From contig NZ_AP023354.1 in assembly GCF_018324685.1 (NCBI RefSeq), forward strand, positions 1,612,001 through 1,676,000: a stretch of 64,000 bases of DNA, given 5' to 3'. Of the stretch, positions 1-64,000 are shown piece after piece (the stretch's first letter is position 1; every line of letters begins with the position of its first letter). This DNA comes from Actinocatenispora sera (GTDB lineage Bacteria > Actinomycetota > Actinomycetes > Mycobacteriales > Micromonosporaceae). The position numbers were made by a program, and so were the translations under genes. The notes under the pieces are model-generated. The model ran no database searches, was not told where the DNA came from, and was given only the letters and a program-made list of their open reading frames with translations.

Positions 1-33
1 CCGTGCGGGCCGGGCGGACGACGGGGAGCGACA

Positions 34-402
34 ATGGCAGTGGGACGACTGGGTGCGGTGGCCATCGACTGCGCCGAGCCCGAGGCGCTGGCCGAGTTCT
101 GGGCGGCGATGCTCGGCGGCGAGGTGGCGTTCCGGTCGCCGCAGTTCTGCGCGGTCGGCGCCGGCGGCACCTGGCTCAGCACGGTTCGGGTCGACGACTA
201 CACCCCGCCGAGCTGGCCGGCGGGGGCCACGCCGAAACAGTTCCATCTCGACCTGGCGGTGACCGACCTGGACGCCGCCGAGGCGGAGGCGGTAGGGCTG
301 GGCGCGTGCAAGGCCGACGAGCAGCCGGCGCCGGACCGGTGGCGGGTGTTCCTCGACCCGGCCGGCCACCCCTTCTGCCTCAGCACCCAGATCCCGAGCT
401 GA
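34..402 (+). CDS. VOC (glyoxalase-like) family protein
   Basis: A 122-aa single-domain protein of the vicinal oxygen chelate fold (glyoxalase/bleomycin-resistance type). The pattern seen is an N-terminal strand 'AVAIDCAEPEALAEFW' and a C-terminal half that ends 'FLDPAGHPFCL', as in actinobacterial Glyoxalase_6-like proteins. The family covers isomerases, dioxygenases and small-molecule binding proteins; the substrate cannot be read from sequence. The ATG at 34 is preceded by GGGGAG at a good distance. It stands alone, about 70 bp before the acetyltransferase gene on the same strand. Confidence 0.85.
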   Translation: MAVGRLGAVAIDCAEPEALAEFWAAMLGGEVAFRSPQFCAVGAGGTWLSTVRVDDYTPPSWPAGATPKQFHLDLAVTDLDAAEAEAVGLGACKADEQPAPDRWRVFLDPAGHPFCLSTQIPS

Positions 403-473
403 CCCGCGGCACCCGGATCCCAGACTGAGCCGCAGCGGCCGCCGGGCCGGGGTTCGAGGCGCATGATGGGCGA

Positions 474-953
474 ATGAGTGCTCGGGTGACGTTGCGACCG
501 ATGACCCAGGCGGAGTTCGACGCGTACCTCGACCGTACGGTGCGCGAATACGGGCAGGACAAGGTGCGCGCCGGCGAGTTCGCTCCGGAGCGTGCCGACG
601 AGCAGGCCCGGGCCGAGTTCACGCTGCTGCTGCCGGAAGGCGCGCGCACCAACGGGATGCTGCTGTTCACCGCGTTCGACGGGGACGAGCGGGTCGGCAT
701 GCTGTGGCTGGCGCTGCCGTCCGCGCGCCGCCGCCAGGCCTGGGTGTACGAGCTGTGGGTCGCGCCGGCCGCCCGCTCCCGCGGGTACGGCCGGGCGATC
801 ATGCGGGCCGGCGAGCGGGAGCTGGCCGCCCGCGGGGTCACCGAGATCGGGCTCAACGTGTTCGGCGACAACACCACCGCGATCGGGCTGTACGAGAGCC
901 TCGGGTACAAGGTGATCGCGCAGCAGATGGTCAAGCCTGTCGACGGCATCTGA
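474..953 (+). CDS. GNAT family N-acetyltransferase
   Basis: A 159-aa GCN5-related acetyltransferase. The acetyl-CoA binding signature is visible around residues 95-115 ('ELWVAPAARSRGYGRAIM', the R-x-x-G-x-G/A loop), followed by 'NVFGDNTTAIGLYESLGY', the usual C-terminal strand and helix. Such enzymes transfer acetyl groups from acetyl-CoA to amines of small molecules or proteins; the substrate is unknown. The ATG at 474 overlaps no other gene and directly precedes a typical 'MSARVTLRPMT' N-terminus. Confidence 0.88.
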   Translation: MSARVTLRPMTQAEFDAYLDRTVREYGQDKVRAGEFAPERADEQARAEFTLLLPEGARTNGMLLFTAFDGDERVGMLWLALPSARRRQAWVYELWVAPAARSRGYGRAIMRAGERELAARGVTEIGLNVFGDNTTAIGLYESLGYKVIAQQMVKPVDGI

Positions 954-1077
954 CCGTTGCGATTCGGCGACGGGGTGTGATGGTTTCCGCAGGGGCGCCA
1001 CCTCGACCGGCGACGCTCGTTCTACTCACCGGGTCGGCAGTGTGGCCGGCCCGCCACAGACCTTGTTCCCCCGCCGC

Positions 1078-1115
1078 GAGGCGCCCCCGGCCACGACAGC
1101 GACCGGGGGCGCCTC
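1078..1115. terminator. Hairpin terminator candidate after the acetyltransferase gene
   Basis: Perfect 13-bp inverted repeat, arms 1078-1090 and 1103-1115, with a 12-nt loop. It lies between the + strand acetyltransferase gene and the convergent SanA-like gene, so it could serve both. There is no long T-run, which is common for actinobacterial terminators. Confidence 0.6.
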
Positions 1116-1130
1116 TCTGTCCGCCCCCCG

Positions 1131-1250
1131 GCGCTGCCGACGCGCCGCTCTGTCCGCCCTGCGCTGCCGACGCGCCGCTCTGTCCGCCCTGCGCTGCCGA
1201 CGCGCCGCTCTGTCCGCCCTGCGCTGCCGACGCGCCGCTCTGTCGCCCAG
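1131..1250. repeat. 30-bp tandem repeat, four copies
   Basis: Four head-to-tail 30-bp units start at 1131, 1161, 1191 and 1221. The first three are identical and the fourth diverges in its last bases. The unit begins GCGCTGCCGACGCGCCGCTC. Diverged fragments continue to about 1330. This fills the 954-1333 gap; no credible gene is seen there. There are no unique spacers, so it is not CRISPR. Confidence 0.9.
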
Positions 1251-1333
1251 CGACGCCGTGCGTGCCGGCCCGCTGTGCCGGCCCGCCGTGCGTGCCGGCC
1301 CGCCGTGGCGGCTCGCCGTGCCGGCCGGTCCGG

Positions 1334-2020
1334 TCAGCGCACGGCGCGGTCGACGCCGTGTTCGCGGCGGCCGAGAAACTCCGGATCGGGCCGCACGACC
1401 ATGCTGTAGATCGCCTTCACGTCGGCGAACTGCTCCCGGACCCAGTTGCGCGGGTACGCGTCCCAGCGGTGCTGGCCGGTGTCACCGACGCCGTCCGCGT
1501 CGATGCCGACCGACCGGCACAGCGCCGTCGCCCGCGGGATGTGGAAGTCCTGCGAGACGACGAGCGCCCTGCGCACGCCGAAGATCCGCTTCGCCCGCGC
1601 GCACGACTGGTACGAGTCGAAGCCGGCGTAGTCGGTCACGATCCGCTCCATCGGCACCCCGTGGTCGACCAGCCAGGCGCGCATCGCGTCGGGCTCGTCG
1701 TAGCGCCACCGCCGGTGGTCGCCCGTGACGAGCAGGGCGCGGACCTTTCCCGCCACGAACAGCTGGCGGGCCAGCTCCAGCCGGCCGGCCAGGAACGGTG
1801 ACGGGGAGCCGTCCGGGTACACCTCGGCGCCGAACACCAGCGCCACCGGTGCGCGCGGCGCCGCCGCGGCCGAGTAGTACAGGTGGCCGTCCGCGCGCAG
1901 GCGCACCCAGCCGACCGAACCGCCGAGCAGCACGGCGACCAGCATCAGCCCGGCAAGACAGAGCGCGATCAGCCGCCGCGGCCGCAGCCAGCGACGGAGT
2001 GGAGCGGGCAGTCGCGACAT
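1334..2020 (-). CDS. SanA/ElyC-like DUF218 membrane protein
   Basis: A 228-aa protein with one N-terminal membrane segment (about residues 15-38, 'LIALCLAGLMLVAVLLGGS') followed by a DUF218 domain ('VALVFGAEVYPDGSPSPFLAGRL ... LLVTGDHR ... SQDFHIPRA'). The family includes E. coli SanA, ElyC and YdcF, linked to envelope permeability and peptidoglycan precursor handling; the exact reaction is not established. The ATG at 2020 is preferred over an upstream in-frame start at 2215 because the extra 65 residues are low-complexity and lie in repetitive DNA. Transcription is towards the 30-bp repeat array. Confidence 0.85.
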   Translation of the reverse strand: MSRLPAPLRRWLRPRRLIALCLAGLMLVAVLLGGSVGWVRLRADGHLYYSAAAAPRAPVALVFGAEVYPDGSPSPFLAGRLELARQLFVAGKVRALLVTGDHRRWRYDEPDAMRAWLVDHGVPMERIVTDYAGFDSYQSCARAKRIFGVRRALVVSQDFHIPRATALCRSVGIDADGVGDTGQHRWDAYPRNWVREQFADVKAIYSMVVRPDPEFLGRREHGVDRAVR

Positions 2021-2304
2021 CACGCCCTCACTATGCCCGGACCGGACAACGGCGCCCGCCCGCCGGGGATCTGCCGGCCGTGCCCACGGCCCGGCGCCGG
2101 TGGCGTGCGCGGCGCCGGTGGCGTGCGCGGCGCCGGCATGGTCGACATCACAGCCCATGAAGGCCGGCTGACCTGGGAGTACGCCGCCGGCAGCGACGTA
2201 TGATCGAAACCGCACAGGGCCCGGGTCGAGCGACCCGACGGGCGCGCTGAGGGTGGGTTAGCGCGCCGATCGGATTCGTCGCATCGTCCTGAAGGGGAAT
2301 CGAA

Positions 2305-3567
2305 GTGCCCGCCCTGGGTGCCTATCGTGCGCTGTTCGCTGCCACCGGCCCGCGGTTGCCGGTGTTGTCCTTCCTTGCCCGGCTGCCCAACGCGATGGGC
2401 CCGCTCGGCGTGCTCACCCTGCTGGTCGCCACCACCGGGTCGTACTCGGCGGCCGGCATCGCGACCGCCGCGCTCGGCGTGGGCGCCGCGTTCGGCGGTC
2501 CCGCGGTCGGTGCCCTCGCCGACCGGTACGGCCAGCGGCCGGTGGGGCTGGTCGCCGCGCTGGTGGACGCCGCCGGGTACGCGGGGCTCGTTGCGGCCGC
2601 CCTGCTGCACGGCCCGGCGTCGCTGGTGACCGCGCTCGCCACCGTCGCCGGCCTGGCCACCCCGCAGGTCGGGCCGTTCATGCGGGTCCGCTGGGTGCAC
2701 CTGCTGCGCGCTCGCGGGAAGCTGGTGCCGACCGCGTTCTCGTACGAGGGCGCGGTCGACGAGACGTCGTTCGTCGCCGGCCCGGCGCTGGTCGGGTTGT
2801 GCGCGCTGATGTTCCCGCCGGCGGTCCCGCTGCTGATCGCGGCGGCGCTGCTGGTGGTGGCCGGGCTGGCGTTCGCGCTGCACCCGACCGCGCCGGCCCC
2901 GGTCGCGGTGTCGGGGTCCGCCGCGCCGCGGGCCCGGCTGCCGCGGCGGACGGTGCTGGGTCTGGTCCTCGCGATGGCCGCGCTGGGCGCGATCTTCGGC
3001 GGCACCCAGACCGGAGTCACCGCACTCGCCGGCTCGATCGGCCGGCCCGGCTCCGCCGGGCTGATCTATGCGGTACTGGGCGTCGGCAGCGCCACCGCCG
3101 GCCTCGCCACCGCCTGGCTGCCGGCCCGGTTCCGTTACCCCGCACGGTATCTGGTGTTCGCCGCGGCGCTCGCGGTCGCGGTCACCGCGCTGCTGACGAT
3201 CTCCGGGCCAGCCGGTGCGATCGCCGCGATGGCCGTCCTCGGCCTGCTCGTCGCGCCCTACCTGATCACCGTGTACGCGCTGGCCGAACGGATCGCGCCG
3301 CCCGGCCGCACCGCGACGGTACTCACCCTGCTCGCCGCGGGCATCGTCGCCGGCGTCGCGCTCGGCGCCGGGCTCGCCGGTACCCTCGCCGACCGGTACG
3401 GGTTCCGCGGCGCCTTCGCCGTCCCGGTCGCCGCGGGCCTGATCGCGCTGCTGCTGGCGGCCACCGCGTACCGCCGCCTGGCCCGCACCTCGGCCGGCCT
3501 CGTCGCGCCAGGAGTTGCGGCCGGCGACTCGGCACCACGCCGCCCCGAGTCCCTGGTCGAGGCGTGA
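2305..3567 (+). CDS. MFS transporter
   Basis: A 420-aa integral membrane protein with about 12 predicted helices, typical of a major facilitator exporter. The inter-helix loop signature 'GALADRYGQRPVG' (helix 2-3) is repeated in the second half as 'GTLADRYGFRGA'. The family exports small molecules by proton antiport; the substrate is unknown. A GTG start at 2305 has the ribosome-binding site AAGGGGA upstream. It is divergent from the SanA-like gene; the shared 280-bp region probably holds both promoters. A weak hairpin (arms 3598-3605 and 3612-3619) follows it, overlapping the end of the convergent GntR gene. Confidence 0.88.
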   Translation: MPALGAYRALFAATGPRLPVLSFLARLPNAMGPLGVLTLLVATTGSYSAAGIATAALGVGAAFGGPAVGALADRYGQRPVGLVAALVDAAGYAGLVAAALLHGPASLVTALATVAGLATPQVGPFMRVRWVHLLRARGKLVPTAFSYEGAVDETSFVAGPALVGLCALMFPPAVPLLIAAALLVVAGLAFALHPTAPAPVAVSGSAAPRARLPRRTVLGLVLAMAALGAIFGGTQTGVTALAGSIGRPGSAGLIYAVLGVGSATAGLATAWLPARFRYPARYLVFAAALAVAVTALLTISGPAGAIAAMAVLGLLVAPYLITVYALAERIAPPGRTATVLTLLAAGIVAGVALGAGLAGTLADRYGFRGAFAVPVAAGLIALLLAATAYRRLARTSAGLVAPGVAAGDSAPRRPESLVEA

Positions 3568-3617
3568 GCGGGCGATGACTCGGTGCTCGACGCGCCCGAC
3601 ACCCGACGAGCCGGGTG

Positions 3618-4406
3618 TCAGTCGTCGAGGGGGAGTTCCAGCGGGTCGAGCGGTCGCGGCGCCGCGGGGGCCGGGCTGGAGATGGTGTCGACCTTGGTCG
3701 GCGCGGTGAGCCGGCGGGCCGCCTCGGCCATGTGCCGCTCGACGACGGCAAGCAGTGCGGCTTCGTCCCGGGCCTCGACCGCGTCGATGATCTCGGCGTG
3801 CGAGTCGGGCATGTCGGCGCGGACCCGGAACTCGCGATCCAGCGAGTACGTGCACAGCCGGGTCTCGATCAGCAGGGTGGCGATGCTGGCGGACAGTCGG
3901 GGGCTGCCGGCCGCGTCGACCAGCGCCTGGTGGAACTCGATGTCGGTGTCGCCGACGGCGTGCGCGTCGCGTCGCTTGTTCGCCCGGACCATCCGCTGGT
4001 GGACCCTTCTCAGGGTGCGCACGGTGCGGTCGACCGCGTTGTCGCGCAACACGACCCGGCACGCCGCGCACTCGACGGCGGTACGGGCGAGGTAGACGTC
4101 GGCGACCGCGGCGGCGTCCATGCTGACCACGGCGAGGCCGCGGCGGCGGGTGGTGGTGAGCAGTCGCTCCTGCACCAGCCGCTGGGCCGCCTCGCGCAGC
4201 GGGCCACGGCTGACGCCGAGCTGTTCGGCCAGTTCGGCCTCGCCGAGGGGGGCACCGGCCGGCAGGGTGCCCTCGAAGATGGCCTGCCGCAGCCGGGCGG
4301 CAATCAGATCCACAGTGGACTCGCGAGGCACGGGGGTGATCTTCTGCGCGCGGGCCGACCGAAGCGGCGTTGCGGGGCGAATAGGGCGATGTGAAGAATT
4401 CGCCAC
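3618..4406 (-). CDS. GntR/FadR-family regulator beside the ehu operon
   Basis: A 262-aa regulator with a winged helix-turn-helix at about residues 30-95 ('LAEQLGVSRGPLREAAQRLVQERLL') and a FadR-type all-helical ligand domain (FCD) containing Asp and His residues expected to bind metal or ligand ('DIEFHQALVDAAGS', 'HAEIIDAVEARDE'). A GTG start at 4406 is chosen because GGGAGG lies 9 bases upstream; an ATG at 4433 lacks a ribosome-binding site. It diverges from ehuB, so it probably controls the ectoine importer and itself. That role is inferred from position only. Confidence 0.85.
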   Translation of the reverse strand: MANSSHRPIRPATPLRSARAQKITPVPRESTVDLIAARLRQAIFEGTLPAGAPLGEAELAEQLGVSRGPLREAAQRLVQERLLTTTRRRGLAVVSMDAAAVADVYLARTAVECAACRVVLRDNAVDRTVRTLRRVHQRMVRANKRRDAHAVGDTDIEFHQALVDAAGSPRLSASIATLLIETRLCTYSLDREFRVRADMPDSHAEIIDAVEARDEAALLAVVERHMAEAARRLTAPTKVDTISSPAPAAPRPLDPLELPLDD

Positions 4407-4561
4407 TGCTACGCACCTCCCTGGTCTGGTCATGGCTGGCCGGCGACACGCCCGTGGATTACCGGAACCCTATTTGGGGTACCCACGCACCGCCAGGGGC
4501 GGCCCGGCCGGTTGGCCGTAGCTCACACGGCGGACCGATGCGCTCACCCGGCGAGACGGTA

Positions 4562-4640
4562 CAACGCAGTTCGCCAACATGTTGCAGACTATCGACGATC
4601 CTAATGTCAACAAACATACGAGCGGTGCTAGCGTTCAGGC
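4562..4640. promoter_or_regulatory. AT-rich divergent control region between gntR and ehuB
   Basis: Within a 325-bp gap, the stretch 4562-4640 is clearly richer in A/T than its surroundings. It holds a dyad TGTTG ... CAACA with arms near 4577 and 4609, a reasonable binding target for the neighbouring GntR protein. A minus-strand TTGACA box lies at about 4605-4610. No gene is seen in the gap. The assignment of the dyad to this regulator is inference. Confidence 0.4.
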
Positions 4641-4731
4641 CCGAACTCCGGGCCGAGCTGGCCCGCCATGCCCGGACCTCGACGCGGCACCGAGTGGCCG
4701 CCGGGTCCGAAGCCTGAGGAGGTTGAGGTCC

Positions 4732-5643
4732 GTGACGGACAACAGTCGGTGGTCTCGTCGTACGCTCCTTCGCTCCGCCGCGGTCGGTGGCGGGCTGCTC
4801 ACCGTGCCGGGCCTGCTGGCCGCGTGCTCGCGCACCCAGACCGGCACCGGTGAGTCGAAGGAGAGCACTCTCGACAAGATCAAGAAGCAGGGCTTCGTCA
4901 CCATCGGTTTCGCGGGTGAGCAACCGTACGGGTTCAAGCAGGGCGACAATCTCGTCGGCGAGGCGCCGACGCTGCACAAGAAGATCTTCAGCGAGCTGGG
5001 CGTCAAGGACATGCGCGGCGTGCTGACCGACTTCAACTCGCTGATCCCGGGCATCAAGGCGAACCGGTTCGACGTGGTCAGCGCCGGTATGGCGATCACG
5101 CCGGAGCGGTGCAAGGAGGTCATCTTCTCCGAGCCCGAGTTCGTCGGCGCCACCGCGCTGCTGGTGAAGAAGGGCAACCCGAAGCACCTCACCGATCTCA
5201 AGGCGGTCGCCAAGGCCGGCGCCACCGTCGGAGTGCTGCAGGCCGCCGTCGAGAAGAGCTTCTCCACCGCGGCCGGGGTCAAGTCCGGCAACATCAAGGA
5301 GTTCGCGAAGCAGCAGGACGGGCTGGACGCGCTGGTGGCCGGTCGGATCGACGCGTTCGCGCTGACCGACATCTCACTGCGCTGGCTGGCGAACATCAAC
5401 AAGGGCAAGCCGGTCGAGGTGACCCCGTCCTTCCAGCCGAAGCTGGACGGCAAGCCGCAGAGCAGCGCCGGCGGCGCCGTGTTCCGCACCGCCGACACCG
5501 AGTTGCGGGACGCGTTCAACAAGGAGCTGAAGAAGATCACCTCCGACCCGACCCAGTACACCTCGCTGATCGGCAAGTACGGCTTCACCAAGGTCAACGT
5601 GCCGCCGGCGACCCTGACCACCGCCTCGCTGTGCGAGGGCTGA
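4732..5643 (+). CDS. ehuB: Ectoine/hydroxyectoine ABC transporter, substrate-binding lipoprotein
   Basis: A 303-aa type-3 extracellular solute-binding protein anchored as a lipoprotein. A twin-Arg-like n-region (Arg9-Arg10) precedes the lipobox LLAAC with Cys32. The mature part 'GFVTIGFAGEQPYGFKQGD ... GEAPTLHKKIFSELGV ... LIPGIKANRFDVVSAGMAITPERCKEV' follows the EhuB pattern closely. It would capture ectoine or hydroxyectoine outside the membrane and deliver it to EhuCDA. A GTG at 4732 with GAGGAGG upstream is the start. First gene of ehuBCDA. Other polar amino-acid ligands remain possible, but the full gene set supports ectoine. Confidence 0.85.
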   Translation: MTDNSRWSRRTLLRSAAVGGGLLTVPGLLAACSRTQTGTGESKESTLDKIKKQGFVTIGFAGEQPYGFKQGDNLVGEAPTLHKKIFSELGVKDMRGVLTDFNSLIPGIKANRFDVVSAGMAITPERCKEVIFSEPEFVGATALLVKKGNPKHLTDLKAVAKAGATVGVLQAAVEKSFSTAAGVKSGNIKEFAKQQDGLDALVAGRIDAFALTDISLRWLANINKGKPVEVTPSFQPKLDGKPQSSAGGAVFRTADTELRDAFNKELKKITSDPTQYTSLIGKYGFTKVNVPPATLTTASLCEG

Positions 5644-5670
5644 TCCGTCGGCCGGGATTGACGACCTGAG

Positions 5671-6426
5671 ATGGGAATCTTCTTCAAACAGCTCGGCGAG
5701 TCCGCGGGCAACATCGGTTCCGCTGCCCTGATCACGGTCGAGGCCACGGTGCTCGGCGCCATCCTCGCGTTGGCGCTGGCCTTCATCCTCGGCCTGCTGG
5801 CCAGGTCGCGTCACCTCGTTGTCCGGGGCATCGCCCGGACCATCATCGAGTTCTTCCGCGGCACCTCGCTGTACGTGCAGCTGTTCTGGCTGTACTTCGC
5901 GCTTCCGGTGCTGGGCTTCCAGATCAGCAGCGCGCTGCTGTGCGCGGTGATCGCGTTCGGCCTCAACTTCGGCGCGTACGGCGCCGAGGTGGTGCGCGGC
6001 GCGATCAACGCGGTGCCGCAGGCGCAGTGGGAGGGTGCCACCGCGCTGAACATGTCCTCGTTCCAGCGGATGCGGCTGGTGATCCTGCCGCAGGCGTGGA
6101 TCGGCATGATCCCACCGTTCAACAACCTGTTGATCCAGCTGTTGAAGTCGACCCCGTTGCTGTCGCTGATCACCGTGGCCGACCTGACCTTCGAGGGCCA
6201 GCAGCTGCGGGCGGCGACCGGGCAGACGGCCCTGTCCTATCTGTTCCTGCTCGTCGTCTACTTCATCCTGGCGTACATCTTCACGTTGTTGATGAACGCG
6301 TTGGAGTCGGTGGCGAAGGCGCGCCTGGGGCGCGGCGCCGGATTGCGCGGCCTGTTCCGCCTGCGTGAGGCGGATCCGACCGGTCAGAGCGTCGGTCTCG
6401 GAACGGGTGTGGGGAGAGCGATGTGA
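5671..6426 (+). CDS. ehuC: Ectoine/hydroxyectoine ABC transporter permease EhuC
   Basis: A 251-aa inner-membrane permease of the polar amino-acid (HisM/GlnP) type. 'EFFRGTSLYVQLFWLYFALPVLG' and the EAA loop 'EGATALNMSSFQRMRLVILPQA' contact the ATPase EhuA. The phrase 'FFRGTSL' with Leu-Phe-Trp is typical of EhuC. It lies 27 bp after ehuB and its stop overlaps the GTG start of ehuD by 4 bases, so the two subunits are translationally coupled and would form a heterodimeric channel. Confidence 0.85.
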   Translation: MGIFFKQLGESAGNIGSAALITVEATVLGAILALALAFILGLLARSRHLVVRGIARTIIEFFRGTSLYVQLFWLYFALPVLGFQISSALLCAVIAFGLNFGAYGAEVVRGAINAVPQAQWEGATALNMSSFQRMRLVILPQAWIGMIPPFNNLLIQLLKSTPLLSLITVADLTFEGQQLRAATGQTALSYLFLLVVYFILAYIFTLLMNALESVAKARLGRGAGLRGLFRLREADPTGQSVGLGTGVGRAM

Positions 6427-7070
6427 ACCACACGATCTGGGACTGGAGTGTCGTCGAGGACGTCATTCCGCTGCTGCTCAAGGGTTTTGTGGTCACGTTG
6501 CTCGCCACCGTGGTCGGTTCGGTGATCGCGATCCTGCTCGGACTGCTGCTGGCGATGGCGCGCCGGGTGCCAGCCCGGTTCGTCCGGGTGCCGGTCCGCG
6601 CGTTCGTCGAGTTCGTCCGCAGCACCCCGCTGCTGGTGCAGCTGTTCACGGTGTACGTCCTGCTGCCGTCGCTGTCGCCGTTCGTGATCGGCGCGTCGGT
6701 GCTCGGCATCCACTACGCCACCTACATGTCGGAGGTGTACCGGGCCGGCATCGACGGCGTCCCGAAGGGACAGTGGGAGGCGGCGACGGCGCTGTCGATG
6801 GCGCGCGGCCGGACCTGGCAGGCGGTCATCCTGCCGCAGGCCGTCCGCAACGTCCTCCCGGCCCTGGGCAACTACATCATCTCGATGTTCAAGGACACCC
6901 CGTTCCTCGCGGTGATCACCGTGCACGAGATGGTCTTCGAGGCCCAGGAGTACGGCTCGGACCACTTCCGCTACCTGGAGGTCTTCACGTTGGCGGCGGC
7001 GATCTTCCTGATCGCGAGCTATCCCACGTCGCTGCTGGTACGAAGGTTGGAGAACCGCCTTGGCCACTGA
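6423..7070 (+). CDS. ehuD: Ectoine/hydroxyectoine ABC transporter permease EhuD
   Basis: A 215-aa permease, the partner of EhuC. The N-terminus 'IWDWSVVEDVIPLLLKGFVVTL' is characteristic of EhuD, followed by 'EFVRSTPLLVQLF' and the EAA loop 'EAATALSMARGRTWQAVILPQAVRNVLP'. About five membrane helices. The GTG at 6423 overlaps the ehuC stop, and the stop at 7070 overlaps the start of ehuA, continuing the tight operon. Confidence 0.85.
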   Translation: MNHTIWDWSVVEDVIPLLLKGFVVTLLATVVGSVIAILLGLLLAMARRVPARFVRVPVRAFVEFVRSTPLLVQLFTVYVLLPSLSPFVIGASVLGIHYATYMSEVYRAGIDGVPKGQWEAATALSMARGRTWQAVILPQAVRNVLPALGNYIISMFKDTPFLAVITVHEMVFEAQEYGSDHFRYLEVFTLAAAIFLIASYPTSLLVRRLENRLGH

Positions 7071-7896
7071 ACCCAACATCCCCGACCTGTCCGCGGTGGA
7101 CAGTGCACCGAAGCTGCCCGAGGGCACGCCGATGGTGCTGTTCGACCAGGTGGTCAAGCAGTTCGGCAGCAACATCGTGCTCGACCACCTCGACTTCTCC
7201 GTCGCGCAGGGCGAGCGGGTCACGCTGATCGGCCCGTCCGGTTCCGGCAAGACCACCATCCTGCGGCTGCTGATGACGCTGGAGAAGGTCAACGGCGGCG
7301 TCGTGTACGTCGAGGGCGAGCCGCTGTCGCACATGAAGCGCGGCAACCAGCTCGTCCCGGCGAACGAGCGCTACCTGCGCACCGTCCGCAAGAAGATCGG
7401 CATGGTCTTCCAGCAGTTCAACCTGTTCCCGAACATGAAGGTGCTGGAGAACGTCACCGAGGCGCCGATACACGTGCTCGGGCTGTCGAAGGACGAGGCG
7501 GTCGAGCGGGCCAAGCAGCTGCTCGACCTGGTCGGCCTCGGCGACCGGGTCAACCAGCATCCGACCTCGCTGTCCGGCGGTCAGCAGCAGCGGGTGGCGA
7601 TCGCCCGGGCGCTCGCCATGCAACCCGACGTGCTGTTGCTGGACGAGGTCACCTCGGCGCTCGACCCGGAACTCGTCGCCGACGTGCTCAACGTGCTGCG
7701 CGACATCGCCCAGACGACGACCATCACGATGCTGATCGTCACGCACGAGATGCAGTTCGCCCGGGACGTGTCCAACCGGATCCTGATGTTCGACAAGGGC
7801 CGCATCGTCGAGGAGGGCCCGCCGGACAAGATCTTCTCGAACCCGGAGAACGAGCGCACCCAGACGTTCCTGCGTGCCGTGCTCGAAGAGCGCTGA
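7060..7896 (+). CDS. ehuA: Ectoine/hydroxyectoine ABC transporter ATP-binding protein
   Basis: A 278-aa ABC ATPase that powers import through EhuCD. Walker A GPSGSGKT at residues 58-65, signature LSGGQQQ, Walker B 'VLLLDEVTSALD' and the switch His ('IVTHEMQF') are intact. The start is a TTG at 7060 overlapping ehuD; it gives a 24-residue N-terminal extension, and an internal ATG at 7132 (MVLFDQVV) is an alternative. Last gene of the operon, followed by a strong hairpin. Confidence 0.88.
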   Translation: MATEPNIPDLSAVDSAPKLPEGTPMVLFDQVVKQFGSNIVLDHLDFSVAQGERVTLIGPSGSGKTTILRLLMTLEKVNGGVVYVEGEPLSHMKRGNQLVPANERYLRTVRKKIGMVFQQFNLFPNMKVLENVTEAPIHVLGLSKDEAVERAKQLLDLVGLGDRVNQHPTSLSGGQQQRVAIARALAMQPDVLLLDEVTSALDPELVADVLNVLRDIAQTTTITMLIVTHEMQFARDVSNRILMFDKGRIVEEGPPDKIFSNPENERTQTFLRAVLEER

Positions 7897-7900
7897 CCGA

Positions 7901-7933
7901 CCGGCGCCCCGTCCACAGTGGACGGGGCGCCGG
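7901..7933 (+). terminator. Terminator of the ehu operon
   Basis: Perfect 13-bp GC-rich stem, arms 7901-7913 and 7921-7933, starting 5 bases after the ehuA stop. The loop contains the recurring word TCCACAGTGGA (7912-7922). It sits between convergent genes and may stop transcription from both sides. Confidence 0.75.
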
Positions 7934-7940
7934 CACGGGC

Positions 7941-8489
7941 TCACCTCGGTGCTGCGGGCCGGCCGGGCACCCAGGAACTGCGCGGCAGCCCGACGTGCAT
8001 GGCCAGGTCACGCCAGGCCGCGTGCTGCACCACGACCGCCGGGTCACCGACCAGCTCGCCGCCGAGCGGGGCCCCGTCCGGGGTGAACCGCAGGCGCACC
8101 AGCCGGCAACTGTCGAACAGCCACCAGTCGCCGGCCTCGACCGGGAGCCCCACCGACAGCGCGCGGTCGTACGAGATCCAGCGGAACCGTTCGCCCGGCG
8201 CGATCTGCCCCGAGAGCAGCTGCCACCGCTCGTAGCCGCTCGGCGGCTCGTGCAGGACCCGCACCCGGCTGACCTGCCGGCCCTGGCCGATCATCGTGTT
8301 GATCTGTGCCGACCGTTCGTGGTCGCGGGGAACGAAGCTCAGGCGGTTCGGTTCGCCGGCGAGGAACTCGGCGACCAGCGCCCGTTCGTTCTCGATCCGG
8401 TAGGCAGGCAGCGTCTCGAACCGGAACGCGGTGTGCTCGAACCGGCGCCAGAGCCGGTCGACCTCGTCGACGCCGAGTCGCTCGCCCAT
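7941..8489 (-). CDS. DUF6879-family protein
   Basis: A 182-aa soluble protein matching the actinobacterial DUF6879 pattern ('FRFETLPAYRIENERALVAEFLAG ... VRVLHEPPSGYERWQL ... DWWLFDS'). The family is often found near XRE/DUF397 regulators, but no function is established; here no such partner is adjacent. The ATG at 8489 is chosen because the longer reading frame to 8561 adds an atypical Arg-rich stretch. Convergent with ehuA. Confidence 0.75.
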   Translation of the reverse strand: MGERLGVDEVDRLWRRFEHTAFRFETLPAYRIENERALVAEFLAGEPNRLSFVPRDHERSAQINTMIGQGRQVSRVRVLHEPPSGYERWQLLSGQIAPGERFRWISYDRALSVGLPVEAGDWWLFDSCRLVRLRFTPDGAPLGGELVGDPAVVVQHAAWRDLAMHVGLPRSSWVPGRPAAPR

Positions 8490-8547
8490 GGCCGGGAGTC
8501 TACGTCGGCGCCGCCAGCACTCCGGCGACAGCGGCGCGGTTGCCGGG

Positions 8548-9689
8548 TCACCATTCGGCAAGGGAGTGGTCGGGGTGGCGCCAGACCGGGTTGCGCCAGC
8601 CGGGGTCGCGGCCGTCCGCGGCGCGGACGGCGGCCTCCTCGAGCGTCACGCCGAGGCCGGGCGTCTCGGTGCGCAGCGCGTACCCGTCGGTGAACCGGAA
8701 CGGGGTCGGATCGGCGACGTAGTCGAGCAGGTCGTTGCTGGTGTTGTAGTGGATGCCCATGGACTGTTCCTGGATCAGGACGTTCGGCGTGGCGAAGTCG
8801 ATCTGCAACGACGCGGCGAGCGCCACCGGCCCGAGCGGGCAGTGCGGGGCGAGCGGTACGTCGAAGGTCTCGGCGAGCGCGCCGATCCGGCGTACCTCGG
8901 AGATGCCGCCGGCGTGCGACAGGTCCGGCTGGGCGACGGCGATCCCGGCAGTGAGCGCGGGCAGGAAGTCGGTACGGGAGTAGAGCCGCTCACCGGTCGC
9001 GATCGGCACCGTCGAGCCGGTCAGCCGGGGCAGCTGGTGACCGTACTCGGGGGCAGCGGCTCCTCGACGAACAGCGGGTGCAGGTCGGCGATGGCGGCGA
9101 TCGCGCGGGGTGCGGTGGGCCAGGCGACCCGGCCGTGGAAGTCGACGGCGACGTCCCGCTCGTCCCCGAGTACGGCGCGGGCGGCGCCGACCCGGTCGAC
9201 CAGGCCGGCCAAGTCGGCAACCGTTGCGGCGCGGCCGATCCGGCCGAACCCGTTCATCTTGACCGCGGTGAAGCCGGCCGCGACGGCGGCGCCGACCGAG
9301 TCGGTGATCTCGGCCGGCTCGTCGCCGCCGACCCAGGTGTACATCCGTACGCGGTCCCGCACCGGGCCGCCGAGCAGCGCGTACACCGGTACCCCGTACG
9401 CCTGGCCGGCGATGTCCCACAGTGCCTGATCGATGCCGGCGACGGCGCTGGACAGGATCGGCCCGCCCCGGTAGAAGCCGCCCTTGGACAGCACCTGCCA
9501 GTGGTCCTCGATCCGTAGCGGGTCGGCGCCGATCAGGTGCTCGGCGGCGACCTCGACCGCGGTCCGGACCACCTCGGCGCGGCCCTCGACGACCGGCTCG
9601 CCCCAACCGACCAGCCCGTCGTCGGTCTCGATCCGGCAGAACAGCCAGCGCGGCGGTACCTGGAACGTCTCGATCCGTGCGATCCTCAT
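8548..9689 (-). pseudogene. Mandelate racemase/muconate lactonizing family sugar-acid dehydratase (galactonate dehydratase-like), frameshifted
   Basis: Enolase-superfamily enzyme of about 380 aa, read in two frames. The N-terminal part (9689 to about 9050) begins 'MRIARIETFQVPPRWLFCRI' and ends 'FVEEPLPP'; the C-terminal part (about 9050 to 8548) continues 'EYGHQLPRLTGSTVPIATGERLYSR ... GGISEVRRIGALAE ... PHCPLGPVA'. The family pattern EEP followed by IATGERL is restored if one base is added to the five-base G run at 9049-9053. Such enzymes dehydrate sugar acids such as D-galactonate using Mg2+. It overlaps the upstream GntR gene by 4 bases, so the unit SDR-GntR-dehydratase was built as an operon. 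It is either a genuine recent mutation or a sequencing error. Confidence 0.85.
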
Positions 9690-10396
9690 CCGCGCTCCGC
9701 TTCCCGGGTCAGTGCCGCGGCGTGCTGGTTGGCCGCGGTGAGCAGTTCGTCCATGGCCATCTCGGCGCCGTCCGGGTCGCCGGCCCGGATCGCCTCGAGT
9801 ACCGGTCGGTGGGTGGGAACCGGGTCGGGCGCGGATCCGCCGTGTACCAACCGGTCCCGCTCGGCGAGGGCGCGTTCCACCACGACCTCCAGCCGGCCGA
9901 GCAGCTCGTTGTGTGTGCAGGACAGCAGCGCCCGGTGGAACCGCAGGTCGGCCGCGACCGCGGCATCCGGATCGACGGCATCGTCCATGTCGGACAGTGC
10001 GGCGTCGAGCTCGGCCAGGTCGGCGTCGGTGCGCCGGGTCGCGGCGAGCCGCGCGGCCGGCGGCTCCAGCAGGGTACGTACCTCGGCCAGGTCGCCGAGG
10101 AACCGCGTCCAGGTCGCCGCCGGTGCGGCGAACTGCCAGCGCATCACGTCGCCGTCGAGCAGGTTCCACGCACTGCGCGGCCGCACGAACGTCCCGCGCT
10201 TCTGCCGGGCGCCGACGAGTCCCTTGGCGGACAGCACCTTCAGTGCCTCGCGCAGCGCGGTACGGGACACGTCGAGCTCGGCCTCCAGCGCCGGGATGTC
10301 GAGCGTGGCGCCCTCGGCGAGCCGGCCGGACAGGATCCGGTGCGCGATCAGCTCGACGGTCTGGCCGTGCAACCCGCGGCCCGGATACTCGGTCAT
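9686..10396 (-). CDS. FadR/GntR-family regulator of the sugar-acid locus
   Basis: A 236-aa regulator with an N-terminal winged helix ('LEAELDVSRTALREALKVLSAKGLV') and an FCD effector domain ('RFHRALLSCTHNELLG', a metal/ligand His). The HTH wording resembles DgoR-type galactonate regulators. It would bind near its own promoter and the divergent importer promoter. The ATG at 10396 overlaps the SDR stop by 4 bases and the stop overlaps the dehydratase start by 4 bases, so it is the middle gene of a coupled three-gene operon. Confidence 0.85.
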   Translation of the reverse strand: MTEYPGRGLHGQTVELIAHRILSGRLAEGATLDIPALEAELDVSRTALREALKVLSAKGLVGARQKRGTFVRPRSAWNLLDGDVMRWQFAAPAATWTRFLGDLAEVRTLLEPPAARLAATRRTDADLAELDAALSDMDDAVDPDAAVAADLRFHRALLSCTHNELLGRLEVVVERALAERDRLVHGGSAPDPVPTHRPVLEAIRAGDPDGAEMAMDELLTAANQHAAALTREAERG

Positions 10397-11160
10397 GCCG
10401 ACGCCTTCGTGATCGACCAGCCGCCGTCGACCGGGATCGCCGCACCGGTCACGTACGACGCGTCGGGGGAGGCGAGGAACGCGATGACCGCGGCGACCTC
10501 GGCGGGGTCGCCGAACCGCTTGACCGCGGTGGCCTCGACGCTTCGGGCCCGGTCGTCCTCGGCCACGCCGTCCCACGCGGCGGTCAGGATCGGGCCGGGC
10601 AGCACGCTGTTGACCCGCACCTGGGGACCGTACTCGACGGCGAGCTGGCGGCACAGCGCGGCCAGCCCGCCCTTGGCCGCCGCGTACGCGGGGTGGCCGG
10701 GCAGGCCGATCAGCGCGTGCACCGACGAGACGACGACGACCGCGCCGCGCCGCTCGCGCAGGTCCGGCAGGAAGGTGCGCACGGCCAGGTAGCTGCCGGT
10801 GAGGCAGACGGCGAGCTGCCGGTCCCAGCTGTCCCGGTCGGTCTCGTGCAGGGGCCGGGCCGGGTCGACGAACGCGTTGCTGACCAGCACCTCGACCGGC
10901 CCGTACCGGTGCGCGACGGCGGCGACGCGGTCCCAGTCGGCGTCGCTCGCCACGTCCGCGGGGACGAACGTCGCCTGCCCGCCGGCCGCCTCGATGTCCG
11001 CCGCGACCTGCGCGCCGAGGTCGTCGACGTCGGTCAGCACCACCCGGGCGCCGTCGGCGGCGAGCCGGCGCGCCGTTGCGGCGCCGATGCCGCGGGCGGC
11101 GCCGGTCACCACCGCGGTCCGGCCCCGGTCGCCGCCCGGCGCGGTCGTCTCTGCTGCCAT
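10393..11160 (-). CDS. SDR-family NAD(P)-dependent oxidoreductase
   Basis: A 255-aa classical short-chain dehydrogenase. The nucleotide-binding motif TGAARGIG is at about residues 19-26, the catalytic Ser near 146 ('VVVSSVHAL') and Tyr159-x-x-x-Lys163 ('YAAAK'), and the C-terminus 'VTGAAIPVDGGW' is typical. Its place upstream of a sugar-acid dehydratase suggests a sugar 1-dehydrogenase (for example galactose to galactonolactone), which is inference. The ATG at 11160 (GGGTGG upstream) is preferred over a GTG at 11169. Confidence 0.85.
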   Translation of the reverse strand: MAAETTAPGGDRGRTAVVTGAARGIGAATARRLAADGARVVLTDVDDLGAQVAADIEAAGGQATFVPADVASDADWDRVAAVAHRYGPVEVLVSNAFVDPARPLHETDRDSWDRQLAVCLTGSYLAVRTFLPDLRERRGAVVVVSSVHALIGLPGHPAYAAAKGGLAALCRQLAVEYGPQVRVNSVLPGPILTAAWDGVAEDDRARSVEATAVKRFGDPAEVAAVIAFLASPDASYVTGAAIPVDGGWSITKASA

Positions 11161-11169
11161 GCGGCCCAC

Positions 11170-11268
11170 CCTAGGATAATTCTTTTTTTATGAATACATC
11201 TTGACAGGCATGTCACACCTGGCGATGCTCGACCCATCCCGCGCCGGTTTGCACCGAAAGGGGCAAGG
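11170..11268. promoter_or_regulatory. Divergent promoter region of the galactoside locus
   Basis: About 100 bp separate the SDR operon and the sugar importer operon. It contains an A/T-rich block at 11174-11205 with a run of seven T, unusual in this genome, and a TTGACA box near 11204. It is the likely operator area for the FadR-type regulator encoded at 9686-10396. No clear symmetrical operator could be defined by eye. Confidence 0.45.
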
Positions 11269-12624
11269 ATGGGATCGCCACGCCCGATGACACGACGGTC
11301 GGTGCTCGCCGGCGGCGCCACCACGGCCCTGGCCGGCACCGGCCTGCTCGGCGGCTGCGGCACCGGCGTGGCGCCGCCACCGGGCCGGCCGGACCGCAAG
11401 CCGGGCGAGAAGGTGACGCTCAACTTCTGGTCCTGGGTGCCCGGCATCGCCGCGCCCGTCGACCTGTGGAACAAGCGCAACCCGGACGTGCAGGTACACC
11501 TGGACACCATCATCCCGGGCGGCAGCGGCGGGTACGCCAAGCTGCACGCCGCGGTGCACACCGGTGGCGCGCCGGACCTGGCGCAGATCGAGTACCACAT
11601 CCTGCCGGCGTTCATGCTCGACGGCGGGCTGCTCGACCTCACCGGCTACGGGATCGGCAGGTACGAGCACCTGTTCGTGCCGTGGCAGTGGCGGCAGGGG
11701 GTGTTCGACGGTCGGGTCCGCACGGTGCCGCAGGCGTCCGGACCGATGGCGATGTTCTACCGCGCCGACCTGTTCGCCAAGTGGGGCATCGAGGTGCCGA
11801 AGACCTGGCCGCAGTACCGGGACGCCGCCGCGAAGGTACGCAAGGCAGACCCGGGCGCGTACATCATGGCGTTCCCGCCGGCGAACTCCGCCTACCAGAC
11901 GGGCCTCGCGTGGCAGGCCGGCGCGCACTGGTTCACCGCGCGCGGGCAGAGCTGGCGGATCGACATGACCGATCCCGGCAGCACCCGGATGTGCGACTAC
12001 TGGGACGAGCTGCTGCACGAGAAGCTGATCCTCGCCGAGCAGGACATGCAGTCCGGCTGGTTCGCGCAGCTGCAGCGCGGCCAGCTCGTCAGCTGGGTCG
12101 GGCCGCAGTGGGGTGACGCGCTGCTGACGGGCAACGCCGCCGGTACCGCCGGGAAGTGGCGGGTGGCGCTGATGCCGCAATGGGACTCCTCGCACCCGGC
12201 CGCGGCGAACTGGGGTGGTTCGTCGACCGCGGTGATGGCGAACTCGCGGTACCCGGAGGAGGCGATGCGGTTCGCGGTCTGGCTCAACACCGACCTGGAC
12301 AGCGTCAACCTGCTCATCAAGGGCGGCTACGGCTGGCCGGCGCTGGACAACGCGTACCACCGCACGATCCTGGACCGACCGAACCCGTTCTTCGGCGGCC
12401 AGCGGTACAACGAGGTCTTCGCCGCGGCGGACAAGCAGATCGACGACAGCTGGCTGTGGCTGCCCACCACGGCATCGACGCTGGACCACCTGAACGCCTC
12501 GATCGCCGGCGCGGTCAACAGCCGCGGCAGGCTGATCGACGCGCTGCGCACCGCGCAGCGTCAGACCGTGGACGACCTGCGTGCCAAGGGGCTCAAGGCA
12601 TCCGGCCCGAAAGAGGAGCGGTGA
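11269..12624 (+). CDS. Sugar ABC transporter substrate-binding lipoprotein
   Basis: A 451-aa CUT1-type extracellular solute-binding protein. The N-terminus has a twin-Arg-like segment ('MTRRSVLAGG') and the lipobox LLGGC. The mature part 'KVTLNFWSWVPGIAAPVDLWNKRNP' and 'GGAPDLAQIEYH' is typical for oligosaccharide-binding proteins. RBS AAAGGGG precedes the ATG. It is first in a four-gene operon with two permeases and a GH42 galactosidase, so a galactose-containing oligosaccharide is the likely ligand. No ATPase is encoded here; as is common in actinomycetes, a shared MsiK-type ATPase elsewhere could energise it. Confidence 0.87.
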   Translation: MGSPRPMTRRSVLAGGATTALAGTGLLGGCGTGVAPPPGRPDRKPGEKVTLNFWSWVPGIAAPVDLWNKRNPDVQVHLDTIIPGGSGGYAKLHAAVHTGGAPDLAQIEYHILPAFMLDGGLLDLTGYGIGRYEHLFVPWQWRQGVFDGRVRTVPQASGPMAMFYRADLFAKWGIEVPKTWPQYRDAAAKVRKADPGAYIMAFPPANSAYQTGLAWQAGAHWFTARGQSWRIDMTDPGSTRMCDYWDELLHEKLILAEQDMQSGWFAQLQRGQLVSWVGPQWGDALLTGNAAGTAGKWRVALMPQWDSSHPAAANWGGSSTAVMANSRYPEEAMRFAVWLNTDLDSVNLLIKGGYGWPALDNAYHRTILDRPNPFFGGQRYNEVFAAADKQIDDSWLWLPTTASTLDHLNASIAGAVNSRGRLIDALRTAQRQTVDDLRAKGLKASGPKEER

Positions 12625-13520
12625 TGGCGACCGGCAAGCGACGACGGCTCTCGCCGGGCATCGGGTTTCTCGCACCGTTCTGCCTGTTCTTCCTGCTGTT
12701 CTTCATCGTACCGATCGGCTACGCGCTGTATCAGAGCCTGTTCCGCACCGAGCGCACCGGGCTCTACGGCGAACTCGGCACCCACCAGGTGTTCGCCGGC
12801 TTCGGCAACTACACCACGGTGTTCGCCGAGGGCGCGTTCGTGCAGAGCGTGCTCCGGGTGCTCGGGTACGCGGTGGTGCAGGTGCCGGTGATGATCGTGC
12901 TGGCGACCGTGCTCGCGCTGCTGCTGGACGCGGCGTCCGCGCGCGGCGTGCGGTTCTTCCGCTCCGCCTTCTTCCTGCCGTACGGGGTGCCCGGGGTCAT
13001 CGCCTCGATCCTGTGGGGTTTCCTGTACACGCCGGGGATCAGTCCGCTGGTGTCGATCGGCGGCCACCTCGGCCTCACCCTCGACTTCCTCGGCCCGACC
13101 ACCGTGCTGTGGTCGATCGCGAACATCGTCACCTGGCAGTTCGCCGGCTACAACATGCTGGTGATCATCGCCCAGCTCAAGGCGGTACCGGGTGACCTGC
13201 TGGAGGCGTCCCGGATCGACGGGGCGAACGCTTGGCAGGCGATCTGGCACGTCAAGCTGCCGCTGATCCGGCCCGCGATCGTGCTCACCACCGTGTTCAC
13301 CATCATCGGTTCGCTGCAGCTGTTCACCGAGCCGCTGGTGCTGCAACCGTTGACCGCCAACGTGACGAGCACCTACACGCCGAACATCGCCGCGTACGCG
13401 GACGCGTTTTCCAACAACAACTACAACTACGCCGCGGCGGAGGCGGTGTTGCTGGCGTTGATCGCCGCGATGCTGTCGTTCGGGTTCCTGCGGCTGGTCG
13501 GTGGCAGGAGGCGCGGATGA
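12624..13520 (+). CDS. Sugar ABC transporter permease (MalF type)
   Basis: A 298-aa permease with about six helices ('IGFLAPFCLFFLLFFIVPIGYALYQS' is helix 1) and the EAA loop 'EASRIDGANAWQAIWHVKLPLIRP'. It forms the import channel with the next gene product. Its ATG overlaps the stop of the binding-protein gene by one base. CUT1 family membership is clear; the substrate is inferred from the operon. Confidence 0.87.
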   Translation: MATGKRRRLSPGIGFLAPFCLFFLLFFIVPIGYALYQSLFRTERTGLYGELGTHQVFAGFGNYTTVFAEGAFVQSVLRVLGYAVVQVPVMIVLATVLALLLDAASARGVRFFRSAFFLPYGVPGVIASILWGFLYTPGISPLVSIGGHLGLTLDFLGPTTVLWSIANIVTWQFAGYNMLVIIAQLKAVPGDLLEASRIDGANAWQAIWHVKLPLIRPAIVLTTVFTIIGSLQLFTEPLVLQPLTANVTSTYTPNIAAYADAFSNNNYNYAAAEAVLLALIAAMLSFGFLRLVGGRRRG

Positions 13521-14422
13521 CCGCCACGATGGAACGGCCGACCACGACCGTCCACACCAGACAGAAGCGGGGCCGGCTGTCCGCCGGGCCGCTGTCCACC
13601 CGGATCATCCTGACCGCGGTGCTCGGCCTGATCGCGATCTACTTCCTGGTCCCGGTCTACTGGCTGATCGTGTCGGCGACCAAGAACAGCACCGACCTGT
13701 TCGGCAGTTTCGGGCTCTGGTTCGCCCATCCGCAGCTGCTCACCAACCTCGGCGACCTGTTCTCCTTCGACAACCACATCTACCTGCGCTGGGGCCTGAA
13801 CAGCATCGTGTACGCCGGGGGCGGCGCGCTGGTGGCGACCGCGCTCGCGGCAGGTGCCGGCTACGGCCTGGCCCGGTTCTCGTTCCGCGGCCGGGAAGCG
13901 GTGTTCAACACCGTGCTGGCCGGCGTGATGCTGCCGCAGACCGCGCTCGCGCTGCCGCTGTACCTGCTGTTCGCGCAGGCGCACCTGGCCAACTCGTACT
14001 GGGCGGTGCTGCTGCCGAGCTTCGTCAGCCCGTTCGGCGTCTACCTGTGCCGGATCTACGCCGACGCCGCGGTACCGCCGGGCCTGCTGGAGGCCGCCCG
14101 CATCGACGGCGCCAGCGAGTTCGCCATCTTCCGCCGGATCGTGCTGCGCATCATGTCGCCGGCGCTGGTGACCGTGTTCCTGTTCCAGTTCGTCGGAATC
14201 TGGAACAACTACTTCCTGCCACTGGTGATGCTCTCCGACACCAAGCTCTACCCGATCACGCTCGGGCTCACCTCCTGGCAGGGATTCGCGTCCCGGCAGC
14301 CGCTGCTGTACCAGCTGGAGGTCGGCGGCGCGCTGGTGTCGGTGATCCCGCTGATGATCATGATCGTGGTGCTGCAACGGTTCTGGCGATCCGGCCTGAC
14401 CGAGGGAAGCGTCAAGGCATGA
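13517..14422 (+). CDS. Sugar ABC transporter permease (MalG type)
   Basis: A 301-aa second permease. 'LIAIYFLVPVYWLIVSATK' is helix 1 and 'EAARIDGASEFAIFRRIVLRIMSPAL' is the EAA loop that docks the ATPase. The ATG at 13517 overlaps the previous stop by 4 bases. A ~40-residue cytoplasmic N-terminus precedes the first helix, as often in MalG-like subunits. Confidence 0.87.
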   Translation: MTATMERPTTTVHTRQKRGRLSAGPLSTRIILTAVLGLIAIYFLVPVYWLIVSATKNSTDLFGSFGLWFAHPQLLTNLGDLFSFDNHIYLRWGLNSIVYAGGGALVATALAAGAGYGLARFSFRGREAVFNTVLAGVMLPQTALALPLYLLFAQAHLANSYWAVLLPSFVSPFGVYLCRIYADAAVPPGLLEAARIDGASEFAIFRRIVLRIMSPALVTVFLFQFVGIWNNYFLPLVMLSDTKLYPITLGLTSWQGFASRQPLLYQLEVGGALVSVIPLMIMIVVLQRFWRSGLTEGSVKA

Positions 14423-14459
14423 CCGCTGACCTCGCGCGCGGGTCCGCTGTGGAGGTGGC

Positions 14460-16478
14460 ATGAGCATCGACCGGATGGCCGCGGTACGGGCCAAGCTGGG
14501 CCGGATCGGCTACGGCGCCGACTACAACCCGGAGCACTGGCCGCGGGCGGTACGCGACGAGGACCTGAAGCTGATGGCCGACGCCGGCGTCTCGCTCGTC
14601 ACCGCGGGCATCTTCTCCTGGGCCGAGGTCGAGCCGCGGGAAGGGGAGTACGACTTCGGCTACTTCGACCGGGTGCTGGACGGGCTGGCCGAGACCGGGG
14701 TGTCGGTGTGCCTGGCCACGATGACCGCGTCGCCGCCGCCGTGGCTGCCCCACCGGTACCCGGAGACGCTGCCGCGCACGGTGGACGGCACGGTCCTGTC
14801 GCCGGGCGGCCGGCAGCATTTCTGCCCGTCCAGCCCGGTGTACCGGGAGCACGCCGGCCGGCTGGTCGAGCAGCTCGCCACCCGGTACGCGGGCCATCCG
14901 GCGCTGGCCATCTGGCACGTCGGCAACGAGTTCGCCTGCCATGTACGGGCGTGCTACTGCGACGTGTCGGCGGCCGACTTCCGCCGCTGGCTGATCGAGA
15001 AGTACGGCGACATCGATGCCCTCAACGCCGCCTGGTCCACCACGTTCTGGGCCCAGCGGTACGCCGACTTCGGGCAGATCCTGCCGCCGCGGGTGGCGCC
15101 GACGTTCCCGAACCCGGCCCAGCAGATCGACTTCGCCCGGTTCTCCTCCGACGCGCAGCTCGACTGCTACCTGGCCGAGAAGGCGATCCTGCGCCGGCTC
15201 ACCCCGGACGTACCGGTCATGACCAACTACGTCGGGCTGGTGCAGAAGGCGCTCGACTGGTACCGCTGGGCGCCGCACCAGGACGTCGCGGCGATCGACT
15301 CATACCCCGATCCGTACGATCCGCGGGCGCACGTGGCGGCGGCGCTCGGGTACGACCTGATCCGGTCGGTGCGGGGCGGCCAGCCGTGGCTGCTGATGGA
15401 ACAGGCACCGTCCGCGGTGAACTGGCGGGAACGCAACGCGCCCAAGGCACCGGGCCTGATGCGGCTGTGGAGCTGGCAGGCGGTGGCGCAGGGCGCCGAT
15501 GCGGTGGTGTTCTTCCAGTGGCGGCAGACCGCCGGCGGGGCGGAGAAGTTCCACTCCGCGATGGTCCCGCACGGCGGCACCAACACCCGCACCTACCGGG
15601 AGGTGCGGGCTCTGGGCCACGAGCTTGCCGCGGTACCGGAACTGCCCGGCACCACCGTGCACGCCGAGGTGGCGCTGCTGCACGACTGGAACTCCTGGTG
15701 GGGCCTGGAACTCGACTCGCACCCGTCCGGTGACCTGGACCTGCTGGACGCGCATCTGGCGCACTATGCGCCGCTGTTCGATGCGCACGTGCCGTGCGAC
15801 GTGGTACCGCCGACGGCGGATCTGGCGGGCTACCGGCTCGTGGTGGTGCCCAACCTGTACCTGCTGGAACGGGACGCGGCGGCCCGGTTGGCGTCCTACG
15901 TGGAGGGTGGCGGCGCGCTGGTGGTGTCGTTCTTCACCGGCATCGTGGACGCGGACGACCGCGCCTACCTCGGCGGGTACCCGGCGCCGCTGCGGGGACT
16001 GCTCGGGCTGCGGATCGACGAGTTCTGGCCGCTGCCGAGCGGTGGCACCATCGGTCTGTCCGGCGCGCTGTCCACACCGGGCGGCCACGGCACGCTCTGG
16101 TCCGAGTGGATCGAGCCGGAGGGCGCCGAGGTGCTGGCCACCTTCGCCGGCGGCGAGCTCGCCGGCCGGCCGGCGATCACCCGGCACCGGCACGGCGCCG
16201 GCACCGCCTGGTACCTCGGTACCCGGCCGGATCCGGCCACGATGCGTGCCGTGCTGGACGCCGCGCGCGGCGCCGCCGGGGTCGAGCCGGTGCTGCCGAA
16301 CCTGCCCGACGGGGTGCAGGCGGGGATCCGCGGCGATCACGTCGTGCTGCTCAACCACGGCATCGAACCGGCCGTCGTACCGCTCGCCACCCCGGCGCCG
16401 GACCTGCTCACGAACCCGTCGGTACCGCTGAGGGAGGTGCGGCTGGCCCCCCGGGGTGTCGCCGTCCTCCGCCGCTGA
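14460..16478 (+). CDS. Beta-galactosidase, glycoside hydrolase family 42
   Basis: A 672-aa intracellular GH42 enzyme with no signal peptide. It would release galactose from imported beta-galactosides. The acid/base is Glu157 in 'WHVGNEFACH' and the nucleophile Glu314 in 'LLMEQAPSAVNW'. Cys122, Cys160, Cys165 and Cys167 match the zinc cluster seen in several GH42 enzymes. The central trimerisation domain and C-terminal beta domain follow. It lies 37 bp after the permease gene, within the same operon. Released galactose could then be oxidised by the divergent SDR/dehydratase unit. Confidence 0.93.
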   Translation: MSIDRMAAVRAKLGRIGYGADYNPEHWPRAVRDEDLKLMADAGVSLVTAGIFSWAEVEPREGEYDFGYFDRVLDGLAETGVSVCLATMTASPPPWLPHRYPETLPRTVDGTVLSPGGRQHFCPSSPVYREHAGRLVEQLATRYAGHPALAIWHVGNEFACHVRACYCDVSAADFRRWLIEKYGDIDALNAAWSTTFWAQRYADFGQILPPRVAPTFPNPAQQIDFARFSSDAQLDCYLAEKAILRRLTPDVPVMTNYVGLVQKALDWYRWAPHQDVAAIDSYPDPYDPRAHVAAALGYDLIRSVRGGQPWLLMEQAPSAVNWRERNAPKAPGLMRLWSWQAVAQGADAVVFFQWRQTAGGAEKFHSAMVPHGGTNTRTYREVRALGHELAAVPELPGTTVHAEVALLHDWNSWWGLELDSHPSGDLDLLDAHLAHYAPLFDAHVPCDVVPPTADLAGYRLVVVPNLYLLERDAAARLASYVEGGGALVVSFFTGIVDADDRAYLGGYPAPLRGLLGLRIDEFWPLPSGGTIGLSGALSTPGGHGTLWSEWIEPEGAEVLATFAGGELAGRPAITRHRHGAGTAWYLGTRPDPATMRAVLDAARGAAGVEPVLPNLPDGVQAGIRGDHVVLLNHGIEPAVVPLATPAPDLLTNPSVPLREVRLAPRGVAVLRR

Positions 16479-16598
16479 ATCCCGCCTTGCGGCGCTGCGG
16501 CGCCGTGCCGCTGAGTCTGCGGTGAGCCGCCCGCAGTGCCGCCGAGCGGCCGGCCGGCCACCGCGGTGTCGCGGTCCGGTCGAGCTGGGCACGGCCGC

Positions 16599-17093
16599 TC
16601 AGCCGGTGACCTGCCGGCCGGCCCGGGCCGCCTCGATCGCGGCCAGGACCTCACCCAGCGGCCGGTTCAGCGACGCCTGCTGCAGCACCACCGGACTGCC
16701 GTACCTGCTGAGTTCGTCCCGGCCCTGCCGGCGCAGCCATGGCCGCATCGAACGGATCGTCGCCCCGGCATCGACGGGCACGATCAGCAGTACCGGCCGG
16801 CCGGGCGCACCGGGGGTGACACCGAGCCGCGCCGTGGCCACATCGGCCCAACCCAGCCGTACCCCCATCAGCGGCAGCCGGATGCCGTCGGGCTCGACGA
16901 CCACCACCGGGATCCGGCAGATCGTGCTCAGCACCACCGGGTAGCCGAGCAGTACGACGAGCGCGGCCCCGAACACGAAGCCCAGGTACCGGACCGCGCC
17001 GGTGGCGACGGCGCCGAACCCGAGCAGGATCACCCCGGCCGCCAGCAGTGCGAGGTAGGCGGCGTTCGGACGTAGCTGGACCTTCAGTGGCAT
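16599..17093 (-). CDS. Small membrane protein, PH-like
   Basis: A 164-aa protein with two N-terminal membrane helices (about residues 13-57, 'YLALLAAGVILLGFGAVATGAVRYLGFVFG...') and a soluble C-terminal part ('PVVVVEPDGIRLPLMGVRLGWADVATARLG') resembling bacterial PH/DUF3093-type domains. No function is assignable. The start at ATG 17093 is uncertain; a TTG at 17111 is in frame. It stands alone, convergent with the GH42 operon. Confidence 0.6.
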   Translation of the reverse strand: MPLKVQLRPNAAYLALLAAGVILLGFGAVATGAVRYLGFVFGAALVVLLGYPVVLSTICRIPVVVVEPDGIRLPLMGVRLGWADVATARLGVTPGAPGRPVLLIVPVDAGATIRSMRPWLRRQGRDELSRYGSPVVLQQASLNRPLGEVLAAIEAARAGRQVTG

Positions 17094-17213
17094 GGCGTCA
17101 TCGTCGCGCAAGCGGCCCCGCGCCGCGATCCCGGCCCGGCGGTACGGCGGCGGGCGGATCCGCCGGCGGCGTCCGGCGGCGGCGTCCGGCGGCGTTCCGC
17201 GCGCTTCCGGCGG

Positions 17214-18578
17214 TCAGGGCCGCCGGGCGGTGCCGGAGCGGCGGGTGGTGATCGCCGCGACGACGAGGAGCGCCGCGAACCCGCTCATCACCACGGCGAT
17301 GCGGTGCAGCCCGATCGCGGACGGGGGTTCCAGCACCAGCCCGATCAGCGCGGTGGACAGGATCGCCCCCACGTACCGGGCGGTCTGGAACAGGCCGGCC
17401 GCCATCCCCGTGCCGTCCGCCGGCGCCGCGGAGTAGAGCGCGGCCTGCAGTCCCATGTTGTTGAGGCCGTTCGGCAGCCCGAGCACGGCGGCCACGCCGA
17501 GGATGCCGACTGCCGGAGTGGCGTCGTGCAGCGTGAACACCAGCAGCGAACCGGCCAGCAGCCCGACCGAGCCGAGCAGCAGCGGCAGCCGCGGCCCGAA
17601 CCGGCCGACCAGGCGTGCGGCGACCGGCGTCACCAGTACGCCGAGGGCGGCGATCGGCAGCATCAGCAGCCCGGCCTGCTCGGTCGAGTAGTGCCGGGAC
17701 TCCTCCAGCCAGATCGGTAGGCCGTAGAACACCCCGTAGAACACCAGCTGGATGGCGGCCTGCTGGCCGAGCACGCCGGTCAGCGCGGGGCTGCGCGCGA
17801 AGCCGCGGACGTCCAGGAACGGCATCGGGGAGCGCAGCTCCCACCAGATCATTCCGACCGCGCAGACCGCGACCAGCGGCAGCAGTATCCACAGTGGATG
17901 GTGCGGCAGCGCGAGCAGGAATCCGAGCAGGCCCACCAGGGTGCCGCTGAACAGCAGGATGCCGAGCGGGTCGATCAGCCGGACCAACCCGGTGCGTGCG
18001 GTGCCGGCCGGCTCGTCGCGCGGCAACACCTTCAGCGCCAGGACCAGCGTTGTCAAGGTGAGCGGGACGTTCACCAGGAAAATGCCCTGCCAGCCGGCGA
18101 ACGCCACCAGGAACCCGCCGAGTACCGGTCCGAAGCCGGCCGACGCGGAGTTGGCGACGGCGATGGTACCCAGCGCGCCGGCCGGCGGTGTCCCGGTGCC
18201 GGCGGCCCTCCGGATCAGCGCCAGGCCGGCCGGGAACGCCGCGGAGGTACCGATCGCCTGCAGCACCCGGCACGCCAGCACCAGGCCGAACCCGGGCGCG
18301 AACGGTGCCACCGCGCTGGCCGCGCACACCACCGCGAGCCCCACGCAGTACACCCGCCGGGGGCCGAACCGGTCGGCGAGGCGGCCCATCAGCGGCTGCC
18401 CGACGCACGCCGCCAGATAGAACCCGGACACCAGCCAGCTGGCGGTGCCGAACCCGACGCCGAACGCGTGCTGCAGGGAGACGAGCGCGACCGCGATCAT
18501 CGACGAGTTCAGCGGGTTGAGCAGGGTGCCGAGCGCGATGACCGCCACGTACCGACGGGGCACCGCGACAGCCTTCAC
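17214..18578 (-). CDS. MFS transporter, DHA2-like
   Basis: A 454-aa exporter with about 12-14 helices. Motif A-like 'GRLADRFGPRRVY' follows helix 2 and antiporter motif C-like 'GFGPVLGGFLVAFAGWQGIF' lies in helix 5, as in the DHA2 drug efflux family. The substrate is unknown. A GTG at 18578 is used as the start; the frame stays open upstream to 18794 but the extra residues are not membrane-like. Divergent from the PP2C-like gene. Confidence 0.85.
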   Translation of the reverse strand: MKAVAVPRRYVAVIALGTLLNPLNSSMIAVALVSLQHAFGVGFGTASWLVSGFYLAACVGQPLMGRLADRFGPRRVYCVGLAVVCAASAVAPFAPGFGLVLACRVLQAIGTSAAFPAGLALIRRAAGTGTPPAGALGTIAVANSASAGFGPVLGGFLVAFAGWQGIFLVNVPLTLTTLVLALKVLPRDEPAGTARTGLVRLIDPLGILLFSGTLVGLLGFLLALPHHPLWILLPLVAVCAVGMIWWELRSPMPFLDVRGFARSPALTGVLGQQAAIQLVFYGVFYGLPIWLEESRHYSTEQAGLLMLPIAALGVLVTPVAARLVGRFGPRLPLLLGSVGLLAGSLLVFTLHDATPAVGILGVAAVLGLPNGLNNMGLQAALYSAAPADGTGMAAGLFQTARYVGAILSTALIGLVLEPPSAIGLHRIAVVMSGFAALLVVAAITTRRSGTARRP

Positions 18579-18756
18579 GATCGCCCAATCTAGTGTCGGA
18601 ACGGTGAACCGGCGCCGGGGTGTGAGAAACCTCCACCTTCCGGTCGCCGCGGCGGCACCGCATCGGAGGTTCTGGCGGGATCTCCCCGAGGTCCGCAGAC
18701 GAGGGGCGTGGGATGGCCGACAGCCCCTTCCGCCAAGGACCTCTAAGCTTGGGGGC

Positions 18757-19575
18757 ATGCGGGTGACGGGTGTGAGCGAGCCGAGGCCGGGCAAGCCGAA
18801 CGAGGATCTGCTGGCTCACCGCGGTGACGTCGTGGTGGTGCTGGACGGCTGCGGCGTGCCGGACAGCCTCGGCGGCGAGGTGCGGCGCGGTTGCCGGCAC
18901 GGCGTGCCGTGGTACGTCCGTTCGCTCGCGGCGGAGCTCCTGGCACGGGCCGGCAATCCGGCCGAGACCCTGCCGGACGCGCTGGCCGGCGCGATCGAGA
19001 CGGTCACCGCCGCGCACCGGGACGGATGCGATCTGTCCAATGTGGACACGCCGGCGTGCACGGTGACGATGCTGCGGCAGCGCGACGACGTGCTGGACCA
19101 CCTGGTGCTGTCCGACTCGTCCGTGGTGTTCGACCGGCGCGGCGCCGGCCACGGCATCGAGGTGGTGTGCGACGAGCGGATCGCGGCGGTGCGACTGCCC
19201 GGCCCGCCGATCGCGCTGGACAGCCCGGCCCGCGCCGAACGCGACCGGGCCGGCAGCGCGGCCCGCTCGGCGCAGCTGAACCGACCGGGCGGGTTCTGGG
19301 TCGCCGCAACGGATCCGGCCGCCGCCCGGGAGGCATTGACCGGAACCACCCCGGTCACCGGCATCGACGGGGTGCTGCTCGCCACCGACGGCGCCACCCG
19401 GCTCGTCGAGTTCGGCGAGCTGAGCTGGCCCGCACTGCTCGATCTCGCCGCCGCCGACCCGGCCGAGCTGGTGCGCCGCACCCGAGCCGCCGAGGGCGCC
19501 GACCCCACCGCGATCCGGTTCCCGCGCGGCAAGCAGTACGACGACGCGACCGCCGCCTGGTGCACGTTCGACTGA
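18757..19575 (+). CDS. PP2C-like protein phosphatase domain protein
   Basis: A 272-aa protein with the order of PP2C motifs: 'KPNEDLL' near residue 15, 'VVVLDGCGVPD' near 30, 'GVLLATDGATRLV' near 210 and 'YDDATAAW' at the C-terminus, positions where PP2C enzymes carry metal-binding Asp residues. It may remove phosphate from Ser/Thr of proteins. The pattern is diverged from canonical PP2C, so activity is not certain. The ATG at 18757 follows a run of G that can act as a ribosome-binding site. Confidence 0.7.
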   Translation: MRVTGVSEPRPGKPNEDLLAHRGDVVVVLDGCGVPDSLGGEVRRGCRHGVPWYVRSLAAELLARAGNPAETLPDALAGAIETVTAAHRDGCDLSNVDTPACTVTMLRQRDDVLDHLVLSDSSVVFDRRGAGHGIEVVCDERIAAVRLPGPPIALDSPARAERDRAGSAARSAQLNRPGGFWVAATDPAAAREALTGTTPVTGIDGVLLATDGATRLVEFGELSWPALLDLAAADPAELVRRTRAAEGADPTAIRFPRGKQYDDATAAWCTFD

Positions 19576-19642
19576 CCCGTGCCGGCAGGACCGGCGCGGC
19601 CGGCGACGGACCGGCCCAACTCCGCCGAGCCCGGCCGAACGG

Positions 19643-20473
19643 TCAGAACTCCTCGTGCACGTCCGGGTCGCCGCCCTGCCGGCCGCGCGCCAACCCGCTC
19701 AACGCCGCCATCTCCGCCCGATCCAGCTCGAAGCCGAACAGGTCCAGGTTCGCCGCCTGCCGCTGTGGCGACGACGACTTCGGGATCGGCACCGTACCCA
19801 GCTGCACGTGCCACCGCAGCACCACCTGCGCCGGCTCGACGCCGTGCCGGCGCGCAGCGGCCACCACCACCGGCTCCCGCAGCAGCGCGGCGGACCGGGC
19901 CAGCGGGCTCCACGACTCGGTCCGGATCCCGCGCACCGCATGCGCGGCGCGCAGCTGCTCCTGCGGGAAGTACGGGTGCAGCTCGATCTGGTTGACCGCC
20001 GGTGTCTCCCCGGTCTCCTCGATCAGCCGGTCCAGCTGCGCCACGGTGAAGTTGCTGACCCCGATCGACCGCACCAGGCCGTCGCTGCGCAGCGTCACCA
20101 TCGCCCGCCACGACTGCACGTACCGGTCGATGCGCGGCAGCGGCCAGTGGATCAGGTACAGGTCGAGGAAGTCCAGGCCGAGCGCGAGCCGGGACGCCTC
20201 GAACGCCGCCAGCGTCTGCTGGTACCCGTGATCGCGGCCGCGCAGCTTCGTGGTCACGAACACGTCGGCGCGCGCCCGCCCCGCCGCCGCGATCCCGCGG
20301 CCCACCGCCTCCTCGTTGCCGTAGGCGGCGGCCGTGTCGATCAGCTGGTACCCCAGCCCCAACGCGTCCCGCACCGCCGTCGTCGCCTGCTCGTCCCGCA
20401 TCGGGTACGTACCCAACCCGACCGCAGGCAGCTCCACGTCCGCACCGATCGCATACCCCGGCACTCGCCCCAT
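19643..20473 (-). CDS. Aldo/keto reductase
   Basis: A 276-aa AKR5-type NADPH-dependent reductase. The catalytic tetrad is visible: Asp and Tyr in 'LIDTAAAYGNEEAVG', Lys in 'VFVTTKLRG' and His in 'LYLIHWPLP'. 'SIGVSNF' and 'PIPKSSSPQRQAANL' (cofactor site) complete the family pattern. It reduces aldehydes or ketones, often 2,5-diketogluconate-like sugars; the substrate is unknown. Its upstream region is the large palindrome starting near 20,490. Confidence 0.9.
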   Translation of the reverse strand: MGRVPGYAIGADVELPAVGLGTYPMRDEQATTAVRDALGLGYQLIDTAAAYGNEEAVGRGIAAAGRARADVFVTTKLRGRDHGYQQTLAAFEASRLALGLDFLDLYLIHWPLPRIDRYVQSWRAMVTLRSDGLVRSIGVSNFTVAQLDRLIEETGETPAVNQIELHPYFPQEQLRAAHAVRGIRTESWSPLARSAALLREPVVVAAARRHGVEPAQVVLRWHVQLGTVPIPKSSSPQRQAANLDLFGFELDRAEMAALSGLARGRQGGDPDVHEEF

Positions 20474-20489
20474 CCCCCCACCCTAAGCC

Positions 20490-21321
20490 GCTATGGCACC
20501 TCTGTGCGCTGAGGTACACCCGAAGCGCCGGTGCCCGGCTGGCGCGCGCTCGCGCTGGCGGTCTCAACCCCACCCCTGTTCGCGCGCTCGCGCTGGCGGT
20601 GTCAACCCTTGTTCGCGCTGCGTGCGCTGCTGCGGTGTGAAGCGCTTCCCTGTTCGCCGCTGCGTGCGCTTTTGCTGTGGTGTAAAGGCCACCTCTGTTC
20701 CTTCTTTCACCCCTCGTGGGGGGAACGTGGGGAGCGGGCTTCGCCCCTCCCCACACCCCTCCCCGTCAAGGGGCAGTCGCCCCCTTGACAATCCCCCGTC
20801 GGAAAAACAGTGATCGGGTCCTGACGCCGCCTGGCCGTTTCGGAAGAACGGGGTGTCGGTGCGGCCTACCCATCGCCGCCAAGCCCGCCACGCCAACAAC
20901 CAACCCCACCCGCCTGCGGGCCGCCGGGACGTGAAGCGAAGCGACGCGACGCGTTGCGAGGCGGGCGTTGCCGTGATGGGTAGGCCGGGCCGGTTCCCCG
21001 TTCTTCTTCGACGCACGCTTGGCGTCGATGGGCACCATCACCGGGATGGGTAAGGGGATGGCCAAGGGGAATCCCCTTGGCGGGGAAGGAGCGCGAGGAG
21101 GGGGCGAAGCCCTCTCCTCGCATTCCCCCACGCGGGGTTCAAGCGTGAACAGAGGTGGCCTTTACACCCGCACGCCGAGCGCGCCGCGGCAGAGGGAGCC
21201 TTCACCCCAGCACGCCGGAAGCGCAGGGTCGGACGGGGGTGGGCTTTACACCGCCAGCGCCGGACGCACGCCAGCCGTGCCCCGGCGCTTCGGGCCCACC
21301 TCAGCGTATAGAGGTGGTCAG
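20490..21321. repeat. Large imperfect palindrome (~830 bp) filling an intergenic region
   Basis: The whole gap between the aldo/keto reductase gene and the OYE gene is an inverted duplication centred near 20,924. Matching pairs from outside in: 20494-20534 with 21286-21321; GTAAAGGCCACCTCTGTTC at 20682-20700 with its exact complement at about 21146-21165; the hairpin-rich 'ggcttcgcccc' blocks at about 20735 and 21100; and GGCCTACCCATC near 20863 with GATGGGTAGGCC near 20975. Each arm also holds three or four diverged tandem units of about 40-50 bp ending in CTGTTC. No plausible gene is seen inside. Confidence 0.85.
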
Positions 21322-22385
21322 AGGGCTCGGTGGTACTGGACGGGCCAGGCGGCGTGGGGTGCGTCCGGTGCGCGGAGAGCCCAGTACGGATCGCGGAGCA
21401 TCGGGCGCCCGACGAAGACGGCGTCCGCGTCCCCGGCAACGAGTACCTCGGCGGCGGCGTCGGGCGTTTCGAGCAGCCCGACCGCGCCGACCGGTACGCC
21501 GGCCTGGCGCCGGATCTCGGCGGCGAGCGGCACCTGGTACTTGGGCCCGACCGGTACCGTCGCGTCGGCCGCGGTGCCGCCGGAGGAGACGTCGACCAGG
21601 TCGACGCCGCGGGCGGCGAGTTCCTTGGCGAACACCACGCTTTCGGCGAGCGTCCAGCCGCCTTCCACCCAGTCGGTGGCGGAGATCCGGACGAACAGCG
21701 GCCGGTCGGCGGGCCAGGCCCGGCGAACGGCGTCGACCACGGTCAGCGGCAGCCGCATCCGGCCGGCCAGGTCGCCGCCGAAGTGGTCGGTGCGCCGGTT
21801 GGCCAGCGGGCTGAGGAACTGGTGCAGCAGGTACCCGTGTGCGGCGTGCAGCTCGATCACGCCGAACCCGGCGTGCACGGCGAGTTGGGTGGCGCGAACG
21901 AAGTCTGCCACCAGCCGATCGATGTCCACAGTGGACATTGCTACCGGCGCGGGGGAGCCCTCGAACGCGATCGGCGACGGGCCGATGGTCGTCCAGCCGC
22001 CCTCCTGGTGCGGTACCCAGCCACGGCCGTGCCACGGTGCCCGGGTCGAGGCCTTGCGCCCGGCGTGCGCGAGCTGCACCCCCGGTACCGCGCCGGCGGC
22101 CGCCACCGCGGTCGTGATCGGCCGGTACGCCTCGGCGTGTTCGGGTGACCACAGGCCGGCGTCCAGGGGCGAGATGCGGCCGACCGGGCTCACCGCGGTC
22201 GCCTCGAACAGCACCAGCCCGGCGCCGCCGATCGCCCGGCTCGGATAGTGCGTGCGGTGCCAATCGGTCGGGAACCCGTCGTGCGACGAGTACTGGCACA
22301 TCGGGGACAACCAGGCGCGGTTGCGGAACGTGGTGCCGCGCAGTGAGTACGGCCGCCACAGCACCGGCTCGACCCGCTCACCCAC
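21318..22385 (-). CDS. NADH:flavin oxidoreductase, old yellow enzyme family (YqjM-like)
   Basis: A 355-aa FMN-dependent TIM barrel that would reduce activated alkenes with NAD(P)H. The YqjM subgroup Cys is present (Cys30 in SPMCQYS), as are the substrate-binding His pair in 'IELHAAHGYLLHQF' and the FMN-phosphate site 'ADAVFVGRPMLRDP'. The GTG at 22385 has a GGAGG-containing upstream sequence. The gene ends exactly at the edge of the large palindrome. The physiological substrate is unknown. Confidence 0.9.
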   Translation of the reverse strand: MGERVEPVLWRPYSLRGTTFRNRAWLSPMCQYSSHDGFPTDWHRTHYPSRAIGGAGLVLFEATAVSPVGRISPLDAGLWSPEHAEAYRPITTAVAAAGAVPGVQLAHAGRKASTRAPWHGRGWVPHQEGGWTTIGPSPIAFEGSPAPVAMSTVDIDRLVADFVRATQLAVHAGFGVIELHAAHGYLLHQFLSPLANRRTDHFGGDLAGRMRLPLTVVDAVRRAWPADRPLFVRISATDWVEGGWTLAESVVFAKELAARGVDLVDVSSGGTAADATVPVGPKYQVPLAAEIRRQAGVPVGAVGLLETPDAAAEVLVAGDADAVFVGRPMLRDPYWALRAPDAPHAAWPVQYHRAL

Positions 22386-22574
22386 CGGTACCTCCGAATA
22401 GTTTCACAATCAACGAGCGAAACCTACTCGGATCCGCGGCGCCCGCAACAGGCCGGTGGGGTCCCGTGACGGTCGTCTCAACGCGGCCGCCCCACCCGGG
22501 TCGGGCGGGGCGGCGGCTTCGGGCCGGCCGCCGGCGGCGCGGACCGTCGGGTCCGCGCCGCGTTCCGGCCGAGG

Positions 22575-24515
22575 TCAGGGCAGCAGCCGGGTCGGAGTGG
22601 AGCGCCTGGCCGGGGCCGCCGGCGAGGCGCCGGTCAGCCGGGGCGCGGCGGTCGCGGCGCCGAGGTGGGTGGCGCCGGCGACCGGCAGCGCCAGGGTCGA
22701 GTGCGCCAGATCGACGGTGACCGTCGCGCCGGTACCGGACGGGGTGGTGTTCTCCTCGTCGGACAGCGAGAGGACCAGGCCGAGGCGGTGTCCGGCGGCG
22801 AGCAGCTGGTCCTGCGGCTGCAGGTGGATGGTGATCGAGTACCACCGGCCGGGGGTGACCGGCGTGTACCGGGTCAGCCCGGTGTGGTGCGCGGCATCGG
22901 TCCAGCCGCGGGACAGCACCCCGTAGTCGGTGGTCCGCACGATCTCGGCGGTGTCCAGGTAGCAGGCCGAGTCGTCCGCGGTGGACTCGCCCCAGCAGGA
23001 CCGGGTGTCCAGGTTCTCGATCCCGCTCAGATCGTTGGCCAGGTAGTCGTCCCGGGCGGCGGTGCCGTAGTCGACCAGTTTCGCGGTCAGCTCGGTGTCC
23101 GGCTTGTCGGACCGGAACCGCAGCGTGACGGTCGGGGTACCGGACAGGTGGGTGGTGCCGGAGAACGCGGCGGACACGAACGCGGCCCGGTCGTCCCGCG
23201 CTGCGTTCGGGTCACCGACCGCCTGCGTCTCGGTCAGGTTCGGGTTGTCGGTCAGGGCGACCGTGCCGGACCCGCGACCGGCCCCGACGGTGCCGGCACC
23301 GCCGTCACCCGCACCGAGCCCGAGCCGTACCGGCCGGGCACCCGGCGCCGGGTAGTCGGCCTGCTGCTGCCACTGCTGCGGCGCCCGCTCGACCCGCACC
23401 CTCGGGCCGCCCATCACGCCGTTGTGGATGCCCTGCAGCCAGTAGTCGAACCAGCGGTGCAGCATCGTCATCCAGGCACCCCGGTCGATGTCGAACGGGT
23501 CGGTGTGCCCCTCCTGGTGCAGCCACAGCGTGCGCGGCACGTGGTGCGCAGCAAGCGCATGCCACCACCGGGAGAAGTTGCGGGCGAACACGTTCTGGTC
23601 GTTCAGGCCGTGCGCGATCAGCACGCTGGCCCGCACCTTGCTCGCGTCCCGGACGTAGTCGCGCGCCGCCCAGAAGTCGTTGTAGTCACCGGTCGCGTCG
23701 TCGCCGGCGGTGTTCAGGTCGGCCTGTACCGCGTCGCAGGTGCCGGCCGGCCGGCCGTTCACCGCGCTGGCCAGCCAGCCCGGGTAGTCGGTGGCGCGCG
23801 GCACCCCGTCCAGCCGCATGTAGTCGTACCAGCTGGAGATGCCGGAGACGGGCACGATGGTGGCCAGGCCGCGCACCCCGGTCGCGGCGACACCGTTGGC
23901 GAGGGTGCCGTCCCAGGACTTGCCGATCATGCCGACCCGGCCGGTGGTCCAGCCGGGTCGCGCCGTTCGCCCGTCCCGGTAGTGGGCCGTGCCGCGGCCG
24001 TCGAGCCAGTCGATGACCGCCTTGACACTGCCGATCTCGGCCGGCCCGCCGACGTCACCGCAGCCGGTGGACCGGTTGGTACCGACCAGGTCGACGGCGA
24101 CGAACGCGTACCCGCGGGGCACGAAGTAGTTGTCGTAGGCGAGCGGCATCGACAGGATCGTGCCGTTCTGGTCGTACGTCTTCACCTGCGACTCGTTGCC
24201 CCGCCCGCAGCACGAGTAGTACGGCGAGGCTTCCATGATCACCGGCACCCGGGTCGCGGTGCGCGGCCGGACGATGTCCACCGCGATGGTGTCCGGCGTG
24301 CCGTCGTGGTCGCTGTCGAGGTGCGTGTCGACCTGCACGCTCTCCCGCACCGCGTCCGCGTAGGAGTAGGTGGGCACGGTCTGGCCACCGTGCACGTACG
24401 GCAGCGGGGGCGGTGCGGCGGCGGCCGGTGCGGTGAGCGCGCCGACCAGCGTCAGCAGCGCGGTGACCAGAGCGATCGCGAGCGTGGCGGCTCGGCGGGA
24501 ACGACGGTTTTCCAC
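22575..24515 (-). CDS. Secreted CocE/NonD-family hydrolase (Xaa-Pro dipeptidyl-peptidase-like)
   Basis: A 646-aa exported alpha/beta hydrolase. A Sec signal peptide (residues 1 to about 33, ending APAAAA) precedes the peptidase S15 domain with nucleophile Ser in 'MIGKSWDGTLANG' and catalytic Asp/His candidates in 'LIAHGLNDQNV' and 'HQEGHTDP'. The C-terminal jelly-roll domain (X-Pro_dipept_C) runs from about residue 400. The family hydrolyses Xaa-Pro peptides, esters or amides outside the cell. A GTG at 24515 with GAGGGGAGA upstream is the start; the frame stays open further upstream. Confidence 0.88.
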   Translation of the reverse strand: MENRRSRRAATLAIALVTALLTLVGALTAPAAAAPPPLPYVHGGQTVPTYSYADAVRESVQVDTHLDSDHDGTPDTIAVDIVRPRTATRVPVIMEASPYYSCCGRGNESQVKTYDQNGTILSMPLAYDNYFVPRGYAFVAVDLVGTNRSTGCGDVGGPAEIGSVKAVIDWLDGRGTAHYRDGRTARPGWTTGRVGMIGKSWDGTLANGVAATGVRGLATIVPVSGISSWYDYMRLDGVPRATDYPGWLASAVNGRPAGTCDAVQADLNTAGDDATGDYNDFWAARDYVRDASKVRASVLIAHGLNDQNVFARNFSRWWHALAAHHVPRTLWLHQEGHTDPFDIDRGAWMTMLHRWFDYWLQGIHNGVMGGPRVRVERAPQQWQQQADYPAPGARPVRLGLGAGDGGAGTVGAGRGSGTVALTDNPNLTETQAVGDPNAARDDRAAFVSAAFSGTTHLSGTPTVTLRFRSDKPDTELTAKLVDYGTAARDDYLANDLSGIENLDTRSCWGESTADDSACYLDTAEIVRTTDYGVLSRGWTDAAHHTGLTRYTPVTPGRWYSITIHLQPQDQLLAAGHRLGLVLSLSDEENTTPSGTGATVTVDLAHSTLALPVAGATHLGAATAAPRLTGASPAAPARRSTPTRLLP

Positions 24516-24575
24516 GACATCTCCCCTCGACGGCGCGATCACACGGTATCGGGGTCGATGCCCCGAGGGAAGGAC

Positions 24576-24692
24576 TGTGGAAAACCACCGCACCGAGCGG
24601 GGACTGCCGGGGTCGGATGGGGACAAATCTGTGGATAAGCGGGTGCGTTACCTGTGGACAACCGGCCGGGCTCTGTGGACAACTGTGGATAA
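24576..24692. promoter_or_regulatory. Cluster of DnaA boxes
   Basis: Four perfect boxes in one orientation lie within 63 bp: TGTGGATAA at 24630-24638 and 24684-24692, and TGTGGACAA at 24653-24661 and 24674-24682 (complements TTATCCACA and TTGTCCACA, the actinobacterial DnaA consensus). A weaker TGTGGAAAA lies at 24576-24584. The stretch is in the divergent gap between the secreted hydrolase and the DUF3024 gene. No dnaA, dnaN or gyr gene is near, so this is more likely a DnaA titration or regulatory site than oriC. Confidence 0.7.
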
Positions 24693-24795
24693 GTCGTGCC
24701 GGCTGTGAACAGAGCCGCTGGTGCGCGCGAACCGTGGCTAGAGCACCGCGACGGCACGTACGGTTCAAGGAACCGTGGCGTGGGGAGGTGGCGCG

Positions 24796-25146
24796 TTGTC
24801 GGCCGTGCCGGAGTTGCAGCTACGGCAGATCGCCCGCTGGTGCGATCGGCGGGTGCCGAACCAGCTGCGCGACCAGGTGCGGGTCGAGTACCGCCTCCGC
24901 GGCCGCAGCATCACCATCGTCGAGTGCCGGCCGCCGTTCATGCCCGAACTCGGCCCCGACTGGACCGAGACCCGGGTCGCCCAGCTGCGCTACACCCCGC
25001 CCCCGCCGGACGGAGGCGAGTGGACCCTGCACTGGTCCGACAGCCACAACCGGTGGCACCCGGCCCCGGACGTGCCGGCCGCGTCCGGCCCCGGACCGCT
25101 GCTCACCACCATCGAGACCAATCCGCACGGCATCTTCTGGACCTGA
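24796..25146 (+). CDS. DUF3024 family protein
   Basis: A 116-aa small protein. 'LRQIARWCDRRVPNQLRDQVRVEYRLRGRSITIVECRPPF' and the C-terminal 'WTLHWSDSHNRWHPAP' fit the DUF3024 family, whose function is unknown. A TTG at 24796 with GGGAGG 8 bases upstream is the start. The promoter region is shared with the DnaA-box cluster. A strong bidirectional hairpin follows. Confidence 0.75.
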   Translation: MSAVPELQLRQIARWCDRRVPNQLRDQVRVEYRLRGRSITIVECRPPFMPELGPDWTETRVAQLRYTPPPPDGGEWTLHWSDSHNRWHPAPDVPAASGPGPLLTTIETNPHGIFWT

Positions 25147-25229
25147 CCGCGCGTCGTTTCGGGCCGGCGCCGCGCACGCCGATACCGCCCCGCCGGCGCC
25201 GGGTCGGGCGGCGGGGCGCGGTGCGCACG

Positions 25230-25270
25230 ACGACGAAGGGGCCCGCCGGTGTGGCGGGCCCCTTCGTCGT
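25230..25270. terminator. Bidirectional terminator between DUF3024 and DUF885 genes
   Basis: Perfect 18-bp stem with a 5-nt loop (arms 25230-25247 and 25253-25270) between convergent genes. The 3' side of the minus-strand reading contains only short T stretches, but stem strength is very high. Confidence 0.85.
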
Positions 25271-25279
25271 ACGGAGCGG

Positions 25280-26935
25280 TCAGAGGCGGGCGAGCGCCTC
25301 GCGCAGCGGGTCGAGGCCGATCGAACCGAGGTCGAGCGCGGCGGCGTGGAACGCCTTCAGGTCGAAGTCGGCGCCCTTGCGCGCCTTGGCCTCCTCGCGG
25401 GCGGCGAGCCACATCCGCTCGCCCACCTTGTACGCCGGGGCCTGGCCCGGCCAGCCCAGGTAGCGCAGCAGCTCGAAGCGCAGGAACTCGTCCTCCATCC
25501 GGCAGTGCGCGCGCAGGAACTCCCAGCCCAGCTCCGGGGTCCACGTCTCGCCCTCGTGGAAGCCGGTACCGGCGGGGATCTTCAGCTGCAGGTGCATGCC
25601 GATGTCGATGATGACCCGGGTGGCCCGGAACGACTGCGCGTCCAGCATGCCCAGCCGGGCGCCCGGGTCGGACAGGAAGCCCAGGTCGTCCATCAGCCGC
25701 TCCGCGTACAGCGCCCAGCCCTCGCCGGAGCCGGACACCCAGCACAGCAGCCGCTGCCAGCGGTTCAGCAGCTCCGAGCGGTACACGGTCTGGCCGACCT
25801 GCAGGTGGTGGCCGGGCACGCCCTCGTGGTACACGGTCGTCACCTCGCGCCAGGTGGCGAAGTCCTCGACGCCGTTCGGCACCGCCCACCACATCCGGCC
25901 GGGACGGGCCCAGTCCTCGCTCGGCGGCGTGTAGTAGATCGCGCCGTCCGAGGTCGGCGCGATGCACGCCTCGATCGTGCGCACCGGGTCCGGGATGTCG
26001 AAGTGCACGCCGTCGACCGCCGCGATCGCCTCGTCGGCCTGCCGCTGCATCCACTCCCGGAACGCGTCCTTGCCGGCGATCCGGCGCTTCGGGTCGGCGT
26101 CCAGGGCCGCGGCCGCCTCGACGATCGAGCTGCTGCCGGGCACGATCTGGCCGGCCACCTTGCGCATCTCGGTCTCGATCCGGGCAAGCTCCTGCCAGCC
26201 CCACTCGTACGTCTCGGCCAGGTCGATGCTGGCGCCGAGGAAGTAGCGCGACGCCCGCTGGTACTTCTCCAGGCCGGCCGCGTCCGACTCGGCGGCGCGC
26301 GGCAGCAGGTCCCGGGTCACGAACGCGCCGAAACCGTCGACGGCCTGCCGGGCGCTCGCTGCGGCGGCGGCGAGGCGGGCACCCAGCGTGCCCTCGGCGC
26401 CGACCCGGGCGGCCAGGCCGCCGAAGAAGTCGTCCGTACCGGTCCATTCCTGGTACTGCTCGACGCACGCGGCGAGCTGCCGGCGGGACGCGACCCGGCC
26501 GGCGGCGGCGTCCGCGGACAGCGTCGTACGCAGCTGGTCGAGCGCCCGGGGCAGCTTCTCCAGCCGGGTCGCGACGTTGTTCGCCGCCTCCTCCCCGGCC
26601 AGCGGCATCAGGTCGAACGTCTGCCGCAGCCCGTGCACCGGGCTCGCGATCACGTTCATCTCGCGGTCCTCGCCGGCGTCGGCGATCTCGACCTCCAGGC
26701 CGAGCCGCTCCTGCATCGCCGCCTTGGCCGCGCGTTCCCGCTCGTCCGCCGGCTCGACGCCGGCCAGTTCGGCCAGCACCCGCCGGTTCAGCTCGGCCCG
26801 CGCCGCGTACCCGTCCGGGGTCAGGTCGGGCATTTCGTCGTCGTGGCCGACCACGCCGGCCTCGGTGGCACCGGCCGGATCAAGGGCGGCCCAGTCGTCC
26901 ACGTACCGGTCGGCAATCTCGTCAATACGTCCCAC
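25280..26935 (-). CDS. DUF885 family protein, putative zinc-dependent hydrolase
   Basis: A 551-aa protein of the DUF885 family. The zinc-protease-like motif HEGxPGHH is present ('VYHEGVPGHHLQ', around residue 370) and a downstream Glu/Asp-rich segment 'GEGWALYAERLMDDLG' matches the second conserved block. Members are regarded as M32/M3-like metallopeptidases or carboxypeptidases, but few have been tested. No signal peptide is seen. Single gene on the minus strand. Confidence 0.85.
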   Translation of the reverse strand: MGRIDEIADRYVDDWAALDPAGATEAGVVGHDDEMPDLTPDGYAARAELNRRVLAELAGVEPADERERAAKAAMQERLGLEVEIADAGEDREMNVIASPVHGLRQTFDLMPLAGEEAANNVATRLEKLPRALDQLRTTLSADAAAGRVASRRQLAACVEQYQEWTGTDDFFGGLAARVGAEGTLGARLAAAAASARQAVDGFGAFVTRDLLPRAAESDAAGLEKYQRASRYFLGASIDLAETYEWGWQELARIETEMRKVAGQIVPGSSSIVEAAAALDADPKRRIAGKDAFREWMQRQADEAIAAVDGVHFDIPDPVRTIEACIAPTSDGAIYYTPPSEDWARPGRMWWAVPNGVEDFATWREVTTVYHEGVPGHHLQVGQTVYRSELLNRWQRLLCWVSGSGEGWALYAERLMDDLGFLSDPGARLGMLDAQSFRATRVIIDIGMHLQLKIPAGTGFHEGETWTPELGWEFLRAHCRMEDEFLRFELLRYLGWPGQAPAYKVGERMWLAAREEAKARKGADFDLKAFHAAALDLGSIGLDPLREALARL

Positions 26936-27235
26936 GGCCCGGACAGTACGCGACCGGGCTGCTTCCGCACTCCCCGTTATGGCCTTCCGTTATGGCCGCT
27001 CGGCCGTACCGGAACCGGGTCGATGCCCGACCCGGACGTATGGCCGGGCGGCCGTGCCGGTGCCCGTGCTGGCGACCGACCGGCTCGCCGCGCTGCGCGC
27101 CGAGCACCCGGTCGGACGGCCCGGCAGCTGTTCGGCCGTACCCGGTACGGCCGGCTTGCGGGGCCGACCGCCGGCGGGGCCCGGCTGCGCCGGCGCCTCG
27201 GGCCGGGGGCGGATCGACGCCGACCGGCGGGTGGC

Positions 27236-28273
27236 TCAGCCGCGCCGGCGACCGGTCCACTCCAGCAGCCGTTCGACCGGCCAGGTGTCGACCACCCGGT
27301 CCGGGTCGATGCCGCAGGCCGCGGCGCGGGCACACCCGTACGGCAGCCAGTCGAGCTGGCCGGGCGCGTGCGCGTCGCTGTCGATGGAGAACAGGCAGCC
27401 GGCCTCGATCGCCAGTCGCAGCAACCGTTTCGGCGGGTCCAGCCGCTCCGGCCGGCAGTTGACCTCGATCGCCACGTCGGCCGCCGCCGCGGCGGCGAAC
27501 ACCCGTTCGGCGTCGAAGTCGCTCTCCGGCCGGTGCCGCTTGCCGGTCACCATCCGGCCGGTGCAGTGGCCGAGCACGTCCATCTGCCCCGAGCCGATCG
27601 CGGCGAGCATCCGGCCGGTGACCACGTCCCGGCTGCCGCGCAGTCCACTGTGGAGGCTCGCGACGACGACGTCCAGCTCGGCCAGCAGCGCCGGCTCCTG
27701 GTCCAGCGTGCCGTCCGCGTCGATGTCCACCTCGATGCCGGTCAGCAGCCGGAACGGCGCCACCGCCGGCGCCAGCGCGCGGATCTGGCCCAGCTGGGCC
27801 CGCAGGCGGTCCGCGGACAGGCCGTTCGCCACCGTCAACCGGGGCGAATGGTCGGTGATCGCGAGGTAGTCGTGGCCCAGGTCGATCGCCGCCGCCGCCA
27901 TCTCGGCCAGCGGCGAACCGCCGTCCGACGCGTCGGTGTGGCTGTGCAGGTCACCGCGCAGCAGGGCCCGCAACGCAGCACCGTCCGCGTCGACGGACCG
28001 GCCGGCGGTGGCGAGCAACCGGCGCAGGTACACCGGCTCCTCGCCGCGCAACGACTCGACGATGCAGCGTTCGGTGACCGCGCCGATGCCCGGCAGCTCC
28101 CCGACGGTACCGGCGGCGACCCGCGCGTCGATCTCCCCGGCGTCGAGGTCCGCCACGGTGCCGGCGGCGCGCCGGAACGCGCGCACCCGGTACGTCGCCT
28201 CGCCGGCGCGCTCCAGGAGGAACGCGATGCGCCGCAGATCCGCCACCGGATCGCGCGCCCCCTCCGTACCCAT
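27236..28273 (-). CDS. PHP-domain protein with helix-hairpin-helix N-terminus (PolX-like without polymerase)
   Basis: A 345-aa protein. The N-terminal ~90 residues resemble the HhH 8-kDa region of family X polymerases ('LLERAGEATYRVRAFRRAAGTV', 'LPGIGAVTERCI'). The rest is a PHP phosphoesterase domain with metal ligands in 'GDLHSHTDASDGG', 'LAITDHS', 'EVDIDADG', 'SLHSG', 'HCTGR', 'EVNCRPERL' and 'SIDSDAHAP'. The palm/fingers of PolX are absent, so it may be a stand-alone nuclease or phosphatase. The ~300-bp gap upstream of the DUF885 gene (26936-27235) holds no gene. Confidence 0.83.
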   Translation of the reverse strand: MGTEGARDPVADLRRIAFLLERAGEATYRVRAFRRAAGTVADLDAGEIDARVAAGTVGELPGIGAVTERCIVESLRGEEPVYLRRLLATAGRSVDADGAALRALLRGDLHSHTDASDGGSPLAEMAAAAIDLGHDYLAITDHSPRLTVANGLSADRLRAQLGQIRALAPAVAPFRLLTGIEVDIDADGTLDQEPALLAELDVVVASLHSGLRGSRDVVTGRMLAAIGSGQMDVLGHCTGRMVTGKRHRPESDFDAERVFAAAAAADVAIEVNCRPERLDPPKRLLRLAIEAGCLFSIDSDAHAPGQLDWLPYGCARAAACGIDPDRVVDTWPVERLLEWTGRRRG

Positions 28274-28353
28274 CCGCCGATCCTACGGTCGTCCCGGCTC
28301 CGACGCCCCGCCGACGATCGAGGAGAGCGACGCGCACCGGGCGCCGCCGGGAT

Positions 28354-28508
28354 CGTCGATCCCGGGCTGGCGCCGGTCGGGAGCGTCGTCTTGGCATGGC
28401 CCCCGGTCGGGAGCGTCGATCCCGGGCTGGCGCCGGTCGGGAGCGTCGTCTTGGCATGGCCCCCGGTCGGGAGCGTCGTCTCGGGCTGGCGCCGTCGGGA
28501 GCGTCGAT
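28354..28508. repeat. 60-bp (2 x 30) tandem repeat upstream of mtnA
   Basis: Two identical 60-bp units (28354-28413, 28414-28473) and a partial third. Each is made of two related ~30-bp halves that begin near GGGAGCGTCG. It fills most of the gap between the PHP gene and mtnA, so it lies within or next to the mtnA promoter region. Confidence 0.9.
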
Positions 28509-28650
28509 CATGGAGTTGGGTACGCGAGTCGCGGCCAGGCACGCCGCCGCGACCCCTGATCGACGTGGGTGCCGGCCTCAGGTCCTTGGACTCGGTGGGG
28601 CGAGGGCTCGCCACGGTAGGAGGAGCGGCGGACGCCGGTACGGTGGCAGG

Positions 28651-29853
28651 ATGCGGACGATCGACTGGGTGTCCGACGCGGACGGGCCGGCGATCGAGAT
28701 CGTCGACCAGACCGCGCTGCCGGACACCACCCGGATGTTGCGGCTGCGGACCACCACCGAGGTGGTCGACGCGATCGCGCGCCTGGCGGTACGGGGAGCG
28801 CCGGCGCTCGGCGTCGCCGGCGCGCTCGGCGTGGCCCTCGCCGCCGCCCGCCACGCAACGAGCCCCGCGCCCGCTGCCCGCGACGCAGCCAACGCCGCTT
28901 CCGCCCGCGGCGCCGCGCCCGCTGCCCGCGACGCAGCCAACGCCGCGTTCGGTGACGCGGTCAGCGCGGCGTCGGCTGTCCGTGGCGCACACAGTGCCAC
29001 GTCCGCTGGCCATGACGCACACAGCGCGGCGTCCGCTGTCGGCGACGCGCACAGCGCCGCGTCGGGTCGGGTCGGGGAGCGGTTGGCCGCCGACGTCGAG
29101 GCGCTGCGCCGGGCCCGGCCGACGGCGGTGAACCTGGCTCGCGGGGTGGACCGGGCCGCGGCCCGGATCCCGGCCGGACCGGACGCGGTGCTGGCCGAGG
29201 CGCTGGCCCTGCGGGACGAGGAGATCGCGAGTTCGCAGGCGATGGCCGCCCGGGGTGCCGACCTGGTGACCGAACTCGTCGGCCCGTCGGCACGGCTGCT
29301 GACGCACTGCAACACCGGCGGGCTCGCGACCGTCACCGGGGGTACCGCGCTGGCCGTCGTCACCGAGCTGCACCGGCGCGGGGTGCTGGCCGGGGTGATC
29401 GCGTCGGAGACCCGGCCGCTGTTGCAGGGCGCCCGGCTGACGGCCTGGGAACTGCGGGAGGCGAAGGTACCGTTCCGGGTCGCGGTCGACGGTGCCGGAC
29501 CGTTCCTGATGGCGCGCGGCGAGGTCGACGCGGTGATCCTCGGCGCGGACCGGATCTGCGCCAACGGCGACGTGGTGAACAAGGTGGGCAGCTACGCGCA
29601 TGCGCTCGGTGCCGCGCGCGCCGGCATCCCGTTCCTCGTGGTGGCGCCGGAGTCCACAGTGGACGAGGCGACCGCGACCGGCGCGGACGTACCGATCGAG
29701 GACCGGCCGGCCGGCGAGGTGTTGGCGTTCGCCGGGCACCGCACGACCCCGGACGGTGCCGAGGCGGCGAACCCCGCGTTCGACGTCACCCCGCACGACC
29801 TGATCACCGCGATCGTCACCGACCGCCGCATCATCCGCCCCAGCGTGCGCTGA
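28651..29853 (+). CDS. mtnA: S-methyl-5-thioribose-1-phosphate isomerase
   Basis: A 400-aa enzyme of methionine salvage that converts methylthioribose-1-phosphate to methylthioribulose-1-phosphate. Core motifs: 'LAVRGAPALGVAGALG' (residues 46-60), catalytic Cys in 'LTHCNTGGLATVTGG' and Asp in 'VILGADRICANGDVVNKVGSY'. Unusually, residues ~68-140 are an Ala-rich low-complexity insertion ('AARDAANAA', 'DAHSAASA' repeated) at a place where the family normally has a short loop. The rest is intact, so the enzyme is probably active. The ATG at 28651 follows GGCAGG. Confidence 0.9.
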   Translation: MRTIDWVSDADGPAIEIVDQTALPDTTRMLRLRTTTEVVDAIARLAVRGAPALGVAGALGVALAAARHATSPAPAARDAANAASARGAAPAARDAANAAFGDAVSAASAVRGAHSATSAGHDAHSAASAVGDAHSAASGRVGERLAADVEALRRARPTAVNLARGVDRAAARIPAGPDAVLAEALALRDEEIASSQAMAARGADLVTELVGPSARLLTHCNTGGLATVTGGTALAVVTELHRRGVLAGVIASETRPLLQGARLTAWELREAKVPFRVAVDGAGPFLMARGEVDAVILGADRICANGDVVNKVGSYAHALGAARAGIPFLVVAPESTVDEATATGADVPIEDRPAGEVLAFAGHRTTPDGAEAANPAFDVTPHDLITAIVTDRRIIRPSVR

Positions 29854-29917
29854 TCGAGGGGTGCGCCCACTTCCGCTGCCGATCCCGGAGCCGGGCGGCA
29901 CGCCGGGCCCCTGATCG

Positions 29918-30034
29918 GGTGGCTCGGCGCGGGGGACGGCGGTGAGCTGTGATCCGGTGGCTCGGCGGGGGAGGACGGCGGTGAGCTGTGATCCGGTGGC
30001 TCAGCGGGGGAGGACGGCGGTGAGCTCGGTGCCG
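29918..30034. repeat. 39-bp tandem repeat running into the tyrA 3' end
   Basis: Three copies start at about 29918, 29956 and 29995. The third contains the last codons and stop of tyrA (30001-30034 on the minus strand); the other two are copies of that gene end lying downstream of the stop. This is a local duplication of the gene's 3' terminus. Confidence 0.85.
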
Positions 30035-30975
30035 GTGATGTCGGTGAGCCAGCCGCCGGCGCGGCCGAGTGCCAGCAGGGCGTCCCGCTCGGGCGGTACC
30101 GGGACGGGCCGGCCCGCGGTGGGCGGCCAGTCGGCGCGTACCGCGTGGCCGGTGCCGAACCACGGTTCCAGCGCCGATGCCGACGCCGGCGGGTCGAGCG
30201 CGGCGCGCGCCGCGGTGAGGTCGGCGATCAGCCGGTCGAGGGCGGCGCGTACCGCGGGGGCGTTCGCGGCGCAGATGTCCGCCCACAGCGCGGGTGCGCT
30301 GGCCGCGACCCGGGTACCGTCCGCGAACGATCCGGCCGCCAGGCTGGCCGGTAGCGGCCCGGCAGCCTGCGCGGCGAGCGCGGTGGCGGCGAGGTGGGGC
30401 AGGTGGCTGACCCGGGCGACGGCGTCGTCGTGCTCGGCGGCGGTGGCCGGTACCACCCGGGCGCCGAGCGAGCGCGCGAACTCGGCGACGGCCAGCCAGT
30501 CGGCGAGCACGGTCGGCTCGTCCAGGCACAACACCCAGGGCCGGTCCTCGAACAGCGCGGCGTCGCCGGCGGCGAAGCCGGACAGCTCCCGGCCGGCCAT
30601 CGGATGACCGGCGACGAACCGTACGCCGGCGGGCCGGGCCGCGGCGAGCGCGGGCTGCTTGACCGACGCCACGTCGGTGACGATCCCGGGGTGGCCGGCG
30701 AGGGGGCCGAGCACCGCGGGCAGCGCCGCCGGTGGTACGGCGAGCACGATCAGGTCCGCGCCGTCCGCCGCCGTGGCGGGCGAGTCGTCGATCCGCCAGC
30801 CGCCCGGGGCCGGATCGCCATCCTCCCGCCCCGAGGTGCCGGCCTCGCGGGCGGCGGCGCGGGTGGCCGGGTCGTGGTCGAAGCCGCGGCAGTCGTGACC
30901 GGCGCGGGCGGCGGCGCGCAGGATCGAGCCGCCGATCAGGCCGAGGCCGATCACCGTCACGGTCCGCCGCGTCAC
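30001..30975 (-). CDS. tyrA: Prephenate dehydrogenase
   Basis: A 324-aa NAD(P)-dependent enzyme of tyrosine synthesis that converts prephenate to 4-hydroxyphenylpyruvate. The Rossmann motif 'VIGLGLIGGS' starts at residue 8, followed by 'GFDHDPAT', 'ADLIVLAVPP', 'VTDVASVKQP', the substrate loop 'GHPMAGRELSGF' and His-rich 'AEHDDAVARVSHLPHLAA'. No ACT domain is evident. A GTG at 30975 is used as the start; its ribosome-binding site is weak. Divergent from the beta-propeller gene. Confidence 0.9.
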   Translation of the reverse strand: MTRRTVTVIGLGLIGGSILRAAARAGHDCRGFDHDPATRAAAREAGTSGREDGDPAPGGWRIDDSPATAADGADLIVLAVPPAALPAVLGPLAGHPGIVTDVASVKQPALAAARPAGVRFVAGHPMAGRELSGFAAGDAALFEDRPWVLCLDEPTVLADWLAVAEFARSLGARVVPATAAEHDDAVARVSHLPHLAATALAAQAAGPLPASLAAGSFADGTRVAASAPALWADICAANAPAVRAALDRLIADLTAARAALDPPASASALEPWFGTGHAVRADWPPTAGRPVPVPPERDALLALGRAGGWLTDITGTELTAVLPR

Positions 30976-31029
30976 GCGCAACAGCGTGGCACAGCGGCGC
31001 GTCGCGCGAACCGCTGACCCCGAAGAGGG

Positions 31030-31057
31030 CAGATTGTGACCATACATTCACAATCTG
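31030..31057. promoter_or_regulatory. Perfect operator-like dyad upstream of the secreted beta-propeller gene
   Basis: Ten-base arms CAGATTGTGA (31030-31039) and TCACAATCTG (31048-31057) are perfectly complementary around an 8-bp spacer. The dyad ends 16 bp before the ATG of the beta-propeller gene and about 55 bp upstream of tyrA. It resembles a CRP-type TGTGA...TCACA site, but the spacer is 8 rather than 6 bp. Likely a repressor site; the regulator is unknown. Confidence 0.6.
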
Positions 31058-31073
31058 TTGCTTCGGAGGGTTC

Positions 31074-32411
31074 ATGCGAGCGTCGATCAGCCTCCTGACG
31101 AGGCGGCGTACGGCCGTCCGGCCGACCGGCACGCGCCGGAAGGCCAGCGGGCGCGTGGCGTTCGCCTCCCGGTTGCGTCCGGCGCGCCGGGCCGGCGTCC
31201 GCGGGGCCGGCGTGCGCGGAACCGGCGTGCGCGGAACCGGCGTGCGCGGAACCGGCGTGCGTGGGGCCGCGGCGGCCGTCGCCGCCGGGGTGACCTTGGT
31301 GCTCGCCGGTACCGCGCCGGCGGGCGCCGCGACCGCGACGGTGTCGGCGACCCCGCAGTCCGCCACGCCGGGGTTCGACGACCAGGTCCGGGCCGTCGCG
31401 TACAGCGGGGACACGATCTACCTCGGCGGCTCGTTCACCGTCGCGGTGGCGAACGGCAGGCGGGTCGCGCGCGGGTACGTGGCCGCGGTCGACGCCGCGA
31501 CCGGCGCGCTGACCGGCTGGGCGCCGGCGGTGAACGGTCCGGTCACCGCCCTGGCGGTCAGCGGCGGCTCGGTCTACCTGGGCGGCTCGTTCACGACCGT
31601 CGGCGGCCGGGCGCACCGGCACCTGGCCAGGGTCGCCGCCGCCGGCAGCGGCGCGGTCGACGACACGTTCCGGCACAGCACCTCCACCGCGCCGAACGCG
31701 CTCACCGTCGCCCGCGGCCGGCTGTACGCGGGCGGTACGTTCCGCAGCGTGGACGGGGCCAGCCGCGCGCACGCGGCCGCCTTCGACCTGTCCGGCAACA
31801 CCCTGGACGCCTCGTTCCGGCCCGACCTGGACGGCACCGTCCACAGCATCGCGGTGTCCGGCTCCCGCGTGTACCTGGGCGGTACGTTCGGCGCGGTCGA
31901 CGGTGCCGGCGGGCACGCCCGGCTCGCCGCGGTCTCCGCCACGACCGGTGCGCTCGACACCGGCTTCGCCGGCCACGCCGGGTACGCCGTGCATCACGTC
32001 ACGATCGCCGGCGACACCGTGTACGCGGCGATGGCCGGTCCCGGCGGCCGGCTCGCGTCGTACGACCGGTCCGGCCGGCTCCGCTGGACGCTGACCGCGG
32101 ACGGCGACCTGTCCGACGTGACGGTGCTGGACGGGGTGGTCTACGCCGGCGGGCACTTCGATCACGCGTGCACCACCGCGCGGGTGGCGAACACCAACGG
32201 CGACTGCCTGGACGGCAACCAGCGCCGGCAGAAGCTGTTCGCCGCCGATTCGTCCGGGCGGCTGCTCGGCTGGGCGCCGCAGGCCAACTCGACGGTCGGG
32301 GTGATCGTGCTGGCCGCGTCGGCGTCCCGGCACTCGCTCGCGGTGGGCGGCGCGTTCACCACGTTCGGCGACACGCTGGCCAAGTCCCGATTCGCCCAGT
32401 TCGCCCGCTGA
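31074..32411 (+). CDS. Secreted beta-propeller-like protein with delta-60-type repeats
   Basis: A 445-aa exported protein. A membrane-crossing signal segment ('AAAAVAAGVTLVLAGTAPAGAA', residues ~64-85) is followed by about seven repeats with the pattern 'VYLGGSFTTVGG' / 'LYAGGTFRSVDG' / 'VYLGGTFGAVDG', characteristic of delta-60 or Kelch-like propellers in cell-surface proteins. Unusually, about 60 residues precede the signal, including four VRGTG-type pentapeptides encoded by a 15-bp DNA repeat. RBS GGAGGG sits before the ATG at 31074. Function unknown; probably extracellular binding. Confidence 0.8.
   Translation: MRASISLLTRRRTAVRPTGTRRKASGRVAFASRLRPARRAGVRGAGVRGTGVRGTGVRGTGVRGAAAAVAAGVTLVLAGTAPAGAATATVSATPQSATPGFDDQVRAVAYSGDTIYLGGSFTVAVANGRRVARGYVAAVDAATGALTGWAPAVNGPVTALAVSGGSVYLGGSFTTVGGRAHRHLARVAAAGSGAVDDTFRHSTSTAPNALTVARGRLYAGGTFRSVDGASRAHAAAFDLSGNTLDASFRPDLDGTVHSIAVSGSRVYLGGTFGAVDGAGGHARLAAVSATTGALDTGFAGHAGYAVHHVTIAGDTVYAAMAGPGGRLASYDRSGRLRWTLTADGDLSDVTVLDGVVYAGGHFDHACTTARVANTNGDCLDGNQRRQKLFAADSSGRLLGWAPQANSTVGVIVLAASASRHSLAVGGAFTTFGDTLAKSRFAQFAR
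31197..31264. repeat. 15-bp in-frame tandem repeat in the beta-propeller gene
   Basis: Units of GGAACCGGCGTGCGC and close variants repeat four to five times, encoding VRGTG/VRGAG pentapeptides in the n-region ahead of the signal segment. The period is a multiple of three, so the frame is kept when copy number changes. Confidence 0.85.
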
Positions 32412-32536
32412 CCGGCGCCGTCGTCGGGGCCGCCCGCCGTGCGGTACGGCCCCGGTACGCTTCGGTCTGGGAGGTCCGCACCGAGTGGCATCGGCGCCGA
32501 CGATCCGTTCTGCACGGGGCTCCAAGGGAGGTGGGC

Positions 32537-33199
32537 ATGGTCGAGCGCAGCCAGCGGCCGGACGGGTCGGACGACCCCGCCGGCTGGGCGCCACCGGACA
32601 CGCCGCCCTCGTCGTACGGGGCGGGGCTCGCCGCCACCGACCGCCCGGCCGACGGCGCCGGCACCCACCCGGCGCCGGTCCCGGCCGGCCCGACGGGCTG
32701 GCCGGCGCGGCGGCCCTGGCCGGCCGCCGGACGCCCCGCGGGCGGCCTGCCGGCTCCCGCCGCCTACCCGACCGGGCACCGTCGCCCCGGCCCGCCGCCC
32801 GGCTGGGACGGCCCGGGGCCGGCGTGGCCGGCACCCGGCCCGCATGCCGGGAGGCCGGGGTGGCCGCGTCCCGGGGTGCCGTGGACGCCGGCGGCCATCC
32901 CCCCGCCCCGGCCGTACTATCGCGAACCGCACCCGATCCGGGCCCGCGCGGTGTGGGCCGGGATCGGTTCGACCGTCGTCTGGTTCGGCATGTTCGCCGC
33001 GATCAGCTGGTCCGCCCGGGCGTACGCGTGGAGCGCGCTCGGCGCCGCCGCGCTCGCCCTGCTGGCCGCCCTCGCGCTGCTGCGGTACGGCGACCGCGGT
33101 GTCGCGGTCGGTGTGGCCGCCACCGCCGGCTGCTGTCTCGGTATTGCCGGGATCGTGACGGTCGTCAGCGCTTTCACCGGGCACTGGCTGCTTTGGTGA
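32537..33199 (+). CDS. Proline-rich membrane protein of unknown function
   Basis: A 220-aa protein. Residues 1 to ~130 are Pro/Gly/Ala-rich and disordered; the C-terminal ~85 residues hold three membrane helices ('AVWAGIGSTVVWFGMFAAISW', 'ALGAAALALLAALALL', 'AGCCLGIAGIVTVVSAF'). The layout matches actinobacterial DUF4190-like proteins. No function can be assigned. The ATG at 32537 has GGGAGG 6 bases upstream. Confidence 0.7.
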   Translation: MVERSQRPDGSDDPAGWAPPDTPPSSYGAGLAATDRPADGAGTHPAPVPAGPTGWPARRPWPAAGRPAGGLPAPAAYPTGHRRPGPPPGWDGPGPAWPAPGPHAGRPGWPRPGVPWTPAAIPPPRPYYREPHPIRARAVWAGIGSTVVWFGMFAAISWSARAYAWSALGAAALALLAALALLRYGDRGVAVGVAATAGCCLGIAGIVTVVSAFTGHWLLW

Positions 33200-33227
33200 T
33201 TTCGCCGCGCTGTTCCGTTGCACCCTC

Positions 33228-33394
33228 TAGGGTCTGTTTCGGAGTCCCGCGTGCCGGCTGCGGCGGCCCCGTTTGCCCGCTCGCGGCGTTGTCGGACAGC
33301 CCGTGTGCAAGCCCGGCACACGAACTGCCCTCCGCCTTGCGAGCAGACAAACGGGACTCGCCTCGCTCGGCCGGGGGCTCCGAAACAGACCCTA
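33228..33394. mobile_element. MITE-like element, 163 bp with 15-bp terminal inverted repeats and TA flanks
   Basis: GGGTCTGTTTCGGAG at 33230-33244 is the exact complement of CTCCGAAACAGACCC at 33378-33392. Both ends are flanked by TA (33228-33229 and 33393-33394), the target duplication of IS630/mariner-type transposases. A second, imperfect inverted pair lies inside (CCCGTTTG type). There is no coding capacity, so it would need a transposase supplied in trans. Confidence 0.75.
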
Positions 33395-33661
33395 AGGTCG
33401 CGGTTCTGGGGAGGTCCTGCGCGGGGGTGCCGGCTGGCAGGAACGTCGCGCCGGGCGCGGCGGCCTTTCCCGTGCGGACCTCGCGGACCGCTATTCGGAG
33501 GTGTCAGTGGAACGGCCGTGTCCGGCCGGCACCGCGACGGACGGTACCGGAACCAACCCGGCAGGTTGCCGGATGCGTACCCACCGTGTGGGGTCGACTG
33601 CAAAACCGCGCCCGGACTTGACGCTGGCCGCGCCGGCCCGGCACATTCGCGGCATGCCCCC

Positions 33662-33826
33662 ATGAAGTTGCAGCGGCTCGACCCTGAGCGGCGACGCCGG
33701 CGACTGCAGCTGCTCGCCGAGCTGTCCGACGCGAAGGCACTGCGGGACCGGGTCGCCCCCCGCCGGGCCCAGGTCGACCGGCTGCGCGAACTGATCGCCA
33801 CCCGCCGCCGCCGCGAGGCCGTCTAG
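33662..33826 (+). CDS. Small Arg-rich hypothetical protein
   Basis: A 54-aa highly basic helical peptide ('MKLQRLDPERRRRRLQLLAELSDAKALRDRV...'). The ATG at 33662 has no obvious ribosome-binding site. The heptad-like spacing suggests a coiled coil. It may be a real small gene or chance; no homologue is recognised. The following 33827-34190 holds a hairpin (arms 33997-34004 and 34013-34020) and a TACGAT box near 34027 but no gene. Confidence 0.35.
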   Translation: MKLQRLDPERRRRRLQLLAELSDAKALRDRVAPRRAQVDRLRELIATRRRREAV

Positions 33827-34190
33827 GACCCCGCCGAGCGAGGCTCCTCCGGGCCGCGGACGTCGAACGGCCCCGAGTCTCGATTCCCGGGCCGGCCACC
33901 GTCGCCGGCCGTACCGCGTCCGTCGTTCGACCCGGACGCGGACGTTCTCGTACCCCGGGTCGCGAGCGGCGCCGGACCGCCGTGAAACAGAACCCGGCGC
34001 GGGGTCTGCGTTCCCCGCGCTTCGGTCTACGATTTCGCTGTGGCCGCACCGCCGGTCAGTGACCTGCCGTACATCCGACGGCCGGGCTGCTGACGGCCCG
34101 GGGCGCCCACACACAATCTCCGTGAGACGTCGGCTCGGTGTTCCGCCGGGCCGGGCGTCGATCATCTCCTACACGTGCCCCGGGGGGATC

Positions 34191-34709
34191 GTGTCGTACT
34201 TCGCTGTCGCGGCGGCTCGCGGACCACGCGACTGGGCTGTCTCCGAGTTGGATCTGGGTCGGCCGGCCGACCTGGCGGACGTGGAGGACGTCGCCGACCT
34301 GCTGCGCGACGTGGACGTCGACGCGTCCGTGTCGCTGCTGTTCGTCGAGGTCGACGACGAGTACCTGGCGGTGCTGCGCCTGGACGAGGGCGAGGACCTG
34401 CGGGTCTTCGGCTCGGATGCGGCGTTCGTGGACGAGTCGCCGCTCGGCGCCGTGCTGCTGGGTGACCAGGACCGGCACGACACGATCGAGCTGCCGGACG
34501 AGGACGACGACTACGAGGCGCCGGAGCAGCCGGCCGGCAACGCCGACGACATCGAGCCGGTCGGCGACTCCGACCTCCTCGCCGATCTGGGCATCTCCGG
34601 CCAGAAGCTGGTCGAGCTGTGCGCCGGTGAGGGCATGATGCCGAGCGACGTGACGACCGAGATCTGCGCGGTTCTCGGCTGCGCCGACGCGGTCGAGGAG
34701 CTGCGCTGA
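34191..34709 (+). CDS. tRNA adenosine deaminase-associated protein
   Basis: A 172-aa acidic protein of the actinobacterial family annotated next to tadA. 'VSYFAVAAARGPRDWAVSELDLG' and the C-terminal 'LGISGQKLVELCAGEGMMPSDVTTEICAVLGCADAVEELR' are conserved blocks. The name rests on gene neighbourhood; a role in tRNA editing is not proven. A GTG at 34191 follows GGGGGGATC. tadA begins about 30 bp downstream. Confidence 0.88.
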   Translation: MSYFAVAAARGPRDWAVSELDLGRPADLADVEDVADLLRDVDVDASVSLLFVEVDDEYLAVLRLDEGEDLRVFGSDAAFVDESPLGAVLLGDQDRHDTIELPDEDDDYEAPEQPAGNADDIEPVGDSDLLADLGISGQKLVELCAGEGMMPSDVTTEICAVLGCADAVEELR

Positions 34710-34738
34710 GCCTGCCGCCGGCCAGCCACCCCGAGCTG

Positions 34739-35161
34739 ATGCGACGCGCGCTCGCGGTGGCGGCGGCCGCGCCGGCCGGCGACGTACCCATCGGTGCGGT
34801 CGTCGTCGACGCGGACGGGGTGGAGCTCGCCGCGGCGGCCAACGAGCGCGAGGCGGTCGGCGACCCGACCGCGCACGCCGAGGTGCTGGCGTTGCGCCGG
34901 GCCGCGGCGGCGGTCGGCGAGTGGCGGCTGACCGGCTGCACGCTCGCGGTGACGCTGGAGCCGTGCACGATGTGCGCGGGTGCGCTGGTCCTGGCCCGGA
35001 TCGACACGCTGGTGTTCGGCGCCTGGGATCCGAAGGCCGGCGCGGTCGGCTCGCTGTGGGACGTGGTGCGTGACCGCCGGCTCAACCACCGCCCCGAGGT
35101 CTACCCCGAGGTGCTGGCGGACGAGTGCGGCGCCCTGATCCGTACCTTCTTCGGCCGCTGA
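34739..35161 (+). CDS. tadA: tRNA-specific adenosine deaminase
   Basis: A 140-aa zinc deaminase that converts the wobble adenosine of tRNA-Arg(ACG) to inosine. The active-site motif is His46-Ala-Glu48 and the zinc Cys pair is in Pro75-Cys76-x-x-Cys79 ('LEPCTMCAGAL'). 'FGAWDPKAGAVGSLWDVV' and 'LNHRPEVYPEVLADECGALI' are the family's RNA-contact segments. The ATG at 34739 gives a slightly short N-terminus. Part of an apparent unit with the TadA-associated gene. Confidence 0.93.
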   Translation: MRRALAVAAAAPAGDVPIGAVVVDADGVELAAAANEREAVGDPTAHAEVLALRRAAAAVGEWRLTGCTLAVTLEPCTMCAGALVLARIDTLVFGAWDPKAGAVGSLWDVVRDRRLNHRPEVYPEVLADECGALIRTFFGR

Positions 35162-35233
35162 CCTGCGCTTCGGAGGATGGGACGCGGCGGGGGCGGTGCC
35201 GGGGCGGCCCGGGCCCGGCGGCACCATGGGTGC

Positions 35234-36514
35234 ATGACCGACCGTGAGGTACGGGCCGTCGCGCCGCTGACCGCCCCGCCGGACGCCGAGGTGCCGGCAC
35301 CCGGCTCGAAGAGCGTGACCAACCGGGCGCTGCTGTGCGCCGCGCTCGCCACCGGTACCAGCACGCTGACCGGTGCGCTGTTCGCCGACGACACCGCGGC
35401 CATGGTCGGCGCGCTACGCGATCTCGGCGTCGCGGTGGACACCGACGAGTCCGCCGCCCGGATGGTGGTGCACGGCGTCGGCGCCGCGATCGGCGACGGC
35501 ACCGGTCGCGCGACCGTGGACGCCCGGCAGTCCGGTACCACCTCGCGGTTCGTGTTGCCGGCGGCGGCGCTGACCGCGACCCCGGTGGTGGTGGACGGGT
35601 CGGCGCAGCTGCGGGCCCGGCCGTTCGGTCCGCTGCTGGAGGCGCTGGTCGAGCTCGGTGCGTCGGTGCGACCGCTGGATCGCCCCGGGTACCTGCCGGT
35701 CGAGGTCGCCGGTCCGCTGACGGCGCGGGAGGTGACCATCCCGGGTCACCTGTCGAGCCAGTTCCTGTCCGGGCTGATGCTCGCCGCGCCGCTGCTGCCG
35801 GCCGGCCTCGCCGTACGGGTCGCGACGCCGCTGGTGTCCGTGCCGTACGTGCGGATGACGGGCCGGGTGATGGCCGCGTTCGGTGCGGGGGCGGACGTCA
35901 CCGAGACGCTGGTGTCGGTGCCGGCGGGGGCGTACTCGGCGACCGAGTACCCGGTCGAGCCGGACGCGAGCGCCGCCTCGTACCTGTTCGCCGCGGCGGC
36001 GCTCACCGGCGGCCGGATCACGGTGCCCGGGTTCGGCGCCGACCCGCTGCAGGGTGACGTGGCGTTCGTCGACCTGCTGGCGAAGATGGGCGCGCAGGTG
36101 GAGCGGGGCGCGGACGAGATCACCGTGCGCGGCACCGGCACCCTGCACGGCATCGACGTCGACATGGCCGACATCTCCGACACCGCGCAGACGCTCGCCG
36201 CGGTCGCGGTGTACGCGGACTCGCCGACCCGGGTGCGTGGAATCGGCTTCATCCGGGGCAAGGAGACCGACCGGATCGCCGCCGTGGTCACCGAGCTGCG
36301 CCGGGCCGGCATCGACGCCACCGAGGACGAGGACGGCTTCACCATCCACCCCGGGCCGCCGCGGCCGACGACGTTCCAGACCTACGACGACCATCGGATG
36401 GCGATGAGCCTGGCCCTGCTGGGCCTGCGCAGCCCGGGCATCGAGATCGCCGACCCCGGCTGCGTCGCCAAGACGTTCCCCACCTACTTCGAGGTGCTCG
36501 ACTCGCTCCGCTGA
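35234..36514 (+). CDS. aroA: 3-phosphoshikimate 1-carboxyvinyltransferase (EPSP synthase)
   Basis: A 426-aa enzyme of the shikimate pathway that joins phosphoenolpyruvate to shikimate-3-phosphate. 'PAPGSKSVTNRALL' near the N-terminus binds both substrates, 'GQSGT'-type motif appears as 'RQSGTTSRF', and 'RGKETDRIAAVVTELRRAG' with 'TYDDHRMAMSLALLGL' completes the second half. The ATG at 35234 is chosen because homology starts just after it. Transcribed alone downstream of tadA. Confidence 0.95.
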   Translation: MTDREVRAVAPLTAPPDAEVPAPGSKSVTNRALLCAALATGTSTLTGALFADDTAAMVGALRDLGVAVDTDESAARMVVHGVGAAIGDGTGRATVDARQSGTTSRFVLPAAALTATPVVVDGSAQLRARPFGPLLEALVELGASVRPLDRPGYLPVEVAGPLTAREVTIPGHLSSQFLSGLMLAAPLLPAGLAVRVATPLVSVPYVRMTGRVMAAFGAGADVTETLVSVPAGAYSATEYPVEPDASAASYLFAAAALTGGRITVPGFGADPLQGDVAFVDLLAKMGAQVERGADEITVRGTGTLHGIDVDMADISDTAQTLAAVAVYADSPTRVRGIGFIRGKETDRIAAVVTELRRAGIDATEDEDGFTIHPGPPRPTTFQTYDDHRMAMSLALLGLRSPGIEIADPGCVAKTFPTYFEVLDSLR

Positions 36515-36542
36515 CCGCGCTCCGCCGGTGGGCGGGCCGCGG

Positions 36543-37256
36543 TCAGGCCTCGGCGGTGACGGTGTCGAGGGCGATCTCGACCATCTGGGAGAACGAGCGC
36601 TCCCGGTCGGCGGCGGGCAGCGCCTCGCCGCGGACGATGTGGTCGGACACGGTCAGCAGCGCCAGCGCGCGCACGTCGAACTTGGCCGCGAGCGTGTACA
36701 GCGCCGCCGCCTCCATCTCCACCGCCAGCACGCCGTAGCCGGCGAGCCGCTCCGGCAGGTCCGGCCGGTCGGTGTAGAACACGTCCGCGGACAGCACCTG
36801 GCCGACCTTGACGTCGATGTCGCGCCCGGCCGCCGCGTCCACCGCGCCGCGCAGCAGCCCGAAGTCGGCCACCGGGGCATAGTCGATCATGCCGTCGAAC
36901 CGCTGCCGGTTGATCGCCGAGTCGGTGCTCGCGCCGATCGCCGCGATCACGTCCCGCAGCTGCAGCGAGTCGGCCAGCGCACCGCAGCTGCCCACCCGTA
37001 CCAGCGTCTTCGCGCCGTAGTCGTTGATCAGCTCGTGCGCGTAGATGGAGATCGACGGGATGCCCATCCCGGAGCCCTGCACCGACACCGGCACCCCCCG
37101 GTACGTGCCGGTGAAGCCGAACATGTTGCGCACGGTCGAATAGCAGGTCGCGTCGGTGAGGAAGGTCTCCGCGATCCACTTCGCCCGCAGCGGGTCGCCG
37201 GGCATCAGCACCCGCTCGGCGATCTGCCCGCGCTCCGCCCCGATGTGCGTACTCAT
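36543..37256 (-). CDS. deoD: Purine-nucleoside phosphorylase (DeoD type)
   Basis: A 237-aa hexameric nucleoside phosphorylase that splits purine (deoxy)nucleosides with phosphate. Phosphate site '[14 protein letters not shown]', '[13 protein letters not shown]', '[16 protein letters not shown]' and the base/ribose motif '[16 protein letters not shown]' with the acid 'LLTVSDHI' are all present. The ATG at 37256 follows GGAG. Convergent with aroA. Confidence 0.95.
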
Positions 37257-37352
37257 GATCACTCCAGTTCCGCGCGGCGCCCCGGATGCAGAGACCGGCG
37301 CGCCGCCGTACCGGCCCGAAACGAGCAGTGAGACCAAAACTGGGACCACAGA

Positions 37353-37394
37353 CAGAACGCCGGGTCTGCCTCTTCCGAGGCGCCCGGCGTTCTG
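37353..37394 (-). terminator. Hairpin terminator downstream of tRNA-Ser
   Basis: Twelve-base perfect arms at 37353-37364 and 37383-37394, 13 bp beyond the 3' end of the minus-strand tRNA-Ser. Likely the tRNA terminator. Confidence 0.65.
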
Positions 37395-37406
37395 CCTGTT
37401 CAGGCG

Positions 37407-37493
37407 CGGTGGTGGTGGGATTTGAACCCACGGAGGGCGTGAACCCTCACACGCTTTCGAGGCGTGCTCCTTAGGCCGCTCGGACACACCACC
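37407..37493 (-). tRNA. tRNA-Ser (anticodon CGA)
   Basis: Minus-strand class II tRNA of 87 nt. The 7-bp acceptor stem GGTGGTG/CACCACC, the anticodon loop CTCGAAA, a long variable arm and the T-loop GTTCAAAT can all be read. No encoded CCA. It decodes UCG. Confidence 0.95.
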
Positions 37494-37542
37494 GCGAAGG
37501 ACTGTACCGGATGGGCCCGAGCCGGCTTCAGTCCCCCGGTGC

Positions 37543-38661
37543 TCAGGCGGCTGCGGTGGTCGCGGCGCGCACGGCGTCGCCGAGGCGGGACAGGGCCTCG
37601 GCGAAGTCGGCCTCGGGCAGGTTGCCGAAGCCGAGCCGGAACACCCGGTCCGCCTCGCCGAAGGTGCCGCCCGGCTCGACCCGGGTGTCCAGTTCGGCCA
37701 GCCGCGCGTAGAACGCGGGTACCGCGCCGTCCGGGATCCGTTCCGGGGACAGCCGGACGCAGCACAGCGCGCCGCCGTCCGGCCGGACCAGGTCGACCGG
37801 CATGGTGTCCACCCAGCTCGACAGCGTCGCGAGGGTACGGGTGAGCAACGCGGCGCGCGGGGCGAGCAGTTCGCGCTGCCGGCGCAGTACGGCGGCGCCG
37901 AGCACCTCGTCGATCCGCGCACTGGACAGCGCGGTGACGAACTTCGCGTTCCGCAGCCGCTCGTACGGCTCGGGGTCGGTGCAGGTGAGCCAGCCGAGCC
38001 GCAGCCCCGGCGCGCCGTGCGCCTTCGACAGCGACGAGCAGGTGACCACCCGGGGCGACAGCGTCGCCGCGGACGGCGGGACGGGCGTGGCGCCGTAGGT
38101 GGAGGCGCGGTACGTCTCGTCGACCAGCACGATCGCGTCGGGTGCGGCGCGTTCGGTGACCGCGGCGAGCAGCGCCGCGAGCTCGTCGTCGGTGTAGCGG
38201 ACGCCGGCCGGGTTCTGCGGCGAGGCGAGCGAGACCAGCCGGGTCGTGTCGGTGAGCCGGTCGGCGACGGCGTCGACCGGCAGCCGGTACCCGTCGTCGA
38301 ACCGGCCGGACACCACGTCGACCTCGGCGCCGAGCCCGGCCGGCACCGTACTGGCCGGGGGGAAGCAGGGGCCGACGACGAGGACCCGGCCGGGGCTGCG
38401 GTCGAGGGCGAGCAGCGCCATCGCGCCGGCGGCACCGGTCGTCACCAGGACCTGCTCCGGGCGTACTCCGGTGTCGGCGGCGACGAGCGCCCGCAGGTCG
38501 GCGTCGCCAGGCGAGGTGCCGTAGCCGAGCGTCAGCGCGGCGAGTTCGGCCGGGTCGATGATCTCGTCGACCCGCAGCGCCGGGCAGGTGCTTTCGGCCA
38601 GGTCGTACCGGACCGAGACGTCGATGAGGTTCGACATCGTGCTGAGTGGGAACCGTGCCAT
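37543..38661 (-). CDS. PLP-dependent aminotransferase class I/II
   Basis: A 372-aa fold-type I aminotransferase. The PLP-binding Lys is in '[16 protein letters not shown]'; '[15 protein letters not shown]', 'VLVDETYR' and 'VFRLGFGNL' (substrate carboxylate Arg) fit the family. The amino donor and acceptor are unknown. The ATG at 38661 is chosen from homology; the frame stays open upstream. It is followed on the same strand by tRNA-Ser. Confidence 0.87.
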
Positions 38662-38782
38662 GGCGCCGATCCTGGCGTGCGGGGCAGCGGCCGCCAAGGG
38701 CCAATCCACGCCCGCTGGCCCTCGCGCGGACCGCTCCGGCGTTGCGAACCGCCGGGCGGTCGACGCGGCCGGGGTGCGCGCG

Positions 38783-39016
38783 TCAGCGGGCGATGGGGAC
38801 CTCGGGCAGGTCGGTCCAGAGCTGGCGCAGCTCGGCGTACGGGCGGTCGGGCAGGTCGCCGAGCACCGCGAGCAGCGCGGGCCGGGCCCCGGTGGAGCGG
38901 GCGGCGGTGAGCAGGTCGGCGCGGGTCGCCGCGCCGGCGGCGAACGCCGACTCGACGTGGTCGGCGATTTCGATCCGGGTGACCGTGGTGGCGTCGGTGG
39001 CGAGCGCAAGCGTCAT
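38783..39016 (-). CDS. DUF2795 family protein
   Basis: A 77-aa helical protein. 'IEIADHVESAFAAGAATRADLLTAARSTGARPALLAVLGDLPDRPYAELRQLWTDL' fits DUF2795, a small actinobacterial family of unknown role. It lies about 120 bp upstream of the aminotransferase gene on the same strand and may be cotranscribed with it. Confidence 0.8.
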   Translation of the reverse strand: MTLALATDATTVTRIEIADHVESAFAAGAATRADLLTAARSTGARPALLAVLGDLPDRPYAELRQLWTDLPEVPIAR

Positions 39017-39243
39017 CGGAACTCCGTACGTAGCAACGGATCCCGCCGTCGTGGCGACCGGCGGCGAGTGGGGAGTGCGGCGCGGGTCGGTGGCCGTACG
39101 CCTGGATCAACGACGCGCCGGCGGTGGTGGACGCGCGGGTTCGCCCGATCGGAGTTCCGGCGTGCCGCCAGTCACCACGATCTGGTCGCAGACAAGATCG
39201 GCGCATCGAGCCAGCGTCACGATCGCGGGACGGCAGCGCCGGC

Positions 39244-39311
39244 GCCACCCGGTGCAGCCTGCGGTACCTGTCGTGCCGCCACCCGGTGCACCCTGCGGTA
39301 CCTGTCGTGCC
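39244..39311. repeat. 34-bp tandem duplication
   Basis: Two nearly identical 34-bp units (39244-39277 and 39278-39311). They lie in the 783-bp gap 39017-39799, which shows no credible gene. A strong hairpin with arms 39377-39386 and 39402-39411 (stem extended by four more pairs) lies further on, and an A/T-rich stretch at 39620-39665. Confidence 0.8.
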
Positions 39312-39737
39312 CTGGCGTGGGGCGGCCCCGGTCCTGGCGAGGGGACCGGGGCCGCATGGTGCGGTGTGTGGCTGTGGCGCGGTGCGATGCCCCAGCGGCA
39401 CCGCACCGCGCGTCTCGTGCCCCTGCCCGCGTGCCGGCGACCGCAGGTCGCCGCCGGGGCAGCGGCAACGGAACCATAGTCGGGCGGGAAAACCCTTGTG
39501 GGGCAATGGATTCCGCCGCATCGCAGCCGCGGGCACGGGTGACCGAGCGCTCCACCCAGGTCCTTCGTGGAGTCGCATCGCGATCATGCCGTCACCTATC
39601 CAGACGCACGAAGTGCCGGAAAAGTTGATCGATCTGGTGATTTCTTTTCGTCTCGTCTGCGTGCATATGAGCTGTCCCACATTTCCGCCGCCGCTCGCGG
39701 GCTCGGGCGTGTCGCCGAGCCCACGCCGATGTCGCGG

Positions 39738-39799
39738 TTGACGAGCGGCGCCCCGCCGTCGCATTCTCTATAAAACCGATCGAGTTAGAGGGTAAGCCG
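39738..39799 (+). promoter_or_regulatory. Promoter region of the sulfonate-type ABC operon
   Basis: TTGACG at 39738-39743 and TATAAA at 39769-39774 are the best boxes, but they lie 25 bp apart, too far for one standard promoter; each may belong to a different site. RBS AGAGGG lies about 10 bases before the ATG at 39800. Confidence 0.35.
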
Positions 39800-40849
39800 A
39801 TGACCGCACGCCGCCGCCTGTTCGCCGTGACCGCCGCTGGACTGCTCGGGCTCAGCGGACTCGCCGGCTGCTCGCCCGGTTCCGGCTCCGCCACCGGCGG
39901 CACGACCACGTTGCGCCTGGGCTACTTCCCGAACGTCACGCACGCGGTACCGCTCGTCGGCATCGGCACCGGCCGGTACGCCAAGGCCCTCGGCTCCGGC
40001 ACCACGCTCGAGCCCACCTCGTTCAACGCCGGTCCGGACGCGGTCACCGCGCTGCTCTCCGGCTCCATCGACGCCGCGTACGTCGGGCCCAACCCGACCG
40101 TCAACGCCTGGGCGCAGAGCCACGGCAGCGCCGTCGAGGTGATCGCGGGCGCCGCGTCCGGCGGCGCCGCGCTGGTGGTCGACAAGAAGATCACGAGCTG
40201 GTCGGACCTCAAGGGCGCCGACATCGCCACCCCGCAACTCGGCAACACCCAGGACGTCTCCGCGCGGTACTTCCTCGCCAAGCACGGGCTGTCGACCACC
40301 AAGTCCGGCGGCGGCGACGTGCACATCAAGCCGATGGCCAACGGCGACGCGGTCACCGCGTACAAGTCGGGGGCGATCGACGGTGCCTGGATCCCCGAGC
40401 CGTACGCGTCGCAGATCGCCGGCGCGGGCGGCCACGTACTGGTCGACGAGCGGTCCCTGTGGCCCGGCGGCACGTTCGTCGTCACCGATCTGCTGGTACG
40501 CAAGGACTTCGCCAAGGCGCACCCGGACGTGGTGACCCGGCTGCTGCGCGGCCAGGTGCAGACCGTCGACTACCTGAAGAAGCAGCCGGCCGCCGCGCAA
40601 CGGGTGGTGTCCCAACAGATCGGCACGGTGTCCGGCAAGCCGCTCGACCTGGCGCTGGTCAGGCAGGCGTGGCCGAAGATCGAGTTCACCAACGACCCGC
40701 TCGCCACCACGCTGATCGCCGGCGCCAAGCACGCCGAGTCCGTCGACCTGCTCGACCCGGTCGACCTCGACGGCATCTACCAGCTCGATCCGCTGAACGA
40801 GGTGCTCAAGGCCGCCGGCGAACCCACCGTCTCGGCGGGCACGCCGTGA
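39800..40849 (+). CDS. ABC transporter substrate-binding lipoprotein (sulfonate/nitrate/taurine type)
   Basis: A 349-aa SsuA/NMT1-type binding protein with lipobox LAGC at residues ~22-25. 'LRLGYFPNVTHAVPLVGIGTGRY', 'FNAGPDAVTALLSGSIDAAYVGPNPTVNAW' and 'KSGAIDGAWIPEPYA' match aliphatic sulfonate binders. It would deliver an alkanesulfonate or related anion to the membrane complex encoded next. Start ATG 39800. Its stop overlaps the ATPase start by 4 bases. Confidence 0.85.
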   Translation: MTARRRLFAVTAAGLLGLSGLAGCSPGSGSATGGTTTLRLGYFPNVTHAVPLVGIGTGRYAKALGSGTTLEPTSFNAGPDAVTALLSGSIDAAYVGPNPTVNAWAQSHGSAVEVIAGAASGGAALVVDKKITSWSDLKGADIATPQLGNTQDVSARYFLAKHGLSTTKSGGGDVHIKPMANGDAVTAYKSGAIDGAWIPEPYASQIAGAGGHVLVDERSLWPGGTFVVTDLLVRKDFAKAHPDVVTRLLRGQVQTVDYLKKQPAAAQRVVSQQIGTVSGKPLDLALVRQAWPKIEFTNDPLATTLIAGAKHAESVDLLDPVDLDGIYQLDPLNEVLKAAGEPTVSAGTP

Positions 40850-41631
40850 CCGCCGCGGCCGGTACCCCGGCACCCGGCGGTGCGGTGACGGCGCCCGCGG
40901 TACGGATCGACGCGGTGAGCAAGGTGCACGGGCGCGGCGCCGGCGCGGTACTCGCGCTGGACGAGATCTCGCTCGACGTGGCGCCCGGCGAGTTCGTCTG
41001 CGTGGTGGGCGCCTCCGGCTGCGGCAAGTCGACCCTGCTGTCGCTGGTCGCCGGGCTGGACGCGCCGACCGCGGGCGAACTCACCGTGCCGGGCCGGCCG
41101 GTGCTGATGTTCCAGGAACCCGCGCTCTACCCGTGGCTGACCGTCGCCGGCAACGTCGAACTGCCGCTCCGGCTCGCCGGCGTGGGCCGCGCCGAACGCC
41201 GGGAACGCGCCCGCGACCTGCTCGCCTCGGTACACCTCGCGGAGTTCGCGCAGCGCCGGCCGCACCAGCTGTCCGGCGGGATGCGGCAGCGCGTCGCGCT
41301 CGCCCGCACCCTGGCGCTGGAGCGCCCGGTACTGCTGATGGACGAGCCGTTCGGCGCCCTCGATGCGATGACCCGCGACCTGCTGCACGACGAGCTGGAG
41401 GCGCTCTGGCAGCAGCGCCGGCCGGCCGTGCTGTTCGTGACCCACAACGTACGGGAGGCCGCCCGGCTCGGCGATCGCATCGTGCTGCTGTCCAGCCGCC
41501 CCGGCCGGGCCGTCTGGCAGACCACGGTCGACGCACCGCGACCGCGCCGGATGGACTCGCCGGAGACCGCCGCGGTCGCCGCCGAGGTGACCGCCCGGCT
41601 GCGCGCGGAGGTACGCCGCCATGGCCACTGA
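40846..41631 (+). CDS. ABC transporter ATP-binding protein (sulfonate/nitrate type)
   Basis: A 261-aa ATPase of the SsuB/TauB class. Walker A GASGCGKST near residue 50, signature LSGGMRQRVALART, Walker B 'VLLMDEPFGALDAMTRD' and the switch His 'FVTHNVREAARL' are intact. The GTG at 40846 overlaps the binding-protein stop, and its own stop overlaps the permease start by 11 bases, so the three genes are one operon. Confidence 0.88.
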   Translation: MTAAAGTPAPGGAVTAPAVRIDAVSKVHGRGAGAVLALDEISLDVAPGEFVCVVGASGCGKSTLLSLVAGLDAPTAGELTVPGRPVLMFQEPALYPWLTVAGNVELPLRLAGVGRAERRERARDLLASVHLAEFAQRRPHQLSGGMRQRVALARTLALERPVLLMDEPFGALDAMTRDLLHDELEALWQQRRPAVLFVTHNVREAARLGDRIVLLSSRPGRAVWQTTVDAPRPRRMDSPETAAVAAEVTARLRAEVRRHGH

Positions 41632-42541
41632 CACCAACCACGACCCGGTCCGCTCGTCCGCGGTCCGCCCCGCTGCACCCACCGGTCGGGCGGCAACCCG
41701 CGGCGGGTCCGGGCGGGAGCTGGCCGGGCTGGACGCGCTGGAGCTGGCCGGTGGTGGCCGGGACCGGTGGTGGACCCGGATCGGGCGCGGCGCCTGGCCG
41801 AAACTGCTCGCGCTGGTACTCGTGCTGATCGGCTGGCAGCTGGTGGTCTGGTCCGGGTGGAAGCCGGACTACCTGCTGCCCGGTCCGGTCGCGGTGGCCC
41901 GCGGGCTCGCCGACATCGTTCCGACCGCCGACTTCGCGTCCGCGGTCGCCACCACGATGCGCCGCGCGGTGACCGGCTTCGCGTTCGCCGCGGTCGTCGG
42001 CTTCGTGCTGGGCATCCTGGTCGCCCGCATCCGGGTGCTGCGCGCCGCGATCGGCTCCATGATCACCGCGCTGCAGACCATGCCGTCGATCGCCTGGTTC
42101 CCGCTGGCGATCCTGCTGTACCAGCTGACCGAGGGGGCGATCGAGTTCGTCATCGTCCTCGGCGCCGCACCCGCCATCGCCAACGGCGTCATCGCCGGCG
42201 TCGACTACGTACCACCGGTGCTGGTACGGGTCGGGCGTAACCTCGGCGCTCGCGGCGTCGGCCTGTACCGGCACGTGATCGCGCCCGCCGCGCTGCCATC
42301 GGTACTGGCCGGGATGAAGCAGGGCTGGGCGTTCGCCTGGCACAGCCTGATGGCGGGGGAGCTGCTGGTGACCATCGCGAACCGGCCGGCGCTCGGCCAG
42401 CTGCTCGGCGTCTACCGGGACCAGTCCGACTCGCTGCACCTGATCGGCATCATGATCGTCATCCTGGCGATCGGCCTGCTGGTGGACGCCGGGTTCGGCG
42501 CCGCCAACAACGCGATCCGCCGCCGCCGCGGGATGACCTGA
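41621..42541 (+). CDS. ABC transporter permease (sulfonate/nitrate type)
   Basis: A 306-aa SsuC-like permease. After a ~65-residue hydrophilic N-terminus come about six helices; the EAA-like loop is 'RNLGARGVGLYRHVIAPAALPSVLAGMKQGWAFAWHSLMAGE'. 'ALQTMPSIAWFPLAILLY' is a typical helix 3 region. It forms the channel of the importer encoded at 39800-42541. Confidence 0.87.
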   Translation: MATDTNHDPVRSSAVRPAAPTGRAATRGGSGRELAGLDALELAGGGRDRWWTRIGRGAWPKLLALVLVLIGWQLVVWSGWKPDYLLPGPVAVARGLADIVPTADFASAVATTMRRAVTGFAFAAVVGFVLGILVARIRVLRAAIGSMITALQTMPSIAWFPLAILLYQLTEGAIEFVIVLGAAPAIANGVIAGVDYVPPVLVRVGRNLGARGVGLYRHVIAPAALPSVLAGMKQGWAFAWHSLMAGELLVTIANRPALGQLLGVYRDQSDSLHLIGIMIVILAIGLLVDAGFGAANNAIRRRRGMT

Positions 42542-42629
42542 CCGGTCGCCGCGCAGTTGGGCGCGTTCGGCGTGCGCGGACCGTTCGCTGCCGGTACGGT
42601 CGGCGTCGGACCGCCGGAGGGAGTCGGGC

Positions 42630-42962
42630 ATGGAGAAGGCGTCACTCACCGCCCTGGCCCGCGAGCAGCTGGCCGCCGCGCTGCGGTCGGCCAACGGCCG
42701 CAGCGCGTCCACCGTGTACGGCGGGCACGAGCGGCGGCTGCGCCAGACGGTGATCGGGCTGGCCGCCGGCGAGGTGCTCAGCGACCACGACAACCCCGGC
42801 GAGGCGACCGTACTGGTGCTGTCCGGCCGGATCCGGCTCGCCGCCGACGAGGTGTCCTGGGACGGCGCGGAGGGCGACCTGATCAACGTTCCGCACGCCC
42901 GCCACAACGTCACCGCCCTGGAGGACTCCGCCATCCTCCTGACCGCCGTCCCCCTGCGCTGA
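42630..42962 (+). CDS. Cupin-domain protein
   Basis: A 110-aa small beta-barrel. 'GLAAGEVLSDHDNPGEATVLVLSGRIRL' and 'EGDLINVPHARHNVTALEDSAILLTAV' are the two cupin motifs; the His/Glu pattern could hold a metal. The role is unknown. It follows the ABC operon after 88 bp and may be cotranscribed. RBS GGAGGG precedes the ATG. Confidence 0.82.
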   Translation: MEKASLTALAREQLAAALRSANGRSASTVYGGHERRLRQTVIGLAAGEVLSDHDNPGEATVLVLSGRIRLAADEVSWDGAEGDLINVPHARHNVTALEDSAILLTAVPLR

Positions 42963-43052
42963 CCCCGCGGCCGCCCGCCACGTCGGTCGTGAGGTCACGG
43001 CGTGGCGCACGCGCGTTCGGTGTGCGCGCCGTGATCGACGACCGTGGTCGAT

Positions 43053-44435
43053 TCAGGTGCGGCCGAGGACGTGGCGCAGGCAGGACTCCAGGTCGGGCTG
43101 ACGGAACCGGTAGCCGGTGCGGGCCAGCACGTCGGGGTGCACGTTCTGGCTGGCCAGTACGGTCAGGTTGGCCCCCTCACCGCCGAACAGCAGCCGCGGC
43201 GCGAACGCCGGTACCGGCAGGACCGCCGGCCGGTGCAGCACGCCGGCGAGCGTCGCGGTGTAGGAGGCGTTCGTGACCGGCGCCGGCGCGACGCCGTTGA
43301 CCGCGCCGGACACCTCGTCGTTGGTCAGCGCGTGGTGGAAGATCCCGACGATGTCGTCGATCGACACCCAGGACAGCCACTGGTCGCCCGGCCCGAGCCG
43401 GCCACCGGCGGCGGCCAGGAACTGCGGCAACTGGTAGTGGAGCATCCCGCCGGCCGGCGACTGCACGACACCGGTGCGCACCTGCACGACCCGCACGCCG
43501 GCCTCCCGCGCCGGCCCCGCCGCCGCCTCCCACTCCCGGACCAGGGTGGCCAGGAAGTCGGTGCCCGGGCCGGACTCCTCGTCGACCCGCTCCGCGCCGC
43601 GATCCGCCCCGTAGTACCCGATCGCCGAGCCGGACACGAACACCCGCGGCCCGGCCCCCTCCCGCCGCAGCGTGACGAGCGTCCGGGCGAGCAGGCCGGT
43701 ACCGAGGATCCGGCTGCGGCGCACCGCGTCCTTGTGCGCGTGGGTGAACCGGCCGGCGATCGGCGCGCCGGCGAGGTTGACCACCGCGTCCGCCGACCGC
43801 AGCGCGGCCGGGTCGAGCGAGGCGCGTTCGGGGTCCCAGTACACCTCGTCGGGCACCCGCGGGGTGCGCCGGACGAGCCGGATCACCCGGTGCCCGCCGG
43901 TGGTCAGGAACGCGGCGAGCGCCTGCCCGATCAGCCCGGACGCGCCGGCCACCGCCACCGTCAGCGGCGGGCCGCCGGCCGCGGCGTGCGCGGCGAGATC
44001 GTCGGCCAGCTGCCGGTGCCGGTACGCGAACATCCGGCGCAGCCGCGCCTGCACCTGCCCGGCGGCCAGCTCACCGGCCGCCCCGAGCGGCAGCTGGTAC
44101 GACACCTCGTCGCGCAGCCCGGTGCCGCCCTCTTCGGCGTCGAACACGTGCCGGTGCCGCCAGCTGTCGAACGGCCCGGAGATCTGCACGTCGGTGAACT
44201 CGTGCGGCGGCTCCAGCCCGGTGTGCCGGGCCACCCAGCGCGGTGCGATCGAAGCCGGCGCGCCGGCCAGCCGCAGGATCGCCTCGGCCCCCTCGGTCAG
44301 GTCCGGCGCCTCCTGCGCCACCGTGACCGGCTCCCATGGCGGTAGCAGCCGCCGGATCGCGCCCGGCCGGGTGTGCCAGTCGAACACCTCCCGCACCGGA
44401 TGTGGCAGCGACGTCTCGGCCGTGAACCTGTGCAC
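43053..44435 (-). CDS. TIGR01777 family epimerase with SRPBCC N-terminal domain
   Basis: A 460-aa two-domain protein. Residues 1 to ~150 are a START/SRPBCC-like ligand-binding domain ('FTAETSLPHPVREVFDWHTRPGAIRRLLPPW'); from ~158 an extended-SDR domain begins with 'VAVAGASGLIGQALAAFL' and contains 'VNLAGAPIAGR', 'VSGSAIGYYG' (Tyr in YYG) and 'GDQWLSWVSIDDIVGI'. Related to YfcH/SulA-type epimerases; substrate unknown. The fusion is common in actinobacteria. Confidence 0.9.
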   Translation of the reverse strand: MHRFTAETSLPHPVREVFDWHTRPGAIRRLLPPWEPVTVAQEAPDLTEGAEAILRLAGAPASIAPRWVARHTGLEPPHEFTDVQISGPFDSWRHRHVFDAEEGGTGLRDEVSYQLPLGAAGELAAGQVQARLRRMFAYRHRQLADDLAAHAAAGGPPLTVAVAGASGLIGQALAAFLTTGGHRVIRLVRRTPRVPDEVYWDPERASLDPAALRSADAVVNLAGAPIAGRFTHAHKDAVRRSRILGTGLLARTLVTLRREGAGPRVFVSGSAIGYYGADRGAERVDEESGPGTDFLATLVREWEAAAGPAREAGVRVVQVRTGVVQSPAGGMLHYQLPQFLAAAGGRLGPGDQWLSWVSIDDIVGIFHHALTNDEVSGAVNGVAPAPVTNASYTATLAGVLHRPAVLPVPAFAPRLLFGGEGANLTVLASQNVHPDVLARTGYRFRQPDLESCLRHVLGRT

Positions 44436-44587
44436 ACCAACCTCCCACCGCGGACCTCCCAGTCTGCCCGCTCCGGCCCCGCCCGATCACCAACCCGCCA
44501 GGTTCGTCCCGCCGAACCCCGGTATCACCGCACTCGGGGACGTGCGTGCCCGCTGTGGCCGCCGCGCCCGGACGAGCATCGCCCGCG

Positions 44588-44740
44588 GACGGCGGCGCCC
44601 GGCTCGAACATCGGCCGGTGACGGCGGGGCTTGGTTCGATCATCGCTGGTGACGGCGGGGCTTGGTTCGATCATCGGCTGGGGACGGCGGGGCTCGGCAC
44701 GAACACGCCCGGGGACGGCGGCGAGGTGCAGCCGCCGAGC
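44588..44740. repeat. 31-bp tandem repeat, five copies
   Basis: Units begin with GACGGCGG at 44588, 44620, 44651, 44683 and 44714. The two central copies are nearly identical. They fill the gap 44436-44777 between the epimerase start and the end of the phytoene synthase gene. No gene is seen here. Confidence 0.85.
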
Positions 44741-44777
44741 GTGCCGCGTCGTCCGCCAGCCGCCCGCCACGCGCCGG

Positions 44778-45934
44778 TCACCAGGCGAGCCGGGCCAACT
44801 CGCGGGCGGCGACCGCGGCGCGGCGCCGGCGGGGTACCCGGGCGCGGCGGGCCAGTACGTCGAAGTCGGCGCGGGTCACCTCGTCGAGGATGCCCCGGTA
44901 CAGCACGGCCGCGGCTCGGATGCCGGGGCGGGCGGACCGGCTGAGCAGCTCGATCCCGGGCATGGCCGCCTCGTACAGCTCGTGCGCGCGGGCGACCTCG
45001 AACGCGATCAGCGCCCGTACCGCCCGGTTCGCGGTCGGCGCGGCCAGCATCGGCCGGGTCACGCCGAACCGGGCCAGGTCCTCGCCCGGCAGGTACACCC
45101 GGCCGCGATCGGAGTCCTCGCGCACGTCCCGGATGAAGTTCGTCAGCTGGAACGCCACCCCGAGCCCGCGCGCCGCCTCGCGCGCGGCGGCAACCGGCAC
45201 CCGCTCGGTACCCAGGATCGGCAGCATCATCGACCCGATCGCCGCCGCCGAGCCCGCCATGTACTCGCACAGGTCGGACCAGCGGGGTAGTCGGTCACCG
45301 TCAGATCCATCGCCATGCTGGCCAGGAACGTCCGGAAGTCGGCGACGTCCAGGTCGAACACCCGGATGGTGTGCAGCACCGCCGGCAGGATCGGGTCGGC
45401 CACCCGCTCGCCGGCCAGCCCCGCCTCGAACCGGGCGACGAACCCGCGCAGCGCCGCCTCCCGCGCCGCGACCGGGCCGCCGCAGTCCACCGCATCGTCC
45501 GCGTACCGGCTGAATCCGTAGAGCGCGTGCACGTGCCGCCGCTTCCAGGCCGGCAGCAGCATCGTGGCCAGGTAGTACGTCCGGCCGTGCCGCCGGTGCA
45601 GCGCCCGGCACCGCCGGTACGCGGCGTCCAGCGGCTCCCCGCCGCCGCCCGGCTCCGCCCAGCCCGCGACGCCCACCAGCTCCCGCCCGCCGCCCGGCTC
45701 CGCCCAGCTCGTGGGGTCCAGCGGCTCCCTGCCGTCCGGCTCTGCCGTGGCGCCCAGCGGCTCCCTGCCATCCGGCTTCGGCGTGCCGGTCGACCCGTCG
45801 TCTGGTTTCGGCGCGCCGGTTGACGCGTCGTGTGGTTTGGGCGTGCTGGTTGACGCGTCGTGTGGGTTCGGCGCGCCGTCTGGTTTCGGCGGGCCTGTCG
45901 ACTCGCCGTCCGGCTCCAGCCCGCGCACAGACAC
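44778..45934 (-). pseudogene. crtB: Phytoene synthase, frameshifted, with unusual N-terminal extension
   Basis: Squalene/phytoene synthase family enzyme that condenses two geranylgeranyl diphosphates. The N-terminal half ('YYLATMLLPAWKRRHVHALYGFSRYADDAVD', first Asp-rich motif) and the C-terminal half ('WSDLCEYMAGSAAAIGSMMLP ... QLTNFIRDVREDSDRGRVYLP', second Asp-rich motif) lie in different frames. One added base in the G run 45284-45287 joins 'TVTDYP' to 'RWSDLCEYM'. A ~100-residue Pro/Lys/Asp repeat ('STGxPKPD') precedes the normal start of homology, encoded by a ~33-bp DNA repeat. The GTG at 45934 is the furthest supported start. Divergent from idi. Confidence 0.85.
45775..45910. repeat. 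33-bp in-frame tandem repeat in crtB 5' region
   Basis: About four units of ~33 bp (containing GACGCGTCGTGTGG or GACCCGTCGTCTGG) encode STGxPKPxDA-type repeats on the minus strand. The period is a multiple of three, so the reading frame is kept. Confidence 0.8.
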
Positions 45935-46084
45935 GTCGTCCGGCCCCTCCCCGTCGATCCACGACGATTCTCACGCACCCGCCGGGTCGGTGTTGCGGCC
46001 CCCGCCCCGGTGTGAGCGGTACCGTCGCATCCGGTACCAGGCGTCGGGCCCGGCCCGGCGCGCCGCGCGATGCCGGGAGCGAGC

Positions 46085-46627
46085 ATGCCGGAAAACCGGG
46101 AAGTACACCCTGTCGAACTGGTCGATGCGGCGGGCCGGGGGATCGGCACGTGCACCGTGGCCGAGGCGCACACCCTGCCCGGGCGGCATCACCGTGCCTA
46201 CTCGGTACTGCTCGCCGGACCGGACGGGGTGCTGCTGCAGCGCCGCGCGGCCTCGAAGACCCGGTTCCCGCTGCGCTGGTCGAACACCTGCTGCGGCCAC
46301 CCGGCGCCGAACGGCGACCTGGCCGCGTCGGCGGCGCAACGGCTCGCCGAGGAGATGGGCGTCACCGGGGTCGAGCTGCGCGAGGTCGGCGAGTTCGACT
46401 ACCGGGCCGAGGACGCCGCGACCAACCGGGTCGAGGACGAACACGACCACGTCCTCGTCGGCTACGTCGACGGCGCGACCCCGGACCCCGATCCGGCCGA
46501 GGTGGGGCAGTGGCGCTGGGTGTCGCTGCCGGAGCTGCGGTCGGCCGTCGAGGCCGACCCCGACTCGTACACGCCGTGGCTGCCCGGCGTCCTCCGGCTC
46601 GCCGAACCCGCCGTCCTGAAGTCCTGA
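46085..46627 (+). CDS. idi: Isopentenyl-diphosphate delta-isomerase, type 1
   Basis: A 180-aa Nudix-fold enzyme that interconverts isopentenyl and dimethylallyl diphosphate. The active-site Cys is in 'WSNTCCGHPAPNGD', the Nudix-like Glu box in 'AAQRLAEEMGV' and the metal Glu residues in 'NRVEDEHDHVLVG'. The ATG at 46085 has GGGAGC upstream. It diverges from the phytoene synthase gene, fitting supply of C5 units for carotenoids. Confidence 0.93.
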   Translation: MPENREVHPVELVDAAGRGIGTCTVAEAHTLPGRHHRAYSVLLAGPDGVLLQRRAASKTRFPLRWSNTCCGHPAPNGDLAASAAQRLAEEMGVTGVELREVGEFDYRAEDAATNRVEDEHDHVLVGYVDGATPDPDPAEVGQWRWVSLPELRSAVEADPDSYTPWLPGVLRLAEPAVLKS

Positions 46628-46642
46628 CCCGGACACTCCTGA

Positions 46643-46800
46643 GGCGCCGCACACCCGAACCCGGACGTTCCGGCGGCGCCGCCGCACACTCGATGCCGGC
46701 CTCCAGAGGCGCCGCCGCACACCGGAAGCCGGGCTCCAGCGGCGCCGCCGCACACCCGAAGCCGTGCTCCTGAGGCGCCGTGCGCCTGGGCGGCGTACGG
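46643..46800. repeat. 33-bp tandem repeat downstream of idi
   Basis: Units beginning GGCGCCGC lie at 46643, 46675, 46708, 46741 and 46773, period 32-33 bp, with moderate divergence. They occupy the gap 46628-47002, which holds no other recognised feature. Confidence 0.8.
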
Positions 46801-47002
46801 CTGAGGCGCGGAACACCTGAGGCGCCGACCACCCGGATACCGCCGTGCCGGCCGGCGTGCGTCGCGGCGCGGCTGACGCTGCGCGATTTCCCGGCCACAC
46901 CGCGCATCCGGCGTGTCAGAACTCAAACACTCCGGCACGTCGATGCCGTGCCGAGCCGTTCTAACCTGACCCGGGGATGGCTAACCGGACGAGGTGGGGC
47001 AG

Positions 47003-47788
47003 ATGCGGCATCGTTGGCGACTGGTGGTGGCGGCGCTGGGGCTGACGCTGCTGCCCGCGGGATGCGGGAGCGCGCCCGCACGGGCCGGGGGGCCGGGCGC
47101 CGCCCGGCCCCGATCACATTCGCCGTCGCCGACCGCGAGCCCGTCACCGAGCGTGCAGGCGCGGCTGGTCAGGTCGACCGCTCTGCCCGGCGGTGGCGAC
47201 GGCCCCAGCGGTTCGCTGCGCACCACCGGAACCGCCGCGGTCGCGCTCACCTTCGACGACGGCCCCAGCCCGGTGTGGACGCCGAAGGTACTGGCGCTGC
47301 TGAAGCGCCACCACCTGCACGCGACGTTCTGCCTGATCGGCGAGCAGGTCAAGGAGTACCCGAAGCTGGTCGCCCGGATCATCGCCGGTGGCCACACCTT
47401 GTGCAACCACTCCTGGGACCACGACGAGTTCATGTCCCAGCGATCCACCAAGTACATCCGGTCCGAGCTGACCCGGACCGACCGGGCCATCCGCAAGGCG
47501 GCACCCGGGGCCACCGTGCGTTACTACCGGCAGCCCGGCGGGAACTGGTCGAAGCGCATCGTCCGGGTGTCCCACCAGCTCGGCATGGCGCCGCTCGGCT
47601 GGTCCGTCGACCCGTCCGACTGGAAGCGCCCGCCGACCAGCTCGATCATCGCGAACGTGAAATCGAACACCGGCCACGGATCGATCGTGCTGATGCACGA
47701 CGGCGGCGGCGACCGCTCACACACGTACGCCGCGCTGCGCACGCTGCTGCCGTACCTTTCCCGCCGGTACGACCTGATTCGCCTCTAG
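47003..47788 (+). CDS. Polysaccharide deacetylase (NodB/CE4) lipoprotein
   Basis: A 261-aa exported CE4 enzyme. The lipobox LPAGC (Cys ~21) is followed by a Ser/Pro-rich linker, then the NodB domain: 'VALTFDDGPSPVWT' (catalytic Asp pair), the zinc His pair in 'LCNHSWDHDEF', 'RYYRQPGGNW' and 'GSIVLMHDGGGDRSHT'. It would remove acetyl groups from peptidoglycan or chitin-like polymers at the cell surface. The ATG at 47003 follows GAGGTGGGG. Confidence 0.92.
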   Translation: MRHRWRLVVAALGLTLLPAGCGSAPARAGGPGAARPRSHSPSPTASPSPSVQARLVRSTALPGGGDGPSGSLRTTGTAAVALTFDDGPSPVWTPKVLALLKRHHLHATFCLIGEQVKEYPKLVARIIAGGHTLCNHSWDHDEFMSQRSTKYIRSELTRTDRAIRKAAPGATVRYYRQPGGNWSKRIVRVSHQLGMAPLGWSVDPSDWKRPPTSSIIANVKSNTGHGSIVLMHDGGGDRSHTYAALRTLLPYLSRRYDLIRL

Positions 47789-47880
47789 GGGCTCCAGCCG
47801 GGCGACCGGGTCAAGGGCCCGGTGTGGTCCGGGTGGTCGGGCCGGTGGACCCGGAGGCCCGCGGGTGCCGGGGATCGGAT

Positions 47881-47909
47881 TTGGACGGCGGGGCGGCGTC
47901 ACGTATGCT
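47881..47909 (+). promoter_or_regulatory. Vegetative promoter of the tRNA-Glu/Asp operon
   Basis: -35 TTGGAC at 47881-47886, a 17-bp spacer and -10 TATGCT at 47904-47909: an excellent sigma-70/HrdB match about 95 bp before tRNA-Glu. Confidence 0.75.
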
Positions 47910-48002
47910 TGCGTCGCTTCCAACGGCAGGCCGGCGGAGGTGCTGGGTCCGGTTGCACGGTGCCAAGATGGTTCTGCCATCATGGTTCAGCAACAGCCAA
48001 GC

Positions 48003-48075
48003 GCCCTCATCGTCTAGTGGCCCAGGACGCCGCCCTTTCAAGGCGGTAGCACGGGTTCGAATCCCGTTGGGGGCA
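48003..48075 (+). tRNA. tRNA-Glu (anticodon TTC)
   Basis: A 73-nt tRNA with acceptor GCCCTCA/TGGGGGC, anticodon loop CTTTCAA (TTC) and T-arm ACGGG/CCCGT. The 3' CCA is not encoded. First of two tRNAs in one transcript. Confidence 0.96.
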
Positions 48076-48095
48076 CGACCGGGTCTTCCGGACCA

Positions 48096-48169
48096 GGTCC
48101 CGTGGAGCAGTTGGAGTGCTCGCCGCCCTGTCAAGGCGGAGGTCGCGGGTTCAAGTCCCGTCGGGACCG
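48096..48169 (+). tRNA. tRNA-Asp (anticodon GTC)
   Basis: A 74-nt tRNA with acceptor GGTCCCG/CGGGACC and anticodon loop CTGTCAA. It lies 20 bp after tRNA-Glu, a conserved actinobacterial pairing, and is followed by a strong hairpin. Confidence 0.96.
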
Positions 48170-48176
48170 CCGACTG

Positions 48177-48215
48177 GCCGGCGTGTGTTCGCGGAAAGCG
48201 CGAACACACGCCGGC
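48177..48215 (+). terminator. Terminator of the tRNA-Glu/Asp transcript
   Basis: Perfect 17-bp stem with a 5-nt loop (arms 48177-48193 and 48199-48215), then TTTGTGTTT. Two smaller hairpins follow (48226-48244 and 48254-48276, the latter a GGGGGCTTCGCCCCC type). Nothing else is seen up to tRNA-Phe. Confidence 0.88.
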
Positions 48216-48437
48216 TTTGTGTTTCCTGGGGGCGCAGCCCCCAGACCCCGCGCCGGAGGGGGCTTCGCCCCCCGGCACCCCCGAGCTCGTGTCGCCGTTC
48301 GCTGTCGGCTTGCCCGCGTGCTGTGCGCTCGGGCTCTCGTCTTGCGGTGCGTACGCGTGGGCCGGGGCTCTCGGTGGGTACGGGAACCGGGTGGGAGGCT
48401 CGCCGGGTGGGCGGGTACGATGTGGCGAGCATGCTGC

Positions 48438-48514
48438 GGTCAGGTAGCTCAGTTGGTACGAGCGTCCGCCTGAAAAGCGGAAGGTCGGCGGTTCGACCCC
48501 GCCCCTGACCACCA
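48438..48514 (+). tRNA. tRNA-Phe (anticodon GAA), integration site of the AICE
   Basis: A 77-nt tRNA with acceptor GGTCAGG/CCTGACC, anticodon loop CTGAAAA (GAA at 48472-48474), T-arm GGCGG/CCGCC and encoded CCA. Its 3' part from 48464 is identical to the copy at 60505-60570, so the element restored a complete tRNA gene on insertion. Confidence 0.96.
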
Positions 48515-48529
48515 CAGAGGACCAGGCAT
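48464..48529 (+). repeat. attL, 66-bp core of the integrated AICE
   Basis: Identical over 66 bp to 60505-60570. It starts in the anticodon stem of tRNA-Phe and runs past the gene end into the terminator hairpin. This is the left border of the element. Confidence 0.93.
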
Positions 48530-48554
48530 TTCGCCTGGTCCTTCTACTTTTTCG
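48518..48554 (+). terminator. Element-borne terminator of tRNA-Phe
   Basis: 10-bp stem AGGACCAGGC/GCCTGGTCCT (48518-48527, 48533-48542) then a T-rich tail. A second copy, the original chromosomal one, lies at 60559-60583. Confidence 0.8.
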
Positions 48555-48621
48555 GCGATTATCGAACTCTCTTGCGACTGCCCGCGAGTGACCGTGATTC
48601 GCCTTGATCATCTGCCCCTTA

Positions 48622-48639
48622 TCGCACGCGGATCGCACG
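48622..48639 (+). promoter_or_regulatory. 18-bp candidate integrase arm site, left end
   Basis: TCGCACGCGGATCGCACG occurs here and again, same orientation, at 60451-60468. Both copies lie just inside the element, 90-100 bp from the left core and 36 bp from the right core. It also has internal repetition (TCGCACG twice). Probable arm-type site for Int or Xis; inferred. Confidence 0.5.
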
Positions 48640-48688
48640 CGGTCTGTCCATCCCGTCTGCCGTCGGCCCACCCTCTGGGGTAGCGGGG

Positions 48689-48750
48689 CTGTCCTGTCTG
48701 GTGAAGGTGGAGCGCCCAACTGGACGAACGACCTTCGCCAGACAGGACAG
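48689..48750. repeat. 20-bp inverted repeat in the AICE left arm
   Basis: Arms 48689-48708 and 48731-48750 are complementary at 19 of 20 positions, with a 22-nt spacer. It lies in the 48530-49332 segment, which has no convincing gene. It could be a transfer locus (clt-like), a single-strand origin or a terminator; the sequence does not decide. Confidence 0.75.
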
Positions 48751-49332
48751 GTCTGCTACGGCTTCGCCTGGGTCGTCGGCGGGCGGGATGGACGCTCTCT
48801 CGGCAACCACGCATCGACCGGTACTCGCTGGCTCTCCCCGCCCATCCCGGAGCCTGAGCGCCCCGCAGGAGGCATGCTCTCGATCTGTGTGCGGCTCGGG
48901 CCGCGGTGCTCGGGCACGGCCAGGCGGTGAAGGCCGGAATGCTGCATACGGCTCGTCTCGTCCGGCGGACCGTGCCCGGCGGGTCTCGGGGGCAAGATGG
49001 CCCCGGGGTTGGGCCATCGCGGCAGCGCTCGCCCGGAACCACTGCGAACAGCGGCCACGCAGAGGCGAGCGTAAGGCCGTGCCCGACAGCTCGTCCTGGT
49101 CCTGGCGGTGCTTGTCGACGGCGGCGCCGGGTGCGGGCCGGCCTTCCGCCCGCCGAGGCCGCCAGGCCGTAGGCGGGCGGGCCTTCCCGGACCGTGCCCG
49201 GCGCCTGCGCCGCGTCAGCGGCGCCTTGATCCAGTAGAGACTAATTCGGCAGTGCAGCCCAGACGTTCGGGTGGTATCGGACAGGTGGAAAGGCCAGTAT
49301 CCTGGTGAAGCCGAGCTGAGGAGGCGAGACCG

Positions 49333-49545
49333 TTGGCCGTACCACCACCACCACCGCCACCGCTTGGACAACCAAGTGACGGGGTTGTCACGATGCTCTC
49401 GTCCGATCAGTGGCGCGAGATGGCTGGTCGGGAACTTCGGGCGTTGAACCTGAGTTATGACGATCTTGTCTCGCAGCACGCAACCGGACACTTCAGTTCG
49501 ACTGCGGCTCGGAAGCTTTGGTTCTTAATCGGTGGCACACTCTAA
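49333..49545 (+). CDS. Small AICE cargo protein (70 aa), function unknown
   Basis: Not recognised with certainty. After an odd 'VPPPPPPPLGQP' leader it reads 'LSSDQWREMAGRELRALNLSYDDLVSQHATGHFSSTAARKLWFLIGGTL', a compact helical domain. A TTG start at 49333 is preceded by GAGGAGG. The stop lies 14 bases inside the next gene, so the two are translationally coupled and probably act together. An internal ATG at 49393 (MLSSDQW) could be the true start. Possible small partner (antitoxin- or adaptor-like) of the 220-aa protein; this is inference. Confidence 0.65.
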   Translation: MAVPPPPPPPLGQPSDGVVTMLSSDQWREMAGRELRALNLSYDDLVSQHATGHFSSTAARKLWFLIGGTL

Positions 49546-50194
49546 GCTGCAGACGAAGGCGCGCGATTTCGCAGCCGACGCTCAAGCGCTATTGAATCGG
49601 ACAGTCTGCAATAATGTACGAGTGGCCGCCACGGCGGACAACGGTAGTGGATTCGTTGCGGTCGCTACTAACCTGAGTGGGCTGCGATCAACCCGCGTCG
49701 AAGTAATCTCGGGTTCACGCCAGTTCAATGTGTACTTGGAGCTCGAGTGTCAAGTACATCTCGAGTCAGGCACCGACTATCTTACGGTGAATAAGTCGAC
49801 GTTTAGCGTCTACGCTGGCCCGGACGAAGATGACCCGGTGTTCCATTACGACTTTGAGCGTAACAAACAGGGTTACACCGAGGCCCACCTGCAGGTACTC
49901 GGAGAGAATGCCCCAATGACTCAGGTGATGCGGGAATTGTGTAGCAGAAAGCAGAAGCTACTCGGTGACTTGCATTTCCCGGTCGGCGGCCGACGATTTC
50001 GCCCATCGATCGAAGATCTTATAGAGTTTCTAATCGAGGAAGAATTGGCCAAGCCGAAGCTCGGTTGGCGAAACGTCCTCGATCGGAGCCGTGCCAAATT
50101 TCAGGAAATACAACTTCGCGCTGCCATTCGGCAAAACCCAGGCGTCGCACTTTCTGCTCTTGTTGACGATGGATATCACCTGTCGAAGTCTTAA
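49532..50194 (+). CDS. AICE cargo protein (220 aa), function unknown
   Basis: Not assigned to a named family. The N-terminal ~110 residues look beta-rich ('VRVAATADNGSGFVAVATNL', 'FNVYLELECQVHLESG'); then 'VFHYDFERNKQGYTEAHLQV', 'HFPVGGRRFRPSIEDLIEFLIEEEL' and an Arg-rich C-terminus. Base composition is clearly lower in GC than all neighbours and rarer codons such as ATA, TTA and AGA appear, so it was acquired recently. A GTG at 49532 overlaps the preceding gene by 14 bases. The position, at the variable end of an AICE, is where accessory or defence cargo is usually carried. Confidence 0.7.
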   Translation: MAHSKLQTKARDFAADAQALLNRTVCNNVRVAATADNGSGFVAVATNLSGLRSTRVEVISGSRQFNVYLELECQVHLESGTDYLTVNKSTFSVYAGPDEDDPVFHYDFERNKQGYTEAHLQVLGENAPMTQVMRELCSRKQKLLGDLHFPVGGRRFRPSIEDLIEFLIEEELAKPKLGWRNVLDRSRAKFQEIQLRAAIRQNPGVALSALVDDGYHLSKS

Positions 50195-50339
50195 CTTGCT
50201 CCCGCACCACAAACCGTTTGATGTGTGCACGTCGGCGGTTGTGGACCTGCACGGTCATTTAGGTCGCACCGTGAGATTTTCCATGGAGCGCTAGCGGTAG
50301 TGGGCCTGGATCTGCCGAGCTATCGCGCCGTGCCGACCG

Positions 50340-50420
50340 CGCATGTACTGTGTGCATATCTACGGATGGCGACCATCGTGCATGCCGTGATTCGGTCTGG
50401 CTCGATGACGGGGGTGCCGA
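50340..50420 (+). promoter_or_regulatory. Operator region of the XRE regulator
   Basis: GTGCATATCTAC at 50352-50363 and a half-conserved GTGCATGCCGTG at 50378-50389, spaced 26 bp. The full 12-mer recurs twice before the transfer operon (52823, 52847). The XRE protein encoded directly downstream is the natural candidate to bind it. Confidence 0.6.
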
Positions 50421-51278
50421 GTGACTGCTAAGCCGACGCAGATTGCCGCACGTCGGCAACTCGGAGAGGAACTTCGGCGACTGCGTATGTCCGTCTCACG
50501 AACGGGGCAGCAGGTGGCGGCGGCGCTGGGGTGGCATCAGTCGAAGGTGAGCCGGATCGAGGCGGGAAAGAACTTGATCCGGGTGGAGGACGTGGAGGCG
50601 CTGGTCGGGGTGCTCGACGCTCCGCCGGATGAGGCTCGGCGGTTGTTTGATCTGGCAGCGGTGAACGTTGGGGAGCCGGGGTCCTGGCGGAACTCGTCGC
50701 GGTCGGGACTGACTCGGCGGCAGCGAGACTTCATCGCGCTGGAGGCGTCTGCGGTCGGCATCCTGCACTATCAGCCCGTCTTGGTGCCTGGGTACATGCA
50801 GACGCCGGAGTACGCACGTCGGATCGCCGCGATGGCTGGCGCGTCGGATCTGGATCGGGCGGTGGAGCAGCGGCAGGCTCGTCGGGCGACGTTGGAGTCT
50901 GACTCGGCGCCGAGCTATCGGATCGTGCTGTTGGAGACGGCGCTTCGGTGGCGGCCGGTGCCGATGGAGGCGATGGCCGAGCAGCTCGACCAAGTGGTGA
51001 AGCTCGCGCGACGGTCCAATGTGGACCTACGGGTGGTGTCGTTCGACATCGAACAGGTGGCGTACGTGCAGCACCCGTTCATGGTGTTCGACTTCGCGGG
51101 CGAGATCCACCCGGAAGGACTGGTGGAGACCACCACGCAGGATCTCAAGGTGAAGGATGCGAACTCGCTGGGTTCGCTTCGTCACTACTTTGATCAACTG
51201 TCTTCCTCTGCGCTGGGCAAGGCTGATTCACTCGCGCTTGTCCGATCGGTTGCGGCCTCGTACCGAGACCGCGCATGA
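50421..51278 (+). CDS. XRE-family regulator with DUF5753 domain
   Basis: A 285-aa regulator. The N-terminal HTH (~residues 10-65, 'LRRLRMSVSRTGQQVAAALGWHQSKVSRIEAGK') is followed by DUF5753 ('ALEASAVGILHYQPVLVPGYMQTPEYARRI ... QRQARRATLE'). Such proteins usually work with a DUF397 partner, which is the next gene (4-base overlap). In this element it probably represses itself and the transfer operon through the shared 12-bp motif. A GTG at 50421 is the start. Confidence 0.88.
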   Translation: MTAKPTQIAARRQLGEELRRLRMSVSRTGQQVAAALGWHQSKVSRIEAGKNLIRVEDVEALVGVLDAPPDEARRLFDLAAVNVGEPGSWRNSSRSGLTRRQRDFIALEASAVGILHYQPVLVPGYMQTPEYARRIAAMAGASDLDRAVEQRQARRATLESDSAPSYRIVLLETALRWRPVPMEAMAEQLDQVVKLARRSNVDLRVVSFDIEQVAYVQHPFMVFDFAGEIHPEGLVETTTQDLKVKDANSLGSLRHYFDQLSSSALGKADSLALVRSVAASYRDRA

Positions 51279-51499
51279 GTCCCTGGAGGCACATCGTGCT
51301 CAGCTCACCCGATTTCAGTTCGGCCCGCTGGCGCAAGGGTCCCGGTAGCGGCGACGGTAACTGCGTGGAGGTCGCGCAGGTCCCGGAGGCGGTCGGCGTT
51401 CGGGACAGCAAGGATCGGCAGGGTCCGGTCCTGGCGTTCGCTCCGGCAGCGTGGGAGAGCTTCCTGGGCGACGTCCAGTGCGGGACGTTCGACCTGTAG
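51275..51499 (+). CDS. DUF397 family protein
   Basis: A 74-aa protein with the family pattern 'FSSARWRKGPGSGDGNCVEVAQVPEAVGVRDSKDRQGPVLAFAPAAWESFLGDV'. DUF397 proteins pair with XRE-DUF5753 regulators and can modulate them. The ATG overlaps the regulator stop by 4 bases. The MFS gene follows after about 50 bp. Confidence 0.9.
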   Translation: MSPWRHIVLSSPDFSSARWRKGPGSGDGNCVEVAQVPEAVGVRDSKDRQGPVLAFAPAAWESFLGDVQCGTFDL

Positions 51500-51546
51500 A
51501 ACTCAGCGGGGCCGGTCTCGGCCGGCCCCGACCGAACGAGGGGATC

Positions 51547-52776
51547 ATGACGGCGACCGAACAGGCCAAGGCTCAGCGCACCCGGACCCGGTTGGGTCGC
51601 GGGTTCCGCTTGGTGTGGTCCTCGGCGTCGGTGTCGAGCGTCGGGGACGGCGCGTTCACGGTGGCGGTTCCGCTGCTGGCGGCGTACCTGACCCGTGATC
51701 CGCTCGCGGTGTCGTTGGTGAGTGCGGCGGCGGCGGCGCCGTGGTTCCTCGTCGGGTTCTGGTCCGGCGCGATCGTTGACCGGCTCCCCCGGCGGGCCGT
51801 GATGATCACCGCGGATGTTGTGCGCGCTCTGTCGCTCGTCGCGCTCGTCGGCCTGGCCCTGCCGCATGTCGCCTCGCCGGTGGCACTGGCTGTCGTGGCG
51901 TTCCTGGTGGTGTCGGGCCAATGCTTCTTCGACGCGGCGGCGCAGGCGTTGTTGCCGCAGGTGGTCGGCCGGGACGGGGACACGCTGACCAAGGCCAACG
52001 GTCAGCTCTTCGCCGGGGAGACGGTCGGTAAGACTCTCGTCGGTCCGCCGCTGGGCGGCTACACGTTCGCACTGGCTCCCTGGGCGCCGTTCGCTGTCGA
52101 CGCGGTGTCGTTCGCTGCGTCGGCCGGCTTCCTCGGCGGCGTACGGAAGACTCCGGCCCCGGAGGTCCCGGAGCGGCAGAACCTGCGGAACGCGGTGCGG
52201 GAGGGCTTCGCCTACCTGTTCCGGAGCCGCGAGCTCGTGCTGTTGTCGCTGTGCCTGATGGCCTTCAACGTCGGCTACAACCTGGCGTACGCGACGCTCG
52301 TGCTGTTCGCGAAGGACTCCCTCGGCGTCAGTGACTTCGGCTTCGGCCTGCTCATCGCTGCCTCCGCGATCGGCGCCGTGGTCGCGGGCTGGATCGCTTC
52401 TCCGCTCGTCCGATGGGTCGGTACCCGTGGGGCCGTTGTCGGCGCGGGCGTGGTCCAGGCGGCCGGGTGGGTGGTCATCGCGCTGACCGGGACACCGTGG
52501 CTCGCCTGGGCAGGGTTCGTACTGCTCGGCGCCGGCTCGACGCTCGTCACGGTCGCGGTGGTGTCAGCCCGCCAACAGGTCGTACCGAACCACCTGCTCG
52601 GTCGCGTCGTGTCGGCGTTCCGGCTGATCGGTAACGGCGTCGCCCCCTTGGGCTCCGTCGCCGGTGGGCTGATCGCGAGTGCGTCCGGCTTCCGCGCGCC
52701 GCTGCTGGTGGCTCCTGCGCTGCTGGTCCTGGCCATGGCAGCACTGGGCATTCTGCTCGCCCGAACCTCGAAGTAG
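51547..52776 (+). CDS. MFS transporter carried by the AICE
   Basis: A 409-aa exporter, about 12 helices ('RLVWSSASVSSVGDGAFTVAVPLLAAYL', 'GAIVDRLPRRAVMITADVVRAL'), of the MFS_3/enterobactin- or macrolide-efflux-like group. The ATG at 51547 follows GAGGGG; an upstream in-frame ATG at 51451 lies within the DUF397 gene. It is accessory cargo, perhaps resistance or self-protection; the substrate is unknown. Confidence 0.85.
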   Translation: MTATEQAKAQRTRTRLGRGFRLVWSSASVSSVGDGAFTVAVPLLAAYLTRDPLAVSLVSAAAAAPWFLVGFWSGAIVDRLPRRAVMITADVVRALSLVALVGLALPHVASPVALAVVAFLVVSGQCFFDAAAQALLPQVVGRDGDTLTKANGQLFAGETVGKTLVGPPLGGYTFALAPWAPFAVDAVSFAASAGFLGGVRKTPAPEVPERQNLRNAVREGFAYLFRSRELVLLSLCLMAFNVGYNLAYATLVLFAKDSLGVSDFGFGLLIAASAIGAVVAGWIASPLVRWVGTRGAVVGAGVVQAAGWVVIALTGTPWLAWAGFVLLGAGSTLVTVAVVSARQQVVPNHLLGRVVSAFRLIGNGVAPLGSVAGGLIASASGFRAPLLVAPALLVLAMAALGILLARTSK

Positions 52777-52815
52777 CAGACTCCGAACTATCCGGAAGTT
52801 ACCCACGAGTAGGCA

Positions 52816-52858
52816 TTGCACCGTGCATATCTACGTCGCTAACATCGTGCATATCTAC
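52816..52858 (+). promoter_or_regulatory. Promoter and paired operators of the transfer operon
   Basis: -35 TTGCAC at 52816-52821, an 18-bp spacer and -10 TAACAT at 52840-52845. GTGCATATCTAC occurs at 52823-52834 (inside the spacer) and at 52847-52858 (just after the -10), 24 bp apart on the same helix face approximately. Binding there would block RNA polymerase. Confidence 0.65.
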
Positions 52859-52931
52859 AGAACAAGTAGATCCAAGACGGCAAGGAACGCCGTAAGGCCC
52901 GATGCAGGGCACGAGTAGAGGAGTGGTTGTT

Positions 52932-53360
52932 GTGCTGGAGCGTGGTACGCGTTTCCCGACTCCGTTCGAGGTCGCCTTCCCGAAGGGTCTGCTGCAGAAC
53001 GGTTCGGTGGTGCCGGACTACGAGTACAACCCGAACAAGAACGCGCCGAAGGTGCAGAAGCGCGACGAGGCGACTGGGCTTCTGCAGTGGAAGGCGAACG
53101 TGACCGACCCGTCGGAGACCAATGCGAAGCGGGCGTCGTTCGCGCTGCTGTTCACCGCTGCGGTGCAGCCGGTGCCGGAGACGCCCGAGCTGGCGGCGGG
53201 CACCGACATCCGGTTCATCGAGCTGGACGGTCTGACGGCGGAGCCGCGGGTGATGGGGCAGGGCGAGTTCAAGTACCTGGGCTACATCTTCCGCGCGGAG
53301 GGCTACCGGCCGGCGGTGGCTGGCGGGAAGTCGGCGTCTCGTTCGGACAAGGCGGCCTGA
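52932..53360 (+). CDS. Conserved AICE protein of unknown function
   Basis: A 142-aa soluble protein ('LERGTRFPTPFEVAFPKGLLQNGSVVPDYEYNPNKNAPKVQKRDEATGLLQWKANVTDP...'), a type found as first gene of transfer operons in actinobacterial plasmids and AICEs; it may bind DNA or single strands but no motif proves it. A GTG at 52932 is chosen since GAGGAG lies 10 bases upstream; an ATG at 52902 is in frame. Confidence 0.7.
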   Translation: MLERGTRFPTPFEVAFPKGLLQNGSVVPDYEYNPNKNAPKVQKRDEATGLLQWKANVTDPSETNAKRASFALLFTAAVQPVPETPELAAGTDIRFIELDGLTAEPRVMGQGEFKYLGYIFRAEGYRPAVAGGKSASRSDKAA

Positions 53361-53440
53361 TTCGTGACGTGGGCCGGGCTGCGGCATGTTCCCGGCTCGG
53401 CCTGCGTCGTCCAACGCGGTGGATGTGGAGGGAGTGGGCG

Positions 53441-53809
53441 GTGACCAGGAAGCATGAGGCGGCGGCGTTGGCGGCGCCGGGGATCGATGCGATCCGGGAT
53501 GCGTACCTGACGGGTGGGTCGGATGCGCAGCGGGTGGCGGCGTTGATCGAGATTGCGGGTGCTGCGGCGGCGCTGGCCCGGACGGTGGCCCGGTTGCGGC
53601 ATGTGGATCGGGCGGAGTTGTTCGAGCTGGTGTCGCGGCGCTCCGATGTGCTGCCGGTGCTGGGTCGCGGGCAGTGGCTGCCCACGATGACCTACCACGT
53701 CCCGGCTCCGGGCAAGCGGCGGGTTCGCCGTCGTAGCAACACATCCGCGACCGTTGCGCCGGTGCCGGCGGTGATTCAGCCGGAGCTGTTCGCGGATGGT
53801 GTGGCGTGA
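53441..53809 (+). CDS. AICE hypothetical protein (122 aa)
   Basis: A helical N-terminal domain ('AAPGIDAIRDAYLTGGSDAQRVAALIEIAGAAAALARTVARLRHVDRAELFELVSRR') and a basic C-terminus. No family is recognised. A GTG at 53441 follows GGAGGGAG; the stop overlaps the next start by 4 bases. Part of the transfer operon. Confidence 0.6.
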   Translation: MTRKHEAAALAAPGIDAIRDAYLTGGSDAQRVAALIEIAGAAAALARTVARLRHVDRAELFELVSRRSDVLPVLGRGQWLPTMTYHVPAPGKRRVRRRSNTSATVAPVPAVIQPELFADGVA

Positions 53810-54027
53810 GCGGGGAGGACTCGTTTCGCGGGCGGCATGTGGCGTTGGTGTCGGCCGGGGTGTTCGACATCCCGTGCGCGTTCCGGCGGATCTCCACGGC
53901 GATCGCGGATCAGGACTACCCGCTGGCGCTGCGGGCGATCGAGGACGCACGGGCGGTGCTGGATGAGACGGCCCAGTTGGCGCGGCTGTCGATTCCGGAG
54001 GGCGCGTCCTCGGGTGGTGGCTGGTGA
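53806..54027 (+). CDS. AICE hypothetical protein (73 aa)
   Basis: A small helical protein ('FDIPCAFRRISTAIADQDYPLALRAIEDARAVLDETAQLARLSI'). A GTG at 53806 overlaps the previous stop, and a GTG at 54024 overlaps its own stop, a chain of coupled genes. Function unknown. Confidence 0.6.
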   Translation: MSGEDSFRGRHVALVSAGVFDIPCAFRRISTAIADQDYPLALRAIEDARAVLDETAQLARLSIPEGASSGGGW

Positions 54028-54368
54028 TCCGGGGACCGGGGCGTCTGGGCCGGGCCGTGGCGGTGTCTCGCCGGGTGCGGTGGCAGGTGGGGCGCTCGGT
54101 GATGGGTTCGGTGCCGGTGCGGGTGTGGATGCGGGCGACGTACCGGAGCGGCAAGACGGTGGCGTCGATGCGGTACGGGCTGCCGCAGCGGGGCGTGGTG
54201 GCGGTGCGGCGGTCGGGTGGCCGGACGGGGTTCGCTCGGCGTCCGGCGGGTCGGTCGGGGATGGCTCGTCCGGCGGTGGGTCGGCCGGCTGGTCCGGTCG
54301 CTGGTGCTGGCCGGTCGGCTCGTCCGGCGGGTCAGCGGAGTGTTCGTCAACAGGTGAGGAGATCAGCA

Positions 54369-54623
54369 ATGGCAGACGACGCGTTGCGGCAGGTCCGGAC
54401 GGCGCTGCAGGGCAAGGTCGGTAACGGTGATGGCCTGGCGCTGGTGCGCTCCTGGATGTCGTCGGTGCGGTCGGCGGCCGATGAGGTGGCGTCGGTGCAA
54501 CGGAAGTTGTCGGTGGCGGAGGACGAGTTCCTGGACCGACCGGTGGCGCAGTCCCGGGCGTGGCTGGATCGGCTGAACGACAACCTGGATCACTTGGCGC
54601 GCAAGCTGTCCGCAGGTCAGTAG
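54369..54623 (+). CDS. AICE hypothetical protein (84 aa)
   Basis: A small helical, probably coiled-coil protein ('SWMSSVRSAADEVASVQRKLSVAEDEFLDRPVAQSRAWLDRLNDNLDHLARKLSAGQ'). The ATG at 54369 has GAGGAG 8 bases upstream. The same frame is open from a GTG at 54024, which overlaps the previous stop by 4 bases; that would give a 199-aa protein with a very Arg/Gly-rich first part. Both options are possible; the strong internal RBS favours the short form. Confidence 0.55.
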   Translation: MADDALRQVRTALQGKVGNGDGLALVRSWMSSVRSAADEVASVQRKLSVAEDEFLDRPVAQSRAWLDRLNDNLDHLARKLSAGQ

Positions 54624-54655
54624 GCGCCACGGCAGGTCACGGAAGGTAGGGCGAG

Positions 54656-54689
54656 GGCCGCCCGTCACGCACATCGCATGCGGGCGGCC
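54656..54689 (+). terminator. Intercistronic hairpin before the transfer gene
   Basis: Perfect 9-bp stem (arms 54656-54664 and 54681-54689) with a 16-nt loop, followed by TTCTTC. It lies 52 bp before the FtsK-like gene, inside what otherwise looks like one operon, so it may attenuate transfer-gene expression. Confidence 0.55.
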
Positions 54690-54740
54690 TTCTTCATGCC
54701 CAAACACGGTCACGCACGGTTAGCGGAGGGGTTGGGGTCA

Positions 54741-56393
54741 ATGGCTACGCGGTTGGTGATGTCGAGCCGTCGCCGGACGGTGGAGGTACGCCGTTCGCTG
54801 GTGGAGGCGCTGCCGTTTTGGGTGCGGTTGCCGGTGTGGTGCGGTGTCGGCGGCTACCGGCTGGTGAAGGCCGCTGTCCAGCACCCTCGCACGACTGCGG
54901 TGACGGCGACGCTGGGAACGGCGGGGGTGCTGGGTGGCCGGTGGGCGCTGGCCGGTGTGGTCCTGGCCCCGGTTGCGGCCGCGGTGGTGTGGCGCATCGC
55001 CTGGCCTGCCTCGTTCAAGCAGCGGGTGACTCCTCGTCTGCTGCGGTGGCAGCGCCGGTGGATCCGGTACGGGCGGCGCTGGAACGGCTGGATGATGCGG
55101 TGTCGGCTCGGGGTGTCCGACCGGGGCGGCGATGTGGTGGTGATCCCGCAGATTCGGCGGGTGGAGGTCACCCCGGCGGCGGATCGGCTGCTGATCGACG
55201 TTCCGGCTGGGTTGACGGTGGACGCGATCCGGCAGCGGTCCGCTGAGCTGGCCAACGCGGCGCGGGCGTTGGACTGCCGGGTGCGGTCGACGGGTTCGCC
55301 GGGCCTGGCGTGGGTGGAGTTCCAGCGTAAGGACGTGTTGGTGGCCACCATTCCGGCGCTGCCGATCCCGCGCGCGGCGGAGGGTGAGGATCTGGTGCCG
55401 CTGGATCTGGCGGCGGTGCCGGTCGGTACCCGCGAGGACGGGACGCCGTGGACGTTGCCGGTGCTGGGGCGGCATGTGCTGGTGGCGGGCCGGTCTCGTG
55501 CGGGGAAGGGCTCGGTGCTGTGGTCGGTGCTGCGCTACCTGGCGCCGGCGATCCGGTGCGGGCTGGTGAAGGTGTCGGGCATTGACCCGAAGGGTGGCAT
55601 GGAACTGTCCATCGGCCGCCCGCTGTTCACCCGGTACGAGGCGGACCAGCTGGACGCCATGGTGGCTTTGCTGGAGGCTGAGGCCGACCACATGGACTGC
55701 GTCGCCTCGGAGCTGGCCGGCAACGTCCGCAAGTTCACGCCCTCGATGGAACACCCGCTGCACCTGGTGGTCGTCGACGAGCTGGCGACGCTGACCGCGT
55801 ACGCGCCGATGGAGATCCGGCGCCGGGCCGAGAACGCCCTGGGGCGGCTGCTGACCAAGGGCGCGGCGGTCGGCTGGGCAGTGCTGGGCCTGGTGCAGGA
55901 GCCGTCGAAGGACATCATCCCGATGCGCGGGCTGTTCACCTACCGGCTCGCGCTGTGTCTGGACACGCCCTCGCAGGTCGACATGGTGTTGGGCGACGGG
56001 ATGCGCGACCTCGGGGCGCTGGCCGATCAGATCTCGCTGTCGACACCGGGCATGGGCTACGCGCTCAGCGAGTTCGAGAAGGAACCCTTCCGCGTCCGGG
56101 CGGCCTACGTCGCCGATGACGAGATCCGGGCCATGGCCGGCGAGTACGCGCCGATCACCACCGACTCCAACGACATCGAAGACATCCCGGCTGCCCCCAT
56201 GGCTGGCAACGGCGACGAGGGCCAGGCGGACAAGACCGAACCTGCTGACGCCCGGCCGGTCGAGCCGGTGGAGGTGGTCGAGCTGGAGGAGTGCCCGCCG
56301 GCTGATGTCACGCCGGTGGTGCCGGACTCGCTGTTAGCCAAGCTGCGCAACCTGCCTGCTGCGGGCGGCTCGGACGGGACGGAGGCGGCGTGA
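54741..56393 (+). CDS. traSA: FtsK/SpoIIIE-like conjugal DNA translocase (TraSA/TraB type)
   Basis: A 550-aa septal-type DNA pump that moves double-stranded DNA between mycelial cells. Two membrane segments lie at about residues 50-90; the motor domain has Walker A GRSRAGKGS (250-258), Walker B 'LHLVVVDELATL' (about 340-350), and an Arg-containing 'SLSTPGMGYALSEFEKEPFRVRAAYV' near the end. A Glu/Pro-rich tail follows. The ATG at 54741 has GGAGGGG upstream. The central transfer gene of the element. Confidence 0.9.
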   Translation: MATRLVMSSRRRTVEVRRSLVEALPFWVRLPVWCGVGGYRLVKAAVQHPRTTAVTATLGTAGVLGGRWALAGVVLAPVAAAVVWRIAWPASFKQRVTPRLLRWQRRWIRYGRRWNGWMMRCRLGVSDRGGDVVVIPQIRRVEVTPAADRLLIDVPAGLTVDAIRQRSAELANAARALDCRVRSTGSPGLAWVEFQRKDVLVATIPALPIPRAAEGEDLVPLDLAAVPVGTREDGTPWTLPVLGRHVLVAGRSRAGKGSVLWSVLRYLAPAIRCGLVKVSGIDPKGGMELSIGRPLFTRYEADQLDAMVALLEAEADHMDCVASELAGNVRKFTPSMEHPLHLVVVDELATLTAYAPMEIRRRAENALGRLLTKGAAVGWAVLGLVQEPSKDIIPMRGLFTYRLALCLDTPSQVDMVLGDGMRDLGALADQISLSTPGMGYALSEFEKEPFRVRAAYVADDEIRAMAGEYAPITTDSNDIEDIPAAPMAGNGDEGQADKTEPADARPVEPVEVVELEECPPADVTPVVPDSLLAKLRNLPAAGGSDGTEAA

Positions 56394-56647
56394 TGAGTGC
56401 GGTACCGGCAGACAACGACGGGGCGCGGCTGTTCCGGATCAGGGTCCCCGGGTCGGAGAAGTCGACGGCGGTGACGGTGCGGATGACCGACGACTCGGCG
56501 TGGATCGCGATTGGTGCTCGGCATCGTCGGCTTCCGCTGACCGTGCCGGAGGCGTGGGCGCTGTTCAAAGCTCTGGCCGATGCGCTGGATACGGCCGGGG
56601 AGCCGCCGGCGTTCCTGTCCCGTCCCGTCAAGCGCGACACCAAGTAG
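56393..56647 (+). CDS. AICE small hypothetical protein (84 aa)
   Basis: 'FRIRVPGSEKSTAVTVRMTDDSAWIAIGARHRRLPLTVPEAWALFKALADALDTAG' suggests a beta-sheet followed by a helix. The ATG at 56393 is just upstream of, and overlaps, the transfer-gene stop. A family seen between tra and spd genes in AICEs; no function known. Confidence 0.65.
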   Translation: MSAVPADNDGARLFRIRVPGSEKSTAVTVRMTDDSAWIAIGARHRRLPLTVPEAWALFKALADALDTAGEPPAFLSRPVKRDTK

Positions 56648-56662
56648 AGGGGGTGACCTGTG

Positions 56663-57292
56663 ATGGCTGAGGCAAGCAAGACGCAGCGGGTGGAGGATGT
56701 CGCCCGGCTCGGGATCATGGGCGCGATCGGCGTCATGGCCGGCGCGGCGTCGTTCACGCACATGCATGACTGGACGATGCAGGCGCTCCCGCACGGGACG
56801 GCCGACTGGTTCGGGTGGGCGAACGCGGTCGCCTCGGAGCTGATGCCCACGTGTGCGCTGTTGGAGATCCGCCGCAAGCGTCGGGCCGGCGGCTCGATCG
56901 GCTACCCGGTCGCGCTGCTGGTCGCTTCCGGGCTGCTGTCGCTGGGTGCGCAGGTCTCGCAGGCCGGTGACTCGCTGACCTCGAAGGGGCTGGCGGCGCT
57001 GCCGGCGGTGGCGTTCATGCTGCTGGTCAAGCTCGTGTTCTCCGGCCTGCCGAAGTCCACCAACGAGACGAAACCCGTTGTCCCGCAACAGGACTCGGTC
57101 GCTGTTCCGGATCACGCGAAGGTCGAGCATCCGACGGCTCCTGCCTCGTTGGCGCCTGCCGCTCCGGTTGCGGCTCGTCCGGTGTCGTCCACCGTCCCGG
57201 CTGCTCCGGTTGTGCCGGCTGCTCCGGTGGTCCCGTCGGGTCCGGTTGTGCCGGGCCGGGTCAACGGTCGTCCGGTGGTGATCGGCCAATGA
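56663..57292 (+). CDS. DUF2637/Spd-like membrane protein
   Basis: A 209-aa protein with about four membrane helices in the first 130 residues ('LGIMGAIGVMAGAASFTHMHDW', 'WFGWANAVASELMPTCALLEI', 'YPVALLVASGLLSLGAQVS', 'ALPAVAFMLLVKLVF') and a Pro/Val/Ala-rich tail. It resembles the spread proteins that help plasmids move within mycelium. A GTG at 56660 is an alternative start. Its stop overlaps the repSA start by 4 bases. Confidence 0.8.
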   Translation: MAEASKTQRVEDVARLGIMGAIGVMAGAASFTHMHDWTMQALPHGTADWFGWANAVASELMPTCALLEIRRKRRAGGSIGYPVALLVASGLLSLGAQVSQAGDSLTSKGLAALPAVAFMLLVKLVFSGLPKSTNETKPVVPQQDSVAVPDHAKVEHPTAPASLAPAAPVAARPVSSTVPAAPVVPAAPVVPSGPVVPGRVNGRPVVIGQ

Positions 57293-59079
57293 GCACCGAC
57301 CCGATGACACTGCCCGGTCTCGGGCAGGACGAGACTCCCCGCCCCGACTCGCGGGCGGCTCGGATGCTGCAGCCGATCGCGAAGGACGTTGCGGTCGAGC
57401 TGGCGAAGAAGTTCGGGGTGTGCGTCAAGCCGGTCTGGCTGCGCCGTACCAACACGGCGACCGGGGAAACCGAGCTGGTGCCGGTGCCCTGCGGGGCGAC
57501 CTCGGCGGCGAAGTGTGAGCCGTGCGCGGAGGCGAACCGGCGGCTGCGGATGCAGCAGATCCGCGAGGGCTGGCACCTCACCGAAGAACCGGTCACCACC
57601 CCCGATGCCCCGACCGACGAACAGCGCGAGCTGGTGGAGTACCGGGCTGTCCTGGAGTTCGCCCGGACCTCCGTGGTCCTGGCGGCCGAGTGGGACCAGG
57701 TGCGCGAGCTGGACGCGGAGATCGACCGGGTGGATGAACAGATCACCGCGGCCGGTGTCCGCGGCTCGGTGCTGCCTGGCGGCCGCAAGGATGGGACCGA
57801 TGGGCAGGAGTCGGCCCCGGCCCGGAAGCGCTCGACTCGTCGGCGGCAGGACGCACCGGATCTGCCTCGGCTGCCGGTGGCCAACCGGACCATTCCGCAT
57901 CCGCACATCGGCACCGACGGGCGGGAGCACCGGGACTCGGTGTTCCTGACCCTGACTCTGGGCTCGTACGGGCCGATCCACTCCGCGTACCGGCGTCGCG
58001 GTCGAGTGCAGGTGTGTGAGTGCGGCGAGTTGCACAGCCAGCATGACCCCCGCGTCGGGACCCCGGTCGACCCCGACTCGTACGACTACCGGGCGGCGGC
58101 GCTGGACGCGATCCACTTCGCGAAGGTGCTCGACCGGTTCTGGCAGAACCTGCGCCGGGCCGTGGGCTGGAACGTGCAGTACGCGGGGTCGGTGGAGATG
58201 CAAAAGCGGCTGGCCCCTCACGGGCACTTCGCCGTCCGGGGCACACTGGCCCGCAAGCTGGTCAAGCAAGTCGCGGCGGCAACCTACCACCAGGTGTGGT
58301 GGCCCGCGCATGACCGGCTGGTGTACGACCCGGACGGGGCCGTGCCGGTGTGGGACCCGGACGCGAAGACCTACCGGGACCCGGAGACCTCGGCGGCGCT
58401 GCCGACCTGGGATGAGGCGCTGGACGCGCTCGATGAGGACCCGGACGCGGAGCCTGCGCACGTGGTGCGGCTCGGCAGCGTGCACCTGGCCGGGGTGCGG
58501 GGCGGCTCGGAGAGCGCTGAGAAGACCATCCGCTACATCACGAAGTACATCGCGAAGGACATCACCGACGCCGTGGCTCCGGGCTCGCGGGCGCAGGAAG
58601 ACCATCTGGCCCGGCTCGCGGCGGAGCTGCAAACCCTGCCGTGTTCTCCGACGTGCGCGAACTGGCTGCTGTACGGGGTGCAGCCCAAGAACGCCAAGGC
58701 TACGGCGCGGCCGGGACGGTGCAAGGGCAAGGTGCATCAGCGGCGCACCCTCGGCTTCACCGGACGGCGGGTTCTGGTCTCCCGGCAGTGGTCGAACAAG
58801 ACCCTGGCTGATCACCGGGCCGACCGGAAAGCCTGGGTCAAAGCTCTCCTCGCGCTTTCGGCAACCGGCGATGCGACGGCCGGCGAGCACGACCAGGCGC
58901 CCGGCGACCCGCCCCCGTTCGAGTACGAGTTGGCCTCCCGAGACGACCCGGACGTGCCTCCGCCGCATGTGCACTTCCTGCGCAAGATCGCCGAACGGCA
59001 AGCCTGGCGGGCACAACTCGACGAGGCGAAACAACAGGTACAGCAACAGCTTTCGGCAACGCAAACCACTGCGGCATAA
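57289..59079 (+). CDS. repSA: RepSA-like replication initiator (HUH, rolling circle)
   Basis: A 596-aa initiator for autonomous replication of the excised element. Motif 1 FLTLT is at residues 219-223, the HUH-type metal site Pro310-His-Gly-His313-Phe follows, and the nicking Tyr region is 'TIRYITKYIAKD' with Tyr416 and Tyr420. Cys clusters near 68-79 ('CGATSAAKCEPC') and 243-245 could bind zinc. Length and layout match pSAM2 RepSA. It would nick its origin, probably inside or near its own gene. Confidence 0.92.
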   Translation: MSTDPMTLPGLGQDETPRPDSRAARMLQPIAKDVAVELAKKFGVCVKPVWLRRTNTATGETELVPVPCGATSAAKCEPCAEANRRLRMQQIREGWHLTEEPVTTPDAPTDEQRELVEYRAVLEFARTSVVLAAEWDQVRELDAEIDRVDEQITAAGVRGSVLPGGRKDGTDGQESAPARKRSTRRRQDAPDLPRLPVANRTIPHPHIGTDGREHRDSVFLTLTLGSYGPIHSAYRRRGRVQVCECGELHSQHDPRVGTPVDPDSYDYRAAALDAIHFAKVLDRFWQNLRRAVGWNVQYAGSVEMQKRLAPHGHFAVRGTLARKLVKQVAAATYHQVWWPAHDRLVYDPDGAVPVWDPDAKTYRDPETSAALPTWDEALDALDEDPDAEPAHVVRLGSVHLAGVRGGSESAEKTIRYITKYIAKDITDAVAPGSRAQEDHLARLAAELQTLPCSPTCANWLLYGVQPKNAKATARPGRCKGKVHQRRTLGFTGRRVLVSRQWSNKTLADHRADRKAWVKALLALSATGDATAGEHDQAPGDPPPFEYELASRDDPDVPPPHVHFLRKIAERQAWRAQLDEAKQQVQQQLSATQTTAA

Positions 59080-59098
59080 GCGATCTGGGGAGGATCGA

Positions 59099-59314
59099 GT
59101 GTCCAGCGACGAAGTTCTGTTGAGCGTAGCGCAGGCAGCCGAACGCTTCGGCACAAGCGAGCGGTTCCCCCGCCGGCTGATTGCTGAGCGGCGAATCCGT
59201 TTTGTTCGGCTCGGCCGTCACGTCCGCATCCCCGCGGGCGCGGTGGACGAGTTCATCCAAGAGGGCACAGTCGAGCCGCTGTCGGTGCGGTGGCGTGCGG
59301 GGAAGGTGGCGTGA
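59099..59314 (+). CDS. xis: Excisionase (MerR/AlpA-like HTH)
   Basis: A 71-aa basic DNA-binding protein. 'LLSVAQAAERFGTSERFPRRLIAERRIRFVRLGRHVRIPAGAVDEFIQEG' is the excisionase/DNA-binding family pattern. A GTG at 59099 with GGGAGG upstream. The stop overlaps the int ATG by one base, the usual xis-int coupling. It would direct Int toward excision. Confidence 0.9.
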   Translation: MSSDEVLLSVAQAAERFGTSERFPRRLIAERRIRFVRLGRHVRIPAGAVDEFIQEGTVEPLSVRWRAGKVA

Positions 59315-60444
59315 TGGCGAAGAGGCGCCGTCGATTCGGCTACGTGCGGAAGCTGCCGTCCGGGCGGTTTCAGGCATCGTTCATCGCGCCGGACGGGTCT
59401 CGCCAGTACGCGCCGGAGACCTTCAAGAACCGGACGGAGGCAGACCGTTGGTTGTCCCTGGTGGAAGCGGACATCAGCCGTGGTGTCTGGCTGAATGAGG
59501 GGCTCGGCCGGGAGACATTCGGCAACTACGCAAGGGCTCACCTGCGGGACAACCCGAAGATCGGCCCCCGCTGGCGGGAGACGTGCCTCCGGAACCTCCG
59601 GCTGCACCTGGCCCCGCTTGAGGGGAGAATGTTGTCCGAGCTGACGACTCCCGTTGTCCGCGAGTGGTACGCGACGGCGATGCGGGGGAGCGGCGGGAAG
59701 ACCTCGATCCGCCAGTCCTACCGGTTCCTGCGTGCAGTGCTCTACGCCGCGGTCCGCGATGGTGCGATCGCGAAGAATCCGTGCCAGGTTCCCGGCGCTG
59801 GCGTCGACCGGGCCAAGGAACGGCCGGTAGCGACTCCGGCGCAGGTTGCCGCGCTGGTGGAGGCGATCACTCCGCGGTACCGGGCTGCCGTGATGATCGC
59901 CGCGTGGCTCGGGCTGCGGCGTGGTGAGGTCTGCGGCATGCGGATCTCGGATGTCGACCTGGCGGCCGGCACGATCACGATCCGGAAGAACCGCGTCGAG
60001 CTGTTGGAGTCGGCGGAGGCTTTCGACGACGATCCGAAGACCGATGCGGGGAAGCGGACCGTGGTCGTCCCGCCGCACGTGCTGCCCTTCCTGATCGAGC
60101 ACATGGAGCAGTGGGCCGGCAAGGATCGGGTCTTCGTCGGGCGTACCGGCCAGCCGATGCGTGGCGACGCGATCCGGCAGGCGTTCACCCGGGCTCGCGC
60201 GAAGGTCGGCATGGACAACTTCACCTTCCATGACATGCGCCACACCGGCTCGACGCTGGCTGCCTCGGCCGGCGCGACGCTCGCGGACCTGAAAAAGCGG
60301 CTCGGGCATGCGTCGTCGGCGGCTGCATTGAGGTACCTGCATGCGGTAGACGGCCGGGACCGGGAGATCGCTGCGGCGCTGACCGACCTTGCCGCGCACG
60401 GCGACTCGTCCAAACTGCCTCGCTCGATCGTGATCAAGAGCTGA
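59314..60444 (+). CDS. int: Tyrosine-family site-specific integrase
   Basis: A 376-aa recombinase. An Arg-rich N-terminus and arm-binding domain precede the SAM-like core-binding domain (about 65-165); the catalytic domain shows Arg202 ('LGLRRGE'), Lys242 ('PKTDAGKR'), His306-x-x-Arg309 ('HDMRHTG'), His332 ('LGHAS') and Tyr341 ('LRYLHAV'). All residues are intact. It lies 60 bp from attR and would integrate the element into tRNA-Phe. An upstream in-frame start at 59290 overlaps xis and is unlikely. Confidence 0.95.
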   Translation: MAKRRRRFGYVRKLPSGRFQASFIAPDGSRQYAPETFKNRTEADRWLSLVEADISRGVWLNEGLGRETFGNYARAHLRDNPKIGPRWRETCLRNLRLHLAPLEGRMLSELTTPVVREWYATAMRGSGGKTSIRQSYRFLRAVLYAAVRDGAIAKNPCQVPGAGVDRAKERPVATPAQVAALVEAITPRYRAAVMIAAWLGLRRGEVCGMRISDVDLAAGTITIRKNRVELLESAEAFDDDPKTDAGKRTVVVPPHVLPFLIEHMEQWAGKDRVFVGRTGQPMRGDAIRQAFTRARAKVGMDNFTFHDMRHTGSTLAASAGATLADLKKRLGHASSAAALRYLHAVDGRDREIAAALTDLAAHGDSSKLPRSIVIKS

Positions 60445-60450
60445 GGCTTG

Positions 60451-60468
60451 TCGCACGCGGATCGCACG
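60451..60468 (+). promoter_or_regulatory. 18-bp candidate integrase arm site, right end
   Basis: Second copy of TCGCACGCGGATCGCACG, 7 bases after the int stop and 36 bp before the attR core. See the left copy at 48622-48639. Confidence 0.5.
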
Positions 60469-60504
60469 ACGAACGTCCGCACGTGCTCTGACCTGCGGAA
60501 ACAT

Positions 60505-60570
60505 GTCCGCCTGAAAAGCGGAAGGTCGGCGGTTCGACCCCGCCCCTGACCACCACAGAGGACCAGGCAT
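60505..60570 (+). repeat. attR, 66-bp core with partial tRNA-Phe
   Basis: The 3' half of tRNA-Phe (anticodon arm to CCA) and flanking bases, identical to 48464-48529. It lacks the acceptor 5' strand and D-arm, so it is not a tRNA gene. The host's original terminator hairpin follows (60559-60568, 60574-60583). Confidence 0.93.
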
Positions 60571-60696
60571 AACGCCTGGTCCTTTCGCTTTTCGGAGATC
60601 ATCGAAGTCGCTCGTGAGTTCCGACGCTCGCGCGCCAGTGGCGCCGCGATCTGTAGAGAGCACGGCCGTCTCCGCCGGCGCGGCATGAGCGGGTGT

Positions 60697-61188
60697 TCAG
60701 GCGGGGCTTGTGTTCAGGAGGGACCTGAGGATCTTCGCCATCTCGTCGAGGCTGTCTTGCTGGCCGTCGAAGGCGGTCATGTGGTCGCGTCCAGCTTTGT
60801 CGCTGAACGCCATCCGCCAGGTGAACAGCGTTACTCCGTCATGTTCCCGCAGCTCCATCGTTTCGATCGCCTCAACGTCCGGCCAGCAGTTGAAGTGCCA
60901 CGTCTCCACCGTTCGGACCGGCGGCTCGACCTCCAGGTATGTCCCGCTGAACGAGAACATCGTTCCGTCTCCGGTCACGAAGGAGGAGCGGTAGTTCCCC
61001 CCGACCCGCAGGTCGATCGAGCACTCCGTCATTCGGTCCGGGGGCGTTGCACCCCACTTCCTGACGTGTTCGGGCTTCGTCAACACGTCGAAGACGAGGG
61101 TGATGGGTGCGTCGAACTGTCGGGCGATGACGACCTCGAGCTCGTTCGGGAACGTGATGACTGCAGAGTCATGCCGATCAGGTGCCAC
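60697..61188 (-). CDS. AHSA1/SRPBCC family protein
   Basis: A 163-aa START-like fold. 'LEVVIARQFDAPITLVFDVLTKPEHVRKWGATP', 'IDLRVGGNYRSSFV' and 'WRMAFSDKAGRDHMTAFDGQQDSLDEMAKILRSLL' are typical of the AHSA1 group. Genes of this type paired with ArsR regulators are common in actinobacteria and may bind small hydrophobic ligands. A GTG at 61188 overlaps the ArsR stop by 11 bases. Confidence 0.87.
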   Translation of the reverse strand: MAPDRHDSAVITFPNELEVVIARQFDAPITLVFDVLTKPEHVRKWGATPPDRMTECSIDLRVGGNYRSSFVTGDGTMFSFSGTYLEVEPPVRTVETWHFNCWPDVEAIETMELREHDGVTLFTWRMAFSDKAGRDHMTAFDGQQDSLDEMAKILRSLLNTSPA

Positions 61189-61525
61189 GGTGGCCTCCGT
61201 GTCGTTGCAGCTCTTCGAGGTAGTCCTCGATCCGATTCAGCCGGTCGTTGATCGCCCGCTCGTACTTGCTCACCCAGTCGTGCAGGGGCTGGAGATGCTC
61301 CGGAGCCAGGCGGTAGAGGCGATGACGGCCCTCGGCCCGGGACCTGACGAGCCCCACCTCACCGAGCACCCGTAGATGCCTGGAGACCTGGGGCTGTGCG
61401 ATCGAGACAGCGCGGATGATCTCCCCCACCGTCTTCTCCCCGGAGAGCAGCGCGTCGAGGATCGCGCGGCGGTGAGGGTCACCGACCGCGTTGAAGACAT
61501 CCGAGGTCGTCGACGCGCGTGCCAT
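61178..61525 (-). CDS. ArsR-family transcriptional regulator
   Basis: A 115-aa winged helix protein ('FNAVGDPHRRAILDALLSGEKTVGEIIRAVSIAQPQVSRHLRVLGEVGLVRSRAEGRHRLYRL'). It lacks the metal-binding Cys pairs of classical ArsR, so it may sense another signal. Coupled with the AHSA1 gene. An A/T-rich palindrome-like stretch ATATCTCTATATGGACATAT (61535-61554) lies just upstream and is a likely operator. Confidence 0.9.
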   Translation of the reverse strand: MARASTTSDVFNAVGDPHRRAILDALLSGEKTVGEIIRAVSIAQPQVSRHLRVLGEVGLVRSRAEGRHRLYRLAPEHLQPLHDWVSKYERAINDRLNRIEDYLEELQRHGGHRGT

Positions 61526-61599
61526 TGCTCAAACATATCTCTATATGGACATATGTCAACGAGGCCCGGCCCCTTTTGACTTCTCGGATGCGGCGTGGT

Positions 61600-62085
61600 C
61601 TAGGACGCCTCGTCGGTCGGGGTCTCGTCGCGGTGCGGGTCGAGGCGGTGGATCGTCTGCTCGCTCCATGCTCGGAGGACCGATGCCTGCTCGGGTGACA
61701 GCGCGTCGAGAGCATGGCGGCGGATGTTGCTGCCGTGTACCGAGATGGCGCGCTGCGCCGCGCGTCGACCTTCGGCGGTCAACCCGATCCCCGCGCGGCG
61801 GCCATCGGCGCCAGAGCTGGTGCGCTGGACGAAGCCGCGCTTCTCCATGCGGGTCAGTTGGTGTGCGACGCGGCTCTTGTCCCAGTCGAGCGATGCGGAG
61901 AGTTCCCCGACCCGCAGCTCGCGCCCGGCGTGCCAGAGCGTCACCAGCACGCTGAACTCGGGCTTCGAGATGTCGCAGGCGCGCTGCAGGTCGCGCTCCA
62001 GCTCGCGGGTGAGCAGGCGCTGGGCCCGCATCCAGGCATCCCAGAACTCCCACTCCTCCGGACCCAGCGACCGCGTCTCCGTCAT
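61600..62085 (-). CDS. MarR-family transcriptional regulator
   Basis: A 161-aa dimeric winged helix protein. 'ISKPEFSVLVTLWHAGRELRVGELSASLDWDKSRVAHQLTRMEKRGFVQRTSSGADGRRAGIGLTAEG' is the MarR core with the wing DGR. Divergent from the FMN reductase gene; the two operators in between are the probable target for autoregulation and control of the reductase. Confidence 0.92.
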   Translation of the reverse strand: MTETRSLGPEEWEFWDAWMRAQRLLTRELERDLQRACDISKPEFSVLVTLWHAGRELRVGELSASLDWDKSRVAHQLTRMEKRGFVQRTSSGADGRRAGIGLTAEGRRAAQRAISVHGSNIRRHALDALSPEQASVLRAWSEQTIHRLDPHRDETPTDEAS

Positions 62086-62108
62086 GCCGCCAGAATACCG
62101 TGACCAGC

Positions 62109-62157
62109 AGAGTTGTCACCTCAACTCTTTCTCCGTTAGAGTTGACGTATCAACTCT
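62109..62157. promoter_or_regulatory. Two MarR-type operators in the divergent promoter
   Basis: AGAGTTGA-CGTA-TCAACTCT at 62138-62157 is a perfect 20-bp palindrome; AGAGTTGT-CACC-TCAACTCT at 62109-62128 matches with one arm mismatch. Their centres are 29 bp apart. A TTGTCA box (62113-62118) with TTAGAG 17 bp later overlaps both sites, so binding would shut the reductase promoter. Confidence 0.85.
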
Positions 62158-62170
62158 CGGAAGGAAGTCC

Positions 62171-62758
62171 ATGCCACTCCGCATCGCGCTCATCCTCGGC
62201 AGCACCCGCCCCGGGCGCCGCGGCGACCAGATCGCCGCCTGGGCCCTGGAAGCCGCCCGCGCCCACGGTGGCGCCAGCTACGAACTGGTCGACCTCGCCG
62301 ACCACGACCTCGGCAACCTCGACGAGCCCGGCAACCCGAACCTCCAGCAGTACCAGCATGAACACACCCGGGCCTGGGGCGCACTCGTCGACAGCTTCGA
62401 CGGCTACGTGTTCCTCGTCCCCGAGTACAACCACTCCTACCCCGGCGCGCTGAAGAACGCCCTCGACCACGTGTACCGGGAGTGGAACGACAAGGCCGCC
62501 GGGATCATCAGCTACGGCGGCTGGGTTGCCGGGGCCCGCGCCGCCGAGGCGCTGCGGCTCGTCCTCGCCGAGCTTCAGGTGGCCACGGTCCGCGCCCAGC
62601 CGACCATCTCGACCCGCGCCTCGTTCGGCACCGGCGCCTTCGTCCCACCGGAGGGCCTCGACACCGCCGTGGACGGCATGCTCGACCAGCTGGTCGCCTG
62701 GTCCGGCGCGCTGCGCGGCGTCCGCCGGTCCAGGACGCCGGCGACCCCGGCCGCATGA
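62171..62758 (+). CDS. NADPH-dependent FMN reductase family protein
   Basis: A 195-aa flavodoxin-fold oxidoreductase. FMN-phosphate loop 'LILGSTRPGRRGDQIAAW', then 'FLVPEYNHSYPGALKNALDHVYREWNDKAAGIISYGGWVAGARAAEAL', the family signature. It may reduce quinones, azo compounds or chromate with NADPH. Its MarR neighbour suggests induction by a quinone-like or electrophilic compound (inference). The ATG at 62171 follows GGAAGG. Confidence 0.92.
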   Translation: MPLRIALILGSTRPGRRGDQIAAWALEAARAHGGASYELVDLADHDLGNLDEPGNPNLQQYQHEHTRAWGALVDSFDGYVFLVPEYNHSYPGALKNALDHVYREWNDKAAGIISYGGWVAGARAAEALRLVLAELQVATVRAQPTISTRASFGTGAFVPPEGLDTAVDGMLDQLVAWSGALRGVRRSRTPATPAA

Positions 62759-63042
62759 GCTGCCGCACACCCGGCCGCGAGACGGTACGCGGCGAACCGA
62801 CGGTCGCCGCATGGACGCAGCCAGACCAGATCCCGCGTGCTTACGCCAGCGGCTGATCGCCGACGAGCGAGGCGTGTGCGGTGAGCGCGACGGTCGCGTC
62901 GCCGAACCGGAGGGTCCACCAGCCCCCACGGTCGGGTCCGACCTCCGGCGCCGAAACCCTGGCTGACCGCGGTGGCGTAGCCCTCGGTCCGGGCGGTCCT
63001 GGCACAGACTTCGGTTTCGTGCCAGCGAAAGCGAGAGGATCC

Positions 63043-63594
63043 TCAGATCAGGACGCCCGAGGCACCGATCGGGGGCGGCCCAAGCTCGGCGCTGGCAAGG
63101 ATCCGATCCACGGTTTGTTCCAGCGACCAGGTGGCCGGGACGATCTGCTCGATCACGAAGTCGAGCAGATCGCGTTCGTGGTACCAGTCGCGCATAGCGT
63201 CGACGCTGAACTCGGCCGCCTGCGGGCGACCTGCGTGCCGGCGAACGGTCTCCTCGAACGGGATGTCGAAGTAGCAGAACGACGATCGGCCGGCGTGGTC
63301 GCGATGCAGGCCGAACAACATGCCGCGATAGTGCGCGGCGTACAGGATGCCGTCGAGGACGACGTGGAAGCCGTGATCAAGGGCGTAGCGGATGGTCTGG
63401 TCGATCAGCCCGATGTTGATGCCGTTCGGGCGGTCGTGTTCGCGCAGCAGGATCCGGCGCAGCTGGTCCTGCTCCACCCAGGCGGTTCCGCGGCCCAACC
63501 GGTGGCGAAGCGCCAGTGCCGTCGTCGTCTTTCCCGATCCCGAGTTGCCCCGAAGTACGACGAGGCCGGTCTGCGTGGTCCCGGTGATCGACAC
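63043..63594 (-). CDS. P-loop AAA/kinase-like protein
   Basis: A 183-aa small kinase-fold protein with Walker A GNSGSGKTT (residues 16-24), 'VEQDQLRRILLREHDRPNG', 'VVLDGILYAAHYRGM' and an Arg-containing lid 'FEETVRRHAGRP'. It resembles zeta-toxin/chloramphenicol phosphotransferase-like kinases. The substrate is unknown; no antitoxin is adjacent. A GTG start at 63594 is uncertain because GGAGG almost touches it. The 62759-63042 gap shows nothing convincing. Confidence 0.8.
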   Translation of the reverse strand: MSITGTTQTGLVVLRGNSGSGKTTTALALRHRLGRGTAWVEQDQLRRILLREHDRPNGINIGLIDQTIRYALDHGFHVVLDGILYAAHYRGMLFGLHRDHAGRSSFCYFDIPFEETVRRHAGRPQAAEFSVDAMRDWYHERDLLDFVIEQIVPATWSLEQTVDRILASAELGPPPIGASGVLI

Positions 63595-63698
63595 CTCCGG
63601 AACCTATCCGGCGGAACAGCGGTCCGGCTCTTCGGGTTGCAGTCGGTACCTGGGTACGGGTTTACCGTCGAGGGATGGGGCGGACGGAGGACCAGGTC

Positions 63699-64000
63699 AT
63701 GACGTCGTGGGTACCGGGTGCGTGCACGCTGCCGACGGTGGACCAGCCGTTGCGGCAGGCGGAGTTCGACGACGTGTTCGCCGAGTCCGGACGGTGCGTC
63801 GAGCGGACGGCCGACACCGCGGTACGGGTCGAGTTCGAGCCGGCCGCCGCCGTGGCGGCGCGGCTCGCCGACCTCGCGATGCGGGAGTGTTCCTGCTGCT
63901 CGTTCTTCGGCTTCACGCTGCGGATGTCGGATGGCCGGCTGCTCCTCGACGTCGAGGTACCGGCGGCGCACCTCCCGGTGCTGGACGCGCTCGCCGCGCG
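63699..64000 (+). CDS. Cys-rich actinobacterial protein, truncated by window end
   Basis: At least 100 aa, open at the right edge. 'WVPGACTLPTVDQPLRQAEFDDVFAESGRCVERT' and 'LADLAMRECSCCSFFGFTLRMSDGRLLLDV' show conserved Cys residues, with the CSCCSFF motif suggesting metal binding. Similar proteins often sit beside MerR regulators of metal resistance, but none is visible yet. The ATG at 63699 has GGAGG 9 bases upstream. Confidence 0.7.
   Translation, partial: MTSWVPGACTLPTVDQPLRQAEFDDVFAESGRCVERTADTAVRVEFEPAAAVAARLADLAMRECSCCSFFGFTLRMSDGRLLLDVEVPAAHLPVLDALAA

Follow-up and report, generated by a model that had tools for sequence, protein, structure and literature searches.

A conserved gene pair of an actinobacterial mobile element, probably a toxin–antitoxin module distantly related to TumE–TumA

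Introduction

What is encoded by two short, overlapping genes of aberrant base composition that lie just inside one end of a mobile element? The question is posed by a 64-kb stretch of a 7.04-Mb actinobacterial chromosome, referred to here as the window. The initial annotation of this stretch singled out two adjacent genes as the cargo of an AICE and proposed, on the basis of their coupled small-plus-large layout, that they might be an undescribed system resembling toxin–antitoxin or compact defence modules. Here the pair is followed from its sequence and carrier to its homologues, its predicted structures and its most distant detectable relatives.

The gene pair and its carrier element

The pair, the tRNA gene, both att copies and the genes for the integrase, the initiator, the transfer protein and the two regulator-type proteins described in this section all lie on the forward strand. 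The small gene (49333–49545) is an open reading frame of 70 aa starting with TTG, and the large gene (49532–50194), of 220 aa, starts with a GTG codon located inside the small gene. Both frames are present as annotated and the overlap amounts to exactly 14 bases (49532–49545). Similarity to the rest of the family already begins near 49372, whereas the first ATG is reached only at 49393, which makes the TTG start plausible. The sequence contains a Shine–Dalgarno-like AGGAGG (49319–49324) 8 nt before this TTG, and inspection of the stretch preceding the GTG disclosed no such motif. Coupled translation is therefore the natural reading. The two genes also overlap in most homologues, in which start codons were picked by rule; overlap lengths depend on that rule, under which the chosen start is the one closest to a point 11 nt ahead of the stop of the small gene. 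Neither an inverted repeat of operator type nor a promoter-like site was found upstream of the pair, and a comparison by eye of the upstream sequences of 15 homologues revealed no common motif.

At 54.8%, the GC content of the pair is below the 72.0% of the window and the 69.1% of the remaining element. Of 6314 sliding windows of 862 bp, 16 equal or fall below this value; the minimum, in the one starting at 49431, overlaps the pair, which bears out the low GC that had drawn attention to these genes. The same bias recurs elsewhere: of 78 homologous loci, 77 have a pair whose GC content is below that of the flanking DNA, and the mean difference is 6.5 points.

The carrier had been described as a mobile element with the pair at its end, and this description is accurate. 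The element is an AICE of 12 kb inserted in a tRNA-Phe (gaa) gene (48438–48514, ARAGORN), which provides the attachment site. It is bounded by an 88-nt direct repeat, whose attL copy (48464–48551) contains the 3' part of the tRNA gene and whose attR copy (94%) lies at 60505–60592. The pair is located just inside attL, and the tyrosine integrase occupies the opposite end (59290–60444; Phage_integrase, E 7.9e-22), preceded by a RepSA replication initiator of the pSAM2 type (57289–59079; E 1.5e-92) and an FtsK/SpoIIIE-type transfer protein (54678–56393; E 6.1e-6, over the curated cut-off). Repeats in a tRNA gene, a tyrosine integrase, an initiator of RepSA type and a transfer protein of FtsK type, the features that define an AICE, are thus all in place.

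Domain matches identify an HTH_31-DUF5753 regulator (50421–51278) adjoining the pair and a DUF397 protein (51275–51499) that overlaps this regulator. An MFS efflux-type transporter (51547–52776; MFS_3, E 3.7e-35) is encoded nearby. An imperfect inverted repeat (48646–48793), with 73-nt arms that are 74% complementary and separated by a 2-nt gap, lies between attL and the pair and may serve the element as a site of transfer or replication. A 22-nt direct repeat (95%) occurs inside both ends, at 48618–48639, 66 nt after attL, and at 60447–60468, 36 nt before attR; these copies may represent arm sites for the integrase or Xis.

A conserved and co-inherited two-gene module

Searches with curated libraries gave no matches to either protein in Pfam, NCBIfam or PADLOC, in agreement with the earlier remark that neither gene fits a nameable family. 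Among 67 large and 62 small homologues Pfam yielded no consistent family; Pfam TumE (PF20126) was matched by one of the 67 large proteins, at E 0.066. Every annotated copy that was inspected is labelled 'hypothetical protein'.

The large protein is patchily distributed, being found by protein search in 23 of 250 genomes of the window's family and, within the genus, in one of four genomes, the window's own. Where it occurs, it is as a rule accompanied by the small protein. When 396 genomes drawn from the phylum were searched with the large-protein profile A3, 17 of them had matches, 18 in all. Fourteen large-protein matches, in 13 genomes, are strong (>150 bits); the small gene is directly upstream in 13 of these, and the fourteenth begins at base 99 of its contig. 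The converse search, with a profile of the small protein against the same 396 genomes, produced 20 matches. A large gene adjoins each of the 11 that exceed 40 bits and also the weaker ones in G591 and G506; the match in G453 adjoins a large gene of the remote type C discussed below, and the remaining six (21–30 bits) are unpaired.

A wider contig scan, built on alignment A1 and one 10-residue pattern, returned 177 pattern hits in genome_contigs, 111 of which were relatives and 80 of which were kept, and two of three hits were retained in viral_contigs. According to an iterated HMM of the small protein, the small gene lies close upstream on the same strand in 78 of these 82 loci, a count in which L087 contributes a fragment only and some loci are non-independent. 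The four exceptions comprise L063, with the small gene present and the large gene internally deleted, L075 and L095, which are near contig edges, and L093, where a remnant of the small gene survives. The two proteins have also diverged in step: in a mirror-tree comparison of 55 loci their distances correlate with r 0.786, a value reached in none of 2000 permutations (maximum 0.11). A broken large gene next to an intact small gene is observed in six loci (L008, L015, L055, L063, L066 and L086), and a full large gene lacking an intact small gene in L093 and, by our own reading, L087; this excess of broken large genes is near the ratio of about 3:1 predicted by gene lengths alone.

No third gene recurs across 86 loci and 1056 neighbouring open reading frames (own gene caller). 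The most widespread neighbour cluster, an ABC ATPase, is present in 16 of the 86 loci at scattered positions, and the largest clusters are likewise common gene types at scattered positions. From the 1056 frames, 135 nearest neighbours were drawn, one per side within 3 kb and with ten same-species loci excluded; any one Pfam or PADLOC model is matched by four of them at most.

The pair is thus a conserved, co-inherited two-gene module. That homologues with the same layout exist in many genera confirms that the original two-gene observation goes beyond chance. A lack of joint conservation, which would have spoken against the original proposal, is not what the loci show: the two genes travel jointly on the AICE, on prophages and on plasmids. 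The traits observed, namely a stand-alone two-gene operon, the small gene in first position, co-inheritance and a patchy distribution, are those of type II modules.

Distribution and mobile carriers

Named members of the family belong to the Actinomycetota, including Actinomycetes and Acidimicrobiia, with the addition of one Chloroflexota MAG (L090); some further members are MAGs without a stated phylum. The large protein of the window groups with Actinoplanes homologues, and its top identity is 48%. Five records are plasmid copies, from Rhodococcus, Curtobacterium and Streptomyces. On a linear plasmid of Streptomyces albus the pair (L031:7702-8618) precedes a type I-E cas operon by about 1 kb. 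The pair is also present in two MabE1 prophages of M. abscessus, and in the one inspected it lies between the integrase and the lysis genes. The content of this slot varies: prophi102-2 carries the pair (L029:1636-2580) and prophiGD04-1 other genes (L142:1918-3878). One assembly of Actinotignum schaalii harbours five divergent copies that are 61–85% identical.

Relatives of the small protein are further encountered in 19 phage records, which represent 14 differently named phages of Mycobacterium and Streptomyces. The weakest is that of Galactica (E 6e-3), and an HMM check of the relatives in Pacc40, Yaboi, Keanu and Smeagol gave 40–46 bits. In Streptomyces phage Keanu the domain occupies residues 257–312 of a longer protein, gp59 (441 aa; L116:1739-3064); Galactica gp59 likewise matches the small protein, weakly. 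The large protein was detected by tblastn with two queries in two phage records only, both M. abscessus prophages. An HMM search found no large gene within 2.5 kb of the small relative in the four phages checked, a result compatible with a very divergent copy elsewhere.

Predicted structures and conserved residues

The AlphaFold model of the large protein is confident (mean pLDDT 92.6, pTM 0.89). A 23-residue helix is followed by seven strands (31–36, 41–46, 56–58, 67–77, 84–94, 104–109 and 118–122) and then by further helices at 127–140, 160–169, 179–201 and 203–212. No PDB or viral fold matched this model at E 0.001. The initial annotation had allowed for a known housekeeping family; library searches with both proteins uncovered no curated family, and the structure search no PDB counterpart of the large model. 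In the model of the small protein (pLDDT 78), three helices are predicted at residues 24–37, 42–51 and 57–67 behind a Pro-rich tail.

Residues conserved in the large protein are F13, R110, H119, H148, P150, G152, R155, E161, D162 and Q194. The invariance from G152 to E161 is partly an artefact, as loci L033–L112 were retrieved by means of a pattern that covers these positions; in alignment A1, which was built before the pattern scan, R157 and P158 vary and H148, P150, G152, R155 and E161 are invariant. Two conserved motifs, [RH]-Y-[DE]...H-x-[QH] and H-x-P-x-G-G-x-R...E-D, may form the active site.

A bridge to TumE through remote relatives

Four weak matches of the A3 profile, L119–L122, proved to be a remote form of the large protein, designated type C, each with an open reading frame of 88–91 aa directly upstream. 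Searches with a profile built from the four recovered additional type C loci and, in the reverse direction, type A/B loci already found by A3. Ten type C loci were used (L119–L122, L146–L150 and L157): six have a small open reading frame directly upstream and four have no clear small partner, some of them being at contig edges. The large proteins mostly carry H-[ILV]-P-T-G and their partners mostly G-[IM]-S-G-x-x-F. In a Pfam search of eight type C proteins from four loci, recognition was confined to L119. Its match to Pfam TumE has an E of 9e-5 and 22.8 bits against a cut-off of 23.4, and in the genome search it reached 24.2 bits, over the cut-off. Two type C queries found no match among plasmids.

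For comparison, TumE proteins were collected from the phylum to which the Chloroflexota locus L090 belongs. Of 251 genomes searched, 10 have matches, at 17 places, 16 of which were examined. The 16 extracted proteins measure 78–163 aa, with starts set by rule. Upstream open reading frames at 10 of the 16 loci provided the TumA-position partners, so named by their position. TumE was not found in any of 121 genomes of the window's own family, and one TumE relative searched against the PDB gave no match.

Comparison by hhalign joined A3 to type C with a probability of 99, and type C (10 sequences) to TumE with a probability of 78 and a score of 38.3, whereas 41 real control families scored no more than 22.1. 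The direct comparison of A3 with TumE scored 22.0, within the range of real control families (up to 22.6); the maximum among 60 column shuffles per comparison was 17.6. HMMER gave a similar picture. With the type C profile one TumE protein scored 25.6 bits (E 5.8e-7); seven of the 16 TumE proteins reached E 1 or better, as did two of 1149 decoys. With the TumE profile, in a database containing the 1149 decoys, the six best non-TumE hits all came from the wider family of the window protein (best E 0.013). The A3 profile ranked TumE below decoys.

The partners tell a parallel, fainter story. The small proteins of types A/B and C align with a hhalign probability of 94. Type C partners and TumA-position proteins score 28.0 against 24.0 for controls, and HMMER assigns E 2e-4 to one protein, the best decoy having 0.069. 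Types A/B against TumA gave mixed hhalign scores (19.3 vs 16.7; 18.8 vs 19.5) and HMMER values at or below decoy level.

Measured against the control-family and shuffle scores, the link through type C is significant, whereas the direct one between the window family and TumE is not. The profile comparisons support homology to TumE at the superfamily level through intermediates. As the large protein of the window matches no Pfam family at E 1, it is not filed as a TumE member: it stands outside PF20126 and is most likely a deep relative that would work in a similar manner.

A probable toxin–antitoxin module and its rivals

The family known as DUF6516, or TumE, was described by Durairaj et al. 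2023 as a fold in which a seven-stranded antiparallel sheet carries two helices and for which the PDB offers no confident match (PMC10584680). According to the same report, TumE genes are predominantly downstream of the partner gene. In E. coli, six pairs from Gammaproteobacteria showed toxicity that the partner neutralized, and one toxin reduced the incorporation of 35S-Met, RNase activity being proposed and unproven (PMC10584680). This was the sole study of DUF6516 in the open-access literature searched, and the window family is not reported there under that name; other names were searched non-exhaustively.

The window pair resembles TumE–TumA in being a two-gene operon with the toxin(-like) gene second, and its large protein in having seven strands, a likeness of strand count in which the window side is an AlphaFold model. 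The core on the last strands, Y-[DE]...H-x-[QH], may be compared with RYDN...H-x-H in the extracted TumE proteins, and the bridging type C protein of L119 matches the TumE model. There are also differences. Unlike TumE, the window protein is unrecognized by PF20126; at 220–250 aa the large proteins of its family are about twice as long as most extracted TumE proteins; and they add C-terminal helices and a motif, H-x-P-x-G-G-x-R...E-D, that is absent from the 16 TumE sequences. The partner is a short helical protein weakly linked to TumA-position proteins, and almost every member whose phylum is stated belongs to the Actinomycetota, the one exception being the Chloroflexota MAG.

Type II toxin–antitoxin modules such as RelBE and MazEF have the small gene first, overlapping genes, locations on mobile elements and no third gene. 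All these properties are shared by the window pair, but its proteins, unlike those of the RelBE/MazEF type, match no Pfam, NCBIfam or PADLOC family. A polymorphic toxin–immunity pair was considered and rejected because the large protein is short compared with the PT-Imm toxins of M. abscessus, which are described as proteins of about 50 kDa with N-terminal WXG-100 motifs (PMC8092301).

On this evidence we consider it probable that the pair is a type II-like toxin–antitoxin module belonging to a deep, mainly actinobacterial branch related to TumE–TumA, with the large protein as toxin and the small one as antitoxin. The claim of toxin–antitoxin-like, coupled cargo on a mobile element gains support from co-conservation, patchiness, the low GC of nearly all homologous pairs and the distant link to TumE. 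The label 'undescribed system' survives in part: no curated family covers the pair, but it seems to represent a new, deeply diverging branch within a kind already known, TumE–TumA. We infer the following scheme. The 70-aa upstream helical protein would be made first and, through translational coupling, in excess, because the start codon of the toxin lies inside the antitoxin gene and has no ribosome site of its own; it would bind the downstream 220-aa toxin, whose modelled seven-stranded sheet is flanked by helices, and neutralize it. If the labile antitoxin were lost or inactivated, the toxin would be freed and, by analogy with TumE, would block protein synthesis, perhaps as an RNase. Such release would stabilize the AICE, abort phage infection, or both.

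Each of the other explanations accounts for part of these data. That the pair is a toxin–antitoxin module unrelated by descent to TumE, with gene order, seven strands and the Y-D...H motif due to convergence or chance, would fit the direct comparison, which remains at control level, and the position of the L119 hit so close to the Pfam cut-off. Such a coincidence is improbable, as type C connects both sides above the shuffled, reversed, decoy and real-family controls. A non-classical two-gene anti-phage module of the abortive infection kind, with the small protein serving as sensor or activator instead of inhibitor and the large one becoming active only once a phage infects, draws on several contexts: the plasmid copy about 1 kb before the cas operon, the integrase-side slot in two M. 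abscessus prophages, the phage relatives of the small protein with no large gene detected, and, by our own gene calls, defence-like PADLOC models among the 135 nearest neighbours (mad8 four times, mad3 and IetA twice each, and RmrA, DpdF, AbiEi and PsyrT once each). These neighbour counts come without a control set and hence no enrichment in defence genes is claimed; moreover, no neighbour is recurrent and the TumE link favours a toxin with its antitoxin, and we therefore judge this explanation unlikely. A non-toxic regulatory or maintenance pair of mobile elements, such as a modulator of transfer or excision, might be expected at an att end beside the HTH_31-DUF5753 and DUF397 regulators and on plasmids and prophages. 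Yet no mobile-element neighbour recurs, Phage_integrase is found in two of the 135 nearest neighbours, and integrase clusters appear in about five loci each at scattered distances, which makes this option very improbable.

A bolder extension of the toxin–antitoxin interpretation concerns the phage genes. Antitoxin mimics of phage origin are known, as exemplified by AdfB, which acts against DarT (PMC11481870), and the phage relatives of the small protein may perhaps play an analogous part. The resemblance lies in a phage carrying a lone protein able to stand in for the antitoxin; in contrast, AdfB is described as sharing little identity with DarG (PMC11481870), whereas the phage proteins considered here are sequence relatives of the predicted antitoxin. 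The pair might then constitute a large unrecognized TumE-like branch devoted to anti-phage defence in Actinomycetota, to which actinophages respond with lone antitoxin copies of their own (Pacc40 gp94, Smeagol gp5, Yaboi gp199 and the domain in Keanu gp59). We regard this scenario as conceivable but doubtful.

Concluding remarks

Were that scenario true, it would amount to a direct arms race between host and virus over one small helical protein. If the toxin–antitoxin reading of the pair is correct, the toxin superfamily published in 2023 would gain a sizeable branch, found in Actinomycetes and Acidimicrobiia among others. This branch would bring with it a set of conserved residues as a candidate active site and a prediction for host–phage biology, namely that phages carry antitoxins of this kind.
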